From: Flavobacterium gelatinilyticum
GTDB taxonomy: Bacteria > Bacteroidota > Bacteroidia > Flavobacteriales > Flavobacteriaceae
Direction: 5' to 3'
Length of the DNA stretch: 64,000 nucleotides
Assembly (NCBI RefSeq): GCF_027111295.1
Contig: NZ_CP114287.1
Location: forward strand, 2,542,001 to 2,606,000
Shown here piece by piece: positions 1-64,000 of the stretch. Each line of letters starts with the position of its first letter. Within the stretch, counting starts at the first letter, position 1. The notes beneath the pieces were generated by a model, which worked only from the letters and a program-made list of their open reading frames with translations, was not told the DNA's origin and ran no database searches. The position numbers were made by a program, and so were the translations under genes.

Positions 1-278
1 ATTGTTTTTTCAACAGAATCTTTTCTGATTTCTTTTTCTGTCACAACATTTTCAGGTGATTCGATTGTATTTTCTTTTTGATTAAAAAAGAAAGTTCCTG
101 CCAACAGAAAACCTATGAAACTTGCTGCGATATACAGCCATTTTCTGTTTTTCTTTGGTTTCTTTTCTTCGGCAACACTCAGCATAGCATCCAATCGATC
201 CCAGGCTCTGCTGCTGGGCTCAATTTCTCGCTGATTTAGTTTTTCACGGAAATCCTTTTCAAAATTATTCGGTTCCAT
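1..278 (-). CDS. Anti-sigma-like membrane protein (partial, runs off the left edge)
   Basis: Only the first 92 or so codons are present; the gene continues beyond base 1. The N-terminus (MEPNNFEKDFREKLNQREIE) is charged, and a single hydrophobic segment (KWLYIAASFIGFLLAG) follows at about residues 47-63. This is the layout of Bacteroidota sigma-factor partners with a short cytoplasmic head and one membrane span. The ATG at 278 lies inside the end of the upstream ECF sigma gene (14-bp overlap), so translation is probably coupled. The pairing with a sigma factor suggests an anti-sigma or membrane sensor role. That is inferred from position and topology only, because no zinc-finger anti-sigma motif is visible in the part seen. 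Confidence 0.6.
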   Translation of the reverse strand, partial: MEPNNFEKDFREKLNQREIEPSSRAWDRLDAMLSVAEEKKPKKNRKWLYIAASFIGFLLAGTFFFNQKENTIESPENVVTEKEIRKDSVEKT

Positions 279-825
279 TCTCTTGTTTTTTTAAAATAGT
301 AATTTGTGTTTGCAGCATCTTTCTGGCGTGCGATAACTGCGATTTCGATGTTCCTTCATTAATTCCTAACATCCTGGCAATTTCATTATGTTTGTATCCT
401 TCTATTGCATATAAATTGAAAACCATTTTGTATCCGTCAGGCAAGGCATCAATTAAATATTGAATCTGTTCTACAGTAAACTGACTGTCGATTTCATTAA
501 AGCTTTCTTCTGAAAAAAATTCATCTTCAGTAAATTGTACTTTCTTCTGAACTCTTAAATACGAAATGCATTCGTTTACCATAATTCGGCGGATCCAGCC
601 TTCAAAACTTCCTTTGTGTTCAAATTTGCTCAGATTGGTAAATACTTTCATGAAAGCGGTTATCATTACATCTTCTGCCAGCTGAATGTCCTTTATATAT
701 TGACGGCATACGCTTAACATTTTCGAAGAATACTTACCATAAATCTGCTGCTGCGCCTGACGATTGTTCTCGACAGCCAGCTTTATGATTTTGGTTTCTT
801 CCTGATGTAACTGAATAATTTTCAT
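265..825 (-). CDS. ECF-type RNA polymerase sigma-70 factor
   Basis: The 186-residue protein has the two domains of an extracytoplasmic-function sigma factor. Region 2 spans about residues 20-93, with the LAEDVMITAFMKVF and GWIRRIMVNECIS segments. Region 4 spans about 118-170, with a helix-turn-helix around EGYKHNEIARMLGINEGTSK. Length and domain order fit the family, and no extra C-terminal sensor domain is seen. It would bind core polymerase and direct it to a small set of envelope or stress promoters. The next gene downstream overlaps it by 14 bp and encodes a single-span membrane protein, the usual partner arrangement. The start at 825 gives a normal-length N-terminus. The regulated genes cannot be read from this window. 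Confidence 0.93.
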   Translation of the reverse strand: MKIIQLHQEETKIIKLAVENNRQAQQQIYGKYSSKMLSVCRQYIKDIQLAEDVMITAFMKVFTNLSKFEHKGSFEGWIRRIMVNECISYLRVQKKVQFTEDEFFSEESFNEIDSQFTVEQIQYLIDALPDGYKMVFNLYAIEGYKHNEIARMLGINEGTSKSQLSHARKMLQTQITILKKQENGTE

Positions 826-1023
826 TAATAAGCGTTCGGTTTTGGTTTTAGAAACAGACTTCTATCAGCATAGACGATTGTCGATTCGAAATGGTTGCAT
901 GAACTTAAAAAAAATCCATTTTTTTTAATTCCAAACTTCAAAACACAGAAATACATAACTGATTTACAACAAAGTAAATCAATTACCTAATTAACAAATT
1001 TTCTAATTATTTAATTAAAGAAA

Positions 1024-2001
1024 TTATTTCTTTCTCTCAATAACATAATTTACCATTAAGGTAAGCGCTGCCTTGAAATCAGAATCCGGGTAATTCTCTA
1101 AAAGAGAAAGGGCTTCCTGCTGGAATTCGACCATTTTGTTTTCGGCGTAAGCCAGACCATTGTTGTTTTTTACAAAGGCAATAACTTCTTTTACGCGTTT
1201 TTTATCTTTGTTGTGGTTTTTAATGGAGTTTATGAGCCACTTTTTTTCTTGCGGAGTACAAGTATTTAAAACGTGAATTAAAGGCAGAGTCATTTTTTGC
1301 TCTTTAATATCGATTCCGGTTGGTTTACCAATTGCTTCATCACTGTAATCGAATAAATCGTCTTTGATCTGGAAAGCCATTCCGATAAGTTCTCCAAATT
1401 TACGCATGTTTTCTACCTGCGTATCATCTTCGATTACGGCTTTCGCACCAAGCGCGCAACAAGCGGCAATAAGCGTTGCTGTTTTCTTTCTGATGATTTC
1501 GTAGTATACATCTTCGGTAATATCAAGTCGGCGGGCTTTTTCTATTTGAAGTAATTCGCCTTCGCTCATTTCGCGAACGGCTACCGAAATGATTCTTAAA
1601 AGGTCAAAATCGCCATTATCAATCGATAAAAGCAATCCTTTTGAAAGTAAATAATCTCCAACTAAAACGGCAATCTTATTTTTCCAGAGCGCATTGATAG
1701 AGAAGAATCCGCGGCGGCGATTACTGTCATCTACCACATCGTCGTGTACCAAAGTTGCTGTATGAATTAATTCGATTACCGAAGCGCCACGATAGGTCCT
1801 CTCGTTTACAGTACCGCCGGAAACCATTTTGGCCGTAAGAAATACAAACATCGGACGCATTTGTTTTCCTTTACGGTTTACAATATAATAGGTAATCCTG
1901 TTCAGTAATGCAACCTTAGAGGTCATCGATTCATGGAACTTTTTTTCAAAAAGTTCCATCTCGGCAATAATGGGCTGTTTTATTTGTGAAGTAATATTCA
2001 T
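1024..2001 (-). CDS. Polyprenyl diphosphate synthase (trans-isoprenyl diphosphate synthase family)
   Basis: The 325-residue protein has both aspartate-rich motifs of trans-prenyltransferases. The first is DDVVD (residues 87-91) in LVHDDVVDDSNRRRG, and the second is DDLFD (214-218) in QIKDDLFDY. These bind Mg2+ and the allylic and isopentenyl diphosphates. The family builds long polyprenyl chains, for example the menaquinone side chain, in the cytoplasm. Exact chain length cannot be read reliably. The FGELIGMAFQIKDD context and overall length resemble octaprenyl or solanesyl synthases more than farnesyl synthase. The gene is monocistronic here. A minus-strand -7 box lies only 8 nt ahead of the ATG. 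Confidence 0.93.
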   Translation of the reverse strand: MNITSQIKQPIIAEMELFEKKFHESMTSKVALLNRITYYIVNRKGKQMRPMFVFLTAKMVSGGTVNERTYRGASVIELIHTATLVHDDVVDDSNRRRGFFSINALWKNKIAVLVGDYLLSKGLLLSIDNGDFDLLRIISVAVREMSEGELLQIEKARRLDITEDVYYEIIRKKTATLIAACCALGAKAVIEDDTQVENMRKFGELIGMAFQIKDDLFDYSDEAIGKPTGIDIKEQKMTLPLIHVLNTCTPQEKKWLINSIKNHNKDKKRVKEVIAFVKNNNGLAYAENKMVEFQQEALSLLENYPDSDFKAALTLMVNYVIERKK

Positions 2002-2009
2002 TTCGATTC

Positions 2010-2017
2010 CAAATATA
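2010..2017 (-). promoter_or_regulatory. -7 box for polyprenyl synthase (TATATTTG)
   Basis: On the minus strand this reads TATATTTG, matching the Bacteroidota TAnnTTTG -7 consensus. Only 8 nt separate it from the ATG at 2001, so the predicted leader is a few bases at most. Confidence 0.6.
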
Positions 2018-2162
2018 CTATTTTAAATAAAAAAACGTTGTCTATTTTATGTTAGTATATCAACAATTTCAATACTAATTAAAAAAATCCATCCAAAAAC
2101 ACCTCAATCTAATACTAATTTGAATTCAATAATTAAAAGTAAAACCAAAAAAACTATTTATT

Positions 2163-3023
2163 ATGAAAACAAAATTTTTATTAATGGGAACGTGCATCGC
2201 TTTATCATTTTTTACAAGCTGTAATTCTGATGAAAGCACAAATGATGAAACTAGTAAAGTAATTACTAATGATGAGATAATTGCAAATGCTAAGATAGAT
2301 GCTTCAATAGATGATGTTACAAATATCGCCGAAGACCAATTTAATTCACAATTAAACATAAACAGCAAACATTCAGGACCTGTAAAACACTTTTTACCAA
2401 GCTGCGCTGTTATTACAACTGTTTTAACCAATAATACTTTTACCAAAACAATAGATTTTGGTGTTGACGGCTGTACACTTGATAACGGAAATACAGTAAA
2501 AGGAAAAATGATGGTTTCTTTCGCCAATGACTTTTCGGCTTCTACTCAAACCATCAGTTATACTTTTGAAGGGTTTTATCATAATGGTAAAAAACTGCAG
2601 GGAAGTAAAAGCATCGAAAGAACAGTAAAAGCGACTGATTTATTAGCAGAAGAACATCCAGTTTCGACTGCTGCAATTGATCTGACCATTACTTTTGACG
2701 ACGGGAGTGTGTACTCAAGAAAAGGTTCTCTTGTAAAAGAAATGACTGCAGGTTATGATACCTGGTTTAATTGGGAAGATAATGTATTTGTGGTTACCGG
2801 AAGCGGTTCTACAACTTTACCTAACGGAGATACTTTCGCTGCAAACATTACGACACCTTTAGAATTTAAAGCTTCATGCCGAAAATCTTTTGCTGTAAAA
2901 GGTGTTGTATCGATAACTAAAAACGGAGCTTCGGCTATTATTGATTATGGCAATGGAGATTGCGACACTCTGGCTTCTGTAACCAAAGACGGCGTAACGG
3001 AAGAAATAGACCTAAAAAAATAG
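2163..3023 (+). CDS. Predicted lipoprotein of unknown function with a duplicated motif
   Basis: The 286-residue protein starts with a lipoprotein signal (MKTKFLLMGTCIALSFFTSC), giving a lipidated cysteine at about residue 20. An acidic, low-complexity linker follows (SDESTNDETSKVITNDE). The rest is rich in Thr, Ser and Gly and looks like beta-structure. Two segments resemble each other: FLPSCAVIT...IDFGVDGCTLDNG near residue 80, and FKASCRKSF...IDYGNGDCDTLAS near residue 240. Each has a leading Cys, then I-D-[FY]-G followed by a second Cys, suggesting an internal duplication or a disulfide-paired fold. I do not recognise the family. It is followed by a strong hairpin terminator and appears monocistronic. 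It is probably anchored in the outer membrane or periplasm. Confidence 0.8.
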   Translation: MKTKFLLMGTCIALSFFTSCNSDESTNDETSKVITNDEIIANAKIDASIDDVTNIAEDQFNSQLNINSKHSGPVKHFLPSCAVITTVLTNNTFTKTIDFGVDGCTLDNGNTVKGKMMVSFANDFSASTQTISYTFEGFYHNGKKLQGSKSIERTVKATDLLAEEHPVSTAAIDLTITFDDGSVYSRKGSLVKEMTAGYDTWFNWEDNVFVVTGSGSTTLPNGDTFAANITTPLEFKASCRKSFAVKGVVSITKNGASAIIDYGNGDCDTLASVTKDGVTEEIDLKK

Positions 3024-3040
3024 AGTCCCTTTTTGCCCGA

Positions 3041-3090
3041 AAAAAAAGCATTAATAACAAGATTTCACCCTTGTTTTTAATGCTTTTTTG
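3041..3090. terminator. Bidirectional hairpin terminator
   Basis: Arms at 3041-3061 and 3070-3090 pair around an 8-nt loop (AGCATTAATAACAAG with CTTGTTTTTAATGCT), with A and T runs outside. It sits between the convergent lipoprotein gene and rlmN. Confidence 0.85.
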
Positions 3091-3145
3091 TTAGGATTCA
3101 ATGTTCCTCCGGAACACTCCTCCTCCGGAGTATTTTTACGAAATC

Positions 3146-4189
3146 TTACGCTTCCTTATTCGCTAATTGTCCGCATGCGGCATCAATATCCTTGCCTCGG
3201 CTTCGTCTTACCTTAACCACAACACCAATATTCTCCAATGCTTTTATGTATGCCATAATCGATTCTTCTGAAGCCTGCTGGAACTCACCGTCATCAATTG
3301 GATTGTATTCGATTAAATTAACTTTACACGGCACATATTTGCAAAACTTTACCAACGCATCAACCGAAGCTTTATCGTCGTTTATTCCTTTCCATACCAC
3401 ATACTCGTATGAGATTTTACTTTTCGTTTTTCTGTACCAGTATTCTAATGCTTCTCTTAAATCTTTCAAAGGAAAGTTTTTGCTGAAAGGCATGATCTTC
3501 GCACGGATTTCATCAATTGCCGAATGCAGGGAAACAGCCAGTTTGAATTTCACATCATCATCGGCCATTTTTTTGATCATTTTCGGGATTCCCGATGTTG
3601 AGACCATAATACGTTTTGGAGACATTCCTAACCCTTCAGGCGAAGTAATCATATCGATTGCTTTAATGACATTATTATAGTTCATTAAAGGTTCGCCCAT
3701 CCCCATAAAAACAATATTCGAAAGCGGATGATTGTAATATAAACGGCTTTCCTTATCAATAGCCAGAATCTGATCGTAGATTTCGCCCGGTTCCAGATTT
3801 CGCATACGCTTTAATCGGGCAGTAGCACAGAAATTACAATCTAAACTGCAGCCAACCTGACTGGACACGCAGGCGGTTGTTCTGGTTTCGGTAGGAATCA
3901 AAACCGATTCTACCACTAAACCATCATGCAGACGTACGGCATTTTTCACTGTTCCGTCACTGCTGCGCTGCATGGTATCTACCTTAATATGATTGATAAC
4001 AAAATTTTCTTCAAGCATAGACCGTGTTGATTTCGCAACATTGGTCATATCATCAAAACTATGCGCCCCTTTATTCCATAGCCATTCATAAACCTGATTA
4101 CCGCGAAATGCTTTGTCGTTGTTTGCGACAAAAAAATCACGTAACTGATCTTTTGATAAGGCTCTTATGTCTTTTTTCTCAATTTGCAT
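3146..4189 (-). CDS. rlmN: RlmN: dual-specificity 23S rRNA/tRNA adenine-C2 methyltransferase (radical SAM)
   Basis: The 347-residue protein has the radical-SAM iron-sulfur motif CSLDCNFC (Cys114, Cys118, Cys121). The two further catalytic cysteines of the family are also present: Cys107, seven residues before the cluster as in E. coli RlmN, and Cys339 near the C-terminus (DAACGQLANKEA). The enzyme methylates C2 of adenine 2503 in 23S rRNA and of adenine 37 in some tRNAs, using one SAM as radical source and one as methyl donor via a methyl-cysteine. The SAM-binding GGEP-like stretch is GMGEPLMN. The start at 4189 gives the standard N-terminus. The -7 box is only 4 nt upstream of it. Confidence 0.96.
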   Translation of the reverse strand: MQIEKKDIRALSKDQLRDFFVANNDKAFRGNQVYEWLWNKGAHSFDDMTNVAKSTRSMLEENFVINHIKVDTMQRSSDGTVKNAVRLHDGLVVESVLIPTETRTTACVSSQVGCSLDCNFCATARLKRMRNLEPGEIYDQILAIDKESRLYYNHPLSNIVFMGMGEPLMNYNNVIKAIDMITSPEGLGMSPKRIMVSTSGIPKMIKKMADDDVKFKLAVSLHSAIDEIRAKIMPFSKNFPLKDLREALEYWYRKTKSKISYEYVVWKGINDDKASVDALVKFCKYVPCKVNLIEYNPIDDGEFQQASEESIMAYIKALENIGVVVKVRRSRGKDIDAACGQLANKEA

Positions 4190-4193
4190 GCTG

Positions 4194-4201
4194 CAAAGTT
4201 A
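4194..4201 (-). promoter_or_regulatory. -7 box for rlmN (TAACTTTG)
   Basis: On the minus strand TAACTTTG is followed by CAGC and then the rlmN ATG. The expected transcription start falls at or just inside the start codon, so a leaderless mRNA is likely if this is the used promoter. Confidence 0.5.
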
Positions 4202-4612
4202 ATCACTTTTGTCATTTTTTTTATTTTTTACCTCTATTCTTAGATTAAAACCAAAAAAATCGAAAAAAAATATCGCGAATATTTCAACTTAGGGTATTGT
4301 TTAAATGCTTTGGATTCTGTTTTTTCAGATTTTTCAAACAAATTTAAAGTCTCAGTAAAAAAGAAATAACAAACTAACTTACAAATACTTAACACCGCCT
4401 ATTTCTTGTCCTGAAACAATATTCGAAGCCTTTTTCGCTGACTTTTCTTTAATATATAACAATTTAATAAAACTTTCGCTATGATTTTTATCATCCCTGT
4501 TCCAGAGTGTGCAAAGTAATTTTGCTTCAGGAAATAGAGCCTGATAATTCTACCGACTAATCGAATTTTCAAACTGCCTATTTTAATGATTAACCTTTAC
4601 TACATTCTTACC
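4202..4612. other. Long intergenic region between rlmN and the first YceI gene
   Basis: About 410 bp, AT-rich, between divergent genes. It holds the rlmN promoter at its left edge and an Fnr-like box with a -7 element near the right. I see no open frame, RNA gene or repeat in the remainder (about 4205-4460). Confidence 0.6.
4481..4524 (+). promoter_or_regulatory. Fnr-like box plus -7 element ahead of the first YceI gene
   Basis: ATGATTTTTATCAT at 4481-4494 is a perfect ATGAT-N4-ATCAT dyad of the Crp/Fnr type. TAATTTTG at 4517-4524 matches the TAnnTTTG -7 box, with 36 bp from the start of the box to the start of the -7 element. The box centre falls near -42, the usual class II activator position. 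A conserved AATTTAATAAAA tract lies just upstream. The same arrangement recurs at 5503-5546. Confidence 0.65.
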
Positions 4613-5173
4613 ATGAAAACAATTAACTCAATTTTACTGACAGTGATTTTTACAACTATGTCATTACAGACAAATGCACAGAGAAACTACATTGTAAGCA
4701 GCAATTCGACTTTTGAAGTAGCAGGAACTTCTACAGTGCATGATTGGGTAATGAAATCGACAGAAGGAACAGGCAGTGCTAACTTAACCGTTAAAGATTC
4801 TAAGCTTGCCGGTATAAACAGTTTAAACATTACATTATTAGCCGAAAGTTTAAAAAGCTACAAAACAAGTATGGACCAGGTGGCTTATGAAGCCATGGAT
4901 ACTGAAAAAAACAAAAACATTGGATATGTATTAAAATCTGCTGAAAGGATAGACGACAATACCTGGTCGCTTACCGGAACTTTTACTATTGCAGGTGTAA
5001 GCAAAGAATATGTAACTCAGGTAAAAGTAACCTCTAATAAAGGTGCTTTTATTTTACAGGGTTCTAATCAGATTACTTTTGGTGATTTTGAGATGGCGCC
5101 TCCAAAAGCCGCTCTTGGTGTTGTAAAAGCCGGAAAAGATTTAACTATATTTTTTAACATCACTTTAAGTTAA
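4613..5173 (+). CDS. YceI family periplasmic protein (first copy)
   Basis: The protein is a YceI-like lipocalin-type beta-barrel with a cleavable signal peptide (MKTINSILLTVIFTTMSLQTNAQ). Family hallmarks are the N-terminal S-x-F-x-V-x-G-T-S-T-V-H-D-W stretch and the C-terminal I-x-F-x-D-F-x-M-x-P-P motif. YceI proteins bind long-chain isoprenoid or other amphipathic molecules in the periplasm. I chose the ATG at 4613 because it begins the signal peptide; the ATG at 4586 adds nine residues that do not fit. The protein is about half identical by eye to the second copy at 5632. It lies downstream of an Fnr-like box and ahead of its own terminator, so it is probably transcribed alone under the same control as the second copy. 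Confidence 0.88.
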   Translation: MKTINSILLTVIFTTMSLQTNAQRNYIVSSNSTFEVAGTSTVHDWVMKSTEGTGSANLTVKDSKLAGINSLNITLLAESLKSYKTSMDQVAYEAMDTEKNKNIGYVLKSAERIDDNTWSLTGTFTIAGVSKEYVTQVKVTSNKGAFILQGSNQITFGDFEMAPPKAALGVVKAGKDLTIFFNITLS

Positions 5174-5221
5174 CAAAAACAATTGCGCGATTATGTGCAG
5201 CTTTTATTTTTTTTTTTGAAG

Positions 5222-5250
5222 AGGGACTTGCTAAGTCCCTTTTTTGTTTT
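5222..5250 (+). terminator. Hairpin terminator after the first YceI gene
   Basis: AGGGACTT (5222-5229) pairs with AAGTCCCT (5233-5240) around a 3-nt loop and is followed by a T run. Confidence 0.85.
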
Positions 5251-5631
5251 ATCCCCAGTAAAACTAAAAACCTGGATTTCATCCTGAATAAATACTTCTC
5301 AAAACAGCAATTTTAACAGTATTCCTACGCGCTCCTTTTATCAAAAGTTCAATATTTCGGGCAATAAATACGAAATGAAATAAAAAAAGTTAGAAATATA
5401 ACAATTTGATAAAAAACAGGTGTCTTTTTTGCCATAATGACGATTTGACCCCAAAATGAAAACGTTATAGTAAATAAATAGCAATTTAATAAAATTTTAA
5501 CAATGACTTTTATCATGTAACAAACTGATTTATAGGAGGACCTTTGATACAAGTTAAAACAACAATCTTAGTACTAAAAAATTGAATTAGCCGATTATCA
5601 ACTTTTTATTAAAAACAAAAACATTACAAAA
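5251..5631 (+). other. Intergenic region with the promoter of the second YceI gene
   Basis: About 380 bp between the terminator of the first YceI gene and the start of the second. The only structure I see is the Fnr-like box and -7 element at 5503-5546. An open frame on the minus strand here has no features of a real gene. Confidence 0.6.
5503..5546 (+). promoter_or_regulatory. Fnr-like box plus -7 element ahead of the second YceI gene
   Basis: ATGACTTTTATCAT at 5503-5516 repeats the dyad seen at 4481 with one change. GACCTTTG at 5539-5546 is a weaker -7 box. The start-to-start spacing is again exactly 36 bp, and the tract AATTTAATAAAA precedes both copies. Conservation of both the box and the spacing in otherwise different sequence argues for function. 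Confidence 0.62.
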
Positions 5632-6198
5632 ATGAAAGCCACAAAATTTAGATTATTCGCATTTGTAATTACATTCCTAGGTATTACCTCATTTGCTGTT
5701 GCACAAAAAACGTACACTTTAGATAACAAATCTACCTTTTCAGTTGCAGGTACTTCAACACTGCATGACTGGGAAATGAAATCAGCATCTGGAGCAGGAA
5801 CAGCAAATTTAACGATAGCCAATTCTAAGCTTACTGATATCGAAGCATTGTCAATTACTCTTTTAGTTGAAACTATTAAAAGCGAGAAAAAAAGCATGGA
5901 TAAAGTAGCTTACGAAACTTTAAAAACAGATAAAAACAAAAACATTAAATACGTTCTAAAATCTGCCGAAAAAGTAAACGAGACTACTTGGGAGTTAACA
6001 GGAACTTACACAATAGCCGGGGTTAGCAAAGTGTACAAAACAACTGTAAAAACAACTGTAACAAAAGATGGACTAAACTTACAGGGGTCAAACAAAATCA
6101 CTTTTACAGACTTCGGAATGAAATCTCCAACTGCAATGCTGGGAACTATTAAAACAGGACAAGACTTAACAATCAAATTTAATTTAAATTTTAATTAA
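5632..6198 (+). CDS. YceI family periplasmic protein (second copy)
   Basis: This 188-residue paralogue of the protein at 4613 has a signal peptide (MKATKFRLFAFVITFLGITSFAVAQ) and the YceI fold markers STFSVAGTSTLHDW and ITFTDFGMKSPTAMLG. It leads a likely operon with the outer-membrane beta-barrel protein 16 bp downstream and the third YceI-like gene after that. YceI proteins carry amphipathic ligands such as polyprenyl quinone precursors or fatty acids across the periplasm. Pairing with a porin-like protein suggests handling of a ligand that enters or leaves across the outer membrane. The ligand cannot be read from sequence. The upstream Fnr-like box suggests redox- or oxygen-linked control. 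Confidence 0.88.
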   Translation: MKATKFRLFAFVITFLGITSFAVAQKTYTLDNKSTFSVAGTSTLHDWEMKSASGAGTANLTIANSKLTDIEALSITLLVETIKSEKKSMDKVAYETLKTDKNKNIKYVLKSAEKVNETTWELTGTYTIAGVSKVYKTTVKTTVTKDGLNLQGSNKITFTDFGMKSPTAMLGTIKTGQDLTIKFNLNFN

Positions 6199-6214
6199 TA
6201 CTAAACCAATAGCC

Positions 6215-7669
6215 ATGAACAGAATATATATATTATTCGCAATATTAATTAGTACGGTTGCTGTCAATGCACAGGTCAGCTTCGGAAATATGCAAAACCA
6301 GATCTCTAGAGGGAAAGATGGTATCAACGTTTTCGACGTACAAAAAGACGATAGAGAATTTAAAGGCCTAAGTATTGACCTTGGAGGTGCTTTCAACATG
6401 GATTTTCAGGCAACAAATTCATTTAACGACCAGCCTGTTGGTACTACGACTACAACTACTACTACAGCTGCCGGGACTACTGTTAGAACAATTACCGGAT
6501 ATCGTTTAATGAATACTGAAAACAATTTTACTCTTCCTGGAGCTGATATGTATCTTGGTGCTCAATTGTTTGACGGAGTAAGAGTAAATTTAGATATCTA
6601 CTTAGCTTCAAGACACCACAATGATTCTTATGTAAAAGGCGGATACTTACAAATTGACAAATTAGACTTCATCAAAAAAGACTTCCTTGCTGATGTAATG
6701 AAATACGCTACAATTAAAATTGGACAAATGGAGAACAACTTTGGTGATGCTCACTTCAGAGGTTCTGATAATGGTAATACAATCCGAAATGCATTTGTTG
6801 GAAACAACATCATGTATTCTTTCACTACAGAAATGGGTATGGAGATTTACTACAACAGAAGCGGATGGGTAAGCATGTTAGGAGTTACAAATGGTAATTT
6901 AAATCAAAGTAATGAACAAGTTTTTTACACTGCCGGGCCAAACACTAATACAACACACAGCCCTTCAATCTTAGCTAAATTTGGTTACGATAAACAGCTT
7001 AATGACGATTTAAGAGTGAGATTAACCGGTTCTTTATACCATAATGCAAATCTTGGAAACGCAAACATCTATTCTGCTAACAGATCAGGATTTGGTTATT
7101 GGGGTATCTTAAATAATAACGCTTATAAAAATACTATTACTAAGACTGATGTTAATGGTGCTGTTATTTCTGAAACCACAACTGATGTTGCTACTAGTTT
7201 CAGTAAAACATCTACTCCGGAGGCAACATTCAACCCTGGTTTCAAAAACTGGGCTACTACATACATGATTAACCCTTTTGTAAAATACAAAGGACTTGAA
7301 TTCTTCGGAACACTTGAATTAGCTTCAGGAGGAGATAAAGCAGGTACAGATGACAAACGTACTGCTAATCAATATGCATCAGAGCTTATTTACAGATTTG
7401 GAAAAACTGAACAATTCTATATCGGCGGAAAATACAACACAGTATCTGGAAAATTATCTAATGCTGATGCTAAAAAGGTTACAGTAGATAAATTTGAAGC
7501 AAGCGCTGGCTGGTTTATGACTAAAAATATTTTAGCAAAATTAAACTATGTTAATCAACAATATAAAGATTACTCACAATTTGTTGGAGATCCTGCTACC
7601 GGAAATTTTAACAACTTTTATGGAGGTAAATTTGAAGGTTTAGTATTTGAAGCAACAATTGCATTCTAA
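6215..7669 (+). CDS. Outer-membrane beta-barrel protein, porin-like
   Basis: The 484-residue protein has a signal peptide (MNRIYILFAILISTVAVNAQ). The long body has alternating amphipathic strands, many aromatic and Gly/Asn residues, and a final strand ending in phenylalanine (GLVFEATIAF), the standard outer-membrane barrel signature. The arrangement ADMYLGAQLFDGVRVNLDIYLA...KIGQMENNFGDAHF resembles OprO/OprP-type porins, where an inner pore loop follows the strand carrying K-x-G-Q-x. A Thr-rich stretch (about residues 75-90, TTTTTTTTAAGTT) is probably an extracellular loop or linker. The gene sits between two YceI-family genes with 11-16 bp gaps, so it is probably co-transcribed with them. 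No plug domain or TonB box is seen. Substrate is unknown. Confidence 0.8.
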   Translation: MNRIYILFAILISTVAVNAQVSFGNMQNQISRGKDGINVFDVQKDDREFKGLSIDLGGAFNMDFQATNSFNDQPVGTTTTTTTTAAGTTVRTITGYRLMNTENNFTLPGADMYLGAQLFDGVRVNLDIYLASRHHNDSYVKGGYLQIDKLDFIKKDFLADVMKYATIKIGQMENNFGDAHFRGSDNGNTIRNAFVGNNIMYSFTTEMGMEIYYNRSGWVSMLGVTNGNLNQSNEQVFYTAGPNTNTTHSPSILAKFGYDKQLNDDLRVRLTGSLYHNANLGNANIYSANRSGFGYWGILNNNAYKNTITKTDVNGAVISETTTDVATSFSKTSTPEATFNPGFKNWATTYMINPFVKYKGLEFFGTLELASGGDKAGTDDKRTANQYASELIYRFGKTEQFYIGGKYNTVSGKLSNADAKKVTVDKFEASAGWFMTKNILAKLNYVNQQYKDYSQFVGDPATGNFNNFYGGKFEGLVFEATIAF

Positions 7670-7680
7670 TATAAAAAAAA

Positions 7681-8232
7681 ATGAAAACGAGATTTTCAAT
7701 ATTAATAACGGGTTTAGTAGTTTTCTTTCTTTTAGGAAGTGCTAAACCCACTTTTTTAGCAGAAGATACAACCTTAGTAATAAACAAAATTAAAATAGAA
7801 ATTACGGGACTATCAACTGTTGGCAAGTACAATTGCTCAAATACCTTTCCCACAACAGATACGGTATACATCAATTCGGCTAAAAAAAATGTTTTAAATA
7901 CTGAAATAAAAATGTCAAAATTTGATTGTGGAAACAAAATCATGACAAAAGATTTACAAGGTACTGTAAAGGTAAAAGAATTCCCTAACAGTGTTGTTTC
8001 CATAACCGATATAAAGCCAAACGGCAAAAATTACAAGTGCAGACTTAACTTTTACATTACTGATAAAACCCTTAAATACAAAGACTTTATCCTATACAAT
8101 ACAGACGATAAACTTCACGGAACACTTAATTTAAAATTTTCCGATATCGAACTGGAACCGCCCGTAAAAATGGCTGGATTAATCAAAGTAAAAGATGATA
8201 TCATAATTAATTTTAGTTTGTACAAAGACTAA
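7681..8232 (+). CDS. Divergent YceI-like periplasmic protein (third in locus)
   Basis: The 183-residue protein has a signal peptide (MKTRFSILITGLVVFFLLGSAKP) and starts 11 bp after the porin-like gene. Its C-terminal half keeps YceI features: GTLNLKFSDIELEPPVKMAGLIKVKDDIIINFSL parallels the ITFxDFxMxxPxAxLGxxKxGxDLTIxFN end of the two true YceI proteins upstream. The N-terminal half differs. It has no HDW motif and carries cysteines (KYNCSNTF, FDCGNK, YKCRLNF) that could form disulfides. This looks like a specialised YceI-fold protein, not a simple duplicate. Assignment to the family rests on the C-terminal motif and the context. Confidence 0.72.
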   Translation: MKTRFSILITGLVVFFLLGSAKPTFLAEDTTLVINKIKIEITGLSTVGKYNCSNTFPTTDTVYINSAKKNVLNTEIKMSKFDCGNKIMTKDLQGTVKVKEFPNSVVSITDIKPNGKNYKCRLNFYITDKTLKYKDFILYNTDDKLHGTLNLKFSDIELEPPVKMAGLIKVKDDIIINFSLYKD

Positions 8233-8452
8233 ACAAAAAACTAAAAACTAAAAAAAACCACTTTGTCTTAAATACACGTTCTTCTTCAAAAAAATCAGCC
8301 GGTATTTCAAAATTGAAAAATTTGGCATGAGAATTGTCTTGCTGTCAAAAGATAAATAATCTTACAAAGCGCGCGTAATTTTAAAATTTGTATTTTTATT
8401 ATTCCACTTTATAACCTTTTAAATTTTTTGATAACCTAAAAAGACATTTCTT

Positions 8453-8848
8453 ATGAAAAAACAAATTTTAAGTCTGGCCGCTATCGTTTTGTTAGCATTT
8501 GCAGTACAATCTTGCGATAAAAAAGAAAAAACTGCCGATGACAATTTAACTCTTGGAAACAGAGTTGACTCTCTGACAACCGACATTGAAGAAGTAAAAG
8601 ACAGCGCTGTAATCAAAGCCGAAAATGCTGCCGCAAAAGCAAAAGAAGCTTCAAATAATGCAGTGCAGGATGTAAAAGATGCCACTAAAAAAACAGCTGA
8701 TGACGTTGAAACCGCAGCAAAAAAAACAGCAAATGATGTTAAAGACGCTACTAAAAAAGGAGCCGAAAAAATAGAAAATGCTGCAAAAGCTGCCAAAGAC
8801 GGAACTGTGAAAACAGCAAAAGATGTAAATGAGGCATTGAAAAAATAA
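8453..8848 (+). CDS. Small Lys/Ala-rich coiled-coil lipoprotein
   Basis: The 131-residue protein has a lipoprotein signal ending in LLAFAVQSC, with the lipidated Cys at about residue 21. The remainder is made of 11-residue-like repeats rich in Ala, Lys, Asp and Thr (KAKEASNNAVQDVKDATKKTADDVETAAKKTANDV...). Such sequence forms amphipathic alpha-helix or coiled coil, as in LEA-like or apolipoprotein-like stress proteins and Lpp-type envelope lipoproteins. I cannot name a family. It stands alone, with its own terminator, between the YceI locus and an O-methyltransferase. Function is unknown; an envelope-associated or stress-protective role is a guess from composition. Confidence 0.78.
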   Translation: MKKQILSLAAIVLLAFAVQSCDKKEKTADDNLTLGNRVDSLTTDIEEVKDSAVIKAENAAAKAKEASNNAVQDVKDATKKTADDVETAAKKTANDVKDATKKGAEKIENAAKAAKDGTVKTAKDVNEALKK

Positions 8849-8880
8849 TTCTATTAAAAACAAAAAAACAAAGTTGAAAA

Positions 8881-8908
8881 ACCATTCGCCGCAACGAATG
8901 GTTTTTTT
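8881..8908 (+). terminator. Hairpin terminator
   Basis: ACCATTCG (8881-8888) pairs with CGAATGGT (8895-8902) around CCGCAA and is followed by seven T residues. Confidence 0.88.
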
Positions 8909-8935
8909 ATTCCCATAAACGAGATTATAATTTTG

Positions 8936-8943
8936 TATTTTTG
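8936..8943 (+). promoter_or_regulatory. -7 box for the O-methyltransferase (TATTTTTG)
   Basis: TATTTTTG matches TAnnTTTG and lies 27 nt before the ATG at 8971, directly after the previous terminator. Confidence 0.6.
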
Positions 8944-8970
8944 CTTTTCAATCTTTAGAAGTACTACAAC

Positions 8971-9612
8971 ATGCATTTTATATCACAGGAATTAGAAGAT
9001 TATATCGAGCAGCATTCTGAAAACGAACCGGAATTGTTAGCAAAACTGAACAAAGAAACGTATCAAAAAATTCTTCTTCCCAGAATGCTCAGCGGTCATT
9101 TTCAGGGTCGCGTATTAAGCATGTTATCTAAATTGATTCGTCCGGTAAATATTCTTGAAATCGGCACTTACACAGGCTATGCAGCTTTGTGTTTATGCGA
9201 AGGCATGCAGGAAAACGGACAATTGCATACCATTGATATAAAAGAAGAACTGGTTGATTTTCAGAGGAAGTATTTTGACGCCTCACCTTGGGGAAATCAG
9301 ATTTTCCAGCATTTGGGTGAAGCCGTAGATATTATTCCGACTCTTGATTTAAAATTTGATTTGGTTTTTATTGATGCCGATAAAGAAAACTACTTAAACT
9401 ATTGGGAAATGATTGTTCCTAAAATGAATAAAGGAGGTATTATTTTATCTGACAATGTTTTATGGAGCGGTAAAATCCTTGATCCGGTTCATCCAAATGA
9501 CACCAGCACTAAAGTTCTTTTAGAATACAATAAACTTTTAAAAGAAGATCCCAGAGTCGAAACCGTTTTACTGCCAATTCGCGATGGATTAACAGTGAGC
9601 AGAGTTTTATAA
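8971..9612 (+). CDS. SAM-dependent O-methyltransferase (catechol/caffeoyl-CoA type)
   Basis: The 213-residue protein is the length of bacterial class I O-methyltransferases of the caffeoyl-CoA/catechol family. Motif I is ILEIGTYTGYAALCLCEGM (about residues 62-80). The acidic residue after strand 2 is in LHTIDIKEE. The metal and substrate region is FDLVFIDADKENYLNYWE, followed by GGIILSDNVLWSG, where the Asp and Asn of the DNVLW motif are the usual divalent-metal ligands. The family methylates hydroxyl groups of small phenolics in the cytosol. The physiological substrate is not known for flavobacterial members. It is a single gene with its own promoter; the phytanoyl-CoA dioxygenase-like gene 54 bp later could be co-transcribed. 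Confidence 0.9.
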   Translation: MHFISQELEDYIEQHSENEPELLAKLNKETYQKILLPRMLSGHFQGRVLSMLSKLIRPVNILEIGTYTGYAALCLCEGMQENGQLHTIDIKEELVDFQRKYFDASPWGNQIFQHLGEAVDIIPTLDLKFDLVFIDADKENYLNYWEMIVPKMNKGGIILSDNVLWSGKILDPVHPNDTSTKVLLEYNKLLKEDPRVETVLLPIRDGLTVSRVL

Positions 9613-9666
9613 TTTATTGATGCTGAAATACTAAGTTTTTCCTGTTAAAAATCAATACATTTAATT

Positions 9667-10389
9667 ATGCCGCGAACTGAAGAAATCCATTCTGAAGGTT
9701 TTTCGATAATCAACAATGTTTTTACCGAAAGTGAAATTGAGAATATCATTTCGCTGATTGAAAAAACAACCGGAAACAATCCTGAAAACAGCACTTTTAG
9801 AAAATCTCAGGATTTATTTGCTATCAGGCAGTTTCATAAAGAAGTTCCCGAAACTTTACCTTTTATATTCAACCAAAATGTACAGGACATTATTGAATCG
9901 AATTTTGGGAAAGGATATTTTATAACCAAATCTATTTACTTTGACAAACCGGAAAATTCAAACTGGTTTGTGGCTTATCATCAGGACTTAACCATTTCTG
10001 TTGACAAGAAAGCTGACGTACAAAATTTTGAGAACTGGACCGTAAAACAAAATCAATTTGCCGTACAGCCTCCGGCAGAAATCCTCGAAGACAATTTTAC
10101 CATCAGGATTCATATTGACAAGACAACTAAAGACAATGGTGCTTTAAAAGTAATCAACAATTCACATTCAAAAGGAATAGTGAGAATTGAAAATTTTGAT
10201 TTTAAAAATGAAAAAGAAACCATTTGCGAAGTTGAAAAAGGCGGTATTATGATTATGAAACCACTTTTGTTTCATGCATCAAACAAAACTACCAATAATG
10301 AACGCAGAAGGGTTATCCACATTGAATTCAGTAAAAAACAGCTTCCATCCGGATTAGAATGGAGCGAAAAAACAATTCTTCAGAATTAA
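9667..10389 (+). CDS. Phytanoyl-CoA dioxygenase (PhyH) family Fe(II)/2-oxoglutarate oxygenase
   Basis: The 240-residue protein has the facial triad of 2-oxoglutarate-dependent oxygenases: His105 and Asp107 in AYHQDL, and His203 in LLFHASNKT. An Arg-rich stretch (NERRRV, 211-216) supplies the likely 2-oxoglutarate-binding arginine. N-terminal and double-stranded beta-helix segments match PhyH-like proteins, and the IHIDKTTKDNGALKVINNSHSKG stretch is typical. The family hydroxylates lipids or small metabolites, and the substrate here is unknown. It follows the O-methyltransferase by 54 bp on the same strand, so a shared transcript is possible. A Flavobacterium-type CTTAG/CTCAG repeat follows the stop codon. 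Confidence 0.87.
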   Translation: MPRTEEIHSEGFSIINNVFTESEIENIISLIEKTTGNNPENSTFRKSQDLFAIRQFHKEVPETLPFIFNQNVQDIIESNFGKGYFITKSIYFDKPENSNWFVAYHQDLTISVDKKADVQNFENWTVKQNQFAVQPPAEILEDNFTIRIHIDKTTKDNGALKVINNSHSKGIVRIENFDFKNEKETICEVEKGGIMIMKPLLFHASNKTTNNERRRVIHIEFSKKQLPSGLEWSEKTILQN

Positions 10390-10400
10390 TCAAGAAAAGA

Positions 10401-10437
10401 AAAACTCAGAAACTTAGCGCCTCAGAACTTAGTAACT
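10401..10437. repeat. CTTAG/CTCAG-type degenerate intergenic repeat
   Basis: Short tandem-like units (CTCAGAAACTTAGCGCCTCAG, then AACTTAG) lie between the dioxygenase stop and the convergent PAP2 gene. A similar run is at 54369-54405. Confidence 0.5.
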
Positions 10438-10445
10438 TTAAAAAA

Positions 10446-11009
10446 CTATCCCGGAAAATAAAGCGGTTTTAACCTGCGGTACAGCAGATAAATAAGGAAA
10501 CCGAAAAAGGCTCCAAAGAAATATCCGGCAAGAATATCACCAGGATAATGCAATCCTAAATAAATTCGGCTGTAAGCAAAAATTAAAGGCCATAAGAACA
10601 GGAATCCTAAATATTTAAAATAACGTCTTAAAACCAAAAATAAAAAGGTTGCTACAGCCATAGTATTGGCTGCGTGCCCTGAGAAAAAGCTGAATGATTT
10701 TCGAACCTGAACAATTCGTATAACAGATGCCAGATCCGGATTGTTACATGGACGTAAACGCTGAAAAGTGTGCTTAAACAAATTACAGGTCTGATCTGTA
10801 AAAGCAATCAGAACCGCTACAAAAAGCAGCAGATACAATGTTTGTTTTCCTCCTATTTTTTTATAGATAAGATAAAACAGAAATAAAAAAAAAGGTGTCC
10901 AATAAAACTGCTGAGTAATAATCAGCCACAATTTATCAAAAGTTTCAGAACCTAAACCATTTAGATATACCAATAAACGAATATCTAATTCCTGTATTTT
11001 TTCCAACAT
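10446..11009 (-). CDS. PAP2-family membrane phosphatase
   Basis: The 187-residue protein has the three motifs of the type 2 phosphatidic acid phosphatase superfamily: KHTFQRLRP (the K-x6-RP motif), FSGHAANT (PSGH-type, with the catalytic His), and SRIYLGLHYPGD (SR-x5-H-x3-D). It has about five hydrophobic segments and so is an integral inner-membrane enzyme. It would dephosphorylate lipid phosphates such as undecaprenyl diphosphate or phosphatidic acid at the periplasmic face. A phenylalanine replaces the usual proline of the PSGH motif, which is common in Bacteroidota members. It lies 1 bp after the TatA-like gene and is probably translated from the same mRNA. The precise substrate is open. 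Confidence 0.9.
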   Translation of the reverse strand: MLEKIQELDIRLLVYLNGLGSETFDKLWLIITQQFYWTPFFLFLFYLIYKKIGGKQTLYLLLFVAVLIAFTDQTCNLFKHTFQRLRPCNNPDLASVIRIVQVRKSFSFFSGHAANTMAVATFLFLVLRRYFKYLGFLFLWPLIFAYSRIYLGLHYPGDILAGYFFGAFFGFLIYLLYRRLKPLYFPG

Positions 11010-11010
11010 A

Positions 11011-11358
11011 TTATCTTTGACGTTTTATAGGTCCTGAAAGTGAATCAATATCTTCTTTTACTTTATCAATCTCTGTTGCAGTATCGCCCAATAAATTGTT
11101 AGTATCACCTAATAAATTCGATTTAGCACTTTCAATCTCGGCATTGATATTACCTGTTAAGCTGTTCAAAGATTTAGCGTCAAGACCATTAGCCTCTGCT
11201 CCTTTCTGAATTTCGCTTTTAATATCGTTAGTTGCATTTTTTAACTGAGCCATAGCTTTTCCCATAGTACGGGCAATTTCCGGAACTTTATCAGATCCAA
11301 AAAGCATTAGCACTATAAACAGTATGAAAACTAATTCTCCTCCTCCTATACCGAACAT
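11011..11358 (-). CDS. TatA/TatE-family twin-arginine translocase subunit
   Basis: The 115-residue protein starts with a short transmembrane helix (GELVFILFIVLMLFG) ending in the conserved Phe-Gly hinge (about residues 20-21). An amphipathic helix follows (SDKVPEIARTMGKAMAQLKN), then a charged tail with a short repeat (SNLLGDTNNLLGDT). This is the TatA/MttA layout, the component that forms the membrane pathway for folded proteins carrying twin-arginine signals. The tail is longer than in minimal TatA but lacks features of TatB. No TatC is present in the window. The gene has a clear promoter and lies directly upstream of the PAP2 gene. Confidence 0.9.
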   Translation of the reverse strand: MFGIGGGELVFILFIVLMLFGSDKVPEIARTMGKAMAQLKNATNDIKSEIQKGAEANGLDAKSLNSLTGNINAEIESAKSNLLGDTNNLLGDTATEIDKVKEDIDSLSGPIKRQR

Positions 11359-11380
11359 ATCTTTTATTTTTGTTTGGACA

Positions 11381-11388
11381 CAAAGATA
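11381..11388 (-). promoter_or_regulatory. -7 box for the TatA-like gene (TATCTTTG)
   Basis: On the minus strand TATCTTTG lies 22 nt ahead of the ATG at 11358, in the space after the M1 peptidase terminator. Confidence 0.65.
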
Positions 11389-11431
11389 TTAAATTTTGAA
11401 GCTTAGAACTTTAAAATTTCCTTAAAAAAAC

Positions 11432-11454
11432 AAAGACTCCTTTTAGGAGTCTTT
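11432..11454 (-). terminator. Hairpin terminator after the M1 peptidase gene
   Basis: AAAGACTCC (11432-11440) pairs with GGAGTCTTT (11446-11454). Read on the minus strand it is followed by a T-rich run. Confidence 0.85.
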
Positions 11455-11465
11455 TAGTGTTTGTT

Positions 11466-13703
11466 CTAGTCAAATTTTGATTTTTGCTCAACTTTTGGCC
11501 ATGAATTATTGGTTACATCAATATCTGCGGTTAATAATTTCGGATCGATCTGAATACTTTTTATTGCTTTTGAAGTCGCATAAACTTTCTTCGCAGATTC
11601 ATTTCCTTTTCTCCAGATCTGAGCCGGATAGTGATAATTATCTTTTGTACCGTCTTCATATGTAATTTCAACCAGAATAGGCATAATCATCCCCCCTGGT
11701 TTATTGAATTCTACTTCATAAAAATATTTAGGCGATTTTATGCTTGCTTTTTCCTCTGCTGTAAAAGTCTGATTTACATAATCTGACAATGGTTTGAAAT
11801 CTTCTACTTTCAGGGCTTTTTTCTTAGAAGCATTCACTTCTGCATTATCACCGGAAACCAGATATACAAAAGGTCCTTTTTCGTATCCAAATCTTCCCTT
11901 TCTTACTTTGATATCTTTAATATCTGTCGTAGGCGTATCAGAAACATAATATTGCTTTACATCTTTAATTCCGATATCTACAAAATCAGTTGAATAAAAC
12001 CATCCTCTAAAAAACCAGTCCAGATCTACTGCCGAAGCATCTTCCATCGTTCTAAAGAAATCTTCCGGAGTCGGGTGCTTGAACTTCCATCTGTTTGCAT
12101 ACGTTTTAAACGCATAATCAAACAATTCTTTCCCCATTACCACTTCTCTTAAAATATTAAGACCTGTTGCCGGTTTTCCGTACGCATTGTTTCCAAATTG
12201 GTGAATGGTTTCAGAATTAGACATAATAGGCTCTAAAAATTTCTGGTCACCACTCATATAAGGAACAATATTTTTTGCAGGTCCGCGTCTTGAAGGGAAA
12301 GTTGGATCCAATTCCTGCTCTGCTAAATATTCCAGAAAGGAATTCAGACCTTCGTCCATCCATGTCCACTGACGCTCATCTGAGTTTACAATCATCGGGA
12401 AGAAATTATGTCCCACCTCGTGAATTACAACCCCTATCATTCCGTTTTTAACCTCTCTGCTTGTTACTCCGTTTGCATCCGGGCGGCCATAATTCCAGCA
12501 TATCATTGGATATTCCATTCCCTGATCTTCTGCCGAAACAGAAACTGCTTTTGGATACGGATAATCAAAAGTATGAGAAGAATAACTTTTTAAAGTATGC
12601 GCTACTGTCATTGTCGAAGTTTCTCCCCAAAGCGGATTGGCTTCTTTTGGATAAACAGATTCTGCCATCACAGTTTTATTGCTCAATTTTACGGCCATAG
12701 CATCGTAAATGAATTTTCTTGATGAAGCAATACCAAAATCTCGAACGTTTTTAGCGCTGAATTTCCATGTTTTTTTCTTTTCAGAAAATCCTTTTTCAGC
12801 CGCTTCAGCTTCTGCCTGAGTCACAATCACAACCGGTTTGTCAAATGATTTTTGAGCCTGTTCGTAACGTTTAACTTGTTCTGCTGTAAAAACTTCACTT
12901 CTGTTTGTCAGCTCTCCGGTTGCATCTACAACATGATCTGCAGGAACCGTGATGTTCACATCAAAATTCCCAAACGGGAGCGCAAACTCCCCGCTTCCCC
13001 AAAACTGCATATTCTGCCATCCTTCAACATCATTATAAACTGCCATTCTTGGATAGAATTGAGCAATAACATATAATTTGTTACCGTCTTTTTCGAAAAA
13101 TTCATACCCAGAACGTCCGCCTTCTTTTTGGTAATTATTAATATTGTACCACCATTTTATTGAGAATGAAATTTTCTCTCCCGGTTTTAATGGCGAAACC
13201 AGATTAATACGCATCATGGTTTCGTTGATTGTGTAAGACAACGGATTCCCTTTAGCATCTTTAACCTGCTCGATATTAAAACCGCGCTCTAAATCTTTCT
13301 TTAGATATTTACTCGAAAAACCTTCGAGCGGCAATACCTGATTTATTTTTTCTCCTTCTGCCAAAGAAGTCTGTCCGTTTGCTCTCGCCTGATTTTGATC
13401 TAACTGAATCCATAAGTACTCTAAACTATCCGGAGAATTATTAGAATACGTGATGGTTTCAGAACCACTTAATCTTGAATTTTTATCGTCTAATTCAATA
13501 TCAATTTTATAATCTGCCTGCTGTTGATAGTATGCCGGCCCCGGTGCTCCCGAAGCAGTACGAAACATATTGGGAGTTGCCAGCAAATCATACATCTGGC
13601 TGAATTTATTCGTATCGTATTTACCCTGCTGGCGCGGTGCTGTTGTTTTTTCCTGAGCAGCCAGCATTGCAGGAAAAAGTAACAATAATGAAAGCTTTTT
13701 CAT
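11466..13703 (-). CDS. M1-family zinc metallopeptidase, secreted
   Basis: The 745-residue protein has a signal peptide (MKKLSLLLLFPAMLAAQ) and an aminopeptidase N-like body. The zinc site is HEVGH (His428, Glu429, His432), with the third ligand Glu451 in WMDEGLNSF, 19 residues after the second histidine. The exopeptidase motif appears as QGMEYP (about 394-399) instead of GAMEN, a variant common in the Bacteroidota subgroup. The N-terminal beta-domain precedes about residue 300. No type IX C-terminal sorting domain is seen, so the protein is probably periplasmic. It cleaves peptides, and natural substrates are unknown. Its 5' neighbour on the same strand is a DUF6702-like protein, a frequent pairing in Flavobacteriia as I recall it. 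Confidence 0.92.
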   Translation of the reverse strand: MKKLSLLLLFPAMLAAQEKTTAPRQQGKYDTNKFSQMYDLLATPNMFRTASGAPGPAYYQQQADYKIDIELDDKNSRLSGSETITYSNNSPDSLEYLWIQLDQNQARANGQTSLAEGEKINQVLPLEGFSSKYLKKDLERGFNIEQVKDAKGNPLSYTINETMMRINLVSPLKPGEKISFSIKWWYNINNYQKEGGRSGYEFFEKDGNKLYVIAQFYPRMAVYNDVEGWQNMQFWGSGEFALPFGNFDVNITVPADHVVDATGELTNRSEVFTAEQVKRYEQAQKSFDKPVVIVTQAEAEAAEKGFSEKKKTWKFSAKNVRDFGIASSRKFIYDAMAVKLSNKTVMAESVYPKEANPLWGETSTMTVAHTLKSYSSHTFDYPYPKAVSVSAEDQGMEYPMICWNYGRPDANGVTSREVKNGMIGVVIHEVGHNFFPMIVNSDERQWTWMDEGLNSFLEYLAEQELDPTFPSRRGPAKNIVPYMSGDQKFLEPIMSNSETIHQFGNNAYGKPATGLNILREVVMGKELFDYAFKTYANRWKFKHPTPEDFFRTMEDASAVDLDWFFRGWFYSTDFVDIGIKDVKQYYVSDTPTTDIKDIKVRKGRFGYEKGPFVYLVSGDNAEVNASKKKALKVEDFKPLSDYVNQTFTAEEKASIKSPKYFYEVEFNKPGGMIMPILVEITYEDGTKDNYHYPAQIWRKGNESAKKVYATSKAIKSIQIDPKLLTADIDVTNNSWPKVEQKSKFD

Positions 13704-13770
13704 AAAATTTTAATGGTAATTTTAGTCAGAGTGTGAAAATACTAATTAATATAGTAATTCAAATTATTAA

Positions 13771-14274
13771 TTAATACTTTAACAATTCTTTCCTTGAAGA
13801 TTGTGTAAAGAGAACTGTCTTTTTGGTGCCGAATACTGAAACATGTGTAATATTCTGCTGATCTGAATTCCAGTCAACCAGTATTGTATTTGAGATTTCG
13901 ATGTTTTTAAATTTGTCAACATCCTTTATTCGGGAATAACAAACCAGAACATCGCCTTCTGTCTCTTTAGACAAAAAAGTAATCGCTTTTACCTGACCAT
14001 TAATTTTAATAGTGAAATTTTCTGCAAGGTATTTTCTCAGCAGATCAAGATCTTCCGAGGTCTCTCTTTCGGTCCCGACAAATGTTTTTTTGTGATATTT
14101 CTTCTCAAGTCCATTGTTCAGATCATCAATAAAAATACGCGATGTAATCTGGATCATCTTTTTTTCGGATGCATATTCAACCTGAAAAACACCCACATAA
14201 AATTTATGAAACGCAAAAGCCGAAAGCGATAAGAACAATATCCCGATTACAGAATAAATCAACATTTTTTTCAT
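13771..14274 (-). CDS. DUF6702-like secreted or membrane-anchored protein
   Basis: The 167-residue protein starts with a hydrophobic signal or anchor (MLIYSVIGILFLSLSAFAFH) followed by HKFYVGVFQVEYASEKKMIQITSRIFIDDLNNGLEKKY. The H-x-F/Y-Y-V-x-V...I-x-R-I-F-x-D-D-L pattern is how I recognise DUF6702 in Flavobacteriia. No catalytic residues stand out. It overlaps the upstream gene by one base (TAATG) and lies 67 bp ahead of the M1 peptidase gene, so the group is probably one operon. Function is unknown; linkage suggests a role with the exported peptidase or with the three paralogous proteins upstream. Confidence 0.75.
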   Translation of the reverse strand: MKKMLIYSVIGILFLSLSAFAFHKFYVGVFQVEYASEKKMIQITSRIFIDDLNNGLEKKYHKKTFVGTERETSEDLDLLRKYLAENFTIKINGQVKAITFLSKETEGDVLVCYSRIKDVDKFKNIEISNTILVDWNSDQQNITHVSVFGTKKTVLFTQSSRKELLKY

Positions 14275-15023
14275 TACTGCTGGGCATTCACAAGTTTAAA
14301 TTCTTTGTTTTTATTGATTAAAAAATCGATCAGTTCAAATTTCTGATCCGGATTAAGATGTCTTTTTGATTCCGGGTCGTTTGAACAGTACATTAAAAAC
14401 AAATCGATTTCATCTTCTTTTAAACCAAGTGTTTTGGTGTAAAAATCTGTTTTAAAATTCGCTTTAGAATATTCAACAAAAGCAATATCTGTAATCACCT
14501 CTTCTTTTACATCGTTTTTTGAAAGCAGTTTTTTGACATCCTTAAAAATTCGGACAAAATCTGTTCCGTATTTAATCGTCTGATCAGAATACATCACTGT
14601 ATTTTTTGCTACGGATTGCTTATCATCTTCAAACTGCATATCCACATATTTCTGTGTATTCTTGTCCAGCGATTTTACTTTTAGGTCTTTTTTTACCAAA
14701 ACCTCCTTCAATTCATTGCTGACCAATTCTAAAGACACTGAAAAAAGTATCTGAGAACAATCTTTCTCTGTTAAAACTATTTTTTTTGACTGAAATGCCA
14801 AACCTGTAAACAACAAGGTATCTTTTGGCTGTGCCAGAATATCAAAAAGCCCGCCCGGACCAATAAAAGTTCTTGATTTGGCATTAATATTCAATACATA
14901 TCCGCTTTCTATAGACAGCGATTTATTTGTAACCTGACCGTGCAGCGGCTTTCTCAAATTATTTTGTCCAAAAGTAATTTGACAAAACAAGCAAACAACG
15001 AATACTCCTAATTTATTTTTCAT
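14274..15023 (-). CDS. Carboxypeptidase-regulatory-like domain protein (third paralogue)
   Basis: The 249-residue protein has a signal peptide (MKNKLGVFVVCLFCQITFGQ) and a beta-sandwich domain (about residues 25-115) of the CarboxypepD_reg-like type. The pattern is LHGQVTNKSLSIESGYVLNI...FDILAQPKDTLLFTGLAFQSKKIVLTEKD, ending in ELKEVLVKKD. That domain usually leads TonB-dependent receptors, but here no barrel follows. The C-terminal part differs from the two paralogues upstream. It lacks their GIVP-x-GQKTYT segment and ends with a helical stretch (HLNPDQKFELIDFLINKNKE). It overlaps its upstream neighbour by 11 bp. I infer a periplasmic or outer-membrane-associated protein of unknown role. Confidence 0.8.
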   Translation of the reverse strand: MKNKLGVFVVCLFCQITFGQNNLRKPLHGQVTNKSLSIESGYVLNINAKSRTFIGPGGLFDILAQPKDTLLFTGLAFQSKKIVLTEKDCSQILFSVSLELVSNELKEVLVKKDLKVKSLDKNTQKYVDMQFEDDKQSVAKNTVMYSDQTIKYGTDFVRIFKDVKKLLSKNDVKEEVITDIAFVEYSKANFKTDFYTKTLGLKEDEIDLFLMYCSNDPESKRHLNPDQKFELIDFLINKNKEFKLVNAQQ

Positions 15024-15747
15024 TTTCTAGAATTATTAGATATTTTCTGGCTAAATCTGTGATCAAAAACATACTCATTGTTTTGTTCTTTGTATTCAAA
15101 GATACGGCAAAATCGGGATCATCCACACAATATAATTGAAATCCTTTGATATCATCGACCGGAATTTTCAATCTTTCTGTATAATAATTCTCTTCAAATA
15201 GATATTCTATTTTTCTAAAAAGAGCTTCTTTTTTCTCGACATTTACTTCTTTTTTCAGCATTGTGGTACGTCCTGAAATTTTATTCAGAATCTTATCAAT
15301 CGAAGTAGAAGTTGCCGTATACACTTTTCTTTCTGCCGGCGTGTAGGTTTTCTGTCCGTGGGGCACAATTCCTAAATTCTCAGCCGTAATACCCAGATTA
15401 TCATTTACTACGACTTCTTTCAACTCAATTTCTTTGGGTGTCATTTTAATTACAAGCGAAGTCATATTAAGATCTTCAGCAGAAATCCGCCTTTTAAGAG
15501 GCTCGAGATTTACCGACGAAAAAACCAAAACATCACCTTCTTTTGCCACAATAGAAAATCGTCCCTGAGCATCTGAAATTGTCGAAACCTGTGTATTGTT
15601 ATTAATAATATTTACCGCGTCAACCGAAGTAGATTTTTCGAAAATTTGTCCTGAAATTTCTTTGGAAACGGCATTTTGCCCCGCACAAAACTGAGCAAAA
15701 ACCAAAAATGCGATGATATTTAAAGCTTTATTTAACCTCACCTGCAA
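15013..15747 (-). CDS. Carboxypeptidase-regulatory-like domain protein (second paralogue)
   Basis: The 244-residue protein has a signal peptide ending near FAQFCAGQ. The regulatory-like beta domain contains ISGQIFEKSTSVDAVNIINNN...ISDAQGRFSIVAKEGDVLVFSSVNLEP and ends in KEIELKEVVVNDN. The second half contains GIVPHGQKTYTPAERKVYTAT and a helical C-terminus shared with the first paralogue. The domain order matches the start of SusC-like proteins without the TonB plug or barrel. It overlaps the first paralogue by 20 bp and the third by 11 bp, indicating translational coupling. No enzymatic motif is seen. Confidence 0.82.
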   Translation of the reverse strand: MQVRLNKALNIIAFLVFAQFCAGQNAVSKEISGQIFEKSTSVDAVNIINNNTQVSTISDAQGRFSIVAKEGDVLVFSSVNLEPLKRRISAEDLNMTSLVIKMTPKEIELKEVVVNDNLGITAENLGIVPHGQKTYTPAERKVYTATSTSIDKILNKISGRTTMLKKEVNVEKKEALFRKIEYLFEENYYTERLKIPVDDIKGFQLYCVDDPDFAVSLNTKNKTMSMFLITDLARKYLIILENEK

Positions 15748-16495
15748 TCATTTCTTTGTATTTTACTGCCAGTTCACCCAGTAAAAATTCAGTGGAAGTT
15801 TTATTTTTTGAATTCAGTATAGCTGTAAATTTATCGTTTTCAACCGCATAATATTCGAATCCTTTTACATATTCAAGAGGAATCTGCAAGCGCTCAACAA
15901 AATGCTCAAGGCTGAACATTTTTTCAAGAAGTTTCATAAAAAATTCTTTTTTCTCTACTTCAACCTCTTTTTTCAGCATAGCGGTACGTCCCGAAAAAAA
16001 GTTAAACATTGGATCTGCCGAAATAGAACCGCCAGCCATACCACTTGTACTTGCTTCAGGATTTAAAGCCGTTCCTGTATGCAGTTTTCTTTCGGCTTCT
16101 GTGTATGTTTTTTGTCCCGCAGGCACGATTCCCAAAGAAACCGCATTTATATTATCATATCTGCGCACCACCACTTCCTGCAGCTGATGCATAACCAGAC
16201 TGAGTTTTACGGTAAAATTTAAATCAGTAAAATTTTCTGCAGCCAGCAATACCCTGCTTTCTTTAAACTGAATCGAAGAAAAAACCAAAGTATCATCCGG
16301 CTTTGCTAAGATCGAAAAAGCTCCGGAAGCGTCTGTAGTCGTCATTTCCTCCGTCTTAGCATTTACAACATATACCCCTTCTAAATCGTTAGTATTTGCT
16401 TTTATTTTTCCATTGATAACAGAGCGCTCCTGATTTTGAGCCCAGGAATTCTGACTCAAAACGGCAACCAAAAAAAACACAATATTCTTTGTCAA
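15728..16495 (-). CDS. Carboxypeptidase-regulatory-like domain protein (first paralogue)
   Basis: The 255-residue protein begins the tandem set. It has a signal peptide (MTKNIVFFLVAVLSQNSWAQ) and a regulatory-like beta domain containing INGKIKANTNDLEGVYVVNA...TTDASGAFSILAKPDDTLVFSSIQFKES, ending in QLQEVVVRR. The shared second domain starts with GIVPAGQKTYTEAERKLHTGT, and a C-terminal helical region includes FFMKLLEKMFSLEHFVERLQIPLEYVKGFEYY, parallel to the second paralogue. It leads a likely operon of three paralogues, the DUF6702-like gene and the M1 peptidase gene. The role may be structural or ligand-binding in the envelope. The exact function is not recognised. Confidence 0.82.
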   Translation of the reverse strand: MTKNIVFFLVAVLSQNSWAQNQERSVINGKIKANTNDLEGVYVVNAKTEEMTTTDASGAFSILAKPDDTLVFSSIQFKESRVLLAAENFTDLNFTVKLSLVMHQLQEVVVRRYDNINAVSLGIVPAGQKTYTEAERKLHTGTALNPEASTSGMAGGSISADPMFNFFSGRTAMLKKEVEVEKKEFFMKLLEKMFSLEHFVERLQIPLEYVKGFEYYAVENDKFTAILNSKNKTSTEFLLGELAVKYKEMIAGEVK

Positions 16496-16659
16496 AATGA
16501 AAAAATTAGAAAATTATTTAAAAGGTAAAAATATCCTAATGTATTGCAAATTTAATACTAAGGAGTTGGTAAAAATATGTTAATTAAAACTCCTGCCATA
16601 CATTTCAAAATAGACTTTTTTAATATCTTTAGCACAAAGAATATGAGTTTAAAAAAATT

Positions 16660-17367
16660 ATGAAAAGCATCATTATAGCAAGCACTTCTACCTTGCATGG
16701 CGGCAATTATTTAGAATATTTACTGCCGGTTTTAAAAGAACATTTTAAAAACTGCAAAAACATTTTATTCATTCCGTATGCTCGTCCGGGCGGTATTTCA
16801 CACGATGATTATACCAAAAAAGCAGCAGAAGCTTTTGCATCCATTAATCTGAATCTTCAGGGAATTCATGAATTTAAAAATACTGAAGAAGCTGTACAAA
16901 ATGCTGAAGGAATATTTACCGGAGGAGGCAATACTTTTGTTCTGGTAACTCAGTTATACAAAAACAAAATCATGCAGCTGCTTTCTGAAAAAGTTAAGAA
17001 CGGCACTCCGTATCTTGGAACCAGTGCAGGAAGTAATATCTGCGGTTTGTCTATGCAGACAACAAACGACATGCCGATTGTTTATCCGCCAAGTTTTCAG
17101 ACTTTAGGATTAATTCCATTCAACTTAAATCCGCATTATCTGGATCCTGATGCTAATTCTAAACACATGGGCGAAACCCGCGAAACCAGAATTAAAGAAT
17201 TTCATGCTTTTAATTCAATTCCCGTTCTAGGCTTAAGAGAAGGAAGCTGGCTCGAAGTTAAAGGGGAAAAAATTACTTTAAAAGGAAACTTAACAGCACG
17301 TTTATTTAAACAAAACGAAACGCCGGCAGAATTAGAAACCGAAAGCGATTTGAGTAGTCTAAAATAA
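16660..17367 (+). CDS. pepE: Dipeptidase E (alpha-aspartyl dipeptidase, family S51)
   Basis: The 235-residue protein matches peptidase E in length and in its nucleophile elbow GTSAGSN (Ser122). The GGGNTF segment (88-93) and the histidine-containing NPHYLDPD stretch complete the active-site region. Peptidase E is a cytoplasmic serine peptidase that hydrolyses dipeptides with an N-terminal aspartate. The start at 16660 begins directly with the first beta strand (MKSIIIASTS). The gene is followed after 5 bp by a long palindrome that probably ends transcription. It is a single gene between the divergent tandem-paralogue operon and the tRNA-Gly genes. Confidence 0.93.
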   Translation: MKSIIIASTSTLHGGNYLEYLLPVLKEHFKNCKNILFIPYARPGGISHDDYTKKAAEAFASINLNLQGIHEFKNTEEAVQNAEGIFTGGGNTFVLVTQLYKNKIMQLLSEKVKNGTPYLGTSAGSNICGLSMQTTNDMPIVYPPSFQTLGLIPFNLNPHYLDPDANSKHMGETRETRIKEFHAFNSIPVLGLREGSWLEVKGEKITLKGNLTARLFKQNETPAELETESDLSSLK

Positions 17368-17372
17368 TTTTT

Positions 17373-17428
17373 AAACCATATAAGTAATAACAAGTTTATT
17401 GATTCACTAAACTTTTCTTATATGGTTT
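17373..17428. terminator. Post-stop palindrome, diverged copy of a dispersed element
   Basis: AAACCATATAAG (17373-17384) pairs perfectly with CTTATATGGTTT (17417-17428) around a 32-nt loop, and an A/T-rich run follows. The left arm resembles the post-stop elements at 25014 and 28236. Confidence 0.6.
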
Positions 17429-17459
17429 AAAAAAAATAAAAAGATATAAAAACAAAAAA

Positions 17460-17480
17460 GCCTCAAACAATGTTTGAGGC
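17460..17480 (-). terminator. Hairpin terminator after tRNA-Gly
   Basis: GCCTCAAAC (17460-17468) pairs with GTTTGAGGC (17472-17480). On the minus strand a T run follows, 8 bases past the tRNA 3' end. Confidence 0.85.
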
Positions 17481-17488
17481 TTTTGAAG

Positions 17489-17561
<73 letters not shown>

Positions 17562-17667
17562 ATTAACAGGGTGCAAATATAAATAATTAATTCTTTTTAA
17601 AAAACAAAAATCAAAAATTATTTACTTTTGACAAAAAAACCAAAACGATGAAGTTTTGTTTTCTTAG

Positions 17668-17740
<73 letters not shown>

Positions 17741-17874
17741 ATTGGTGGTGCAAATATAGAAAGAAAGTTCAGTTCAAAACAAGCTTTTGGTCAAAAAAAA
17801 TTAATAAAAATCAACATTATTTTATAACCTATTTAAAATTAAAAAGTTATAAAAGCAATTATTTTTCAAAAATC

Positions 17875-18312
17875 ATGAATACAATCAAAGAAATCCCGTC
17901 AAAAGAAACTTATATTGTCCGTCAGCCCGTACTTAGAAAAGGAAAACCTATAGAATCCTGCATCTTTGAAGGTGATGATCTCGATACGACACATCACTTT
18001 GGCTTGTACAAAAATGAAGATTTAACAGGAATTATTTCGTTATTTAAACAAACGAACCCTATATTTGCCGAAAAAAATCAGAGACAGATTCGCGGTATGG
18101 CTATTCTCGAAAACCATCAGAAAAAAGGATTTGGAGACGCTTTAGTAAAACATTGCGAAAAATATTGCAAAGACAATAAAACGGAACTTATTTGGTTTAA
18201 TGCCAGAACCGCAGCAACTGGTTTTTACAAAAAGCTGGGATACCAGATTATGGGTGATCCCTTTGAAATTAAAGATGTAGGCGAACATTATCTAATGTTT
18301 AAAAAATTATAG
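17875..18312 (+). CDS. GNAT-family N-acetyltransferase
   Basis: The 145-residue protein has a GNAT fold. The acetyl-CoA binding region is in the RGMAILENHQKKGFGDALVKHCEKYCK segment (about residues 75-105), with the Q/R-x-x-G-x-G/A pattern given by QKKGFGDA. The ARTAATGFYKKLGYQ motif near 120-130 is the usual helix and strand before the C-terminal beta strand. Family members acetylate amines of small molecules or proteins using acetyl-CoA. The substrate cannot be inferred. The stop codon is separated by one base from the ATG of the L,D-transpeptidase gene, so the two are co-transcribed. A cell-wall or antibiotic-related link is only a suggestion from position. Confidence 0.9.
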   Translation: MNTIKEIPSKETYIVRQPVLRKGKPIESCIFEGDDLDTTHHFGLYKNEDLTGIISLFKQTNPIFAEKNQRQIRGMAILENHQKKGFGDALVKHCEKYCKDNKTELIWFNARTAATGFYKKLGYQIMGDPFEIKDVGEHYLMFKKL

Positions 18313-18313
18313 A

Positions 18314-19903
18314 ATGAAGAAATTTTACTTTTTTTTATTGATATGCAGTATAATAAGCTGTAAAAAAGAAACACCAAAACCCATTCCTGTCCAAGTTAAA
18401 AAAGCTCCTCCTATTATCCTTACAGATGAGAGAAAAGTAGAAGTAGACACGGCTTTATTAAGCACTTTTAAAAGCGAGACGCTTAAACAGTTTTACAGCG
18501 CTTCTGAAAATAAATCGGTTTGGGGAAACTTAAAAAAAAGAAAATACGTTTTATCTCAATTAGAAAAAGCCGCAGAACTAGGATTAGATCCGGAAGACTA
18601 TAAAACTTCGCAATTACTAAAATTAGAAAGCAGAATCAGCAAACTAAACGATACTGAATTAGCCACTTACGATATTCTGCTGACATATAATTTCGAGAAA
18701 TACCTAAAACATTTGTACCAGGGAAAACTCGATCCCAAAAAACTTTATACAGACTGGGATCTCGATGAAAAAACATTCGATGCCAATACTATTTTAATAA
18801 AGGCTTTCAACAAAAATAAACTGGATAGTGTTGTCGAAAACATCCAGCCAAAATCAGAAACGTATAAGCAATTATTAAAATCACTGGAACTAATCAATTC
18901 GTTTCCTGATGAAGACATAGAGGCCGCAAACATTGGATCGCTCAAGAAAATTACGGTAAAAGACACAAATACCGCTCTTATAACAATTAAGAAAAAACTA
19001 CTGTTCTGGAAAGATATGTCCGGAAAAGACAGCCTTACTAATATATATGATCAAAAAACATTTGAATCGATCAAAAAATTTCAGGCCAGACATGGCTTAG
19101 CTGATGACGGGGTTATTGGCCAGGGAACCATTAATGCCTTAAATTACTCTAAAGAAAGAAGAAAACAGCAGATTATTGCCAATTTGGAACGCTGGAGATG
19201 GTACCCTAATGAGTTAGCAGAAAACTATTTCATCATTAATATTCCGGATTACAGTTTAAATGTAGTTGAAAACCAAGACACTACTTTGGTTCGAAATGTT
19301 GTAGTGGGAACCAGCAAAAGAAAAACACCAATTATAACATCTGTTTTAAAAACAGTTGTTTTCAACCCAACCTGGACTGTCCCGCCTACTATTTTAAAAG
19401 AAGATGTGGTTCCAGCCATGAAAAAAAACAGGAATTATTTAGCTAAAAAGAATATTACGATTTACGACAGTTCCGGAAATGTCGTGGAACCATCGGCGTG
19501 GAACGAAAACAGACCTAACAGCTACAGATACGTGCAAAGTCCGGGCTATAATAATTCATTGGGTTTAATGAAAATCTTATTCCCTAATCATCACAGCGTG
19601 TATCTGCACGACACCAATCACAGGAGTAATTTTGTCCGAACCAACCGTTCTTTAAGCTCCGGCTGCGTGCGTGTGGAAAATCCGCTTGAACTGGCAGAAC
19701 ATATTCTGGATGATTCTGAAAGATTTTCTAAAGTTAAGATCGACACTATAATTGCTTCAAAAAAAACAACCAGTATCAGAATTACAAAAAAATATGCTTT
19801 ATACCAGTGGTACTGGACAGCATGGAGCAAAAAAAATCAGCTCATTTTCAGAGCTGATATATATAATTTAGATTCCGAATTGTATAATAATCTACGAAAT
19901 TAA
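18314..19903 (+). CDS. L,D-transpeptidase, YcbB-like lipoprotein with peptidoglycan-binding domain
   Basis: The 529-residue protein has a lipoprotein signal (MKKFYFFLLICSIISC). A helical scaffold region follows at about 50-215. A peptidoglycan-binding domain lies around 250-275 (SIKKFQARHGLADDGVIGQGTINALN), and the YkuD catalytic domain at about 310-490. The catalytic motif is H-x-T...SSGCVR with Cys451, and the upstream histidine is in VYLHDTNH. The enzyme makes 3-3 cross-links between peptidoglycan stems, or attaches proteins, in the periplasm. Domain order and length match the large YcbB/LdtD class. It is co-transcribed with the acetyltransferase gene. Its 3' end overlaps by 12 bp the end of a convergent second L,D-transpeptidase gene. 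Confidence 0.93.
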   Translation: MKKFYFFLLICSIISCKKETPKPIPVQVKKAPPIILTDERKVEVDTALLSTFKSETLKQFYSASENKSVWGNLKKRKYVLSQLEKAAELGLDPEDYKTSQLLKLESRISKLNDTELATYDILLTYNFEKYLKHLYQGKLDPKKLYTDWDLDEKTFDANTILIKAFNKNKLDSVVENIQPKSETYKQLLKSLELINSFPDEDIEAANIGSLKKITVKDTNTALITIKKKLLFWKDMSGKDSLTNIYDQKTFESIKKFQARHGLADDGVIGQGTINALNYSKERRKQQIIANLERWRWYPNELAENYFIINIPDYSLNVVENQDTTLVRNVVVGTSKRKTPIITSVLKTVVFNPTWTVPPTILKEDVVPAMKKNRNYLAKKNITIYDSSGNVVEPSAWNENRPNSYRYVQSPGYNNSLGLMKILFPNHHSVYLHDTNHRSNFVRTNRSLSSGCVRVENPLELAEHILDDSERFSKVKIDTIIASKKTTSIRITKKYALYQWYWTAWSKKNQLIFRADIYNLDSELYNNLRN

Positions 19904-20617
19904 TTTTTCTTCCATCGTAAAAGTTCTTGACGGATGGTAGATATACAAACATGATTTATCTTTAATTGTTTCGATTATCTCATCTGTCAATTCCACCGGA
20001 ACTGCTGGACAACCCTGGCTTCTGCCTAATCTTTTGTGATCTCTGATGAACGATTCAGAAACATAATCGGCACCGTGCATTACAACACCTCTTTCGCGGG
20101 CATTACTGTTCAGACCTTTTTCTAAACCGTCTAAACGTAATGAAGCACCATGTTTTCCCTGATAGATTTCGCCGGTAGTATAAAAACCTAAGCTGCTTTT
20201 AAAAGAAGAATTTAAGTTTGAAAAAGCGGTTGCAAATTCTTCACCCGTATTTCTTCCGTGAGCCACCAAAGAATTAAATAAAATAGTATTTGTAGTCATA
20301 TCGATTACCCAAAGACGTTTTGTATTGGATGACAGACTAAAATCAATTAAAGTCAAAATGTTTTTCTGAATAATTCCTCTTTCTTTCAAAAGATAAAAGC
20401 CTTTCATAGCTTCAGAAAAAGTTTTTAACTCAGGAAGTTTGTAATTGTTCGAATTTAATGAGTTATAAATACTCTCAATTTTTGATTCAACAGTCAGTTT
20501 ATTTTCAACTTTTGCAATTGTTTTTGTTACTGTTGTTTTTACGTCGGCTGTGCTTTTTGAATCTTTACCAAAAGATAATAATAAAAACACAAGTAGCGGA
20601 TAAATTTTGTAAATCAT
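19892..20617 (-). CDS. Murein L,D-transpeptidase catalytic-domain protein (YkuD_2 type)
   Basis: The 241-residue protein has an N-terminal signal-like segment (MIYKIYPLLVFLLLSFG) and a catalytic domain of the second YkuD type. It contains VVMHGADYVS and the GRSQGCPAVP motif with Cys203. The short, single-domain layout without a peptidoglycan-binding module differs from the large enzyme encoded next to it. It is predicted to act on peptidoglycan in the periplasm. The coding region converges on the other L,D-transpeptidase gene with a 12-bp overlap, so each stop codon lies inside the other gene. The start at 20617 is chosen because it gives the signal sequence. Confidence 0.9.
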   Translation of the reverse strand: MIYKIYPLLVFLLLSFGKDSKSTADVKTTVTKTIAKVENKLTVESKIESIYNSLNSNNYKLPELKTFSEAMKGFYLLKERGIIQKNILTLIDFSLSSNTKRLWVIDMTTNTILFNSLVAHGRNTGEEFATAFSNLNSSFKSSLGFYTTGEIYQGKHGASLRLDGLEKGLNSNARERGVVMHGADYVSESFIRDHKRLGRSQGCPAVPVELTDEIIETIKDKSCLYIYHPSRTFTMEEKLIS

Positions 20618-20919
20618 TGAATTTCTTTAGGTTAATAATAAATTTGGGTAGGACAAAAGTAGAAAAAATTCGAGCCTCGACAAATACAAGCCTGAAAATC
20701 AGGCCTTTTTTGTTTAAAATTTAACATTATTAACATAATCCTGCTGTTTATGTAAGATTTTATCTTATGCTTAAAACGCTAATATTTAGGCTTTATTTCT
20801 TAAAAAAAACCAAACAAAATGGAAATTATGAAACGAAAACTGTAACAAGTAGAAAAAATTACGGTCTATTATCTCTATATTAAAGTACATTTACAGTAAT
20901 TTTTCTATTTAAAATTTCA
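20618..20919. other. Divergent intergenic region with an orphan hairpin
   Basis: 302 bp between divergent genes. It contains a terminator-like hairpin at 20688-20711 that does not follow any annotated plus-strand gene. The rest is A/T-rich, with no open frame or clear -7 box. It should hold promoters for both neighbours. Confidence 0.5.
20688..20711 (+). terminator. Orphan terminator-like hairpin
   Basis: GCCTGA (20690-20695) pairs with TCAGGC around AAA and is followed by a TTTTTT run. No plus-strand gene precedes it within the window, since the left neighbour is on the minus strand. Confidence 0.5.
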
Positions 20920-23346
20920 ATGAAAACCACCGTTTTATTTGTTTTTCTATTCTGCACTTTCTGTAATTACGGACAAAAAAAAGTATTACAGGCACAGTCT
21001 GTTTTGCAGAGCATTACTATTGATGGAAAACTAAATGAAGCAGCATGGAAAAATGCTCCGGCAGCCTCGGACTTTATCACTCTTGAACCTGATAACGGAA
21101 AACCTGCTCCTGAAGGTAAAAAAACAGAAGTCAGAATTGTATATGATAATGATGCCATATATATAGGAGCAAAAATGTACGATGATGAACCCAATAAAAT
21201 TCTAAAAGAGATTTCGCAGCGTGATAATTTTGGAACCGCCGATCTTTTTGGGGTTTTCATTAATGGTTTTAATGACGGACAACAGGATTTCATGTTTTAT
21301 GTCTCGGCAGCAGATGTTCAGGGTGACTGTATTATGACTGATGCCACCGGCGAAGATTATTCCTGGGATGCAGTCTGGATTAGCAAAGCGCTGCTGACAG
21401 AGGACGGATGGGTTGTAGAAATGAAAATCCCATATTCGGCACTGCGTTTTTCGACTGAAAACAAACAAACCTGGGGGATTAATTTTTTCAGGGAAATAAA
21501 AAGAACGCGCTATAAGTATACCTGGAACTTTGTTGATCAGAAAGTGGGAACCTTTACACAGCAAGCCGGAATTTTAACCGGAATCGAAAACATCAAACCT
21601 CCTACCCGTTTGTTTTTTATGCCTTATGCTTCGTATTATTTAAATGCCGGTGAGGGACAAAAAACTTACGGAACGATAAAAGGCGGCATGGACATTAAAT
21701 ACGGAATCAACGATGCTTTTACTATTGACGCTATTTTGATTCCTGATTTTGGGCAGACCAAATACGATGACCAGATTTTAAATTTAGGCCCGTTTGAACA
21801 GCAGTTTAACGAAAACAGGGCTTTTTTTACCGAAGGAACCGATTTATTTAATAAAGGTAAAATGTTTTATTCCAGAAGAATTGGCGGCAGACCACCGGAA
21901 CCGGAACTGAATGATAATGAAGAAATAATTGAACAGGTTCAAAACGTCAATTTAATTAATGCCCTAAAACTTTCAGGAAGAACCAAAAACGGCTTAGGCA
22001 TTGGAATCCTTAATGCTGTTACCGAAAAAACATTTGCCACTATAAAAGACACTATTACAGGTGCAGAAAGACGTGTCGTGGCAGAACCGCTTGCTAATTA
22101 CAATGTTTTGGTTCTTGACCAGCGTTTTAGAAAAACTTCATCGGTTACTTTTATAAATACAAATGTTACCAGAAACAGTCATTTTAGAGATGCAAATGTA
22201 ACTGGTCTGGTTTGGGATTTAAATACAAAGGCCAATACGTATAATTTATCAGGAAATGTAAAATACAGCACCATAAATGCCGAAGAGGACAAAAAAGGAA
22301 TGTATGCAACGATTGGTTTTGCAGAAACGAGCGGCAAATACCGTTATAGTTTTGGATCAGATTTTGTCACCAAAGATTTTAATCCTAACGACTTGGGGAT
22401 TAATTTCTATACCAATTATTATAACTTCTTCAATAATGTCAATTACAGAATTCTAAACCCAACGAAACTTTTCAACAGCTTTAGAATTAACCTTAATAAT
22501 TATATTGAATTCAACAAAGATTCCGGAAAAACACAGGATGCCAATATTAATGTCAATGTAAATTTAACAACCGTAAAAAACAATTATTACGGAATGGGAA
22601 TTACCGTTTTCCCTATAGAAATGTATGACTACTATGAACCCAGAACCGATGGACGATATGTTTTGATGCCAAGAAAAGTTGATTTCTGGGCAAGTGTTTC
22701 AACCAATTACAACCATAAATTCGCTTTAGATTTAAACCCTTCTATTTCGGTTACCGATGAAAAAGGAAGAGCCGCTTACGGTGTGGATATTGGACCGAGA
22801 TACCGTTTTAACGACAAACTTTTACTGACTTATACTTTTAGTTTTCTAAAAAGAAACAACAACAAAGGTTACATCGACAGTTATGATGATGACGATTATG
22901 AAGAAACTCCGGAAACTATTGTTTTTGCAAACCGCGATGTTATTACCTACGCCAATACTTTAAACGGCAAATATGCCATTAACAGTGCGATGACACTTAA
23001 TCTGGCAGTTCGCCAATATTGGTCTTCTGCCGAAAATAAAAATATTCTAAAATTGGATTCAGACGGAAATTTAGATCCGTACCCGCAGTATACCGAAAAC
23101 AAAAATTCGAGTTTTTATTCCTGGAATGCAGATCTGTCGTATTCCTGGTGGTTCGCGCCCGGCAGCCAGCTGTCTGCCTTGTACAGAAATAACGCATCTA
23201 ACTTTGAACGCATTATCGATAAAGATTTCAAGCGTAACGTAACCAATCTGCTGACTAACGATGCTTTAAAACATATTTTTTCGATCAGCGTAAAATATTT
23301 TATAGACTACAACGCTGTCAAAAATAAGCTCAGAAAGAAAGCTTAG
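20920..23346 (+). CDS. DUF5916 protein with N-terminal carbohydrate-binding (CBM9-like) domain
   Basis: The 808-residue exported protein has a signal peptide (MKTTVLFVFLFCTFCNYGQ). The N-terminal domain (about 25-225) is of the DOMON/CBM9-like type: SITIDGKLNEAAWKNAPAASDF...VRIVYDNDAIYIGAKMYDDEP. A long C-terminal region rich in Tyr, Asn, Asp and Phe has alternating-strand periodicity, as in outer-membrane barrels. This is the typical DUF5916 layout. Members are thought to be outer-membrane proteins with carbohydrate- or metabolite-binding ends, without a defined biochemical role. It appears monocistronic, with gpmI following after its own promoter. The last residues (NKLRKKA) are basic and not a strand ending in Phe, so the barrel end may lie earlier (ISVKYFIDY). 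Confidence 0.87.
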   Translation: MKTTVLFVFLFCTFCNYGQKKVLQAQSVLQSITIDGKLNEAAWKNAPAASDFITLEPDNGKPAPEGKKTEVRIVYDNDAIYIGAKMYDDEPNKILKEISQRDNFGTADLFGVFINGFNDGQQDFMFYVSAADVQGDCIMTDATGEDYSWDAVWISKALLTEDGWVVEMKIPYSALRFSTENKQTWGINFFREIKRTRYKYTWNFVDQKVGTFTQQAGILTGIENIKPPTRLFFMPYASYYLNAGEGQKTYGTIKGGMDIKYGINDAFTIDAILIPDFGQTKYDDQILNLGPFEQQFNENRAFFTEGTDLFNKGKMFYSRRIGGRPPEPELNDNEEIIEQVQNVNLINALKLSGRTKNGLGIGILNAVTEKTFATIKDTITGAERRVVAEPLANYNVLVLDQRFRKTSSVTFINTNVTRNSHFRDANVTGLVWDLNTKANTYNLSGNVKYSTINAEEDKKGMYATIGFAETSGKYRYSFGSDFVTKDFNPNDLGINFYTNYYNFFNNVNYRILNPTKLFNSFRINLNNYIEFNKDSGKTQDANINVNVNLTTVKNNYYGMGITVFPIEMYDYYEPRTDGRYVLMPRKVDFWASVSTNYNHKFALDLNPSISVTDEKGRAAYGVDIGPRYRFNDKLLLTYTFSFLKRNNNKGYIDSYDDDDYEETPETIVFANRDVITYANTLNGKYAINSAMTLNLAVRQYWSSAENKNILKLDSDGNLDPYPQYTENKNSSFYSWNADLSYSWWFAPGSQLSALYRNNASNFERIIDKDFKRNVTNLLTNDALKHIFSISVKYFIDYNAVKNKLRKKA

Positions 23347-23462
23347 CGTGAATTAATTTTAAAAAATGCAGACATATTCAAGAAAATAAGTATTTTTTGT
23401 TATAGTTCATTTTATTAAATATAAATGTAACATTTCTCAGGTTTCAAATTTTAGAAATGCCT

Positions 23463-23470
23463 TATATTTG
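23463..23470 (+). promoter_or_regulatory. -7 box for gpmI (TATATTTG)
   Basis: TATATTTG matches the -7 consensus and ends 17 nt ahead of the gpmI ATG at 23488. Confidence 0.65.
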
Positions 23471-23487
23471 TAGAAAACAAAAATGTA

Positions 23488-25005
23488 ATGAACAAAAAAG
23501 TTATCCTTATGATTTTAGACGGTTGGGGAAAATCTCCCGACCCTAAAGTATCTGCAATAGACAATGCAAATGTTCCTTTTATAAATAGTCTTTACAAAAA
23601 TTACCCAAGTGCACAGCTTCGTACTGATGGATTAAACGTTGGTTTACCTGAAGGGCAGATGGGAAACAGCGAGGTTGGTCATATGAACCTTGGTGCGGGA
23701 AGAATTGTATATCAGGATTTGGCAAAAATTAATTTAGCAGTAGCCCACAAAACTCTGGCTAAAGAACAAGTTTTAATTGATGCTTTTACATACGCAAAAG
23801 AAAACAACAAAAAAGTACACTTTTTAGGACTGGTTTCTGATGGAGGTGTTCACTCACATACCTCTCACCTGCGCGGGTTAATTGACGCTTCTCAGGAGTA
23901 TGGTTTAGATCAGGTTTATGTTCACGCTTTTACAGACGGACGTGACGTTGACCCAAAATCCGGCGCAAAATACATTCACGATTTAGAAGATTATATTAAA
24001 GATACTCCTGTAAAAATCGCTTCAATCGTGGGACGTTATTATGCGATGGATCGTGACAAACGATGGGAACGTGTAAAACTGGCTTACGATTTAGTAGCTA
24101 ACGGAATTGGAACTCCATCTACAAACCCGGTTTCAAGTGTTCTTGAAAGCTACGAAAAAGAGGTAACCGATGAATTTATCGAGCCTGTTGTTATGGTTGA
24201 TGAAAATGCAAAACCGCTTGCAACAATTGTTGAAGGTGATGTGGTTATCTTCTTTAACTTTAGAACAGACAGAGGCCGTGAACTTACAGAAGCACTTTCG
24301 CAGCACGATTTCCACGAGCAGAACATGCACAAAATAAACTTGTATTATGTTACGCTTACTAACTACGACGAAACGTACCAAAACGTAAAAGTAGTTTACA
24401 ACAAAGATAATATTACAGAAACTCTTGGTGAAGTTTTAGAAAAAGCGGGTAAAAAACAAATACGCATTGCCGAAACTGAGAAATATCCTCACGTAACCTT
24501 CTTCTTCTCAGGAGGAAGAGAAGTTCCGTTTGAAGGCGAATCAAGAATCCTAAGAAACTCTCCAAAAGTAGCGACTTACGATTTAAAACCTGAAATGAGT
24601 GCTTACGAATTGGCAGATGCCCTTGTTCCTGAATTAAACAAAGGTGAAGTTGATTTCGTTTGCTTAAACTTCGCAAACGGCGACATGGTTGGACATACCG
24701 GAATTATGGAAGCAGCAATTAAGGCCTGTGAAGCGGTTGATGCCTGTGCAAAACAAGTTATCGATGCAGCTCTTGCCAACGATTACACCACAATTGTAAT
24801 TGCTGACCACGGAAACTGCGAAACCATGATTAATCCTGACGGAAGCCCGAATACTGCACACACAACAAACCCGGTGCCGATTATTTTAGTTGACAAACAA
24901 TTAAAAAGCATAAACGATGGTGTTTTAGGCGATATTGCTCCAACTATTTTGGAATTAATGGGAGTACAGCAGCCAAATGCTATGACTTGTCATTCACTTT
25001 TGTAA
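23488..25005 (+). CDS. gpmI: GpmI: 2,3-bisphosphoglycerate-independent phosphoglycerate mutase
   Basis: The 505-residue protein matches the cofactor-independent phosphoglycerate mutase in length and motifs. The first metal ligand is Asp11 in LMILDGWG. The phosphorylated serine is Ser61 in GNSEVGHMNLGAG. The second domain has HSHTSHLRGL and DGRDVDPKSG, and the C-terminal metal site is in IADHGNCETM with NTAHTTNPVP. The enzyme interconverts 3- and 2-phosphoglycerate in glycolysis and gluconeogenesis in the cytosol and uses Mn2+. It has its own promoter and a strong terminator, so it is monocistronic. There is no sign of truncation. Confidence 0.98.
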   Translation: MNKKVILMILDGWGKSPDPKVSAIDNANVPFINSLYKNYPSAQLRTDGLNVGLPEGQMGNSEVGHMNLGAGRIVYQDLAKINLAVAHKTLAKEQVLIDAFTYAKENNKKVHFLGLVSDGGVHSHTSHLRGLIDASQEYGLDQVYVHAFTDGRDVDPKSGAKYIHDLEDYIKDTPVKIASIVGRYYAMDRDKRWERVKLAYDLVANGIGTPSTNPVSSVLESYEKEVTDEFIEPVVMVDENAKPLATIVEGDVVIFFNFRTDRGRELTEALSQHDFHEQNMHKINLYYVTLTNYDETYQNVKVVYNKDNITETLGEVLEKAGKKQIRIAETEKYPHVTFFFSGGREVPFEGESRILRNSPKVATYDLKPEMSAYELADALVPELNKGEVDFVCLNFANGDMVGHTGIMEAAIKACEAVDACAKQVIDAALANDYTTIVIADHGNCETMINPDGSPNTAHTTNPVPIILVDKQLKSINDGVLGDIAPTILELMGVQQPNAMTCHSLL

Positions 25006-25013
25006 AAGGTTTT

Positions 25014-25043
25014 AACCATATAAGTGATATAAGTTCATTTAAA
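25014..25043 (+). repeat. Post-stop element, copy B
   Basis: The segment AACCATATAAGTGATATAAG, followed by TTCATTTAAA, lies 8 bp after the gpmI stop and before its terminator hairpin. It is nearly identical to the element at 28236-28264 and related to 17373-17400. Its repeated position just past a stop codon is notable. Confidence 0.65.
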
Positions 25044-25054
25044 TAGAGCTGACA

Positions 25055-25094
25055 AAAGAGAGGCGAATTCTTAGGAATTTGCCTCTCTTTTTGC
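25055..25094 (+). terminator. gpmI terminator
   Basis: AAAGAGAGGCGAATTC (25055-25070) pairs with GAATTTGCCTCTCTTT (25075-25090) around a 4-nt loop, with one mismatch. A T run follows. Confidence 0.9.
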
Positions 25095-25115
25095 GCTTAT
25101 TTGTCATTGCAGATA

Positions 25116-26369
25116 TCACATTATAAAAAAATGATACAATTGTTCTACTCCATAAATTATAAGTCCAATAACACCGCCTACTAACGTTCCGTTGATTCGG
25201 ATATATTGAAGGTCTTTTCCAATTTCCAATTCCAGTTTTTCTGAAACTTCTTTTCCGTCCCAGCTTTTTACGGTTGATGAAATCAAATCGCCAATCACTT
25301 TTTTATTATTCAAAAGCACAGATAAAAGATCGTTTTTAATGAAGTTATTGATTTTATCGATCATAACAGGATCTTCCTTGATTCCGGTTCCAAAACCCTG
25401 AATCAGACTGGCGATATTATTTTTGATAGAAGATTCATCACCTTTATTTAAATCATTTTTAATCGACAGTTTTATTTCGTCCCAAATTCCGTTGATATAA
25501 TCCTGAACTTCTTTTTTCCCAACGAAACCTAAGATCATATCGTTAATTTTAATTCGCATTTCTTCGGAGTTTTTTACTTTTTCTAAAAAGTTAAAAATAT
25601 ACTCATCAATTTTTAAGCGAACGGTACTTTCCGGATTTTTAGCTTCATTTAAAAAATCCTGCAAACCATTAAAAACCCCTTCGGTTATACTTTTATCCGC
25701 CAGTCCGAAACTTAAAAAAGGCGTTGATGCTTTTACCTTCTTCCTGATTAAATCTTTATTGTTAGTTAATTCACTGCTCATCACTTCAAGAAGATTCGTC
25801 AGCATTTGATTTTTCAGATTTCCTTTTTGCAGCGGTTCCAAAGCCAGTGCAACCCAGTTTCCAAAATTTATCCCTTCGAGTTTTTCCTTAAACTGAACCT
25901 GAATAAATCGTCGTACATCTTCATCTTTTATTGTTTTTAAAATTCCGGGAATAAGATTTACTGCAACAACATTGGCAATTTTATTGGCATTTTCTTCCTG
26001 CGAAAGCCAGTCAGAAGCCTTTACGGCAAAATTGAATTCTTCGAGTTTCATTTCCATTTTTTCGCGGTTCAGAAATTCTTCTGAAACAAAATTCCCAAGA
26101 TTCTCCCCTATTTCATTTTTTTTGGTCGGAATAATAGCCGTATGCCAGATTGGAATTCCCATAGGATGACGAAACAAAGCCACAACAGCAAACCAGTCGG
26201 CAATACCGCCCACCATTGCCGCTTCGCTGAAAGCCTGCAGCATTGGAATTTTAAAGTAAATGGCAATTATAAACAGGAGCACCGCCACTCCCAAAAGCGC
26301 CAAAGCATTTCGCTTCATTTTTCTAAGCGCTTTTACTTTAACAATATCTTGATCTATAGTAGTTTTCAT
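25116..26369 (-). CDS. DUF445-family membrane protein
   Basis: The 417-residue protein has an N-terminal hydrophobic hairpin (NALALLGVAVLLFIIAIYF...FSEAAMVGGIADWFAVVALFRHP) with the DUF445 signature GG-x-ADWFAV-x-ALFRHP at about 57-70. A long helical middle region follows, and then a C-terminal membrane helix (GTLVGGVIGLIIYGVEQLYHFF). DUF445 proteins (YjiN/YheB-like) are envelope membrane proteins of unknown biochemical role. Length and topology match the family. The gene is convergent with gpmI and divergent from map, with a palindromic repeat in the upstream gap. It is probably a single transcript. Confidence 0.9.
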   Translation of the reverse strand: MKTTIDQDIVKVKALRKMKRNALALLGVAVLLFIIAIYFKIPMLQAFSEAAMVGGIADWFAVVALFRHPMGIPIWHTAIIPTKKNEIGENLGNFVSEEFLNREKMEMKLEEFNFAVKASDWLSQEENANKIANVVAVNLIPGILKTIKDEDVRRFIQVQFKEKLEGINFGNWVALALEPLQKGNLKNQMLTNLLEVMSSELTNNKDLIRKKVKASTPFLSFGLADKSITEGVFNGLQDFLNEAKNPESTVRLKIDEYIFNFLEKVKNSEEMRIKINDMILGFVGKKEVQDYINGIWDEIKLSIKNDLNKGDESSIKNNIASLIQGFGTGIKEDPVMIDKINNFIKNDLLSVLLNNKKVIGDLISSTVKSWDGKEVSEKLELEIGKDLQYIRINGTLVGGVIGLIIYGVEQLYHFFIM

Positions 26370-26444
26370 GATTACAAAACGTTTTTACTACTAATTTATG
26401 GCTTTTTTCTCAAACACTTTAACTCTATCGATTGTTTAATCGCT

Positions 26445-26548
26445 GCGAATTCACGAACTATTTTAAACTTCATCTTTAAATTTTTTAATAATGAAGTTTG
26501 TGAGATTCGATTTTTAAAGTTTTTTATTTGAGATAATCGTGAATTTGC
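26445..26548. repeat. Palindromic intergenic repeat (REP-like)
   Basis: The outer arms GCGAATTCACGA (26445-26456) and TCGTGAATTTGC (26537-26548) pair with one mismatch. Inner arms AAACTTCAT (26465-26473) and ATGAAGTTT (26491-26499) pair perfectly. The outer ends resemble the ACGAATTCACGAATT repeat near 56110. It shows that an upstream GTG start for map (26539) would lie inside the repeat. Confidence 0.65.
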
Positions 26549-26584
26549 GACGAAAAAATCACTTAAAAAATGAGATAAAAATTG

Positions 26585-26592
26585 TATTTTTG
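26585..26592 (+). promoter_or_regulatory. -7 box for map (TATTTTTG)
   Basis: TATTTTTG lies 21 nt ahead of the ATG at 26614 and supports that start over an upstream GTG. Confidence 0.65.
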
Positions 26593-26613
26593 CCAACTGA
26601 AAATCTGAAAAAT

Positions 26614-27432
26614 ATGATTATCCAAAAAACCAGAGAAGAAATCGAATTAATGCGCGAAAGTGCTTTGATCGTATCAAAAACACTAGGAATGATTGCTTCT
26701 GAAATTAAAGAAGGAGTTACTACATTATATCTAGATAAATTAGCCGAAGAATTCATTCGCGATCACGGTGCAGTTCCCAGCTTTTTAGGATTGTACGGTT
26801 TCCCGAATTCGCTTTGTATGAGCCCGAATTCGCAGGTTGTTCACGGAATTCCAAACAATACGCCTTTACAAAGCGGTGATGTAATATCTGTAGACTGTGG
26901 TGCTTTTAAAAACGGCTATCACGGAGATCACGCGTACAGTTTCGAAATTGGAGAAGTTGCTCCTGAAGTTAAAAAACTTCTGCAGGTGACTAAGGAATCT
27001 CTTTACGTTGGAATTAGAGAGTTTAAAGCGGGAAACCGCGTTGAAGATGTTGGAAACGCAATCCAAAAATATACTGAAGCTCACGGTTATGGAGTAGTCC
27101 GCGAATTGGTTGGGCACGGTGTTGGGCAAAAAATGCACGAAGAACCGGAAATGCCAAACTACGGAAAACGCGGCCGGGGAAAACTTTTTGTTGAAGGAAT
27201 GGTTGTAGCAATTGAGCCAATGATTAACCTTGGAACAAAAAATATCAAACAGCATAAAGACGGCTGGACAATTACAACTGCCGATGGAAAAGCAAGTGCG
27301 CATTTCGAACATGATGTAGCTCTTGTCGATGGCAAACCTGAATTATTATCGACTTTTCAATACATCTATAAAGCTTTAGGAATCGAAAGCAATGAAGAAG
27401 ATGAATTCCGAAAAGTGCCGTTGGTTCTATAA
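26614..27432 (+). CDS. map: Map: type I methionine aminopeptidase
   Basis: The 272-residue protein (from ATG 26614) removes the initiator methionine from nascent proteins. Metal ligands of the pita-bread fold are visible: the Asp pair in VISVDCGAFKNGYHGDHAYSF, the histidine in VGHGVGQKMHEEP, the Glu in VAIEPMI and the final Glu in AHFEHDVAL. Length is typical of type I enzymes (about 260). An upstream frame from 26539 adds 25 residues but starts inside a repeat and before the -7 box, so I reject that start. The gene is followed by a 24-bp gap and a methyltransferase gene, probably co-transcribed. Confidence 0.97.
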   Translation: MIIQKTREEIELMRESALIVSKTLGMIASEIKEGVTTLYLDKLAEEFIRDHGAVPSFLGLYGFPNSLCMSPNSQVVHGIPNNTPLQSGDVISVDCGAFKNGYHGDHAYSFEIGEVAPEVKKLLQVTKESLYVGIREFKAGNRVEDVGNAIQKYTEAHGYGVVRELVGHGVGQKMHEEPEMPNYGKRGRGKLFVEGMVVAIEPMINLGTKNIKQHKDGWTITTADGKASAHFEHDVALVDGKPELLSTFQYIYKALGIESNEEDEFRKVPLVL

Positions 27433-27456
27433 TAAAAACAACCCGAATCTAAACTT

Positions 27457-28230
27457 GTGAAAAAATTATTTAAACTTGTACTTAATACAATACCGCGTCC
27501 ATTATTAATTCGTTTGAGTTATGTGGCTCGTCCTATTTTAGCCTTTTCATTAAAAGGAGATAAATTTACAGATCCTATTGATGGAAAAAGCTTTAGATCG
27601 TTTTTACCTTACGGATACGGAAAACAACGTAACAATGTACTTTCACCAAGTACACTTTCGTTAGAAAGACACCGTTTGCTTTGGCTGTATTTAAACGATC
27701 AGACTGATTTTTTCACAGCACCCAAAAAAGTATTGCATTTTGCTCCGGAACAAGCTTTTTACAAAAGATTCCGCAAGCAGAAAAACCTTGATTATACGAC
27801 AACTGATTTGTTTTCGCCATTGGCCGATGTAAAAGCAGATATCTGCAATTTACCTTTCAAGGACAACGAATACGACGTTATTTTATGCAATCACGTTTTA
27901 GAACATATTCCGGATGATACGAAAGCCATGCAGGAATTATTCCGTGTTTTAAAACCGGGCGGTATGGCTGTTTTACAAATTCCGCAGGATTTATCACGTG
28001 AAGTTACATTTGCTGATGATTCGATTACAGACCAAAAAGAACGTGCGAGAATCTTTGGCCAGTACGATCACGTTCGTATTTACGGACGCGATTATTTTGA
28101 TAAATTAAGAAGCATCGGTTTTATTGTAATCGAAGAGGATTACACCAATAAAATTGCACCTGAACTGGTTGAAAAATACTGTTTGGCAAAAGGCGAAATT
28201 ATTCCGCTTTGCTTTAAACAGGAAAACTAA
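27457..28230 (+). CDS. Class I SAM-dependent methyltransferase
   Basis: The 257-residue protein has a methyltransferase domain of the type-11 class. Motif I is unusual: KVLHFAPEQAFYKRF instead of the classic E/DxGxGxG. The acidic loop follows as YTTTDLFSPLADVKADICNLPF, then DNEYDVILCNHVLEHIPDDTKAMQELFRVLKPGGMAVLQIP. The substrate is unknown; the HVLEHI and LKPGG patterns place it with small-molecule or lipid methyltransferases. The start is GTG at 27457, since no ATG gives the full first domain. It follows map by 24 bp, so it is probably the second gene of a two-gene operon. A post-stop element and a long terminator follow. Confidence 0.86.
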   Translation: MKKLFKLVLNTIPRPLLIRLSYVARPILAFSLKGDKFTDPIDGKSFRSFLPYGYGKQRNNVLSPSTLSLERHRLLWLYLNDQTDFFTAPKKVLHFAPEQAFYKRFRKQKNLDYTTTDLFSPLADVKADICNLPFKDNEYDVILCNHVLEHIPDDTKAMQELFRVLKPGGMAVLQIPQDLSREVTFADDSITDQKERARIFGQYDHVRIYGRDYFDKLRSIGFIVIEEDYTNKIAPELVEKYCLAKGEIIPLCFKQEN

Positions 28231-28235
28231 TTTTT

Positions 28236-28264
28236 CACCCTATAAGTGATATAGTTCATTTAAA
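28236..28264 (+). repeat. Post-stop element, copy C
   Basis: CACCCTATAAGTGATATAG, followed by TTCATTTAAA, lies 5 bp after the methyltransferase stop. It is nearly identical to copy B at 25014. Confidence 0.65.
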
Positions 28265-28310
28265 AAAGAGTTTTCAAAGTATTAATATTTTGAAAACTCT
28301 TTATTTTTTT
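28265..28310 (+). terminator. Terminator after the methyltransferase gene
   Basis: AAAGAGTTTTCAAA (28265-28278) pairs with TTTGAAAACTCTTT (28289-28302) perfectly, and a TATTTTTTT run follows. Confidence 0.9.
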
Positions 28311-28351
28311 AGCCCAATCCCCAAATACAAGCCTAACCAAATCCCTAAACC

Positions 28352-31252
28352 TTGCAACCTACAAATTCATTTCAGTTCTGCTTTGACATCAGTTTCGAAA
28401 AAAATCTGAATGTCTTCATCCCAACAGCCTATATTGTTGAGAACACCAAAGAAATTAAATATTTAAACAAAAAAGCCAGTAACGATGTACTGGAAAGCTT
28501 TGGAATCGTTTTTGAAAATTTAGATTCCAATACCAAAAGAATACTGACTGCCTGCGAATCCTTAAAGCCCGAATTTATCTTCAAAAAATTCAGTGCTAAA
28601 ATCAAATCGGCTAAAACTATTGCAGATTTGTACAAAGATTCAAAGATTGATTTTGCCATTCGCCAGCATTTAAAACTCAATTTAAGTTCCTTTTACGACA
28701 TAATAGTTAAAGATCAGTTTCCATTATCTATTAATATGGGAATTGAAAAAGATTTTTACCGCTCCAGAGTAAGTATCGATCCTCTTGATTTTGAACCTCA
28801 GATTCAGTTTGACAAACATGAAGAAGGTATTACTTATACCCTTTCGTTAAAAGAAAACGAAACTTCATTTCTGCCCATGGAAAATCATGTTGAAATTCTT
28901 CTGGACGAACCTGGCTGGCTGATTGTCAACAAAAAATTAGGACAGTTGAAAGAACTGAATTCTAAAAAACTGACTCCTTTTTTAAAAAAGAAATCAATCG
29001 AAATACCTTCTAAATTAGTTGATAATTATTTTAAAAATTTCATTCCCGAAATAGCTAAAAAAATCGACATTGAAGCTACAGGTTTTGAAGTCGAACTTCG
29101 TGATACTATTGTTTCCTGCACGATTCAGCCCGTTTTTGATTTCTTTAAAAACTGCTATTACCTCAACCTGTATTTTGATTATAACGGTTATGTATTTGAT
29201 GCCAATAAAACTAAAAAAACACATTCATTTGTTGATTTCAGCGTTGCCAATGAACCTAAAATAATTCAGTTTAAACGAAATACTGCAGAAAATTTATATA
29301 CCGAAAAACTATACGAAACTGGCTTAATAAAAATCAAAAATGAGTTATTCGGATTAGATTCAGAAGAAGAAAACGCAGATCCTTATACCAACATTCAATT
29401 AATTATTGATAACAAAGAAAAACTGGAAAAACTCGGTTTTACTATTCAAAATTTAAAACTCGAAAGCAAAGAAATCATAACCGGAAGCCATACTATTTCG
29501 GCTTCAAAAGAAACCAAAGAAGACTGGTTTGATATTAAAATCATCATTACGATTGGCAATTACACCATTAATTTCAGCGAAATTATTCCAAATATCAAAA
29601 GTAAAGAAAGACTCTTTATGCTCACGGACGGGAATTATTTTTTAATTCCGCTGGAATGGTTCAGCAAATACAGTTCTCTGGCAAAACTGGCTAATACCGA
29701 AAACGGAGCGCTTCTTTTACGAAAAAGTAATTTTACTGCTCTGGACGGAATTGCCGAAATAGACAGCGATATTATCACAAAAGCCGAATATATTGCTTCG
29801 GATTTACTGAAAGCGACTTTAAGACCGTATCAGATTGATGGGGTAAAATGGCTTTTGGGGCATTTCAATTCTAATTTAGGTGCGTGTCTGGCCGATGATA
29901 TGGGTCTTGGAAAAACACTGCAGACTCTGGCTGTTCTGGTTTCGGTACAGGAACAATTGGGCTTTACAACCAAAACTACCAATTTTGATTTATTTTCTAA
30001 CGAAACCACAACCGAAAGAGAACCATTAAAAGCGTTGATTGTTCTGCCGTCGTCATTGGTTTTTAACTGGTTTAACGAGGCCGGAAAATTTACACCTCAC
30101 TTCTCGAAAGTGCAATATGTAGGCAATGACAGAAAATCTGTAGTGAGCCGGTTAGAAACATCTGATTTAATTTTTACAAGTTACAGCATCATCCATCGAG
30201 ATATATCGATTCTTGAAAAATACAATTTCCGTTATTTGATTCTGGACGAAAGCCAGTACATCAAAAACAAAAATTCTAAGATTTTCAAAGCAATAAACAA
30301 AATCAGTACAGGACATAAAATTGCTTTAAGCGGTACGCCAATCGAAAATTCGCTTGACGATTTGTGGTCGCAGATGCAGTTTATAAATCCGGATATTTTA
30401 GGAAGTTATGCTTTTTTTATGGAAAATTTTAAAAATCCAATTGAGAAAAAGCAGAACGAGGATGTTTTAGCTGAATTAAAAAATCTGGTGCAGCCTTATA
30501 TTTTAAGAAGAACTAAAGAGCAGGTTTTAAAAGATTTACCGGAATTAACAGAACAGATTTATTATTGCGATATGGATCCTGAGCAGGAAAAATTATATGA
30601 GCAGGAAAAATCTAAAGCGCGTAACTTCCTGCTTAAAACAGATGGTTCAAGCCCGGATAAAATCAGCATTATCAATACTTTGATGAAACTAAGACAACTG
30701 AGCAACCATCCTAAAATGGTCGATATGGAGTCTGAAATTGATTCAGGGAAATTTATTGCAGTTACCAATTATCTTGAAAACTTAGTAAAAGCAAAACAAA
30801 AAGTAATCATTTTCAGTTCGTTTGTTACCAATTTGAATTTCTACACAGATTGGTGCAAAGAAAATAAAATAGCATTCTGCGAAATTACCGGAGAAACTCC
30901 TTCGGCAAAAAGAGAACAACAGGTAAAACTGTTTCAGGAAAATGAAAACCCGTTGTTGTTTTTTATTTCACTTAAAGCCGGTGGTGTTGGGTTAAATATT
31001 ACCAAAGCATCTTATGTTTTATTCCTTGACCCGTGGTGGAATCCTTTTGCTGAAAAGCAGGGCGTGGGACGAGCGCATAGAATTGGGCAGTTGAATAAAG
31101 TAAACGTAATTCGATTTATTTCGAAAAATACGGTAGAAGAAAAGATCATCAAACTGCAGGAAAATAAAAAACTGTTATCGGATTCGCTTTTGGAAGAAAG
31201 TTATATTAACGACGAAATCGAAGCTAATTTAGAGTACATTTTAAATTCTTAA
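28352..31252 (+). CDS. SNF2-family DEAD/DEAH-box helicase
   Basis: The 966-residue protein has an SNF2-type ATPase in its second half. Walker A is DDMGLGKT (Lys521), Walker B is DESQ (Asp632) in LDESQYIKN, and motif III is SGTPIEN. The C-terminal helicase lobe has KAGGVGLNITKASYV and a long DPWWNPFAEKQGVGRAHRIGQ motif. The first 500 residues lack known motifs and are rich in beta strands. It probably remodels DNA or protein-DNA complexes using ATP. The start is TTG at 28352: an in-frame stop lies just upstream and the next ATG is over 100 codons later. A longer first gene is therefore excluded, and this TTG must be used or the start is unusual. Confidence 0.93.
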   Translation: MQPTNSFQFCFDISFEKNLNVFIPTAYIVENTKEIKYLNKKASNDVLESFGIVFENLDSNTKRILTACESLKPEFIFKKFSAKIKSAKTIADLYKDSKIDFAIRQHLKLNLSSFYDIIVKDQFPLSINMGIEKDFYRSRVSIDPLDFEPQIQFDKHEEGITYTLSLKENETSFLPMENHVEILLDEPGWLIVNKKLGQLKELNSKKLTPFLKKKSIEIPSKLVDNYFKNFIPEIAKKIDIEATGFEVELRDTIVSCTIQPVFDFFKNCYYLNLYFDYNGYVFDANKTKKTHSFVDFSVANEPKIIQFKRNTAENLYTEKLYETGLIKIKNELFGLDSEEENADPYTNIQLIIDNKEKLEKLGFTIQNLKLESKEIITGSHTISASKETKEDWFDIKIIITIGNYTINFSEIIPNIKSKERLFMLTDGNYFLIPLEWFSKYSSLAKLANTENGALLLRKSNFTALDGIAEIDSDIITKAEYIASDLLKATLRPYQIDGVKWLLGHFNSNLGACLADDMGLGKTLQTLAVLVSVQEQLGFTTKTTNFDLFSNETTTEREPLKALIVLPSSLVFNWFNEAGKFTPHFSKVQYVGNDRKSVVSRLETSDLIFTSYSIIHRDISILEKYNFRYLILDESQYIKNKNSKIFKAINKISTGHKIALSGTPIENSLDDLWSQMQFINPDILGSYAFFMENFKNPIEKKQNEDVLAELKNLVQPYILRRTKEQVLKDLPELTEQIYYCDMDPEQEKLYEQEKSKARNFLLKTDGSSPDKISIINTLMKLRQLSNHPKMVDMESEIDSGKFIAVTNYLENLVKAKQKVIIFSSFVTNLNFYTDWCKENKIAFCEITGETPSAKREQQVKLFQENENPLLFFISLKAGGVGLNITKASYVLFLDPWWNPFAEKQGVGRAHRIGQLNKVNVIRFISKNTVEEKIIKLQENKKLLSDSLLEESYINDEIEANLEYILNS

Positions 31253-31324
31253 CAAAAACTAATAATACGGCATCTTACTACGTTTAATAAAATTCTTATA
31301 TTTACAATCTTACAACGTAATAAG

Positions 31325-32578
31325 ATGCCGAAATTTTTATATACAAGCTTTATTTTTCTTTTTGTTTTCACTTTTGCAAAAGCCCAGGAAAAAGAAATAG
31401 ATCCCCCTTATAATATCAAAACCGTCACTTTTATTCAAAATGGCAGTAACGCCGTTCCAATATTTGAATTGGGATCTACGATTGATTTTCAATTTGATGA
31501 TTTGTTTGGCAGCGAAGCCAATTATTACTTTGAACTCGTACACTGCGATTACAACTGGAAACCAAGTGATATCCCTAAAACCGATTATATCCGTGGTTTT
31601 GACGGCCAGAGAATAACAGAATATTCGAATTCGTTTAATACGCTTCAGGTATATTCGCATTACAGACTTTCGTTTCCCAATCAGTTTACAACTCAGATTC
31701 GTTTGTCCGGAAATTATATGCTGAAAATTCTAAATGAAGACAAAGAGGTTGTTTTTTCGAGAAAGTTTATTTTATATGAAAGCCGCTGCACTGTTGCTGC
31801 TCAGGTAAAAAGAAGCCGTAATTTAAGCAACATAGAACAGAAACAGAATTTAGATTTTGCAATTTCATCCAATGACATTACGTTTCAGACGCCTACACAG
31901 AATGTAAAAGTACTTTTACTGCAAAACGGAAACTTTAATACTGCCATAAAAAACATTGTTCCGCAATATACAATCGGGAATCAGCTGGTGTATAAATACG
32001 ATGGGGAAACACAATTTTGGGGCGGCAATGAGTTTTTATATTTTGAAAACAAAGACATTCGTGCAGCCAATAACAATGTAGGCCGTGTAGGGGCTAATAA
32101 TGATATTTATAATGCTTATTTGTACACGAATGCCGCGAGAGGAAATCAAATTTACACCAATTATCAGGATATAAACGGAAATTTTGTTGTAAAAAACATT
32201 AATGGTTCAGACAACAGTATCGAAGCCGATTATGCGTGGGTATATTTCACGTTATCAGCTCCGGCTTTCAGGCTAAACAAAGACATTTACATTACCGGAA
32301 TGTTCAATAATTACAGTTTATCACCAGAATACAAAATGGATTATAATTCTGAAAAAGGTGTTTACGAAAAAGCTGTAATGATTAAACAGGGTTTCACTAA
32401 TTTTCAATATACGATTGCTGATAAAAAAGGAAATATTGATAATGAAAATGCAGTCGACGGCAATTTCTATCAGACAGAAAACGAGTACACTATCCTGGTT
32501 TATTACAGAGAAAGTGTCGATCGTTACCAAAGAGTGATAGGAAAAGGAAATGCAAACTCCTTAAATATCGTTAATTAA
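31325..32578 (+). CDS. Type IX secretion plug protein (DUF5103 family)
   Basis: The 417-residue protein has a signal peptide (MPKFLYTSFIFLFVFTFAKAQ). The DUF5103 body begins with DPPYNIKTVTFIQNGSNAVPIFELGSTIDFQFDDL and then YFELVHCDYNWKPSDIPKTDYIRGFD. This family includes the plug protein seen in the SprA translocon structure of Flavobacterium johnsoniae, where it closes the barrel opening to the periplasm. Length and motifs fit. No other T9SS component is present in this window. It follows the SNF2 helicase gene by 72 bp and may share its transcript. Confidence 0.9.
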   Translation: MPKFLYTSFIFLFVFTFAKAQEKEIDPPYNIKTVTFIQNGSNAVPIFELGSTIDFQFDDLFGSEANYYFELVHCDYNWKPSDIPKTDYIRGFDGQRITEYSNSFNTLQVYSHYRLSFPNQFTTQIRLSGNYMLKILNEDKEVVFSRKFILYESRCTVAAQVKRSRNLSNIEQKQNLDFAISSNDITFQTPTQNVKVLLLQNGNFNTAIKNIVPQYTIGNQLVYKYDGETQFWGGNEFLYFENKDIRAANNNVGRVGANNDIYNAYLYTNAARGNQIYTNYQDINGNFVVKNINGSDNSIEADYAWVYFTLSAPAFRLNKDIYITGMFNNYSLSPEYKMDYNSEKGVYEKAVMIKQGFTNFQYTIADKKGNIDNENAVDGNFYQTENEYTILVYYRESVDRYQRVIGKGNANSLNIVN

Positions 32579-32616
32579 AACATTGTTAAGGTTTTAGGTT
32601 TCATAGTTTTTTTTCG

Positions 32617-32624
32617 TAGCTTTG
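32617..32624 (+). promoter_or_regulatory. -7 box for apaG (TAGCTTTG)
   Basis: TAGCTTTG matches the consensus and lies 33 nt before the apaG ATG at 32658. Confidence 0.6.
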
Positions 32625-32657
32625 CACTTATAACGCACACAGATTTACTAGGTTAGT

Positions 32658-33044
32658 ATGGTTTCTCAAATTACAAGAGGCATAAAAATATCGGTTTTAA
32701 CTAGTTTTGAAGGGACTTACTTCAAGAACTACAAGATTCACTTTGCGTTTAGTTATGTCGTTACAATCGAAAATCACAGTAAAGATTCTGTACAATTAAC
32801 TTCGCGCCACTGGGAAATTTACGACTCCTTAAACGACTTAGATGTTGTTGACGGTGAAGGTGTTATTGGTAAAAAACCCGTTTTAAAACCAGGTGAAAAC
32901 CACACATACAGTTCTGGTTGTTTATTATCATCTCCTTATGGTGCCATGAAAGGTCATTTTAATATGATCAATTTCACAACGACCAAAACATTCAAAGTGA
33001 TTGTTCCTACTTTTAGAATGTGTGCTCCATTTGCCCTGAACTAA
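32658..33044 (+). CDS. apaG: ApaG-type protein
   Basis: The 128-residue protein matches ApaG, a small beta-sandwich protein of about 125 residues. Family features visible are ITRGIKISVLTSFEGTY...NHSKDSVQLTSRHWEIYDS and the GEGVIGKKPVLKPGENHTYSSGC turn, followed by GAMKGHF. The E. coli protein is linked to cobalt and magnesium resistance, but its molecular role is not settled. The gene has its own -7 box. It is convergent with the pdeM gene, whose 3' end is one base away (33046). Confidence 0.93.
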   Translation: MVSQITRGIKISVLTSFEGTYFKNYKIHFAFSYVVTIENHSKDSVQLTSRHWEIYDSLNDLDVVDGEGVIGKKPVLKPGENHTYSSGCLLSSPYGAMKGHFNMINFTTTKTFKVIVPTFRMCAPFALN

Positions 33045-33045
33045 T

Positions 33046-33678
33046 TCAGCGTTTTATTTCGATTACCTCATCTTTTGCAAGCACATATACTTTGTCGTTT
33101 TCTTCAGGAATCAGATAAAAATTGCCTGTGAATTCGCCAAATGCCGGAAAAATTAACTGATCCGGTTTTCTAAAAAAACAAGACAAACTCAAAAATTGTT
33201 TCCCCATTCCTTTCAGTTTAATGCCGGGGTGAATGTGTCCGCATAAATTAAAAAAGTTCTCTCTTTTTGACGGATGATGCGTCAGCAGAAAATCATCAAG
33301 TATAATTTCAGTATGAATTTCAATATTCAAATCGGCATAATATTTTTTAGAAATGATGTCGTGATTGCCTTCTACCAGGATAAGCTGCTGTGTAACGGTT
33401 TTAGTCCAGTCTGCAAAAAAATCCCACTCGTTATTGATTTTACTGTGAAATAAATCCCCCAGAAAAATAATCGTTTCTGCATCAAACAAATGCAAAACAT
33501 TATTTAATCTGGTAAAGTTTTCTTGTACCGCTTTTTCGGGAATTGCCATTCCGTGTTTTCTAAAATGCGCTATTTTCCCCAGGTGCAGGTCAGAGATTAA
33601 TAGAATTTTCTTTTCTTCCCAAAATGACGCACCGCACGGATGTAAAACAAAATTTTGATTATGGATTGTAATTTTCAT
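33046..33678 (-). CDS. pdeM: PdeM: ligase-associated metallophosphoesterase
   Basis: The 210-residue protein is a calcineurin-like phosphoesterase. Metal-binding motifs are SDLHLGK (Asp30, His32), FLGDLFHSK, EGNHD and GHIHPGI. The length and the HLGK...FRKHG pattern fit the phosphoesterase that accompanies the ATP-dependent repair ligase in many proteobacteria and Bacteroidota. It has the endonuclease-like catalytic fold of PdeM proteins. It lies 7 bp after the helicase gene, last in the minus-strand set exonuclease-ligase-helicase-PdeM. This context supports a DNA damage-processing role over a generic phosphatase. Confidence 0.92.
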   Translation of the reverse strand: MKITIHNQNFVLHPCGASFWEEKKILLISDLHLGKIAHFRKHGMAIPEKAVQENFTRLNNVLHLFDAETIIFLGDLFHSKINNEWDFFADWTKTVTQQLILVEGNHDIISKKYYADLNIEIHTEIILDDFLLTHHPSKRENFFNLCGHIHPGIKLKGMGKQFLSLSCFFRKPDQLIFPAFGEFTGNFYLIPEENDKVYVLAKDEVIEIKR

Positions 33679-33685
33679 GTTGTCA

Positions 33686-36145
33686 TTATTTCATGTAACT
33701 CGCTGTCATTTTTTTAATTCTTTCTTCTAAAGTTTCACTCGATAATTTTTCTCTCAAACGATCTGTAATAATAGGGAAACTAAACGGTGTTGGTTTTAAA
33801 CATTGTTTCCAGACAATTCCCTGATTGTTTATTCTTTCCATTGCCTGAATCAAACGTCCTTCTTCCAACTGATGTTCGAATGTTTCGGTAAAAGCCTGTT
33901 GTAACAATAAATTATCTGGTTCATAATCTCTGAAAACCTCAAAAATCAATTGAGAACCGCTTTGCAGATGTTTTGTTTTAACTGGTTTTCCAGGCATTCC
34001 GGTAAATACTAAACCGGCAATAACGGCAATATCGCGAAACTTTCTTCTGGCCATTTCGGTTGAGTTGAGACTTTTCTGCAAATCGTGATGAACGTAAGAT
34101 ATTGAAAATAAATCATTATCAAAAACGGCCTGCATATCAATTTCCTGATCCGAAAGCAGTTCAAAACCATAATCATTATAGGCCAGTGAAAATGTTATTG
34201 GCGAAAGCAGACTTATCCGATACGAAATTAAACTGGCCAAAGCTTCGTGCACATAACGACCTTCAAAAGGATAAAAAATAGCATGAAATCCTTCTCGGGT
34301 TTTAAAAGTTTCGATTAGAAATTCATCATTATCAGGAACAATGCTTTCCTTGCGCTGTCTGTCAAAAATAGGTTTTAATGCCTTTAATTCAGGAGATAAA
34401 TTTTCAGTATTTGCAGCATATAATTCTTCCCGAAGCAATTTACTCATTTGTGCCGATAATGTCATTCGTCCGCCCATCCAGCTGACGGTTTTTGATGTTT
34501 TTTTAGGATCGGCTTTTCGAACGAGAACCTGCATGTTTTTAATCTGAAATAATTCCAGCCTTCTTCCTGCAAAAGTAAAAACATCACCTCGCTGTAATTT
34601 CGAAGCAAACCATTCTTCGATAGTTCCAATAAAGCCACCGCTTAAAAATTTCACATTCAAAACCGCATCACCCACAATAGTTCCAATCTGCATTCGGTGA
34701 TGCATGGCAATAAATCTACTGTTGATTTTAAAACGTCCGTCTTCTTCAATTTCTACTTTTTTAAATTCGTCGTAAGCCTGCAAACTCTGACTTCCGTTTG
34801 TAATAAAATTGAGAATCCAGTTCCAGTTTTCTTTGGTCATATTTTGATAACAGAAAGTCGTTTTTACTTCTTCAAAAATTTCATTTGGAAAAAATCCGTC
34901 AGAAACTGCGAGCGTATTTAAATATTGCACCAGAACATCCCAACTGTTTAAATACGGCATTCTATCTTCGACAACGGTTTTGGCAACTGCTTTTTTTAAT
35001 GCCGAAGCTTCGATTAATTCCATGGCGTGCGTCGCCAGAAAATAAATCACACTTTCTTTTCCCGGCTGATGTCCGCTTCGTCCGGCTCTTTGTAAAAAAC
35101 GTGCAACACCTTTTGGCCCGCCAATTTGAATAATAGTTTCAACCGGCGCAAAATCAACGCCGAGATCCAGACTCGAAGTACAAACCACGACTTTTAATTC
35201 TTCATGACGAATCGCGCTTTCAACCCATAACCGAATTTCTCTGCTGATACTTCCGTGATGCATGGCCATTTCTCCGGCAAATTCAGGATATTTTTCTAAA
35301 ATTGCCTGATACCAGATTTCGCAGGCAGAACGGACATTGGTAAAAATTAAAGTGGTTTTGCTTTTTCTGATGATTTTAGCCACCTCATCGATTAAATGCA
35401 ATCCCATGTGTCCGCGCCACGGATAAGTTTCCATTTTCTCAGGAAGAATCGATTCGATTTTTATTTTTTTATTGATATGTGCTTTTATCAAAACCGAATT
35501 TTGATATCCTTCAGTATTATGCCCTAATAAAACCTGCTGCGCTAATTCGAGATTTCCAATTGTGGCTGAAATTCCCCAAATACGCATTTTTGGCGCAATT
35601 GTTTTTAATCTCGAAAGTGCCAATTCCATTTGTACACCTCGTTTGGTTCCCAGCAATTCGTGCCATTCGTCTACAATTATGGCATTACAATTTGCAAAAG
35701 TTTTGGGATATCCTTTTGCCGCCAGAAGGAGCTGTAAACTTTCTGGCGTAGTAATCAAAAGATCGGGCATTTTATTTTTCTGTTTCACCCTTTCGCTTTG
35801 AGGAGTGTCTCCGGAACGAATTCCAACGGTTAGTGGCAAATCTAAATCGGTAATAATTCGTTCTGCTGCTTGTTTTATTTCTACAGAAAGCGCGCGTAAA
35901 GGTGTAATCCAGATAGCTTTTAATCCGGGTTTATGTTTGGTTTTATAATCGGGATTTTTTTTGATGTAATCGAGAACTACAGGAAACCACAAAGCATAGG
36001 TTTTTCCGCTTCCGGTTGGCGCGTTCAATAAACCATTTTTGCCTTGCAGAAAAGCTGTCCATGTTTGATTTTGGAACGGAAAAGCTTTCCATCCCTGACT
36101 TTTAAACCAATTTTCGGCAATTGTATATAGTTTTTCTCGATTCAT
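33686..36145 (-). CDS. Ligase-associated DEXH-box helicase (Lhr-like)
   Basis: The 819-residue protein is a superfamily 2 helicase of the Lhr type. Walker A is NAPTGSGKT (Lys48), Walker B is DEWH (159-162), motif III is SATIGN, and the C-terminal lobe has VVCTSSLDLGVDFAPVETIIQIGGPKGVARFLQRAGRSGH. A winged-helix and Lhr-core region follows. The length matches the ligase-associated DEXH helicases (about 820). It unwinds or remodels DNA at damaged ends for the neighbouring ligase and nuclease. The ligase gene lies 152 bp upstream across a 128-bp repeat (36163-36290), and pdeM follows 7 bp downstream. Confidence 0.95.
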   Translation of the reverse strand: MNREKLYTIAENWFKSQGWKAFPFQNQTWTAFLQGKNGLLNAPTGSGKTYALWFPVVLDYIKKNPDYKTKHKPGLKAIWITPLRALSVEIKQAAERIITDLDLPLTVGIRSGDTPQSERVKQKNKMPDLLITTPESLQLLLAAKGYPKTFANCNAIIVDEWHELLGTKRGVQMELALSRLKTIAPKMRIWGISATIGNLELAQQVLLGHNTEGYQNSVLIKAHINKKIKIESILPEKMETYPWRGHMGLHLIDEVAKIIRKSKTTLIFTNVRSACEIWYQAILEKYPEFAGEMAMHHGSISREIRLWVESAIRHEELKVVVCTSSLDLGVDFAPVETIIQIGGPKGVARFLQRAGRSGHQPGKESVIYFLATHAMELIEASALKKAVAKTVVEDRMPYLNSWDVLVQYLNTLAVSDGFFPNEIFEEVKTTFCYQNMTKENWNWILNFITNGSQSLQAYDEFKKVEIEEDGRFKINSRFIAMHHRMQIGTIVGDAVLNVKFLSGGFIGTIEEWFASKLQRGDVFTFAGRRLELFQIKNMQVLVRKADPKKTSKTVSWMGGRMTLSAQMSKLLREELYAANTENLSPELKALKPIFDRQRKESIVPDNDEFLIETFKTREGFHAIFYPFEGRYVHEALASLISYRISLLSPITFSLAYNDYGFELLSDQEIDMQAVFDNDLFSISYVHHDLQKSLNSTEMARRKFRDIAVIAGLVFTGMPGKPVKTKHLQSGSQLIFEVFRDYEPDNLLLQQAFTETFEHQLEEGRLIQAMERINNQGIVWKQCLKPTPFSFPIITDRLREKLSSETLEERIKKMTASYMK

Positions 36146-36162
36146 TTAAATAATTAATTTTA

Positions 36163-36290
36163 ACACATAGAAACATAGATTTTCTTTGTGTTTAAAGGTG
36201 TTTCACTTGTTTCAATTCACATAGCTATGTGTGGAAACTTGTTTCTTTTATATTCTTTTTACAAACATTTTAGTCTATGTTTCTATGTGT
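36163..36290. repeat. 128-bp repeat with inverted ends, copy 1 (between ligase and helicase)
   Basis: Terminal inverted repeats ACACATAGAAACATAG and CTATGTTTCTATGTGT bound the element. A central palindrome CACATAGCTATGTG and a TTTCACTTG block lie inside. A second copy with the same orientation is at 37941-38069. By eye about three quarters of positions agree. It fills most of the gap between the ligase and helicase genes. Confidence 0.8.
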
Positions 36291-36297
36291 TTAAAAA

Positions 36298-37899
36298 TTA
36301 CGAAATCATATTTTTTAAATCTTCAATAGAATTCGCGTCTTCGATTTTTTTGTCGTGCCGCCATCTTAAAATCCTCGGAAATCGTGTTGCCACACCGCTT
36401 TTATGTCTTTTTGAAAGTGAAATTCCTTCGAAACCAATTTCAAAAACCAATTCAGGAGTTACACTTCGAACTGGGCCAAAACGTTCTAAAGTATTCTTTT
36501 TTATAAAGTCGTCTACACGTCTAAATTCGGCATCGGTTAAACCGGAATAGGCTTTCGCAAAAGTTACGAGTTCTTTTTCTCCATTTTCATTGGTCTGCCA
36601 AAGCGCAAAAGTATAATCGGTAAACAAATTCGAACGTCGTCCGTGTCCGCGCATGGCGTAGGTTAAAACCGCATCAATTACAAGAGGTTCGATTTTCCAT
36701 TTCCACCAATCTCCTTTTTTTCTTCCGACTTGATAAGGCGACGTATTTCGTTTTAGCATCAAACCTTCGCTTTTCATTTCGCGGGCGCGCATTCGTTCAT
36801 TCGCCACATCTTCCCAGGTTTTTAGCGAAACTCTTTCTGAAAGTCGAAAAGGTGTATTTAAATCTTTGATATCTTCATATAAATCTTCGAGTAAAGCTCT
36901 TCTTTCGCTGTAAGCGAGATTTCGAATATCTTTACCTTCCCATTCTAAAATATCGTATGCTTTTAAAATAACGGGGACTTTTTCCAACAGGTTTGCCGAT
37001 ATGGTTTTTCGTCCGATTCGGGCTTGAAGATCATTAAAAGTTCCGATTTGATTTTCTGGAAAAGCCAAAATTTCGGCATCAATAACAGTTCCGTTTGGAA
37101 TTAAGCCAACCAAATTATGAAATTCCGGATATTTATCGGTAACCAGCTCCTCGCCTCTTGACCAAACGTAAATTTCGTTATCCCGAATAATAGTCTGCGA
37201 GCGAATACCGTCCCATTTATGTTCTATCGACCAGTCTTCGGGATTTCCTAAATCTTCAATTTCTCCTTCAATTGGATACGCGAGATAAAATGGATATGGC
37301 TTTGAGAGATAATCTGAACTTTTTTCGTCCAAAATCAATTCCTGAAATGTAATTTCATTCGGATTCCAATTTCCCATTAATTTGTAAGCCAAAGCATCTT
37401 CATCTACATTTTCTGCTTTTGATAAAGCTCTTGTCATTAATTTTTGGCTTACGCCGATTCTGAAACTTCCGGTTATTAGTTTGGTAAAAACAAAACGTTC
37501 GTAATAATTGAGTGCTTTCCAGTTTTCGTGCAGGTATTCTTTTTTTTCAGAATCAGGTTTCTTTTTCAAAGCAATAATTTCCTGCAGAAATTCGGTTAAA
37601 CTTTTATCAGAATGTTCGTTTGTTGTTGGAATTATCAATGCTATAGTTTCAGCCAAATCGCCTACAATATGATAACTTTCTTCAAACAGCCACAACGGAA
37701 TATTTGCCAGTTCATTTGCCCAAAGTCGTAACAAAGTCGTATTGACAGGTCTTGGCGGACGACGATGCGAAAGAATCGCAATGGTCCAGACTTTATCCTC
37801 AGGCGATGCATTTTTAAAATACATCGTTAGCGCATCGACTTTTACGTTCGTTTTATTGGAACTGTCCAGCGTTTTTATAAGTTGGGCAAAATTTTTCAT
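36298..37899 (-). CDS. ATP-dependent DNA ligase, ligase-associated repair system
   Basis: The 533-residue protein has the ligase nucleotidyltransferase motif I in EHKWDGIRSQ, with the adenylated Lys228. The N-terminal helical DNA-binding domain covers about 1-200, and the OB-fold domain (WKWKIEPLVIDAV onward) closes the C-terminus. The final stretch includes RWRHDKK. The length and the KWDG variant match the ATP-dependent ligases that travel with a Lhr-like helicase, an exonuclease and a phosphoesterase in bacterial repair clusters. This is not the NAD-dependent replicative ligase. The gene is bracketed on both sides by copies of the repeat described at 36163 and 37941. Confidence 0.95.
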   Translation of the reverse strand: MKNFAQLIKTLDSSNKTNVKVDALTMYFKNASPEDKVWTIAILSHRRPPRPVNTTLLRLWANELANIPLWLFEESYHIVGDLAETIALIIPTTNEHSDKSLTEFLQEIIALKKKPDSEKKEYLHENWKALNYYERFVFTKLITGSFRIGVSQKLMTRALSKAENVDEDALAYKLMGNWNPNEITFQELILDEKSSDYLSKPYPFYLAYPIEGEIEDLGNPEDWSIEHKWDGIRSQTIIRDNEIYVWSRGEELVTDKYPEFHNLVGLIPNGTVIDAEILAFPENQIGTFNDLQARIGRKTISANLLEKVPVILKAYDILEWEGKDIRNLAYSERRALLEDLYEDIKDLNTPFRLSERVSLKTWEDVANERMRAREMKSEGLMLKRNTSPYQVGRKKGDWWKWKIEPLVIDAVLTYAMRGHGRRSNLFTDYTFALWQTNENGEKELVTFAKAYSGLTDAEFRRVDDFIKKNTLERFGPVRSVTPELVFEIGFEGISLSKRHKSGVATRFPRILRWRHDKKIEDANSIEDLKNMIS

Positions 37900-37940
37900 T
37901 TACATCTACTAATTTTAAACTCTTTGTCTATAATTGTTAA

Positions 37941-38069
37941 ACACATAGAAACATAGTTTTTCTTTGTGAGTATAGGCGTTTCACTTGCTTCAATGCACAT
38001 AGACTATGTGTGAAAACTAGTTTTTTCTTTTCCCTTTTTATTTCAATTTTAATCTATGTTTCTATGTGT
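37941..38069. repeat. 129-bp repeat with inverted ends, copy 2 (between exonuclease and ligase)
   Basis: Same terminal repeats as copy 1, with the central CACATAGACTATGTG block and TTTCACTTG. The orientation matches copy 1. The outer flank (TTAAAATTAA after the right end) mirrors the outer flank of copy 1, so the two outermost ends form a ~30-bp inverted repeat around the ligase gene. Confidence 0.8.
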
Positions 38070-38092
38070 TAAAATTAATTTAGTTCAAATGA

Positions 38093-39133
38093 TTAATTTT
38101 CAGAAACAATAGACGTTTCCTGATCGAGTTCGGCTTTTTCCATTTCTGCAGTTTCACCTTCATATTGTGTTTTTTCGGTTCTGGCGTCGTAACCTAATTC
38201 TCTTAAATATTTAGCAAAAATATCGGTGTAACCGTGTGTACAAATTACTTTTTCGGCTCCGGTTGCTTTTATACTTTCTAATAAAGAATGCCAGTCGCAG
38301 TGATCGCTTAATACAAAACCTTTATCAATGGCGCGTCTTCGTCTTGCTCCACGAAAAGCCATCCATCCGCTTGCTGCCCCGGTTACAAAAGGTGTCATTT
38401 TCCTTATCCAGATACTTCCGTGTGCGCTTGGCGGCGCGAGAACAATATTTCCTAAAAGTGCTTCTCTTTTGGTTTCTCTTGTAATTAATTCGGTTGGAGG
38501 AAAATATACCATCGGTCGTAAAACATTCGTCATATTTTCAATTGCACCGTGTGCGTAGATTTTTCCAATATCGGTATCGAGGTATTTTAAAAGCCTTTGT
38601 GCTTTTCCTAAAGAATAGCCAAACAGGATTGAAGTTCTGCCTTCTGCTTTATTTTCTGCCCACCAATTATTGATTTCTGAAATTACTTCGGCTTGCGGTG
38701 TCCAATTAAATGCCGGAAGTCCAAAAGTACATTCGGTTATAAAAGTGTCGCATTTTACGGTTTCATATGGCGTAGAAATTCCATCGTCTTCGGTTTTGTA
38801 ATCGCCTGTAAAAACCCAGACTTCGCCTTTGTGTTCCACCCTTATTTGTGAACTTCCAATAATATGTCCGGCGGGATGAAGCGAAAATTTTACATTGTTG
38901 ATTACAAAGGTTTCTCCCCATTCTTTTCCCGTCACATTTATTTCGCCCAATCGATGGCGAATGATTGGAACATTATAATGATGTGTAATATAATTTTGAT
39001 GTCCCCAACGCGAATGGTCGGCATGTCCGTGGGTAATTATGGCGTTTTTTACCGGACGCCACGGATCGAGATAAACATCTGCCTGCTGGCAGTAAATACC
39101 TTTGTCGTTAAAAGCTAAAAGCGGTATTTTCAT
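38093..39133 (-). CDS. Ligase-associated DNA exonuclease (metallo-beta-lactamase fold)
   Basis: The 346-residue protein is an MBL-fold nuclease. The metal site is THGHADHSRWG (His35, His37, Asp39, His40), and further ligands are in PAGHIIGSSQ and VFTGDYKTED. The C-terminal metal histidine is in VLSDHCDW, with ICTHGYTD near the end. This is the exonuclease that accompanies the ATP-dependent ligase in ligase-associated repair clusters. It is the first gene of the minus-strand set; the ligase gene follows across a repeat. It appears complete, and the start at 39133 gives a natural N-terminus. Confidence 0.94.
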   Translation of the reverse strand: MKIPLLAFNDKGIYCQQADVYLDPWRPVKNAIITHGHADHSRWGHQNYITHHYNVPIIRHRLGEINVTGKEWGETFVINNVKFSLHPAGHIIGSSQIRVEHKGEVWVFTGDYKTEDDGISTPYETVKCDTFITECTFGLPAFNWTPQAEVISEINNWWAENKAEGRTSILFGYSLGKAQRLLKYLDTDIGKIYAHGAIENMTNVLRPMVYFPPTELITRETKREALLGNIVLAPPSAHGSIWIRKMTPFVTGAASGWMAFRGARRRRAIDKGFVLSDHCDWHSLLESIKATGAEKVICTHGYTDIFAKYLRELGYDARTEKTQYEGETAEMEKAELDQETSIVSEN

Positions 39134-39274
39134 AGTAACAGAATTAAGACATTCTTTTAGAAGTAACTCAAATTTAAAGCTTTATAAAATCTTCTGTTTT
39201 ACAACTTCGTGAAATTAGTTTATCAAATTACAACTTTTTAATATTGTATTGTGATATAATCAAATTATCATTTG

Positions 39275-39282
39275 TACTTTTG
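39275..39282 (+). promoter_or_regulatory. -7 box for pruA (TACTTTTG)
   Basis: TACTTTTG matches the consensus, 42 nt ahead of the pruA ATG at 39325. Confidence 0.6.
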
Positions 39283-39324
39283 TAAAAAATTAAACAATTC
39301 GTAAATTTTAAAACAATTTATCCC

Positions 39325-40950
39325 ATGTTAAAAGGATTCTTTCATGTACCAAAAGCGGTAAACGAGCCTGTAAAAAGTTACGCACCGAACTCACCAGAAA
39401 AAGCAGCTGTTCAGGCAGCTTATACCACAATGTGGAATTCTCAAATTGACGTTCCTTTACATATTGGAAGCGAAGAAATTAGAACTGGAAACACAAGAAA
39501 TATTACAGCTCCTCACGATCACCAACACGTAGTTGGAAAATATCATTTAGCTGAAAAACAACATATCGAAAAAGCAATTGCTAATGCACTTGAATCAAGA
39601 AAAGCATGGGCAAATATGGCATGGGAACAACGTGCTGCTATTTTCTTAAAAGCTGCTGAACTTATCGCAGGACCATACAGAGCCCGTATTAACGCCGCTA
39701 CAATGATTGGTCAGTCTAAAAATATTCATCAGGCAGAAATCGATGCTTCTTGCGAGCTAATCGACTTTTTACGTTACAATGTTGAGTTCATGACTCAAAT
39801 CTATAACGATCAGCCAAAATCTGATTCTACTGTTTGGAACCGTGTAGAATACAGACCGTTAGAAGGTTTTGTATACGCAATTACTCCTTTTAACTTTACT
39901 GCTATCGCTGCAAACCTTCCTGCAAGTGCTGCCATGATGGGTAACGTTGTCGTTTGGAAACCAAGTGACAGCCAGGTATTTTCTACTAAAATTATTTTAG
40001 ATGTTTTCAAAGAAGCTGGAGTTCCGGACGGTGTTATCAACGTAGTTTTTGGAGACGCTTTAATGATTACTGATACTGTTTTAGCAAGCCGTGATTTTGC
40101 CGGTGTTCACTTTACAGGATCAACTCATGTATTTAAAGATATCTGGGCAAAAATTGGTGCAAACATCCACAATTACAAAACATACCCAAGAATCGTTGGT
40201 GAAACTGGAGGTAAAGATTTTATCATTGCTCACCCAAGCGCAAACGTAAAACAAGTAGTTACTGGAATTACTCGTGGTGCTTTTGAATTTCAGGGACAAA
40301 AATGTTCTGCAGCTTCCAGAGCTTATATTCCACAAAGTTTATGGCCGGCTGTAAAAGAACAGTTGATTACTGATGTTAAATCTATGAAAATGGGTTCTCC
40401 AGAAGATTTTGGAAACTTTATTACAGCAGTTATTCACGAAGGATCTTTTGACAAATTAGCAAGTTATATTGATCAGGCTAAAAAAGATGCTGATGCTGAA
40501 ATCATCATTGGAGGAAATTATGATAAATCTGTAGGATACTTTATTGAGCCAACGGTTATTGTAACTACTAATCCTAAATATACTACAATGGAAACTGAGT
40601 TGTTTGGACCAGTTATCACGATTTATGTTTACGAAGATGCTAAATGGGAAGAAACTCTTGAATTAGTTGATACTACTTCTGAGTATGCTTTAACAGGAGC
40701 AGTTTTCAGCCAGGATCGTTATGCAATTGAAGTAGCTACAACTAAATTGCAAAATTCTGCTGGTAACTTCTACATTAACGACAAACCAACTGGAGCTGTT
40801 GTAGGAATGCAGCCATTTGGCGGCGCAAGAGCTTCTGGAACTAACGATAAAGCAGGTTCTGCATTGAACTTATTACGTTGGGCTTCTCCAAGAACTATCA
40901 AAGAAACGTTTGTAACTCCGGAAGATTACAGATATCCATTCTTAGGTTAA
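39325..40950 (+). CDS. pruA: PruA: L-glutamate gamma-semialdehyde (1-pyrroline-5-carboxylate) dehydrogenase
   Basis: The 541-residue protein is an aldehyde dehydrogenase of the delta-1-pyrroline-5-carboxylate type. The catalytic cysteine is Cys327 in FEFQGQKCSAAS. The general base region is VGETGGKDF, and the C-terminal end has GQMPFGGARASG-like (VVGMQPFGGARASGTNDK). The enzyme oxidises the proline-catabolic intermediate to glutamate with NAD+. The length matches stand-alone P5C dehydrogenases of Bacteroidota. No proline dehydrogenase gene is adjacent. It has its own promoter and a strong terminator, so it is transcribed alone. Confidence 0.97.
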   Translation: MLKGFFHVPKAVNEPVKSYAPNSPEKAAVQAAYTTMWNSQIDVPLHIGSEEIRTGNTRNITAPHDHQHVVGKYHLAEKQHIEKAIANALESRKAWANMAWEQRAAIFLKAAELIAGPYRARINAATMIGQSKNIHQAEIDASCELIDFLRYNVEFMTQIYNDQPKSDSTVWNRVEYRPLEGFVYAITPFNFTAIAANLPASAAMMGNVVVWKPSDSQVFSTKIILDVFKEAGVPDGVINVVFGDALMITDTVLASRDFAGVHFTGSTHVFKDIWAKIGANIHNYKTYPRIVGETGGKDFIIAHPSANVKQVVTGITRGAFEFQGQKCSAASRAYIPQSLWPAVKEQLITDVKSMKMGSPEDFGNFITAVIHEGSFDKLASYIDQAKKDADAEIIIGGNYDKSVGYFIEPTVIVTTNPKYTTMETELFGPVITIYVYEDAKWEETLELVDTTSEYALTGAVFSQDRYAIEVATTKLQNSAGNFYINDKPTGAVVGMQPFGGARASGTNDKAGSALNLLRWASPRTIKETFVTPEDYRYPFLG

Positions 40951-40976
40951 TCTGCTTTTAGAGTTGAGATTATACA

Positions 40977-41006
40977 AAGCCAGGGTCGTTCGAAACCCTG
41001 GCTTTT
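40977..41006 (+). terminator. pruA terminator
   Basis: AGCCAGGGT (40978-40986) pairs with ACCCTGGCT (40995-41003) around 8 nt, followed by TTTT. Confidence 0.88.
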
Positions 41007-41204
41007 CAGTTTAATATCGCATCAGTTTGAATGATTTATTTTTTTGTAATACTTTTCTTATAATACTGAAATTCAATACATTAAGAATAGAAAAAGCCTA
41101 TTTTAATACTTTAAAACCTTCTTGTTCCTGATTAAAAACTGCCTCTGTTTTACTTTTGTCTCATAAAAAATACTGTATTTAATTTTAAGCGAATAAATTA
41201 ACTT

Positions 41205-41942
41205 ATGAGAAATTTAAACAACATTCCAAAAGTAATTTCTGAATCTAAAAGCATTGGCTATCCTATTAATTTTAAATGGACAAAAAGAAAAATCGATCAA
41301 TTACTGGATCCTCTTGAAGGAAATGAAGATCTTGAAAATACTTTAATGCAAATTAATCACAAGGGATCTATGGGGCTTACAGCTGCCTTGCTTGAATGGG
41401 TTTACTGGCGTTTTAACGGCTATACAAAGCATATAAATGATACCAAAAAACGTATAGAAGCCCTTTGGTGTTCGATAGAAAATAGAGAACAGACGAATCC
41501 TTTGTTATTTGACACTGATCTTGATATGCCGGCAACAGGGTCTGTAAACGGAGCTTTATGGATTGCCTTAATGGATGTAAGGCTAATCGATGTACATTAT
41601 AGAAAAGGCTCTTATTTTTTACAAAATGAATTAACAGGATTGGTGTTATTAGCACGTCATATTATCCCAAAGAAGAAAAAATTTGATCAATGGCTTAGTG
41701 AAACGTTAACAAAACTGATTCTTCAGTATCCTTGTCCATATAAAAATCATGAGTTAAGCAATACTGATAAGAAAGTTTATGACTCATCGCATGAACCTGC
41801 AATTTCACGAGAATTTTTCTTTGATTCAGAGTTTGTATGCACTAGCGAAACATCACAAGATGCATTACATAACTTTATTGACAATTTAGATCTTAAGGCT
41901 AACCCTTTTGTAAATTATTCTCAAGGTATCTTAGTCAAATAA
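41205..41942 (+). CDS. Protein of unknown function
   Basis: The 245-residue protein is soluble, with no signal peptide or membrane span. It is rich in Trp and aromatic residues: TAALLEWVYWRFNGYTKHINDTKKRIEALWCSIENR, then SVNGALWIALMDVRLIDVHYRKGSYFLQNELTGLVLLARHI. This looks like a mostly helical fold. No catalytic motif or named family is recognised. It has its own long upstream gap (253 bp) and a strong terminator, so it is expressed alone. The base composition is like its neighbours. It could be a stand-alone immunity or accessory protein of an uncertain system, but nothing in the sequence proves this. Confidence 0.75.
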   Translation: MRNLNNIPKVISESKSIGYPINFKWTKRKIDQLLDPLEGNEDLENTLMQINHKGSMGLTAALLEWVYWRFNGYTKHINDTKKRIEALWCSIENREQTNPLLFDTDLDMPATGSVNGALWIALMDVRLIDVHYRKGSYFLQNELTGLVLLARHIIPKKKKFDQWLSETLTKLILQYPCPYKNHELSNTDKKVYDSSHEPAISREFFFDSEFVCTSETSQDALHNFIDNLDLKANPFVNYSQGILVK

Positions 41943-41955
41943 GATTAAGTCAAAA

Positions 41956-41988
41956 AAAGCCGGTCGAAATTTTGACCGGCTTTTTTTT
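41956..41988 (+). terminator. Terminator after the 41205 gene
   Basis: AAAGCCGGTC (41956-41965) pairs with GACCGGCTTT (41974-41983) around 8 nt, followed by a T run. Confidence 0.9.
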
Positions 41989-42135
41989 ATGTTCATTATA
42001 CTAGCAGGATATTCTAAAAAGCTCTTGTCTACTCCTATTATTTTAAAAACTTTAGCACACAAAATCGTTATAATTAAGAAGTTTTTTCTTTTCAAACAGA
42101 TCAGCAGTAATTCATAAAATACTTTAATTCAAATT

Positions 42136-42169
42136 AAAAAGCCGAATCTTTAATTTTAGACTCGGCTTT
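42136..42169 (-). terminator. rsmG terminator
   Basis: AAAGCCGAATCT pairs with AGACTCGGCTTT with one mismatch. On the minus strand a T run follows the stem. Confidence 0.82.
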
Positions 42170-42176
42170 GTTATTG

Positions 42177-42806
42177 TTATGCTTTAAATTTCAAAGGAAG
42201 ATGAACAACTTTCTTAGTTTCAAAAAATTCATCTTCAAAAAAATCTGCCAGATCGTATAAAGCAGCATTTGGAAAATCTTTTAATTCTTCGGCTAAATCG
42301 CCTCCTTTTAAATATAAGATTCCGTTTTTTAAAGTGTGTTTATGCTGTTTTTTGATTTTATCTTTTATCCATGAAACAAAATCAGGCATATTGGTTACGG
42401 CACGGCTTACAATAAAATCGAAGTCGCCTTTTACCAGTTCAGCACGTTTTTGTTCTGCCTTTACGTTCTTTAATTCTAACGAGTCAACAACTCCCTGAAC
42501 CACTTTTATTTTTTTGGCAATTACATCAATCAGATAAAAACGCGTCTCCGGAAAAAGAATCGCTAAAGGAATTCCCGGAAAACCTCCGCCCGTTCCAACA
42601 TCTAAAACGGTAGTTCCCGGTACGAATTTCATAACCTTGGCAATTCCTAACGAATGTAAAATATGTTTTGTATATAAAGAATCGATGTCTTTGCGTGAAA
42701 TAACATTGATTTTCTCGTTCCAGTCGTGGTATAAAAAGTCTAATTTTTGAAATTGTTCGATTTGAAGATCAGTCAAATCAGGAAAATATTTCAATATCTC
42801 ATCCAT
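42177..42806 (-). CDS. rsmG: RsmG: 16S rRNA guanine-527 N7-methyltransferase
   Basis: The 209-residue protein matches RsmG in length. The SAM-binding motif is VLDVGTGGGFPGIPLAI. The N-terminal recognition includes LYHDWNEKINVISRKDIDSLYTKHILHSLGI, a hallmark of RsmG. Downstream RAVTNMPDFVSW matches the family. It methylates N7 of G527 in the 530 loop of 16S rRNA, and its loss gives low-level streptomycin resistance in other bacteria. The gene has its own promoter and terminator. It is divergent from a desaturase gene. Confidence 0.97.
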   Translation of the reverse strand: MDEILKYFPDLTDLQIEQFQKLDFLYHDWNEKINVISRKDIDSLYTKHILHSLGIAKVMKFVPGTTVLDVGTGGGFPGIPLAILFPETRFYLIDVIAKKIKVVQGVVDSLELKNVKAEQKRAELVKGDFDFIVSRAVTNMPDFVSWIKDKIKKQHKHTLKNGILYLKGGDLAEELKDFPNAALYDLADFFEDEFFETKKVVHLPLKFKA

Positions 42807-42822
42807 TGCTCTAAATTTTTAA

Positions 42823-42830
42823 CAAAAGTA
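42823..42830 (-). promoter_or_regulatory. -7 box for rsmG (TACTTTTG)
   Basis: On the minus strand TACTTTTG lies 16 nt ahead of the ATG at 42806. Confidence 0.65.
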
Positions 42831-42886
42831 CTACTTTACGATTGAAATATTTAACTCAATTTTGCAAATTGAAAATTTATAATAAT

Positions 42887-42894
42887 TACCTTTG
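42887..42894 (+). promoter_or_regulatory. -7 box for the desaturase gene (TACCTTTG)
   Basis: TACCTTTG lies 19 nt ahead of the ATG at 42914, on the opposite strand to the rsmG box 56 bp away. Confidence 0.65.
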
Positions 42895-42913
42895 AAATCT
42901 ATTTAAAATAATT

Positions 42914-44014
42914 ATGAATAACAACGCACCTACTTTTGCAAGGCAAGACAATTTAAAGTTCTTCAGAACGCTTAATTCTCGTGTAAACAATTATTTCAAA
43001 GAAAACAACATCAAAAAAACCGGAAACTGGCAGCTGCATTTAAAAGCAGTTATTCTATTTGCCGTTTTTTTAACTCCATATTTTTTAATTCTGACTCTTG
43101 ACATGCCTTTTTGGGTAATGCTGCTTTTATCTATCGTAATTGGTATAGGAATGGCCGGCGTGGGAATGAACGTCATGCACGACGGAAACCACGGATCGTA
43201 TTCAACCAAAAACTGGATTAATAAATTTATGGGAGGAACTATCTATGTACTGGCAGGAAATGTTTACAACTGGCAGGTACAGCATAATGTACTTCACCAC
43301 ACATATACGAACATTCCGGGACATGACGAAGATCTGGATGCCGGACGTATTATTCGTTTTACTGAACATGCAGAATGGCATAGTTTTCACCGTTTTCAGC
43401 ATTATTATTCTGTTTTCCTGTACGGATTATTAACTTTTAACTGGGCGCTTACAACAGATTTTAAACAGATGCGCAATTACATCAAAAGAAAATTATCGTA
43501 CGGAGAACCAAAAAGCCCAAAAATTCTCTGGACAACTCTAATCATCACAAAAGTAATTTATTTGTCTATCTGGATTATTCTTCCAATACTTATTGGTATT
43601 ACATGGTGGAAGGTCCTTCTTGGATTTTTCGTAATGCATTATACTGCCGGATTAATCTTAAGCGTGGTTTTCCAATTGGCACATGTTGTAGATCACACTA
43701 CAAATCCAACACCAAATGATTTAGGAGAAATGGACAATACATGGGCTGTTCACCAATTGTTTACTACCACTAACTTTGCTCCAAAAAATGCCATTGTGAA
43801 CTGGTACACAGGCGGATTAAACCATCAAATCGAACATCATATTTTCCCAAATATCAGTCATATTCATTATGGTAAGATTGCAAAAATTGTAAAAGAAACG
43901 GCAAAAGAATGCAACCTGCCTTATTATGAATACAAAACAATGCGAAGTGCCATTATTGCTCACTTTAAGCATTTACGTGATTTGGGAATGAAACCAGAAT
44001 TATCCGTAAACTAA
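42914..44014 (+). CDS. Membrane fatty-acid (acyl-CoA) desaturase
   Basis: The 366-residue membrane protein has the three histidine boxes of fatty-acid desaturases: HDGNH (89-93), HNVLHH (124-129) and HQIEHH (304-309). Two long hydrophobic pairs flank these boxes (AVILFAVFLTPYFLILTLDMPFWVMLLLSIVIG and IIL...GITWWKVLLGFFVMHYTAGLILSVVFQLAHVV). The third box with Q in the first position is the front-end (linoleoyl-type) variant. The protein introduces a double bond into a fatty acyl chain using O2 and a di-iron centre. Positional specificity is not known. It has its own promoter, and the aminotransferase gene follows after 66 bp. Confidence 0.93.
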   Translation: MNNNAPTFARQDNLKFFRTLNSRVNNYFKENNIKKTGNWQLHLKAVILFAVFLTPYFLILTLDMPFWVMLLLSIVIGIGMAGVGMNVMHDGNHGSYSTKNWINKFMGGTIYVLAGNVYNWQVQHNVLHHTYTNIPGHDEDLDAGRIIRFTEHAEWHSFHRFQHYYSVFLYGLLTFNWALTTDFKQMRNYIKRKLSYGEPKSPKILWTTLIITKVIYLSIWIILPILIGITWWKVLLGFFVMHYTAGLILSVVFQLAHVVDHTTNPTPNDLGEMDNTWAVHQLFTTTNFAPKNAIVNWYTGGLNHQIEHHIFPNISHIHYGKIAKIVKETAKECNLPYYEYKTMRSAIIAHFKHLRDLGMKPELSVN

Positions 44015-44080
44015 AAAAAATCTATTAATAATAACCTTCCTTAATCAACACAACAAATTGAGGACATCAAAATTTTTATA

Positions 44081-45271
44081 ATGAACCATATTCTTTCGGA
44101 CAGAATCAACAATCTAGCTACTTCGCAAACATTAGCCATGGCTGCTTTAGCCCGCGAATTAAAGGCACAAGGAAAAGACATTATCAGTTTAAGTTTAGGC
44201 GAGCCTGACTTTAATACGCCTGACTTCATTAAAGAAGCGGCTAAAAAAGCAATCGACGAAAACTACAGTACATATTCTCCTGTTGACGGATATCAGGATT
44301 TAAAAGAAGCTATCTGCAGAAAATTCAAAAGAGATAATGATTTAGAATACAAACCTTCTCAAATCGTAGTTTCTACAGGAGCAAAACAATCTTTATACAA
44401 CATTGCTCAGGTAATGCTAAATGATGGTGATGAGGTAATCTTACCGGCGCCATACTGGGTTTCGTATTTCGAAATCGTAAAACTTTCAGGCGGAGTTCCT
44501 GTTGAGGTTCCAACTTCTGTTGATACTGATTTCAAAATTACTCCGGAACAATTAGAAGCGGCAATCACGCCAAAAACAAAAATGATGTGGTTCTCTTCTC
44601 CTTGTAATCCTTCTGGATCTGTTTACAGCAGAGAAGAATTAACCGCTTTGGCTAAAGTTTTAGAAAAACACCCAAATATTTACGTTGTGGCTGACGAAAT
44701 TTATGAGCACATTAATTTCTCAGGAACTTTCTGCAGCATCGGTTCTATTCCGGGAATGTTAGAAAAAACAATCACTGTAAACGGAGTTGCAAAAGCATTT
44801 GCCATGACAGGATACAGAATTGGTTATATTGGAGCTCCGGAATTCATCGCAAAAGCGTGTACAAAAATTCAGGGACAAGTAACTTCTGGCGCTAATTCTG
44901 TTGCGCAAAGAGCTACAATCACAGCAGTAGATGCAGATCCAAGCGTATTAAACGAAATGGTAAAAGCTTTCCACGGACGAAGAGATTTAGTAGTTGGGTT
45001 ATTAAAAGAAATTCCAGGTGTGAAAATCAACGTTCCTGAAGGTGCTTTCTATGTATTCCCGGATGTTTCTTCTTTCTTCGGAAAAACTTTAAAAGGAACT
45101 GAAATTAAAGATGCAAACGATGTATCGATGTATCTTTTAGCAGAAGCAAACGTTGCAACAGTAACCGGAGACGCTTTTGGAAATCCAAACTGTATTCGTT
45201 TCTCTTACGCAACAAGCGAAGATTTATTAAAAGAAGCTCTACGCAGAATCAAAGAAGCGCTGGCTGCATAA
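44081..45271 (+). CDS. Class I/II PLP-dependent aminotransferase (aspartate-type)
   Basis: The 396-residue protein is a fold-type I aminotransferase. The PLP-binding lysine is Lys238 in NGVAKAFAMTGYRIGY. Other signatures are SPCNPSGSVYS, VADEIYEHI and SLGEPDFNTPDFI near the N-terminus. The arrangement resembles subgroup I-gamma aspartate/prephenate aminotransferases of Bacteroidota and Thermus. It transfers amino groups between aspartate or other amino acids and 2-oxo acids. It is expected to be soluble. A hairpin with a T run follows at 45291-45344. Confidence 0.94.
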   Translation: MNHILSDRINNLATSQTLAMAALARELKAQGKDIISLSLGEPDFNTPDFIKEAAKKAIDENYSTYSPVDGYQDLKEAICRKFKRDNDLEYKPSQIVVSTGAKQSLYNIAQVMLNDGDEVILPAPYWVSYFEIVKLSGGVPVEVPTSVDTDFKITPEQLEAAITPKTKMMWFSSPCNPSGSVYSREELTALAKVLEKHPNIYVVADEIYEHINFSGTFCSIGSIPGMLEKTITVNGVAKAFAMTGYRIGYIGAPEFIAKACTKIQGQVTSGANSVAQRATITAVDADPSVLNEMVKAFHGRRDLVVGLLKEIPGVKINVPEGAFYVFPDVSSFFGKTLKGTEIKDANDVSMYLLAEANVATVTGDAFGNPNCIRFSYATSEDLLKEALRRIKEALAA

Positions 45272-45620
45272 CAATATTCTAAGTTTATTAAAACGGCTTA
45301 AGGTTCAAAAGTTTCATCACTTTTATACTTTAAGCTGTTTTTTTATGACATTAATTTAGGCGTGTTTCGCTTCTGTAAACCGACTTCCTCCGTCAGTCTC
45401 CGGGCTTTTGAATCTTCTCCTCAAACAAAACGGCACAAAAGAAGCATCAGTTCAGAAAGAAAAAATCTTCCCTTAATCAATTTAAATCTTCGTGAAATTT
45501 TTCCGAAACTTTCAAAATTCCCATTCCACAATATTATAAAACCCCGTACATAATCCTATAAAACACAACAGCTTATAAATAACAAACTTTGTAACATATT
45601 AATTTCAAAAATTATATGTC
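45272..45620. other. Intergenic region with terminator and degenerate sequence
   Basis: 349 bp. The first part is a terminator (45291-45344). The middle (about 45357-45500), starting with GGCGTGTTTC, is more C-rich than the rest and contains no supported gene. It reads like a decayed repeat. A weak -7 box (AAACTTTG, 45584-45591) may serve the next gene. Confidence 0.5.
45291..45344 (+). terminator. Terminator after the aminotransferase gene
   Basis: AAACGGCTTAA (45291-45301) pairs with TTAAGCTGTTT (45330-45340) with one G-U pair, followed by TTTT. The loop is large and may hold a second hairpin (AAAAGT with ACTTTT). Confidence 0.7.
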
Positions 45621-46076
45621 ATGACAAATACAGATGAAACCACAAAAGAAGCAGTTAAAACTCTTGAAGGATTAATTTCAATTCTTGAAGATGGGAAACT
45701 AGGATATACAGATGCGGCACTGCATGTAGAAAATCCGGCCATGAAAACCGATTTTCTGGAATATGCCCGTGAAAGAGATTTATTTATTGTAGAATTACAA
45801 GACCAGATCAACAAATTAGGAAAATCGACAGATAATTCAGGCGGAGGTCCGCTTGGAGCCTTACATCGTACCTGGATTGACATAAAATCCGCTTTTACAG
45901 GAGGCGATACAGAAGCAATTATCAATGCCTGCATTACAGGTGAAGAAGCTGCTATCGAAAAATACAAAAAAGCTCTTGAAGAAAATCATTTAGAACACGA
46001 TCAGGTTTACATTGTTTCTAAACAATTAAACAGTATTCAAAATACTTTATCGCAAATAAAAATGAGAGCAAACTAA
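45621..46076 (+). CDS. PA2169-family four-helix-bundle protein (DUF2383)
   Basis: The 151-residue protein is nearly all alpha-helix and resembles the PA2169/DUF2383 family, ferritin-like four-helix bundles. The start (DETTKEAVKTLEGLISILEDGKLGYTDAALHVENPAMKTDFLEYARER) and the LGALHRTWIDIKSAFTGGDTEAIINACITGEEAAIEKYKKALE stretch are typical. Metal ligands such as E-x-x-H are not clearly arranged for a di-iron site. Family members are induced by stress, and their function is not well defined. It is a single gene with a terminator after it. Confidence 0.9.
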   Translation: MTNTDETTKEAVKTLEGLISILEDGKLGYTDAALHVENPAMKTDFLEYARERDLFIVELQDQINKLGKSTDNSGGGPLGALHRTWIDIKSAFTGGDTEAIINACITGEEAAIEKYKKALEENHLEHDQVYIVSKQLNSIQNTLSQIKMRAN

Positions 46077-46103
46077 TCGATCGATCGATTCATGCTTTTT
46101 TTG

Positions 46104-46142
46104 AAAACCGCTTCAATCTTCGGACTGGGACGGTTTTTTTTA
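46104..46142 (+). terminator. Terminator after the PA2169-family gene
   Basis: AAAACCG (46104-46110) pairs with CGGTTTT (46131-46137) around a 20-nt loop, followed by T residues. A 16-bp perfect palindrome AATCGATCGATCGATT (46075-46090) sits at the stop codon just upstream. Confidence 0.7.
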
Positions 46143-46210
46143 TTTTGTTTAGATTGAAAATTAAATCTTACATTCGCCACGATCAAATTCTAACTTACAA
46201 ATCATATTTA

Positions 46211-46798
46211 ATGAAAATAACTTTAAACCTCTTTTTTATTCTTTTTACGATTTTCTTTACAAGTCAAACTCAAGCTCAAACCACAGGTAATTTTATAAAA
46301 GGCTCCATAGGTTACGGAGCAAGCAGTTCGTATTACATAGAAGATTATGGCAGTCAAGAGGACGTTGATGTTATGGGAGGAGGACTTTATCTCCAAGCTG
46401 AATATGTTATGGGAATAAAATCATGGTTTAGTGTAAGACCCTATGCCGGTGCCATTTTTGAATCTGTTGATAAAAATCAAAATATACAGAATCAGCCTCA
46501 GTATAAAGTAACGACAAATGCTTTTTTAATAGGTGGAAAAGTTCGTTTGTGCGCACCAATTCCTTGGGTTGCACCATTTGTTGAAGGCGGTATTGGAGCT
46601 TCAATTGGTAAATTTGAGACCCTGACCCCTTATGTTAATTTTAATAAAAGTGATGCTTTACTACATATTCCATTTAATTTTGGATTAGCTGTAGGCAGAC
46701 ATAATAGTCTGGAAATTGGTTTTTCAGGTTATTTCCATCCAGCTGCGAAACAATCAACTGGAGTTTTTGCTGTTGGATATAGTTTTCCATTAGATTAA
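46211..46798 (+). CDS. Small outer-membrane beta-barrel-like protein
   Basis: Starting from the ATG at 46211, the protein has a signal peptide (MKITLNLFFILFTIFFTSQTQAQ). The remaining ~170 residues have alternating hydrophobic/Gly patterns (GSIGYGASSSYYIEDYG, GGLYLQAEYVMGIKSWFSVRPYAGAIF, APFVEGGIGASIGKF) and end in FAVGYSFPLD, as in small outer-membrane barrels. A longer frame from 46145 adds 22 residues without signal character and is rejected. I do not recognise a family beyond porin-like or outer-membrane beta-barrel domain. It lies 10 bp before the membrane protein at 46809 and may be co-transcribed with it. Confidence 0.78.
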   Translation: MKITLNLFFILFTIFFTSQTQAQTTGNFIKGSIGYGASSSYYIEDYGSQEDVDVMGGGLYLQAEYVMGIKSWFSVRPYAGAIFESVDKNQNIQNQPQYKVTTNAFLIGGKVRLCAPIPWVAPFVEGGIGASIGKFETLTPYVNFNKSDALLHIPFNFGLAVGRHNSLEIGFSGYFHPAAKQSTGVFAVGYSFPLD

Positions 46799-46808
46799 TT
46801 CAAAAAAA

Positions 46809-47267
46809 ATGATGAGCAAGAAAAGACTTTTAACTTTGGCCTTACCATTAGCGCTTATCTTATTTATACTTTTTACAAAATGGTGGATTGTCGATGTTAT
46901 TGACGGTTCTGATTGTGTTACGTATGGATTTCCCTTAATTTATAAAGCTCCGGCATTTCATACTTCTCTGGCACAACAGTTTTTTATACTAGAGTTCTTA
47001 GTTGATTTTATTACCTATTTTTTTATCGTCTTTACGCTGTTATTTTTGATAGATAAGTTTGGACTAAAAATAAAATTAAACAAAAAACCACTTATAATCA
47101 TCTATACAATAGCAATAATACTATTCGGAATTGAAGCATCATTTGCAACGGTATTTGAAACCAGTTTTTCTATCCGACGAAATTTTGACATAGAGGTAAA
47201 ACAAACCGGATTTAAATTTTACTTCTCTGAGGAAGAAAGAAACATATATCATAAGTTACATCAATAA
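46809..47267 (+). CDS. Small membrane protein of unknown function
   Basis: The 152-residue protein has about three hydrophobic segments: LTLALPLALILFILFTKWW, FILEFLVDFITYFFIVFTLLFLI and PLIIIYTIAIILFGIEASFATVF. It ends in a charged tail (RRNFDIEVKQTGFKFYFSEEERNIYHKLHQ). This is a small integral membrane protein. A second ATG, one codon on, could also be the start. No family is recognised. Position just after the barrel-like gene suggests a shared envelope function, which is an inference. Confidence 0.7.
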   Translation: MMSKKRLLTLALPLALILFILFTKWWIVDVIDGSDCVTYGFPLIYKAPAFHTSLAQQFFILEFLVDFITYFFIVFTLLFLIDKFGLKIKLNKKPLIIIYTIAIILFGIEASFATVFETSFSIRRNFDIEVKQTGFKFYFSEEERNIYHKLHQ

Positions 47268-47397
47268 ATAAAGATCTTCATCCCCTATTAAGTTAACAAT
47301 TTCAAAAAAAATCACTTCATTTCTAGCAATCTCAAATAATTTATAAGACCTTTGCAAACTTTTTTCCGTGAATACCACAAAGGCTAAAGTTTTAGAA

Positions 47398-49266
47398 ATG
47401 AAGAAGAAAATAGAAATATTAGCTCCAGCAAGAGATTTAATCGGCGGAATGGCAGCTATTAACAGCGGTGCCGATGCAGTATATATTGGTGCGCCGCAAT
47501 TTGGAGCACGTTCTAATGCCAACAACTCTATTGAAGATGTTGCCGCATTGGTAAAATATGCGCATTTATTTAATGCTCAGGTTTTTGTGGTAATGAATAC
47601 CATTTTGTACGACAACGAATTAGAAACGTGTCGTGCCATGATTTGGGAATTATACGATATTGGTGTTGATGCCTTGATTATTCAGGATATGGCGATTATG
47701 GAAATGGACTTGCCTCCTATCGTACTTCACGCCAGCACACAAGCCAATAATCGTGATGCCGATAAAATTAAATTTTTGAAAGATGCCGGAATCAAACGTG
47801 TGGTTTTAGCACGTGAGTTAAACCTGCATCAAATCAAAACTATTTATGATCACGCTGATGTTGAACTAGAATTCTTCGTAACTGGAGCGCTTTGTGTTTC
47901 ATTCAGTGGAAACTGTTATATGAGTGTAGCAAACGGAGAACGCAGCGCGAACCGTGGTTCTTGTGCTCAAAACTGTCGTTTACCATATAACTTAATCGAC
48001 GGAAACGGAGATACTTTAATCAGAAACAGTCACTTGCTTTCGATTAAAGATTTAGATGTTTCAGATCAAATTCCGAATTTGATCGAAGCTGGAATTGTTT
48101 CTTTCAAAATTGAAGGACGTCTTAAAGATGTTGCTTACGTTAAAAACAACGTATCTTATTTACGTCAAAAATTAGATAGTTTCTTAGAAGGAAGTGATAA
48201 ATACATCAAAGCTTCTTCTGGAAAATGTACTTATACTTTCGATTCTACTTTAAGCAGAACTTTCAACCGTGGTTATACAGATTATTTCGTAAACGAAAGA
48301 CACGCTAGTATTGGTTCTTGGGAAAGTCCAAAATCAAAAGGGCAATATATTGGTAAATTAATCCGAACTATTGGAGACGCTTACGAAATCGAAAACGGTG
48401 AATTATTAAACAACGGAGACGGACTTTGTTTCATCAACGAAAACAACGAAGCCGACGGAATTTATGTAAACAAAGCCGAAAACGGAAAAGTGTATCCAAA
48501 CGTTTTAAAAGAAATCAAAGACGGAACTTTCATTTACCGTAACAACGATACTGCTTTCATCAAAATTGTTGAAAGAGAAGATAGTGCGATCCGTAAAATT
48601 GGAACGACTTTATTGCTTACCGAAAACGAAAATGGTTTCGAATTAATCTCAACCGACGAAGACGGAAACGTGAGCACTGTAAAATTAGAACACGCAAAAG
48701 AGCCTACTAAAACTGGTGAATCAATCGAAGAAAATATTAAAGTCCAATTGGCAAAAACAGGTTTTACACCTTACAGCGCCGATGAAATCAATGTAATGTT
48801 CTCTCAAAACTGGTTCCTTCCTATTTCGAAAATCAACGAAATGAGAAGAAATGTTTTCGAACAATTATCAGAAATTCGTTTGGCAAACTATAAACGCGAA
48901 GAACATCAATTGGTAAAAACGTCACATCCTTATCCAGAAACGAAACTGGATTTTATGTACAACGTTTCGAACAAAACGGCTCGTAAATTCTACGAACGCC
49001 ACGGTGTTACCGAAATCGAAAAAGCATTCGAATTACAATGGGATCCGGGAAAATCTCGTGTAATGACAACCAAATATTGCATCAAATACGAATTAAAAAA
49101 ATGTCCGATTCACCAAAAAGATATTGTTGGTGTTAAGGTAAAAGAACCTTTGGTTTTAAAACAGGGCGAGTTAGAATACAAACTAAAATTCAACTGCAAA
49201 CCCTGCGAAATGGAAATCTGGGAAAAAGATGCCGAATTTGAGATTGAAGAAGATCATTTTCATTAA
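47398..49266 (+). CDS. U32-family peptidase-like protein (RlhA/TrhP-type RNA hydroxylation family)
   Basis: The protein (about 622 residues from ATG 47398) has the U32 signature ELEFFVTGALCVSFSGNCYMS. The N-terminal (beta/alpha) barrel begins KKIEILAPARDLIGGMAAINSGADAVYIGAPQFGAR. The SANRGSCAQNCRLPYNL region follows, then a long C-terminal extension with four cysteines (KYCIKYELKKCPIH...FNCKPCEM). In E. coli, related U32 proteins take part in hydroxylation of 23S rRNA C2501 (RlhA) or tRNA U34 (TrhP). True proteolysis is doubtful. The longer GTG start at 47368 adds ten residues that are not conserved-looking. The terminator follows directly. Confidence 0.9.
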   Translation: MKKKIEILAPARDLIGGMAAINSGADAVYIGAPQFGARSNANNSIEDVAALVKYAHLFNAQVFVVMNTILYDNELETCRAMIWELYDIGVDALIIQDMAIMEMDLPPIVLHASTQANNRDADKIKFLKDAGIKRVVLARELNLHQIKTIYDHADVELEFFVTGALCVSFSGNCYMSVANGERSANRGSCAQNCRLPYNLIDGNGDTLIRNSHLLSIKDLDVSDQIPNLIEAGIVSFKIEGRLKDVAYVKNNVSYLRQKLDSFLEGSDKYIKASSGKCTYTFDSTLSRTFNRGYTDYFVNERHASIGSWESPKSKGQYIGKLIRTIGDAYEIENGELLNNGDGLCFINENNEADGIYVNKAENGKVYPNVLKEIKDGTFIYRNNDTAFIKIVEREDSAIRKIGTTLLLTENENGFELISTDEDGNVSTVKLEHAKEPTKTGESIEENIKVQLAKTGFTPYSADEINVMFSQNWFLPISKINEMRRNVFEQLSEIRLANYKREEHQLVKTSHPYPETKLDFMYNVSNKTARKFYERHGVTEIEKAFELQWDPGKSRVMTTKYCIKYELKKCPIHQKDIVGVKVKEPLVLKQGELEYKLKFNCKPCEMEIWEKDAEFEIEEDHFH

Positions 49267-49271
49267 TATAA

Positions 49272-49303
49272 AAAAAGCGATACCTAATCAAGTATCGCTT
49301 TTT
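49272..49303. terminator. Bidirectional terminator
   Basis: AAAAAGCGATAC (49272-49283) pairs with GTATCGCTTTTT (49292-49303) around 8 nt. It lies between the convergent U32 gene and the gene at 49307. Confidence 0.9.
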
Positions 49304-49306
49304 TAT

Positions 49307-50092
49307 TTATTTCTTCTTTGTAGTTTTTGCTTTTGGTTCAGGCGGTGTAACCTTAATTTTTGTCGCCTTCAGTGCTGATTTTGGTTCGGCTTTTTTCTCT
49401 CGTTTTACATTATATAATTCTACAACCTTCTCAATATCATCATATTTAAATTCTTTATCTTCAATTTTTTTAGCAATTTCAGGACTATCGCTAAAATAGT
49501 AAACTCCGTATTCCTTAAAAAAAGCATTATATCCAGCAGAAAGAGCGTTTGAGCTCACAGAAACTAGCACAGGATAATCTTCATTGCTTCTCTTTAAATA
49601 ATGATTGATCTCTTTAGAAACAACCTGCATTTTCTTTACCTTAATCTTTTCTTTCGTTTTCTCATCCTCAACCTTTACATCCTTTATTCCGTATTCTTCA
49701 CCACCTAAATATAGAGAAGCTTTACCTGTCATAATTTTACAAATCCAGTTTTCATCAATAACTTTAAATTCCGTTCCCTTCTTTTTGTAAACCTTTGTTT
49801 TGGTTCTTACAAAAGTATAAGACAGCTTTTTATTATCATCAAAAATCTGAATTGAATCTATATCAGCACTAGCATACTTTTCATTCTGCTCACCAACTTT
49901 AATTTTTACTTTTTTATCCGCAAATGAAGGAAAGTTGACAATACCACTGATTTTTTGCTGATCTTTTTTAAAAATTACAGCATTAGCTTTTTGTTCTCCC
50001 ATTCCAAAATTAAATGTAAGTCCTGCTGATTGTGAATGTACTAATGATGTCATGCATAAAGCACTCATTATTAAAATAAATTTTATTCTCAT
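49307..50092 (-). CDS. Exported protein of unknown function
   Basis: The 261-residue protein has a signal peptide (MRIKFILIMSALCMTSLVHSQ). The rest is Lys-rich and contains KVKIKVGEQNEKYASADIDSIQIFDDNKKLSYTFVRTKTKVYKKKGTEF. The C-terminal tail is very basic with Pro and Thr (VTPPEPKAKTTKKK). No known domain is recognised. The IDSIQIF region resembles a small beta-rich domain that recurs in Bacteroidota exported proteins, but I cannot name it. It has a clear promoter at 50116 and is alone in its transcript. Confidence 0.72.
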   Translation of the reverse strand: MRIKFILIMSALCMTSLVHSQSAGLTFNFGMGEQKANAVIFKKDQQKISGIVNFPSFADKKVKIKVGEQNEKYASADIDSIQIFDDNKKLSYTFVRTKTKVYKKKGTEFKVIDENWICKIMTGKASLYLGGEEYGIKDVKVEDEKTKEKIKVKKMQVVSKEINHYLKRSNEDYPVLVSVSSNALSAGYNAFFKEYGVYYFSDSPEIAKKIEDKEFKYDDIEKVVELYNVKREKKAEPKSALKATKIKVTPPEPKAKTTKKK

Positions 50093-50423
50093 CTTATGAT
50101 TATTTGTTTTGCGCGCAAATATAAAAATATAGTAAGGCTTACCTTGGAAATTACTGGATTAATTTAACCTGAATTTTCTACAAACACCTGTAGACGTTAT
50201 TCATAAATAAAAGTATCTGAATTAGGGCGTGTTTCTGGTACGATTTCAACTTTGTGATTGTATAACTACCAAATCTTTAAAATCTGCGAAAGAACCATTC
50301 ATAACCATTCTTTTAACTTAAAAAACAAAAACTTAGCGTTCCTTGCGTAAATCTTCGCGCTCTTTGCGGTTAAAAAAAGCTTTTTTTCCTACTTTTACTT
50401 TTCCAACAATACAACACTCCAAA
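50093..50423. other. Intergenic region between the 49307 gene and purT
   Basis: 331 bp between divergent genes. It contains a minus-strand -7 box at 50116-50123. A short GGGCGTGTTTC segment is near 50226, and at about 50328-50372 there is a degenerate CTTAGCG/TTGCG-type repeat (AAACTTAGCGTTCCTTGCG onward). No open frame is supported. Confidence 0.55.
50116..50123 (-). promoter_or_regulatory. -7 box for the 49307 gene (TATATTTG)
   Basis: On the minus strand TATATTTG lies 23 nt ahead of the ATG at 50092. Confidence 0.6.
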
Positions 50424-51584
50424 ATGAAAATACTACTTCTAGGTTCAGGCGAATTAGGCAAAGAATTTGCCATCGCTGCACAACGAATCGGACAAACTAT
50501 AATCGCAGTTGACAGTTACAAAAATGCACCAGCCATGCAGGTTGCACACGGTTTTGAAGTCATTAATATGCTAGATGGCGAAGCACTTGACCGAATCGTA
50601 GCCAAACACAAACCGGATTTTATCGTTCCCGAAATCGAAGCCATCCGCACCGAACGTTTTTACGATTACGAAAAACAAGGCATTACGGTTGTTCCTTCTG
50701 CAAAAGCCGCTAACTTTACTATGAATCGTAAAGCAATCCGCGATTTAGCAGCAAAAGAACTCGGATTACGAACTGCAAAATATCAATACGCAACATCGGC
50801 AGAAGAACTTCAAAAAGCCGTTCAGGAAGTCGGAATTCCGTGTGTTGTAAAACCATTGATGTCTTCTTCCGGAAAAGGGCAATCGACAATTAAAACCGAA
50901 AGTGATATCGAAAAAGCCTGGCAGTATGCTGTTGCAGGTTCACGTGGTGATGTTATCGAAGTAATTGTAGAAGCTTTTGTAGATTTCCATTCAGAAATTA
51001 CGCTTTTAACGATTACTCAAAACGGTAATCCAACTTTATTCTGTTCACCAATTGGTCACAGACAAGAAAGAGGTGATTATCAGGAAAGCTGGCAGCCTGC
51101 TTTAGTTTCAGAAAAAGATTTGTACGAAGCTCAGGATATGGCCGAAAAAATTACTGAAGCGCTTGGAGGCGCCGGACTTTTTGGTGTTGAATTTTTCCTG
51201 ACAAACGAAGGCGTTTATTTCTCTGAACTTTCGCCGCGTCCGCATGATACCGGAATGGTGACTTTGGCAGGAACACAGAACTTCAACGAATTCGAATTGC
51301 ATTTAAGAGCAATTCTAAGTCTTCCAATTTTCGAAATCACTTTAGAAAAAGCCGGAGCAAGTGCTGTAATTTTAGCTTCGGAAGATTCGACAAATCCAAC
51401 TTTTACCGGAATTGAAAAAGCAGCGGCTTTACCTAAAACCGATTTCAGGATTTTCGGAAAACCAACCTCAAGACCTTACCGAAGAATGGGTGTCGTTTTA
51501 AGTCACGATACACTTTCAACCCCAATCAATGAAGTAACAGAACGCGCCAAAGAAACGGCGAAATTAATAACTGTAAATTCTTAA
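50424..51584 (+). CDS. purT: PurT: formate-dependent phosphoribosylglycinamide formyltransferase
   Basis: The 386-residue protein (from ATG 50424) has an ATP-grasp fold. Signatures are [20 protein letters not shown] at the N-terminus, [14 protein letters not shown] in the ATP-binding loop, [19 protein letters not shown] and [25 protein letters not shown]. PurT transfers formate to GAR in the third step of purine synthesis, using ATP. The start at 50424 is chosen because it begins the first strand directly; 27 residues upstream (from 50343) are in the degenerate repeat and not part of the protein. It leads a likely three-gene operon: the next gene starts 2 bp after its stop. Confidence 0.96.
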
Positions 51585-51586
51585 TT

Positions 51587-51907
51587 ATGAAAAATATAGT
51601 ATTAGCAGCATTTCTTTTTATTGGAATCGCTGTACAGGCACAAAGCAAAAAGAAATTTGACAAACCAACAGTAGTTGAAGCTTCCTGCGGAGAATGTCAA
51701 TTTGGAATGAAAGGCAAAAGCTGTGATTTAGCTGTCCGTATTGACGGAAAAACCTATTTTGTTGACGGAACATCCATTCACGATCATGGAGATGCACATT
51801 CAGATAAAGGTTTTTGCAACGCCGTTAGAAAAGCTTCTGTTACAGGAGAAATTGTAGGCAATAGATTCAAAGCAACTTCATTTACTTTAATTGACGATAA
51901 AAAATAA
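51587..51907 (+). CDS. Small exported cysteine- and histidine-containing protein (DUF6370-like)
   Basis: The 106-residue protein has a signal peptide (MKNIVLAAFLFIGIAVQAQ) and a compact domain with EASCGECQFGMKGKSCDLAVRIDGKTYFVDGTSIHDHGDAHSDKGFCNAVRKASVTGEIVGN. Four cysteines (CGEC, SC, FC) and the HDHGDAH cluster suggest a metal- or disulfide-bearing periplasmic protein. I place it with DUF6370 on memory of this pattern, with modest confidence. It lies 2 bp after purT and overlaps by 1 bp (TAATG) the Crp/Fnr gene, so the three are co-transcribed. Confidence 0.75.
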   Translation: MKNIVLAAFLFIGIAVQAQSKKKFDKPTVVEASCGECQFGMKGKSCDLAVRIDGKTYFVDGTSIHDHGDAHSDKGFCNAVRKASVTGEIVGNRFKATSFTLIDDKK

Positions 51908-52482
51908 TGGCATTAATTCTTGAAAACATTGCCAAACACGTTTCGCTGACCCCGGAAGAACAGGCGCTTTTTTTATCTAAATTAGAAACAAACACATACA
52001 AAGCCAAAACGCTTTTATTAAATGCCGGCGAAGTTTGTAAACATTCGTATTTTGTAAATTCCGGCATTTTAAGAAGTTTTAATATCAATGATAATATTGT
52101 TGAACATGTCCTTTCTTTTGCCTGCGAAGGCTGGTGGATGAGTGATATGTACAGTTTTTTTTCGCAGAAACCGGGACAGCTTTTTATTGAAGTTCTCGAA
52201 GAAGCCGAAGTGGTTTCATTATCCAAAGAAAATCAGGAACAATTGTATCTTGAAATCCCAAAACTGGAACGTTTTTTCAGGATTTTAATTGAAAATTCAT
52301 TAGTAGCGAATCAACAGCGATTAATGGACAACTTAAGTTTACCAGCCGAAGAACGCTTCGAAAAATTCACTAAAAAATACGGAACATTAGTTCACAAAGT
52401 TCCTCAAAAACAAATTGCTTCTTTTATTGGGGTAACACCTGAATTTTTCAGCAAAATGAAAGCCCGGCTTTTGAAGAAATAG
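51907..52482 (+). CDS. Crp/Fnr-family transcriptional regulator
   Basis: The 191-residue protein has an N-terminal cyclic-nucleotide-binding-like beta domain (about 10-120, with LLLNAGEVCKHSYFVNSGILRSFN and VLSFACEGWWMSDMYSFFSQKPGQLFIEVLEEAEVVSL). A short C-terminal helix-turn-helix (KVPQKQIASFIGVTPEFFSKMKARL) follows. No iron-sulfur cysteine cluster is seen (only two cysteines), so it is not a classic oxygen-sensing Fnr. It overlaps the upstream gene by 1 bp. Such regulators in Bacteroidota bind dyads of the TGA-N6-TCA type. Whether it acts on the boxes at 4481 and 5503 cannot be told from sequence. Confidence 0.93.
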   Translation: MALILENIAKHVSLTPEEQALFLSKLETNTYKAKTLLLNAGEVCKHSYFVNSGILRSFNINDNIVEHVLSFACEGWWMSDMYSFFSQKPGQLFIEVLEEAEVVSLSKENQEQLYLEIPKLERFFRILIENSLVANQQRLMDNLSLPAEERFEKFTKKYGTLVHKVPQKQIASFIGVTPEFFSKMKARLLKK

Positions 52483-52483
52483 A

Positions 52484-52586
52484 TTTTTCCGCCGCGAACC
52501 GAACGAAAGTAAACCTACGAAGTAATGCACTCATTTTTATTTTCAATAATTACAGGGAAAAAATTTATGAATTCGCGGCGGAAAAA
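52484..52586. repeat. Palindromic intergenic repeat after the Crp/Fnr gene
   Basis: TTTTTCCGCCGCGAA (52484-52498) pairs perfectly with TTCGCGGCGGAAAAA (52572-52586) around 73 nt, just after the regulator stop. It may also act as a terminator. The ends resemble the CCGCCACGAATTC repeat at 56106. Confidence 0.7.
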
Positions 52587-52615
52587 ATTTAAAATTTAAA
52601 ACATCAATAGCAATT

Positions 52616-52972
52616 ATGAAATATTTCGCTTCAGTACTAATTTTGTTATTAATTCCCTTAAGCCAGAAAACAGACAAACTTAATGGCCGCTACAATTATT
52701 TAATTGAAAACGAAAATGTTTACATTCAAAAAGATAAAATTACTTTTAAGGATAGTGTTTTTATTTTTGACAACAAGTTCATGCCGAAAGGAAAGATTTC
52801 TTATGGCAATATTATACTATTAGAAAACTTCATAAATACTGATCTAATTATAACTATTTCAAAAGATCAAATTCAAAAAGATACCATTGAATTTTATATG
52901 CATGATAAGAGTGGCGGCGGTAATTACCTGGATATAACAAGTGGAAAAGGGAGATTAATTAAGATAAAATAG
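52616..52972 (+). CDS. Small exported protein of unknown function
   Basis: The 118-residue protein has a weak signal-like start (MKYFASVLILLLIPLSQK). Its body (LNGRYNYLIENENVYIQKDKITFKDSVFIFDNKFMPKGKISYGNIILLENFINTDLIITISKDQIQKDTIEFYMHDKSGGGNYLDITSGKGRLIKIK) is rich in beta-type alternation. No domain is recognised. It follows a palindromic repeat and precedes the IS by 37 bp. It may be secreted or lipid-anchored in the periplasm. I cannot assign a function. Confidence 0.6.
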   Translation: MKYFASVLILLLIPLSQKTDKLNGRYNYLIENENVYIQKDKITFKDSVFIFDNKFMPKGKISYGNIILLENFINTDLIITISKDQIQKDTIEFYMHDKSGGGNYLDITSGKGRLIKIK

Positions 52973-53009
52973 TTTCTTTTATTTCTTGCCGCGCTTTTTT
53001 TGTCATTCC

Positions 53010-54050
53010 TGTAAAGGTTACTTATTTCGGTAACGGATTTATCATTTCAATTGGTTTTTTTCCATCAATTCCCTGATGTGGTCTTTCATGATTGTAATAA
53101 TACAAATATTGTAATAATTCCTCTTTCAGTTCTTCTTGCGAATCAAAATCAGTATCCCGTAATAAATCCTCTTCGAGAGTTCTCCAAAAACGTTCAACCT
53201 TGCCATTTGTCTGCGGACGGTAAGGTCTTGTGTACCTGTGAACTATTCCTAATTCCATGAGCATTCTTTCAAATGGATGCTGATTTTTTACCTTGCTTGT
53301 TTTGATTCCAAATTCAGCCCCATTATCAGACAATATCTCTTCAAATTTTATTTCATAATGACTGCTTAAGATATTCAAGCACTTTAATGAGGCAAACATT
53401 ACTGTTAAACTCGTGATGTCCGGAACTAATTCTGCCCAGGCAATACGGCTGTAATCATCAATTACACAGACTAAATAGAGTTTTTTGTTTTCTCCGCGAA
53501 TTACGCTTTTGCTTAAATAATGACAATCAATATGACCCAGCTGTCCCATTCTTTCTTTGATTATTTTCTGATGATTCTTTTTGATCTTCGGAGTTAATCT
53601 GTTTATTTTATGCCGCTTTAAAATATTGTAAACTCCAGAATATGAGGGTGTGTATTTTCCCAATTTGGGATTTAAGATACTAACAATTTCATATTTATTG
53701 TTTCCCTTTTCCCGTAATTCAACCACTTTTTGTTCTATGAACGGCAAAGGGCGTCTGGTTTTATATTTTGGGCCACGTTTTTGAGGCAGTAAATCTACTG
53801 ACTTTCCACTTTGTTTATATCGATTATAATACTTTAAAAAACTCTTTCTGCAAGTATCATTGGCCGTATAAAAATCCATTGCCTTCTTGTACAAGGGATG
53901 GGTCTTGTTTTTAACTTGTTCATATTCTTTAATTAGAAAACGGTACTTCTCTAAATAGTTTCTTTCCAATGTTGAATCCTGACTATTGTTTCTCATCCCA
54001 ACAAAATTTATTAAAGTTAAATTTTGTTACCGAATTATCTAACTTTTACA
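53010..54050 (-). mobile_element. IS481-like insertion sequence, 1041 bp
   Basis: The element has terminal inverted repeats beginning TGTAAAGGTTACTTATTTCG (left) and TGTAAAAGTTAGATAATTCG (right, minus strand). They share TTCGGTAAC just inside, with about 21 of 25 positions agreeing. It is flanked by the 5-bp direct repeat ATTCC (53005-53009 and 54051-54055). It encodes one DDE transposase on the minus strand. Intact ends and intact duplication mean a fairly recent insertion. I see no second IS copy in this window. Confidence 0.92.
53022..53996 (-). CDS. IS481-like DDE transposase
   Basis: The 324-residue transposase has an N-terminal helix-turn-helix region (about 35-140; SFLKYYNRYKQSGKSVDLLPQKRGPKYKTRRP then KVVELREKGNNKYEIVSIL). 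The integrase core follows, with the DDE triad: Asp in GHIDCHYL (about 155), Asp in ILSDNGAEFG (about 226) and Glu in TNGKVERFWRTLEEDLL (about 270). The order HTH-rve with the TNGKVERFWRTLEED motif matches IS481-type transposases. It cuts and pastes the element via the inverted repeats. It is complete, without frameshift, so the element is probably still capable of moving. The start is the ATG at 53996. Confidence 0.93.
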   Translation of the reverse strand: MRNNSQDSTLERNYLEKYRFLIKEYEQVKNKTHPLYKKAMDFYTANDTCRKSFLKYYNRYKQSGKSVDLLPQKRGPKYKTRRPLPFIEQKVVELREKGNNKYEIVSILNPKLGKYTPSYSGVYNILKRHKINRLTPKIKKNHQKIIKERMGQLGHIDCHYLSKSVIRGENKKLYLVCVIDDYSRIAWAELVPDITSLTVMFASLKCLNILSSHYEIKFEEILSDNGAEFGIKTSKVKNQHPFERMLMELGIVHRYTRPYRPQTNGKVERFWRTLEEDLLRDTDFDSQEELKEELLQYLYYYNHERPHQGIDGKKPIEMINPLPK

Positions 54051-54197
54051 ATTCCGACGAAGGAGGAATCTCCGTTAGAAACTCCTCATGTAATATAACC
54101 AATCTTTGTAGAGCTACTTGTGGAGATCTCTCCTTCGTCGAGATGACAAGATTGTGGTTACTTTCCGTCTCTAGTTATGAAAACAAAAACTTCTAAA

Positions 54198-54276
54198 TTA
54201 GCCCCGATAGAAGTGGAAATCCTTTTGTGTATCGTTTTTTAACGAGACACAAAAGATTGAAACGGATAGCGGGACT
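54198..54276. repeat. Imperfect palindrome beginning TTAGCCCCGATAG
   Basis: A left arm (TTAGCCCCGATAGAAGTGG onward, 54198-54230) and a right arm ending in GATAGCGGGACT (54247-54276) pair imperfectly, sharing CTTTTGTGT/ACACAAAAG next to the loop. I recall this element as frequent in Flavobacterium genomes, which I cannot check here. Confidence 0.55.
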
Positions 54277-54368
54277 GAACGTCTTTTAAAAACCAATGTT
54301 TCTGCTTCAAAAAATAAATTAGATAATTTGAGAATGTGTCAATTAGATAATTAAACTTTAAAAGAAAA

Positions 54369-54405
54369 CCTTAGAATCTTAGCAACTTAGAGCCTCAGAA
54401 TCTTT
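54369..54405. repeat. CTTAG/CTCAG-type degenerate repeat
   Basis: Runs of CTTAGAATCTTAGCAACTTAG, then AGCCTCAGAATC; same kind as 10401-10437. Confidence 0.5.
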
Positions 54406-54452
54406 TCTTAATCTAGGTTAAGTGCTTTTCCTTTACCATGGTGGTATCTTTG
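54404..54452 (+). promoter_or_regulatory. Operator-like 24-bp site plus -7 box of the pirin gene
   Basis: A 24-bp stretch (54404-54427) with core dyad CTTAATCTAGGTTAAG (CTTAA-N6-TTAAG) is followed after 17 bp by TATCTTTG (54445-54452). The identical 24 bp, with identical 17-bp spacing to a -7 box, recurs at 55411. The dyad is 14 of 16 symmetric. It overlaps the -33 region, so it could be an operator or activator site. Confidence 0.75.
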
Positions 54453-54481
54453 TACTATAAAAATAACAAAAGGACAAAATC

Positions 54482-55198
54482 ATGGAAAATATAGTATTAC
54501 ACAAAGCAGAATCAAGAGGAAATGCAAATCACGGATGGCTAAATGCTTATCATAGCTTTAGTTTTGCAAGCTGGTACAATCCGGACAGAATTCAGTTTGG
54601 GGCACTTCGTGTTTTGAACGATGATACGATTGCTGCCGGAATGGGATTTGGAACCCACCCTCACGATAATATGGAAATTATTACGATTCCGTTAGAAGGT
54701 GACTTGGCTCATAAAGACAGTATGGGAAATACTGAAGTGATCAAAAATGGCGATATTCAGGTAATGAGTGCCGGAACCGGAATTCAGCATAGCGAGTTTA
54801 ATCCAAACAATGACCAGCAGACTAAATTGTTACAGATTTGGTTGTTCCCAAACAAAAGAAATGTTACGCCGCGTTATCAGCAGATTACTTTAGATGTTGC
54901 TGACAGACATAACAAATTATCTCAGGTTTTATCTCCAAATCAAGATGATGAAGGTGTTTGGATTCACCAGGATGCTTGGTTTAATATGGGAAATTTCGAT
55001 TCTGGAGTTACTGCAGAATATAAAATTAAAAAAGAAGGAAACGGAGTTTACGCTTTCGTTTTAAAAGGAAATGTAACCATCAACGGTCAGGAATTAAATT
55101 CTCGTGACGCGGTTGGAATTTCAGGAACTGATACTTTAAACATTAAAGCAAATACAGATGCTGAATTTTTATTAATGGACATTCCGATGAATTATTAA
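54482..55198 (+). CDS. Pirin-family protein (quercetinase-like cupin)
   Basis: The 238-residue protein is a double cupin. The N-terminal metal site is in GFGTHPHDNMEIIT...LAHKDSMGN with the GTGIQHSEFNP motif, so three histidines and a glutamate can bind metal. The C-terminal cupin (GVTAEYKIKKEGNGVYAFVLKGNVTINGQELN) lacks a full metal site, as in YhhW-like pirins. Family members include quercetin dioxygenases and transcription-associated proteins. Its role in Flavobacteriia is not known. The promoter carries the same operator as the YceI gene downstream, so the two probably answer one regulator. Confidence 0.94.
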   Translation: MENIVLHKAESRGNANHGWLNAYHSFSFASWYNPDRIQFGALRVLNDDTIAAGMGFGTHPHDNMEIITIPLEGDLAHKDSMGNTEVIKNGDIQVMSAGTGIQHSEFNPNNDQQTKLLQIWLFPNKRNVTPRYQQITLDVADRHNKLSQVLSPNQDDEGVWIHQDAWFNMGNFDSGVTAEYKIKKEGNGVYAFVLKGNVTINGQELNSRDAVGISGTDTLNIKANTDAEFLLMDIPMNY

Positions 55199-55230
55199 TT
55201 CAAACAAAAACAATTAAATACCTGTACCTT

Positions 55231-55278
55231 GAAACGATAATAAATCTGGAAATCAGATTATTATCGTTTCTTTTTTTT
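55231..55278 (+). terminator. Pirin terminator
   Basis: GAAACGATAATAAATCTG (55231-55248) pairs with CAGATTATTATCGTTTC (55254-55270) with one bulged A, followed by eight T. Confidence 0.9.
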
Positions 55279-55410
55279 AACCTTTAATTGATAAAAAACA
55301 AAATAAGAAAGGCTAACTTTATTAATAAGCGGAGAACTGACAGGTTTTAATAACCTTTTAGGTCTGTTCAAAACGAATTAAAATTGGTTATTAAATTATC
55401 ACATTTTTTA

Positions 55411-55459
55411 TTTCTTAATCTAGGTTAAGTGCTTCAGGACAACTGTCACCGTAACTTTG
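55411..55459 (+). promoter_or_regulatory. Operator-like 24-bp site plus -7 box of the cytoplasmic YceI gene
   Basis: The same 24 bp as 54404-54427 lies at 55411-55434, and TAACTTTG (55452-55459) follows after 17 bp. Flanking sequences differ, so this is a conserved regulatory unit and not a larger duplication. Confidence 0.75.
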
Positions 55460-55503
55460 TCCTATCAAAATGAAACAAATTAATTATTTAAAAAAATAAA
55501 ATT

Positions 55504-56037
55504 ATGGCAACTACAAAATGGTCAATTGACCCAACTCACTCAGAAATTGGTTTTAAAGTAAAACACATGATGTTTACTAATGTTTCAGGTAAATTTGGAA
55601 CATACAGCGCTGAAATTACTACAGACGGAGAAAATTTTGAAAATGCAGACATTCAGTTTTCTGCTGATGTTGCGTCTGTTGATACTGCAAATGCAGACAG
55701 AGACGGACATTTAAGAAGCGGGGATTTCTTTGATGTTGAAAATCACCCTAAATTAACTTTCAAAGCTTCTTCTTTCAAAAAAATCAATGCAGGAAGCTAT
55801 GAAATCACTGGAGATTTAAACATTAAAGGTGTTTCTAAAACCGTAACTTTTCCGGTAGAATACAGCGGAATCCTGACTGATCCTTGGGGAAATACTAAAG
55901 TTGGTTTGAGCATAGAAGGAAAAATTAATCGTAAAGATTGGGGTTTAAACTGGAACTCTGCTCTTGAAACTGGCGGTGTGTTAGTTGGCGAAGAAGTAAA
56001 ATTAAACATCGAATTACAATTCGTAAAACAAGCTTAA
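55504..56037 (+). CDS. YceI-family protein without signal peptide
   Basis: The 177-residue protein starts MATTKWSIDPTHSEIGFKVKHMMFTNVSGKFG, the classic N-terminus of cytoplasmic YceI proteins. SADVASVDTANADRDGHLRSGDFFDVENHPKLTFKAS and VGLSIEGKINRKDWGLNWNSALETGGVLVGEEV follow. There is no signal peptide, unlike the two periplasmic copies at 4.6-6.2 kb. YceI-fold proteins bind isoprenoid or fatty-acid-like ligands. The gene shares its operator-like site with the pirin gene upstream. The two may act together in a stress or redox response, which is inferred from the shared site. Confidence 0.94.
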   Translation: MATTKWSIDPTHSEIGFKVKHMMFTNVSGKFGTYSAEITTDGENFENADIQFSADVASVDTANADRDGHLRSGDFFDVENHPKLTFKASSFKKINAGSYEITGDLNIKGVSKTVTFPVEYSGILTDPWGNTKVGLSIEGKINRKDWGLNWNSALETGGVLVGEEVKLNIELQFVKQA

Positions 56038-56069
56038 TCTATAAAAATTAGGTTTTAATTTGGTTGGTT

Positions 56070-56100
56070 AAAAGCCTTGCGTTTACTCGCAGGGCTTTTA
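56070..56100 (+). terminator. YceI terminator
   Basis: AAAAGCCTTGCG (56070-56081) pairs with CGCAGGGCTTTT (56088-56099) with one mismatch. Confidence 0.85.
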
Positions 56101-56105
56101 TTTTT

Positions 56106-56294
56106 TCCGCCACGAATTCACGAATTATTTTTTTATTTCACGCAGATTTAAATTGATTTGAGCAGATTTACGCAAATTTATTCTTAATCTGCTTAAATCT
56201 GTAAAATCTGCGTGAAACCAAAATACCCCCCAAAGATTAATAAAAAAATAATTCGTGAATTACTTCGTCTATTCGCTGTCGCTCGGGTCGTGGC
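56106..56294. repeat. Nested palindromic repeat
   Basis: Outer arms 56116-56136 and 56240-56260 pair perfectly over 21 bp (ATTCACGAATTATTTTTTTA onward). Inner arms TTTCACGCAGATTT (56136-56149) and AAATCTGCGTGAAA (56204-56217) also pair perfectly. The outermost CCACGA (56110-56115) and TCGTGG (56288-56293) extend it. It fills the gap between the convergent YceI and AraC genes. Confidence 0.75.
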
Positions 56295-57157
56295 TATCTA
56301 ACAGTATTCCTAAATTCTGTGGGTGACATTCCGGTTTGTTTTTTGAAGAATCTCGAGAAGTACGAGTAATCTTCGTAGCCGACTTTCAATGCGACTTCGT
56401 TTATAGCTAATTGTTTATCCATCAACATTCTTTTGATTTCCAGGATAACTCGGTCTGTGATTACTTCTGTTGCTGTTTTTTGAAGAATTTCGTTGCAAAT
56501 TCTGTTTAAATGTTTCAGTGTAATATTTAGTTTTTCTGCGTAGAACGAAGGTAGTTTTTCAGTTCTGAAATATTCTTCTAAAAGCGATTCGAACGTATTG
56601 ATTTTGACGTTGTAGGAATGGGTTTGATGCGAATAGGTTTCATTATATTTTCTCGCTATTTCTATATGAATGCAGTCTAATAAATTCAGTAATTTATCTA
56701 ATTGATATTTATTATTCTGGCTGTTTTCCTGAATCAGCAAATCAAAATAAGGAAGAATTTTTGGAATTTCATTTTCTTCAAAAACCATTTCCGGCCGGTT
56801 ATGAATCGAATGATAAAAATTATAATCGTTGATCTTTTTTTGTCCGAAATACAAATTGTACAATTCCTGAGAAAAGATAATGACGAAACCTTCGATGTCT
56901 TCGGATAAATTCCAATGGTGCATCTGTCCGGGCTGCAGCACGAAAAGACTTCCTCTTTTGATACCGAATTGGTCAAAATCGACTTCATGCAATCCTGAAC
57001 CTTTGGTAAAAAAGACCATTAAATAGGAATCGTGACGGTGTGGTTCTTCGACAAAACTGTGACTTTTTAAATGTTCTGCAAAAGTATTGACGTAAAAATC
57101 ACGATGAATATCGTTACAGCTAAAATTCTGAACACTATAAATTGGATATTTTTTCAT
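56294..57157 (-). CDS. AraC-family transcriptional regulator
   Basis: The 287-residue protein has an N-terminal cupin-like sensing domain (about 1-170; HSFVEEPHRHDSYLMVFFTKGSGLHEVDFDQFGIKRGSLFVLQPGQMHHW). The C-terminal double helix-turn-helix (about 195-287) contains LNITLKHLNRICNEILQKTATEVITDRVILEIKRMLMDKQLAINEVALKVGYEDYSYFSRFFKKQTGMSPTEFR. It is a single-component transcriptional activator of the AraC/XylS type. The ligand is unknown. It is divergent from the DUF983 gene. Its relation to the pirin/YceI promoters nearby is possible by position but unproven. Confidence 0.95.
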   Translation of the reverse strand: MKKYPIYSVQNFSCNDIHRDFYVNTFAEHLKSHSFVEEPHRHDSYLMVFFTKGSGLHEVDFDQFGIKRGSLFVLQPGQMHHWNLSEDIEGFVIIFSQELYNLYFGQKKINDYNFYHSIHNRPEMVFEENEIPKILPYFDLLIQENSQNNKYQLDKLLNLLDCIHIEIARKYNETYSHQTHSYNVKINTFESLLEEYFRTEKLPSFYAEKLNITLKHLNRICNEILQKTATEVITDRVILEIKRMLMDKQLAINEVALKVGYEDYSYFSRFFKKQTGMSPTEFRNTVR

Positions 57158-57219
57158 AAATGTCTTTTTTGTGCTATAATAAGCGAAGATATAAAAAAGA
57201 CTTTTAAGTCATTACAAAT

Positions 57220-57227
57220 TACCTTTG
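57220..57227 (+). promoter_or_regulatory. -7 box for the DUF983 gene (TACCTTTG)
   Basis: TACCTTTG lies 22 nt before the ATG at 57250. Confidence 0.65.
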
Positions 57228-57249
57228 TATAAACAAAAATAACAAAGTC

Positions 57250-57612
57250 ATGTCAAGCGCATTAACTCATATTTTAAAAAACGAATGTCCTGTTTGTCAC
57301 AAAGGAAAAGTTTTTACCGACAAAAATATTTTTTTCAATTTCAGTTTTCCAAAAATGAATGAATATTGCAGTCACTGCCATTATAAATTTCAAAAAGAAC
57401 CTGGTTATTTCTTTGGAGCGATGTATGTAAACTACGGATTAACAGTAGCTCAAGGAATTGCGACATATTGTATTGCACAATATTTTTTCGAAACCAACTT
57501 CGACTTAAGAATCCTTCCAATCATTGCTGTTGTGATTACTTTACTGACTCCTTTTAATCTTAGATTTTCGAGATTAGCGTGGATTTATATGTTCAAGGGT
57601 TATACGAGCTAA
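57250..57612 (+). CDS. DUF983-family membrane protein
   Basis: The 120-residue protein starts with a zinc-ribbon-like half (CPVCHKGKVF...YCSHCHYKFQKEPGYFFGAMYVNYG) and continues with two membrane spans (GLTVAQGIATYCIAQYFF and LRILPIIAVVITLLTPFNL). This is the DUF983 layout. Function is unknown in the literature that I can recall. It has its own promoter; the fabD promoter lies directly after its stop codon. Confidence 0.9.
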   Translation: MSSALTHILKNECPVCHKGKVFTDKNIFFNFSFPKMNEYCSHCHYKFQKEPGYFFGAMYVNYGLTVAQGIATYCIAQYFFETNFDLRILPIIAVVITLLTPFNLRFSRLAWIYMFKGYTS

Positions 57613-57620
57613 AAAAATAG

Positions 57621-57628
57621 TACTTTTG
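57621..57628 (+). promoter_or_regulatory. -7 box for fabD (TACTTTTG)
   Basis: TACTTTTG lies 56 nt before the ATG at 57685, just 8 bp after the DUF983 stop. Confidence 0.6.
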
Positions 57629-57684
57629 CTTTCCAATTGAAACTAATTTTCAATTTTAAAAAAAGTAAAAATTAAATTAGACAA

Positions 57685-58557
57685 ATGAAAGCATACGTAT
57701 TTCCGGGTCAGGGAGCGCAGTTCACAGGAATGGGTAAAGACCTTTATGAAAATTCGGCTTTAGCCAAAGAATTATTCGAAAAAGCTAATGAAATATTAGG
57801 TTTCAGAATTACAGATATCATGTTTGAAGGCACTGCCGAAGAACTAAAAGAAACTAAAGTTACACAGCCTGCTGTATTTTTACACTCTGTTATTTTAGCA
57901 AAAACTTTAGAAGATTTCAAACCGGAAATGGTTGCAGGACACTCTTTAGGAGAATTCTCTGCTTTAGTAGCAAACGGAACTTTATCTTTTGAAGACGGAC
58001 TTAAATTGGTTTCTCAACGTGCTCTGGCAATGCAAAAAGCCTGCGAAATTACTCCATCTACAATGGCGGCTGTTTTAGGTTTAGCTGATAATGTTGTAGA
58101 AGAAGTTTGTGCTTCGATCGACGGTGTTGTGGTTGCTGCAAACTATAACTGTCCAGGTCAATTGGTAATTTCCGGAGAAACTACTGCTGTTGAAAAAGCT
58201 TGCGAAGCAATGAAAGCTGCCGGAGCAAAACGTGCTTTAATTTTGCCTGTTGGAGGTGCTTTTCACTCTCCAATGATGGAGCCGGCAAGAGAAGAATTAG
58301 CAGCTGCAATTGAAGCAACTACATTCTCTACTCCTATTTGTCCAGTGTATCAAAACGTTACTGCAAATGCAGTTTCTGATGCAAACGAAATTAAAAAGAA
58401 CTTAATCATTCAATTAACTGCTCCTGTAAAATGGACTCAGTCTGTTCAGCAAATGATCGCTGACGGTGCAACTTTATTTACTGAAGTTGGCCCTGGAAAA
58501 GTACTAGCTGGCTTGATTAATAAAATTGATAAAGAAGCTGCTACAGCTAATGCTTAA
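57685..58557 (+). CDS. fabD: FabD: malonyl-CoA:ACP transacylase
   Basis: The 290-residue protein is a malonyl-CoA:ACP transacylase. The nucleophile is Ser87 in GHSLGE, and the catalytic His is His194 in GGAFHSPMM. Other signatures are the N-terminal FPGQGAQFTGMGKDLYE and QPAVFLHSV. It moves the malonyl group from CoA to acyl carrier protein for fatty-acid elongation in the cytosol. Length fits the family (about 290-310). The other fab genes are not adjacent. It has its own promoter; a palindromic repeat follows. Confidence 0.97.
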   Translation: MKAYVFPGQGAQFTGMGKDLYENSALAKELFEKANEILGFRITDIMFEGTAEELKETKVTQPAVFLHSVILAKTLEDFKPEMVAGHSLGEFSALVANGTLSFEDGLKLVSQRALAMQKACEITPSTMAAVLGLADNVVEEVCASIDGVVVAANYNCPGQLVISGETTAVEKACEAMKAAGAKRALILPVGGAFHSPMMEPAREELAAAIEATTFSTPICPVYQNVTANAVSDANEIKKNLIIQLTAPVKWTQSVQQMIADGATLFTEVGPGKVLAGLINKIDKEAATANA

Positions 58558-58580
58558 ATTTTGAGTATTCAGCTGTAACT

Positions 58581-58652
58581 CCTGCAAGATTTCCAAAATC
58601 TTGTAGGTATCTAAGCTTAAAAAGGCCTACAAGGTTTTGGAAACCTTGCAGG
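58581..58652. repeat. Long palindrome after fabD
   Basis: Left arm (58581-58607, beginning CCTGCAAGATTTCC) and right arm (58626-58652, ending GGAAACCTTGCAGG) are each 27 bp and pair with two G-T mismatches. Each arm is itself nearly palindromic. A full double hairpin results, as expected for a mobile-like REP or attenuator element. Confidence 0.78.
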
Positions 58653-58666
58653 ATAACAAAAAACAA

Positions 58667-58709
58667 AAAATCCTCATAGACTTTAATCAGTTTATGAGGA
58701 TTTTGTTTT
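58667..58709 (-). terminator. Terminator for the 58722 gene (usable both ways)
   Basis: AAAATCCTCATA (58667-58678) pairs with TATGAGGATTTT (58693-58704) around 14 nt. The A run left of the stem gives a T run on the minus strand, and TTGTTTTT follows on the plus strand. Confidence 0.85.
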
Positions 58710-58721
58710 TTATATACTAAG

Positions 58722-59006
58722 TTATTTTTTCCAAGGATAACTTTTAATTCTTTTAGACATTTCAATTTTAAATTCCTCTGGAGTCAAGCCATTTTCAAAC
58801 TCATAATCAAAATTATCTGGCCACCATTCTAGGATTCTTCTAATTGATTCCACTTTTGCTTCTTCCAGAGTTAAACCTTTTGTAAATTCAGCATCAAAAT
58901 CAAAAGTTTCAGGATCTATACCTTGTCGTCTTGGTTTTTGAATTTCATATTCTGCTGCAGGCTCTTCAACCTTGTCGCTCTTTTTATTTTCTTTAGCCTT
59001 GCTCAT
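58722..59006 (-). CDS. Small hypothetical protein with an internal repeat
   Basis: The 94-residue protein has a charged N-terminus (MSKAKENKKSDKVEEPAAEY) and then two related units. The first is FDFDAEFTKGLTLEEAKVESIRRI (about 35-58) and the second is FDYEFENGLTPEEFKIEMSKRI (about 66-87). The shared pattern is F-D-x-E-F-x-x-G-L-T-x-E-E-x-K-x-E-x-x-x-R-I. It is soluble and likely helical. No family is recognised. The duplication suggests a small binding module. It is alone in its transcript and ends in a terminator. Confidence 0.68.
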   Translation of the reverse strand: MSKAKENKKSDKVEEPAAEYEIQKPRRQGIDPETFDFDAEFTKGLTLEEAKVESIRRILEWWPDNFDYEFENGLTPEEFKIEMSKRIKSYPWKK

Positions 59007-59065
59007 AACTCCTATTCTTGATTCTTATAAAATTACAAAATAGACTGAATCAAACTTGATCGTTT

Positions 59066-59971
59066 TTACAAAGCTGTCTTTTCCTTCTTTTTGTAGTTAA
59101 TAATAAAAACGCCTAAAATAATCAGGATTGTAGCTATTATAAAATCAACAGTAATTTTTTCATTCAAAATCAGCCAGCCAAAAAATACCGCAATTATGGT
59201 ATTGATATACGCTAAAATAGAAACCTGAACCGGCGTAACGTGTTTTAAGGCATAATTATAGCTGAAAAAAGCAATTACAGATCCAAAAATTGACAAATAC
59301 AATGCAGCTAAAATACTTGTAGTACTCCATAAATTGACATCGATAGCAGGTGAAAAAATAAATGCCAAAACGATCTGAATGCACGAAGCCATTGTAAACT
59401 GGTAAAATAAATTCAGAACTATATTTTTAGATTTATTCCCATGAATTTTGGTATAAATTGTTCCGGCTGCCCAGGCAGTAATCGCAAATCCCATAAACAT
59501 CATTCCGATTCTGTAATCGGCATCTAAAAAAGATCCCAGCCCATCTTTAAATATAAAAACCACTCCCGAAAATCCTACTATGACTCCAACAAATCCTTTT
59601 AAACTTGGCTTTTGTAATTTAAATAAAATACTGCCCAGAAAAATTAATATAGGAGACATAGCACTGATTACCGAAGCCAGTCCGCTTGGCACAGTCTGTT
59701 CTGCAACGGTCGTAAAACCATTTGCCACCACAATCATCAAAATAGAAGGAACAAGCTGATGTTTTAAATTTTCCCAGCCGATCCATTTTAATTCTTTTTT
59801 GAACAATAAAATTATCATCATGATTATTCCCGCCAATCCCTGACGAATTGAGGTTACAAACCAGGGCGGAATAGTTTCAACCGCAACTCTAATTCCTAAA
59901 AATGTTGTGCCCCAAATAATTCCAACAGCCGCTAAGGCAAATATTAATTTATAATCTAAATCTTTTTTCAT
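59066..59971 (-). CDS. EamA/DMT-family membrane transporter
   Basis: The 301-residue protein has about ten hydrophobic segments, as in the drug/metabolite transporter superfamily (two EamA units of five helices). The N-terminal unit starts LIFALAAVGIIWGTTFLGIRVAVETIPPWFVTSIRQ, and the C-terminal unit has YLSIFGSVIAFFSYNYALKHVTPVQVSILAYINTIIAVFFGWLILNEKIT, with the usual Pro and Asn features. It would export or import a small metabolite. The substrate is unknown. The gene is the last of the minus-strand set after galE, with a terminator between them. Confidence 0.93.
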   Translation of the reverse strand: MKKDLDYKLIFALAAVGIIWGTTFLGIRVAVETIPPWFVTSIRQGLAGIIMMIILLFKKELKWIGWENLKHQLVPSILMIVVANGFTTVAEQTVPSGLASVISAMSPILIFLGSILFKLQKPSLKGFVGVIVGFSGVVFIFKDGLGSFLDADYRIGMMFMGFAITAWAAGTIYTKIHGNKSKNIVLNLFYQFTMASCIQIVLAFIFSPAIDVNLWSTTSILAALYLSIFGSVIAFFSYNYALKHVTPVQVSILAYINTIIAVFFGWLILNEKITVDFIIATILIILGVFIINYKKKEKTAL

Positions 59972-59995
59972 AAAAATTAAATACCATTAAAAGAA

Positions 59996-60030
59996 AAGTC
60001 CCAAACTATATTGCTATAATCTGGGACTTT
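59996..60030 (-). terminator. galE terminator
   Basis: AAAGTCCCA (59996-60004) pairs with TGGGACTTT (60022-60030). On the minus strand TCTTTT follows. Confidence 0.82.
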
Positions 60031-60055
60031 AAAATTTATAATTTTATTTCAAAAA

Positions 60056-61072
60056 CTATTTATTTCTCACTTTTTGTTCCCATTTCCAAGCACTTGCCAT
60101 CGCTTCATCCAGACTTAATTCAGCCTTCCATCCTAAGACGTTATTTGCCTTATCTGTATTTGCGTAAGCCTCAGTAATATCACCTTCACGGCGAGGCATC
60201 ATCTTATAAGGCAGTTTTTTATCGCTGACTTTTTCGAAACTGTTAATCACTTCAAGAACAGAACTTCCTTTTCCTGTTCCTAAATTGAAAGTCTCTACTT
60301 TTGCTAAGTTCTTCTTGTTTAATAAACGCTGCAAAGCAATTACGTGCGCTTTTGCAAGATCCACAACGTGAATATAATCGCGAACAGCAGTTCCGTCAGG
60401 TGTTGGATAATCATTTCCAAAAACAGATAATTCCTGACGCAGTCCTACTCCTGTCTGGGTAATAAACGGAACCAGATTTTGAGGAACTCCCAATGGTAAT
60501 TCTCCAATTTCTGCAGAAGGATGCGCTCCAACCGGGTTAAAATAACGCAGTAAAATTGCGCTTATATTGGTAACTTTAGCCGTATCGTTTATAATTTCCT
60601 CGCCAATTTGTTTGGTGTTTCCATAAGGAGACATGGCTGCCTGAACCGGTGCATCTTCTGTAATCGGCATTTTTTCGGCCTGACCGTAAACAGTGCAGGA
60701 AGAACTAAAAATAAAGCTCGCTTCCGGTTTTTGCTGTAACCCTTGTAAAAGATACACTAAACTGCTGATGTTATTTTCGTAATATAATAATGGGTTTTCA
60801 ACACTTTCTCCAACCGCTTTTGACGCCGCAAAATGAATAACACCTGTAACATCCGAGTATTTTTTAAAGAAATCTTCTACAGCTTTCTTTTCTCTTAAAT
60901 TAATTTTTTCAAAAGCAGGCTGTTTTCCTGTAATTTTTTCAATTCCTTTTAAAACTTCTTCAGAAGAGTTAGAAAGATCATCAATTACTACAACATCAAA
61001 ACCTACGTTTTGTAATTCAACTACTGTATGAGATCCTATAAATCCAAGTCCTCCAGTTACTAATATTTTCAT
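60056..61072 (-). CDS. galE: GalE: UDP-glucose 4-epimerase
   Basis: The 338-residue protein has the NAD-binding Rossmann motif GGLGFIGS (7-14) and the catalytic Ser/Tyr/Lys set: Ser124 or Ser125 in FSSSCTVYG, Tyr150 and Lys154 in PYGNTK. The RYFNPVGAH and GDYPTPDGTAVRDYIHV segments are GalE hallmarks. It interconverts UDP-glucose and UDP-galactose (perhaps also the N-acetyl forms) and supplies surface polysaccharide synthesis. The DegT-type aminotransferase gene lies upstream on the same strand, 37 bp away, so the pair may be a sugar-nucleotide operon. Confidence 0.96.
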   Translation of the reverse strand: MKILVTGGLGFIGSHTVVELQNVGFDVVVIDDLSNSSEEVLKGIEKITGKQPAFEKINLREKKAVEDFFKKYSDVTGVIHFAASKAVGESVENPLLYYENNISSLVYLLQGLQQKPEASFIFSSSCTVYGQAEKMPITEDAPVQAAMSPYGNTKQIGEEIINDTAKVTNISAILLRYFNPVGAHPSAEIGELPLGVPQNLVPFITQTGVGLRQELSVFGNDYPTPDGTAVRDYIHVVDLAKAHVIALQRLLNKKNLAKVETFNLGTGKGSSVLEVINSFEKVSDKKLPYKMMPRREGDITEAYANTDKANNVLGWKAELSLDEAMASAWKWEQKVRNK

Positions 61073-61109
61073 TATTTGGTTATTTGTGGTTATTTTTTTG
61101 GCTGTTATA

Positions 61110-62240
61110 TTATTTTAAAAATTCGATAACGCTGTCAGTTATAAATTTGATCTGTTCGTCATCAAGTTCTGTATGCATTGGTAAAGCAATTACTTCCTGA
61201 ACTAATTGATTAGTAACAGGAAACTGCTCTTCTTTATAACGAGGATCTAAATATGCTTTTTGAGAGTGAAGCGGAATTGGGTAATAAATTGCACACGGAA
61301 TTCCTTTATCTAATAAATGCTGCATCAAAGCATTACGATCTGCATCGATAATTCTTAATACATACTGATGAAAAACGTGATCGTTTTCATTTGCATCAAA
61401 TTCCGGAGTAATAATTTTTGCGTTTCCGGCAAAAGCAGCATTGTATTTTGTTGCAGCCAGACGACGTGCCTGATTATATTCATCCAGTAAAGGCAATTTT
61501 GCATTTAAAACACCTGCCTGAATACTGTCTAAACGTGAATTAACACCCACAACATCGTGGTGGTAACGCTCATACATTCCGTGATTTACAATACCGCGGA
61601 TGATGTGCGCCAATTTATCATCATTTGTAAAAATAGCTCCTCCGTCTCCGTAGCAACCTAAATTTTTAGAAGGGAAAAACGACGTTGCCGCAACATGCCC
61701 GATAACTCCAACTTTTGTTTTTGCTCCGGATTTCGAAATATAATCAGCACCAATTGCCTGAGCATTGTCTTCGATTACATATAAATTATGTTCTGCTGCA
61801 ATTTCCATAATCGCGTCCATATTGGCAGCGCGTCCAAATAAATGAACCGGAACGATTGCTTTTGTTTTTGGCGTAATTGCTTTTTTAACAGCCTCAATAT
61901 CGATATTCATGTTGTGAAGATCAACATCAACTAAAACCGGAGTCAGCTGCAGTAAAGCGATAACCTCAACTGTAGCTGCAAAAGTAAAATCGGCAGTAAT
62001 AACCTCATCGCCAGGTTTCAGGTCCAGTCCCATCATAGCAATCTGCAAAGCATCTGTTCCGTTTGCACAAGGAATAACGTGTTTTGCACCTAAATAATTT
62101 TCAAGATTTTTTTGAAACTGATGAACTAAAGGTCCGTTAATGTAAGTATTGGTATCTAAAACTTCCTGAATTGAAGCATCTACAGTAGATTTTATTTTTT
62201 CATATTGACTTTTTAAGTCAACCATTTGAATTTTTTTCAT
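61110..62240 (-). CDS. DegT/DnrJ/EryC1/StrS-family sugar aminotransferase
   Basis: The 376-residue protein is a PLP-dependent sugar aminotransferase. The PLP lysine is Lys192 in FFPSKNLGCYGDGGAI. Other marks are MVDLKSQYEKIKSTVDASI at the N-terminus, CANGTDALQIAMMGLDLKPGDEV, VIEDNAQAIGA and the C-terminal IPLHSQKAYLD. It adds an amino group to a nucleotide-linked keto-sugar for lipopolysaccharide or glycan synthesis. The exact sugar cannot be told. It leads a minus-strand pair with galE and is divergent from waaA, which fits an envelope-glycan neighbourhood. Confidence 0.94.
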   Translation of the reverse strand: MKKIQMVDLKSQYEKIKSTVDASIQEVLDTNTYINGPLVHQFQKNLENYLGAKHVIPCANGTDALQIAMMGLDLKPGDEVITADFTFAATVEVIALLQLTPVLVDVDLHNMNIDIEAVKKAITPKTKAIVPVHLFGRAANMDAIMEIAAEHNLYVIEDNAQAIGADYISKSGAKTKVGVIGHVAATSFFPSKNLGCYGDGGAIFTNDDKLAHIIRGIVNHGMYERYHHDVVGVNSRLDSIQAGVLNAKLPLLDEYNQARRLAATKYNAAFAGNAKIITPEFDANENDHVFHQYVLRIIDADRNALMQHLLDKGIPCAIYYPIPLHSQKAYLDPRYKEEQFPVTNQLVQEVIALPMHTELDDEQIKFITDSVIEFLK

Positions 62241-62377
62241 TTTTGAATGTATTTAAAATTAAAGACACTGTTTTTAACAACAGAAATCTCTAAAGGGAGG
62301 AACAAAAATAGTTATTAATAGCTTCAAACCAATGAAAATAGTCGAAAGAAATGTAATTTAGCCACAAAAATTATTAG

Positions 62378-63607
62378 ATGCTTTTTTTATACAATTTAAC
62401 CATATACGTCGCAGGATTTTTCTTAAAAATCATAGCACTGTTTAGTCCGAAAATTAAGCTTTTTGTTGAAGGCCGGAAAAACGTCTTTCAAACTTTAGCA
62501 GAAAAAATAAAACCCAATGACAAAACCATCTGGTTTCATTCTGCTTCACTGGGCGAATACGAACAGGGACTTCCTGTTATTGAAAAAATCAAAGAAAAAT
62601 ATCCCGAGCATAAAATCATTGTATCCTTTTTTTCACCATCTGGATACGAAGTGCGTAAAAATAACACAGTCGCAGATGCTACAATCTATTTACCACTTGA
62701 CACAAAACGAAATGCAAAGAAATTTATTAAACTGGTTCACCCTGAATTTGCTTTCTTTATTAAATACGAATTCTGGCTTAATTATCTCAAAGAATTAGAG
62801 AACAACCAAATTCCAACATATTTGGTTTCAGGAATTTTCAGAGACAAACAAATGTTTTTTAAATGGTACGGCGGTTTTTACAAAAAAGCGCTTAATGCCT
62901 TTACTTACTTTTTTGTACAGAACCAAAGCTCCAAACAAAAAATTGAAAGCATTGGTTTTAAAAATGTCATTGTTTCCGGCGACACGCGTTTTGATCGTGT
63001 GAACGCTATTTTGGAAAGAGATAACAGCCTGGATTTTATTGAAAATTTCAAAAACAATCAAACTACAATCGTTATAGGAAGTTCATGGCCAAAAGACGAA
63101 GTTCTAATTTCCGAATATATCAATCAGGCTCCGGACAATGTGAAGTTTATTATTGCCCCGCACAACATTAAAGCTGATCAGATTTCCAACCTTAAATCGC
63201 AGATTTCTAAATCGGTCGTTTTATATTCTGAAAAAGAAAACAAAGATTTATCAAACTGCAATGTGTTTATAATAGACACAATAGGTCTTCTGACCAAAAT
63301 TTACAGTTATGGAACCATCGCTTATGTTGGAGGCGGATTTGGAAACCCGGGAATCCATAATATACTGGAACCAGCCGCATTTGGAATCCCGATTGTAATA
63401 GGCCCAAATTATTCTAATTTTGCAGAAGCTGTTTCGCTGACCGAACTTGGAGGCTGTATACCAATATCCAATACAAACGAATTGAAAGAAATTTTTGATC
63501 GGTTATTAACTGACGAAAACTTCTTAAAAGAGAAAAGCGAAATTTGCAAATCATTCATTCAGAACAACAAAGGAGCAACTGAGACCATTTTGAGAGTTGT
63601 TTCATAA
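62378..63607 (+). CDS. waaA: WaaA (KdtA): 3-deoxy-D-manno-octulosonic acid transferase
   Basis: The 409-residue inner-membrane protein has an N-terminal membrane anchor (LYNLTIYVAGFFLKIIALFS) and a GT-B glycosyltransferase body. It contains WFHSASLGEYEQGLPVIEKIKEKYP (with the catalytic-type Glu in SLGE), VSGDTRFDRV, IGSSWPKDE and the C-terminal GGGFGNPGIHNILEPAAFGIPIVIGP. It transfers Kdo from CMP-Kdo to lipid A precursors. Length is close to E. coli WaaA (425). It is divergent from the DegT gene. Confidence 0.96.
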   Translation: MLFLYNLTIYVAGFFLKIIALFSPKIKLFVEGRKNVFQTLAEKIKPNDKTIWFHSASLGEYEQGLPVIEKIKEKYPEHKIIVSFFSPSGYEVRKNNTVADATIYLPLDTKRNAKKFIKLVHPEFAFFIKYEFWLNYLKELENNQIPTYLVSGIFRDKQMFFKWYGGFYKKALNAFTYFFVQNQSSKQKIESIGFKNVIVSGDTRFDRVNAILERDNSLDFIENFKNNQTTIVIGSSWPKDEVLISEYINQAPDNVKFIIAPHNIKADQISNLKSQISKSVVLYSEKENKDLSNCNVFIIDTIGLLTKIYSYGTIAYVGGGFGNPGIHNILEPAAFGIPIVIGPNYSNFAEAVSLTELGGCIPISNTNELKEIFDRLLTDENFLKEKSEICKSFIQNNKGATETILRVVS

Positions 63608-63952
63608 CAGATCTTGTATAAGATACAATTTTAAGATTTATTTGCGCTAAAAAAACCAAAGACTACTGTTTTATTCCTTTTTTAAAATGATGCAATACTC
63701 TTAAAAAACAAAATAAACTGCAAAGCTCTTAATTCAAACAGCCAATTGTTCTAACGAATATTCAACAAAAAATAATTTAAGCCAAACATTAAATAATTTA
63801 AGATAATTTTATAATTTTGGCATATTCTTTGATAAATAAGATAAACGTGAGTAAGGAAAATATTTTAAAAAAAAAGTGAAAAAATATTTTACATATTAAA
63901 AAATTTATATCTTTGCCACGAATTAATAATTAACCTTTTATAATAAAGTAAG
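63608..63952 (+). other. Gene-free stretch before the last partial gene
   Basis: 345 bp, strongly A/T-rich. I see an ATCTT-GTAT-AAGAT mini-palindrome just after the waaA stop but no clear T-tailed terminator. A -7 box (TATCTTTG, 63908-63915) serves the next gene. Nothing else is supported. Confidence 0.55.
63908..63915 (+). promoter_or_regulatory. -7 box for the last gene (TATCTTTG)
   Basis: TATCTTTG lies 37 nt ahead of the ATG at 63953. A purine-rich stretch (AAAGTAAG) sits just before the ATG. Confidence 0.65.
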
Positions 63953-64000
63953 ATGAAAAAAGTATTTTTAAGTTTAGCTGTTGTTGCTGTTTTAACTGTT
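63953..64000 (+). CDS. Start of an exported protein (partial, runs off the right edge)
   Basis: Only 16 codons are present (MKKVFLSLAVVAVLTV). This is the start of a signal peptide with a Lys-Lys head and a hydrophobic core. The product cannot be named. It has its own promoter. Confidence 0.6.
   Translation, partial: MKKVFLSLAVVAVLTV

Follow-up and report, generated by a model that had tools for sequence, protein, structure and literature searches.

Identical 24-bp sites before pirin and yceI of Flavobacterium as putative operators of a Crp/Fnr-like protein

At class II promoters, CRP and FNR of E. coli bind with their site centred near -41.5. The CRP site is TGTGA-N6-TCACA, two 5-bp half-sites set 6 bp apart (5-6-5), the FNR half-site is TTGAT, and FNR proper carries an N-terminal cysteine cluster for an Fe-S centre. 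In the quinone stress response of Firmicutes, ring-cleaving dioxygenase, phospholipase/carboxylesterase and FMN/quinone-reductase-type genes stand under one regulator, MhqR or QsrR; MhqR is a MarR repressor acting on a 9-9 inverted repeat, and pirin and YceI are not among the genes described in the portion of that source used here (PMC6798810). In Bacteroides fragilis, from the same phylum as the DNA studied here, the pirins pir1 and pir2 are induced by oxygen and by iron limitation, and the portion of the source drawn on here mentions no Crp-type operator (PMC11304471). In the open-access literature we found no regulator of pirin or YceI in Flavobacterium and nothing relevant on a Crp/Fnr regulon in Bacteroidetes. 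The present analysis proposes which protein regulates these two genes and through which operator, together with a regulon and a hypothesis on the signal.

The window, that is, the whole stretch of 64,000 nucleotides that was analysed, covers positions 2,542,001-2,606,000 of the single contig of 5,832,845 bases that makes up the Flavobacterium gelatinilyticum genome. A gene for a Crp/Fnr-like transcription factor of 191 aa, recognised by Pfam and by structure comparison and labelled CrpA by us, lies at 51907-52482 (+). A small ORF and an insertion sequence separate it from pirin, the insertion sequence spanning 53010-54050 with 25-nt inverted repeats (53010-53034 and 54026-54050, 84% complementary) and an rve integrase on the minus strand (53022-53996). 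Pirin itself (54482-55198, +; quercetinase-type, 238 aa; Pfam Pirin 3.4e-33, Pirin_C_2 2.1e-29) is followed by the gene for a 177-aa YceI-family protein (55504-56037, +; Pfam YceI 2.3e-52; no signal peptide by eye) and by that for an AraC-family protein (56294-57157). A Flavo-1 RNA (RF01705; 54196-54280, +; Rfam 77.5 bits, cut-off 42) stands between the insertion sequence and the first of the two sites described below; it is the only Rfam match in 53990-57250 and lies upstream of that site, and an RNA element was rejected as an explanation of the sites. Elsewhere in the window, a long exact repeat is explained by tandem tRNA-Gly (tcc) genes at 17488-17561 and 17667-17740 on the minus strand.

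The 24-mer TTTCTTAATCTAGGTTAAGTGCTT occurs on the plus strand at 54404-54427, before pirin, and at 55411-55434, before yceI. The preliminary description had reported this identity, with a TAnnTTTG box 17 bp further on at both copies and flanks that differ, and our coordinates and alignments confirm it. The identity does not extend past the 24 bp on either side, the boxes are TATCTTTG (54445-54452, +) for pirin and TAACTTTG (55452-55459, +) for yceI, and the flanks of the two copies agree at 31.5% over 200 bp upstream and at 50% over 60 bp downstream. Inside the 24-mer lies the dyad CTTAATCTAGGTTAAG, which pairs at 7/8 positions and has the form CTTAA-N6-TTAAG (54407-54422 and 55414-55429), with the box 22 nt after it. 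A search of the window with up to 3 mismatches to the dyad gave 4 matches, which are the two sites read on either strand, where shuffled sequence gave 0.85 on average, and in the whole genome (5.83 Mb) the exact 16-bp dyad occurs at only 2 places, both of them the 24-mer copies. When the genome was scanned for the dyad with the box at 22 nt and up to 3 mismatches, 9 matches were obtained, 5 with 0-1 mismatch and 4 with 3; the mirrored control of the same scan also gave 9, which puts the 3-mismatch class at noise level. A chance origin of the pair was rejected on the shuffles, the rarity of the dyad in the genome, the existence of the 0-1-mismatch sites and a nearly empty mirrored control over the genus. 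The operator pair is genuine and conserved, and it belongs to a larger regulon.

The five promoters with 0-1 mismatch are those of pirin, of yceI, of a pirin2-OsmC-GNAT operon, of a ring-cleaving-dioxygenase/esterase operon and of an alpha/beta hydrolase. The dioxygenase operon encodes on one strand a protein of the glyoxalase/dioxygenase superfamily, which we read as the ring-cleaving dioxygenase, a hydrolase of the proline iminopeptidase family, a GNAT protein, a phospholipase/carboxylesterase and a 116-aa protein without a Pfam match. At locus L034 (7383-7930, minus strand), four operator-promoter units stand in tandem, one CTTGTCCTACATTAAG with a spacing of 22 and three CTTATTCTAGATTAAG with a spacing of 21, and downstream of them lie a 104-aa gene of unknown family, an isochorismatase-family gene and an amidohydrolase gene. 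Three of these four units are near-identical copies, which looks like promoter amplification, and the isochorismatase-family cluster is probably a member of the CrpA regulon. The pirin operon of relatives may also include genes for OsmC, a 4Fe-4S mono-cluster protein and an FMN reductase. The 'small pirin/YceI regulon' of the preliminary description was thus right in holding both genes but too narrow, given five promoters and the tandem set of four. By its gene content, the regulon resembles a quinone or electrophile detoxification response and shares with the MhqR and QsrR regulons the three gene types named above (PMC6798810); that content suggests a signal of the same kind. The likeness is one of gene families, the esterase here matching MhqD weakly (22.5 of 325 bits).

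For the genus-wide comparison, we used 121 Flavobacterium genomes sampled evenly across the genus; since these genomes are related to one another, the counts do not represent independent events. A site was counted when the dyad had at most 1 mismatch and was accompanied by the box, and the counts per genome are complete. CrpA was called at E <= 1e-65, a cut-off set after the data had been seen, in a gap of the values from 1.0e-67 to 2e-51, and this removes G024, G033 and G084 from 81 matches and leaves 78 genomes. The site is present in 70 of the 78 genomes with CrpA and in 0 of the 43 without it, and the mirrored control over all 121 genomes, at the same limit of 1 mismatch, found one match in total. 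Because of this co-occurrence, the regulator of the 24-mers is very probably CrpA, whose gene lies inside the window. The preliminary description had ascribed both copies to one shared regulator; this is strongly supported, with action near -42, and CrpA is now the proposed candidate. It had also asked for a scan of this and related Flavobacterium genomes, which found the five sites here and sites in 70/121 genomes of the genus, and it had seen a possible objection in a failure of the site to be conserved before the orthologues: where the CrpA gene is present the site is conserved before them, and where CrpA is absent so is the site.

Seven of the eight CrpA genomes without the standard site carry a variant of the dyad in the stretch from CrpA to pirin, namely the site at spacing 21 in G056 and G072, CTTAATATAG(G/A)TTAAC in G022, G027 and G107, CTTGACATAGGTCAAG in G034 and CATAATCTAGGTCAAG in G059; in the eighth, G046, the site was not found on its fragment. 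At five loci of relatives (L041, L045, L046, L054 and L055) the gene immediately upstream of the site and of pirin, in the same orientation, encodes a Crp/Fnr-like protein, whose orthologue in the window is CrpA. The distance from CrpA to the operator, readable on one contig in 47 genomes, is 7-207 bp in 23, 1.3-3.4 kb in 5 and 5.2-6.8 kb in 19; the gene is not adjacent to the operator in 24/47 (1.3-6.8 kb), including this genome, where the distance is 1.9 kb. Both pirin and yceI fell inside the fetched flanks at only 3 of the 80 loci found by name. Beyond the genus, matches were seen in 2 of 197 other genomes of the family, of which one falls inside a reading frame and the other precedes a response-regulator-like gene; both look like chance, and the site is nearly limited to the genus.

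CrpA has the N-terminal beta-roll of the superfamily (Pfam cNMP_binding, PF00027, E 6e-8; 33.0 bits over a cut-off of 27.5), and its match to HTH_Crp_2 is below the cut-off (E 0.0065, 16.8 of 27 bits). The structural model places helices at 147-190 (mean pLDDT 78), and a profile of 15 CrpA orthologues aligns through the helix-turn-helix of 3dn7 and FNR. The nearest solved structure, by sequence (E 1.4e-35) and also by fold, is 3dn7, a cyclic nucleotide binding regulatory protein of Cytophaga hutchinsonii whose entries state no function, and the fold of the model matches 3dn7, FNR and CRP. CrpA and its putative operators share with the E. coli regulators the superfamily, two 5-bp half-sites 6 bp apart and a centre near -41.5 (here -42.5 or -41.5). 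They differ in the half-site, CTTAA instead of TGTGA or TTGAT, in the Bacteroidota -7 box and in the small, genus-restricted regulon, and CrpA scores far below the NCBI cut-offs, with 31.4 of 266 bits against the CRP model and 24.5 of 228 bits against the Fnr model, which leaves it outside both CRP proper and FNR proper. Unlike MhqR, the protein that tracks the sites here is Crp/Fnr-like and not of the MarR type. Close homologues of CrpA bear only family names among the database matches listed. CrpA has only two cysteines (44 and 73), unlike FNR proper with its N-terminal cluster, and thiol-based sensing of electrophiles through a conserved cysteine is disfavoured because none is invariant in the 15 orthologues.

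In the 43 genomes without CrpA, 38 retain pirin and 18 retain YceI (E <= 1e-25), and none has the CTTAA site. Among 30 fetched pirin loci of such genomes, 15 have a different Crp-like gene, which we call CrpB, just before pirin, and all 15 gaps contain a different dyad, CTTG(T/A)..CAATG; three loci (L127, L131 and L135) show weak, 3-mismatch likenesses to the CTTAA dyad upstream. With CrpB called at >= 58% identity, a limit chosen after the data had been seen, its operator is present in 21 of 22 CrpB genomes and in 0 of 99 others, and the reversed control found none; in a looser set of 29 genomes at E <= 1e-60 the counts are 21/29 and 0/92. Since the 15 gaps served to define the operator pattern, the genomes they come from do not test it independently; G073 and five genomes with two regulators lie outside that set. 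These five have both regulators and both operators, the CrpB operator closely behind the CrpB gene and CTTAA sites as well. In G073, CrpB is unlinked (2.26 Mb) and the operator still stands just before pirin (2.42 Mb). In G087, CrpB is present and its operator was not found. The 26 genomes with neither CrpA nor CrpB have neither operator, and 21 of them have pirin. G033 and G118 have the CrpB operator before pirin and again before yceI, which is the arrangement of the window with another site. The two regulators form separate groups in the tree, each with 100/99 support. The mechanism proposed here is of a known kind and the locus is a good natural test of regulator-operator exchange, the passage between CrpA and CrpB amounting to a natural experiment on the joint change of a regulator and its sites. 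In the gap before pirin of one genome (locus L147, G070), four CrpB-type operators CTTGAACT(G/A)GTTCAATG stand in tandem, each with a box.

The position of the dyad bears on how CrpA might act. In F. psychrophilum, TAnnTTTG is placed at -12 to -5 (PMC9723704), and the boxes of pirin and yceI fit this consensus. By that mapped position, with the start taken from F. psychrophilum, the dyad covers -50 to -35 with its centre at -42.5 (spacing 22) or -41.5 (spacing 21). Where loci had been picked for the regulator gene, without regard to the pattern (15 sites in L107-L126 and 6 in L187-L266), the box accompanies all 21 sites with at most 1 mismatch on one strand, at 22 nt in 19 cases and at 21 nt in 2; the random occurrence without a -7 box that the preliminary description had considered is not what we see. 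A -33 TTG, 18-21 nt before the box, is found in 2 of 67 operator promoters and missing from 65, a count for operator promoters alone. Over 61 distinct promoters of spacing 22, most dyad columns carry 1.6-2 bits and three carry 1.0-1.1, dyad and box being part of the search pattern; the unselected TT before the dyad reaches 1.9 and 1.6 bits, and 19 of the 22 spacer columns stay below 0.5 bits. A centre near -41.5 at fixed spacing is the arrangement of a class II promoter. Genome comparison supports the sites, the constancy of their spacing, the regulon and the link between operator and regulator; physical binding, activation in preference to repression and the inducing signal are inferences.

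As we picture it, a CrpA dimer would bind CTTAA-N6-TTAAG about 42.5 bp upstream of the start and, by class II activation, would take the place of the missing -33 element and bring the main RNA polymerase to TAnnTTTG. It would drive pirin and yceI, each as a unit of its own, and, elsewhere, the pirin2-OsmC-GNAT operon, the ring-cleaving-dioxygenase/esterase operon, the alpha/beta hydrolase and probably the isochorismatase-family cluster. We regard this whole explanation, in which the 24-mers are CrpA operators for class II activation of a detoxification-type regulon, as likely. CrpA could instead be a repressor that blocks polymerase from -50 to -35 until an electrophile releases it, in the way quinones release MhqR and QsrR; the targets do resemble the regulons of repressors such as MhqR (PMC6798810), and the site comes close to the expected position of a -33 element. 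We consider this unlikely, as repression needs neither the fixed spacing of 21-22 nt (21/21) nor the missing -33 TTG (65/67). Judged by position and promoter make-up, an activator is the better reading, preferred because so few of the operator promoters (2/67) have the -33 TTG.

Other regulators fare worse. An HxlR gene (Pfam E 5.1e-28) directly precedes the alpha/beta hydrolase site, and its product, or another HxlR- or MarR-type repressor, might bind the dyad. This gene adjoins one of the five sites, but at L037, L039, L040 and L052 the hydrolase has the site and, by eye, no HxlR gene beside it, and a repressor of either type leaves the exchange between CrpA and CrpB unexplained; on these grounds the HxlR protein was rejected, and we hold any such repressor to be very improbable. 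A symmetric 5-6-5 dyad is unusual for AraC proteins. The AraC-family gene of the window, raised as a candidate in the preliminary description, is a conserved neighbour, and in the pooled 121 genomes the site occurs in 55 of 71 AraC genomes against 15 of 50 others, as expected of a neighbour gene. Inside the CrpA genomes the association is weak (p 0.09), the site is missing from all 12 genomes that have AraC (E <= 1e-60) but lack CrpA, and 15 of the 70 site-bearing genomes have no AraC at that cut-off. The gene does not track the sites once CrpA is considered, and we give it a still slighter chance than the HxlR or MarR proteins. A recent local duplication, or a repeat that arose by chance, would fit two copies that lie 1 kb from each other and agree over all 24 bp. 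We give this reading a negligible probability: the flanks are unlike, three more loci carry the operator-box unit, and the pair is conserved in relatives with diverged spacers, which refutes it.

Among 25 CrpA sequences, TPEFFSK is found in 22, TPEFFSR in 2 and TPEFYSK in 1, and in G034 and G059, where R replaces K, both halves or one half of the dyad read CTTGA. CrpB has S(A/P)EFLSK and retains K yet reads CTTG. Two paralogues of this genome that precede carboxymuconolactone-decarboxylase genes have SAEFMSK with CTTGAAGTAGTTCAAG and TPEYLSE with CTTAAACCAGTTTAAG. These few cases hint at a residue-operator code and give no rule.

The genome has 21 Crp-like genes. The strict box gave few dyads near the paralogues and one box mismatch was then allowed, the p values following the relaxed rule; by this rule, a dyad of this geometry reaches p < 0.05 next to 7 of the 20 paralogues besides CrpA (combined p 1.9e-6, first-order Markov resamples), and for the remaining 13 none was found at that level. 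It is about an even bet, in our judgement, that the Crp/Fnr family of Flavobacterium has expanded into insulated local activators, each with its own palindrome at the class II position and many beside their target, and that the pirin-yceI module exchanged regulator and operators together (CTTAA..TTAAG for CrpA, CTTG..CAAT for CrpB, in some genomes each before both genes), leaving a readable recognition-helix code. For annotation, we suggest searching the gap between a Crp-like gene of the genus and its neighbour for a 16-bp dyad followed at 21-22 nt by a TAnnTTTG-like box. Two of the four 3-mismatch matches of the genome scan have CTTAACCAAAGTCAATG in common and adjoin two of the Crp-like paralogues. 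At L062 and L064, two Crp-like paralogues within ~2.6 kb each stand beside this 17-mer with a box spacing of 22, a second pair in this genome with a shared operator. At L077, the gap before an SDR-like gene, adjoining another Crp-like gene, contains the perfect 16-bp palindrome TTTGCCATATGGCAAA, 21 nt before CAACTTTG.
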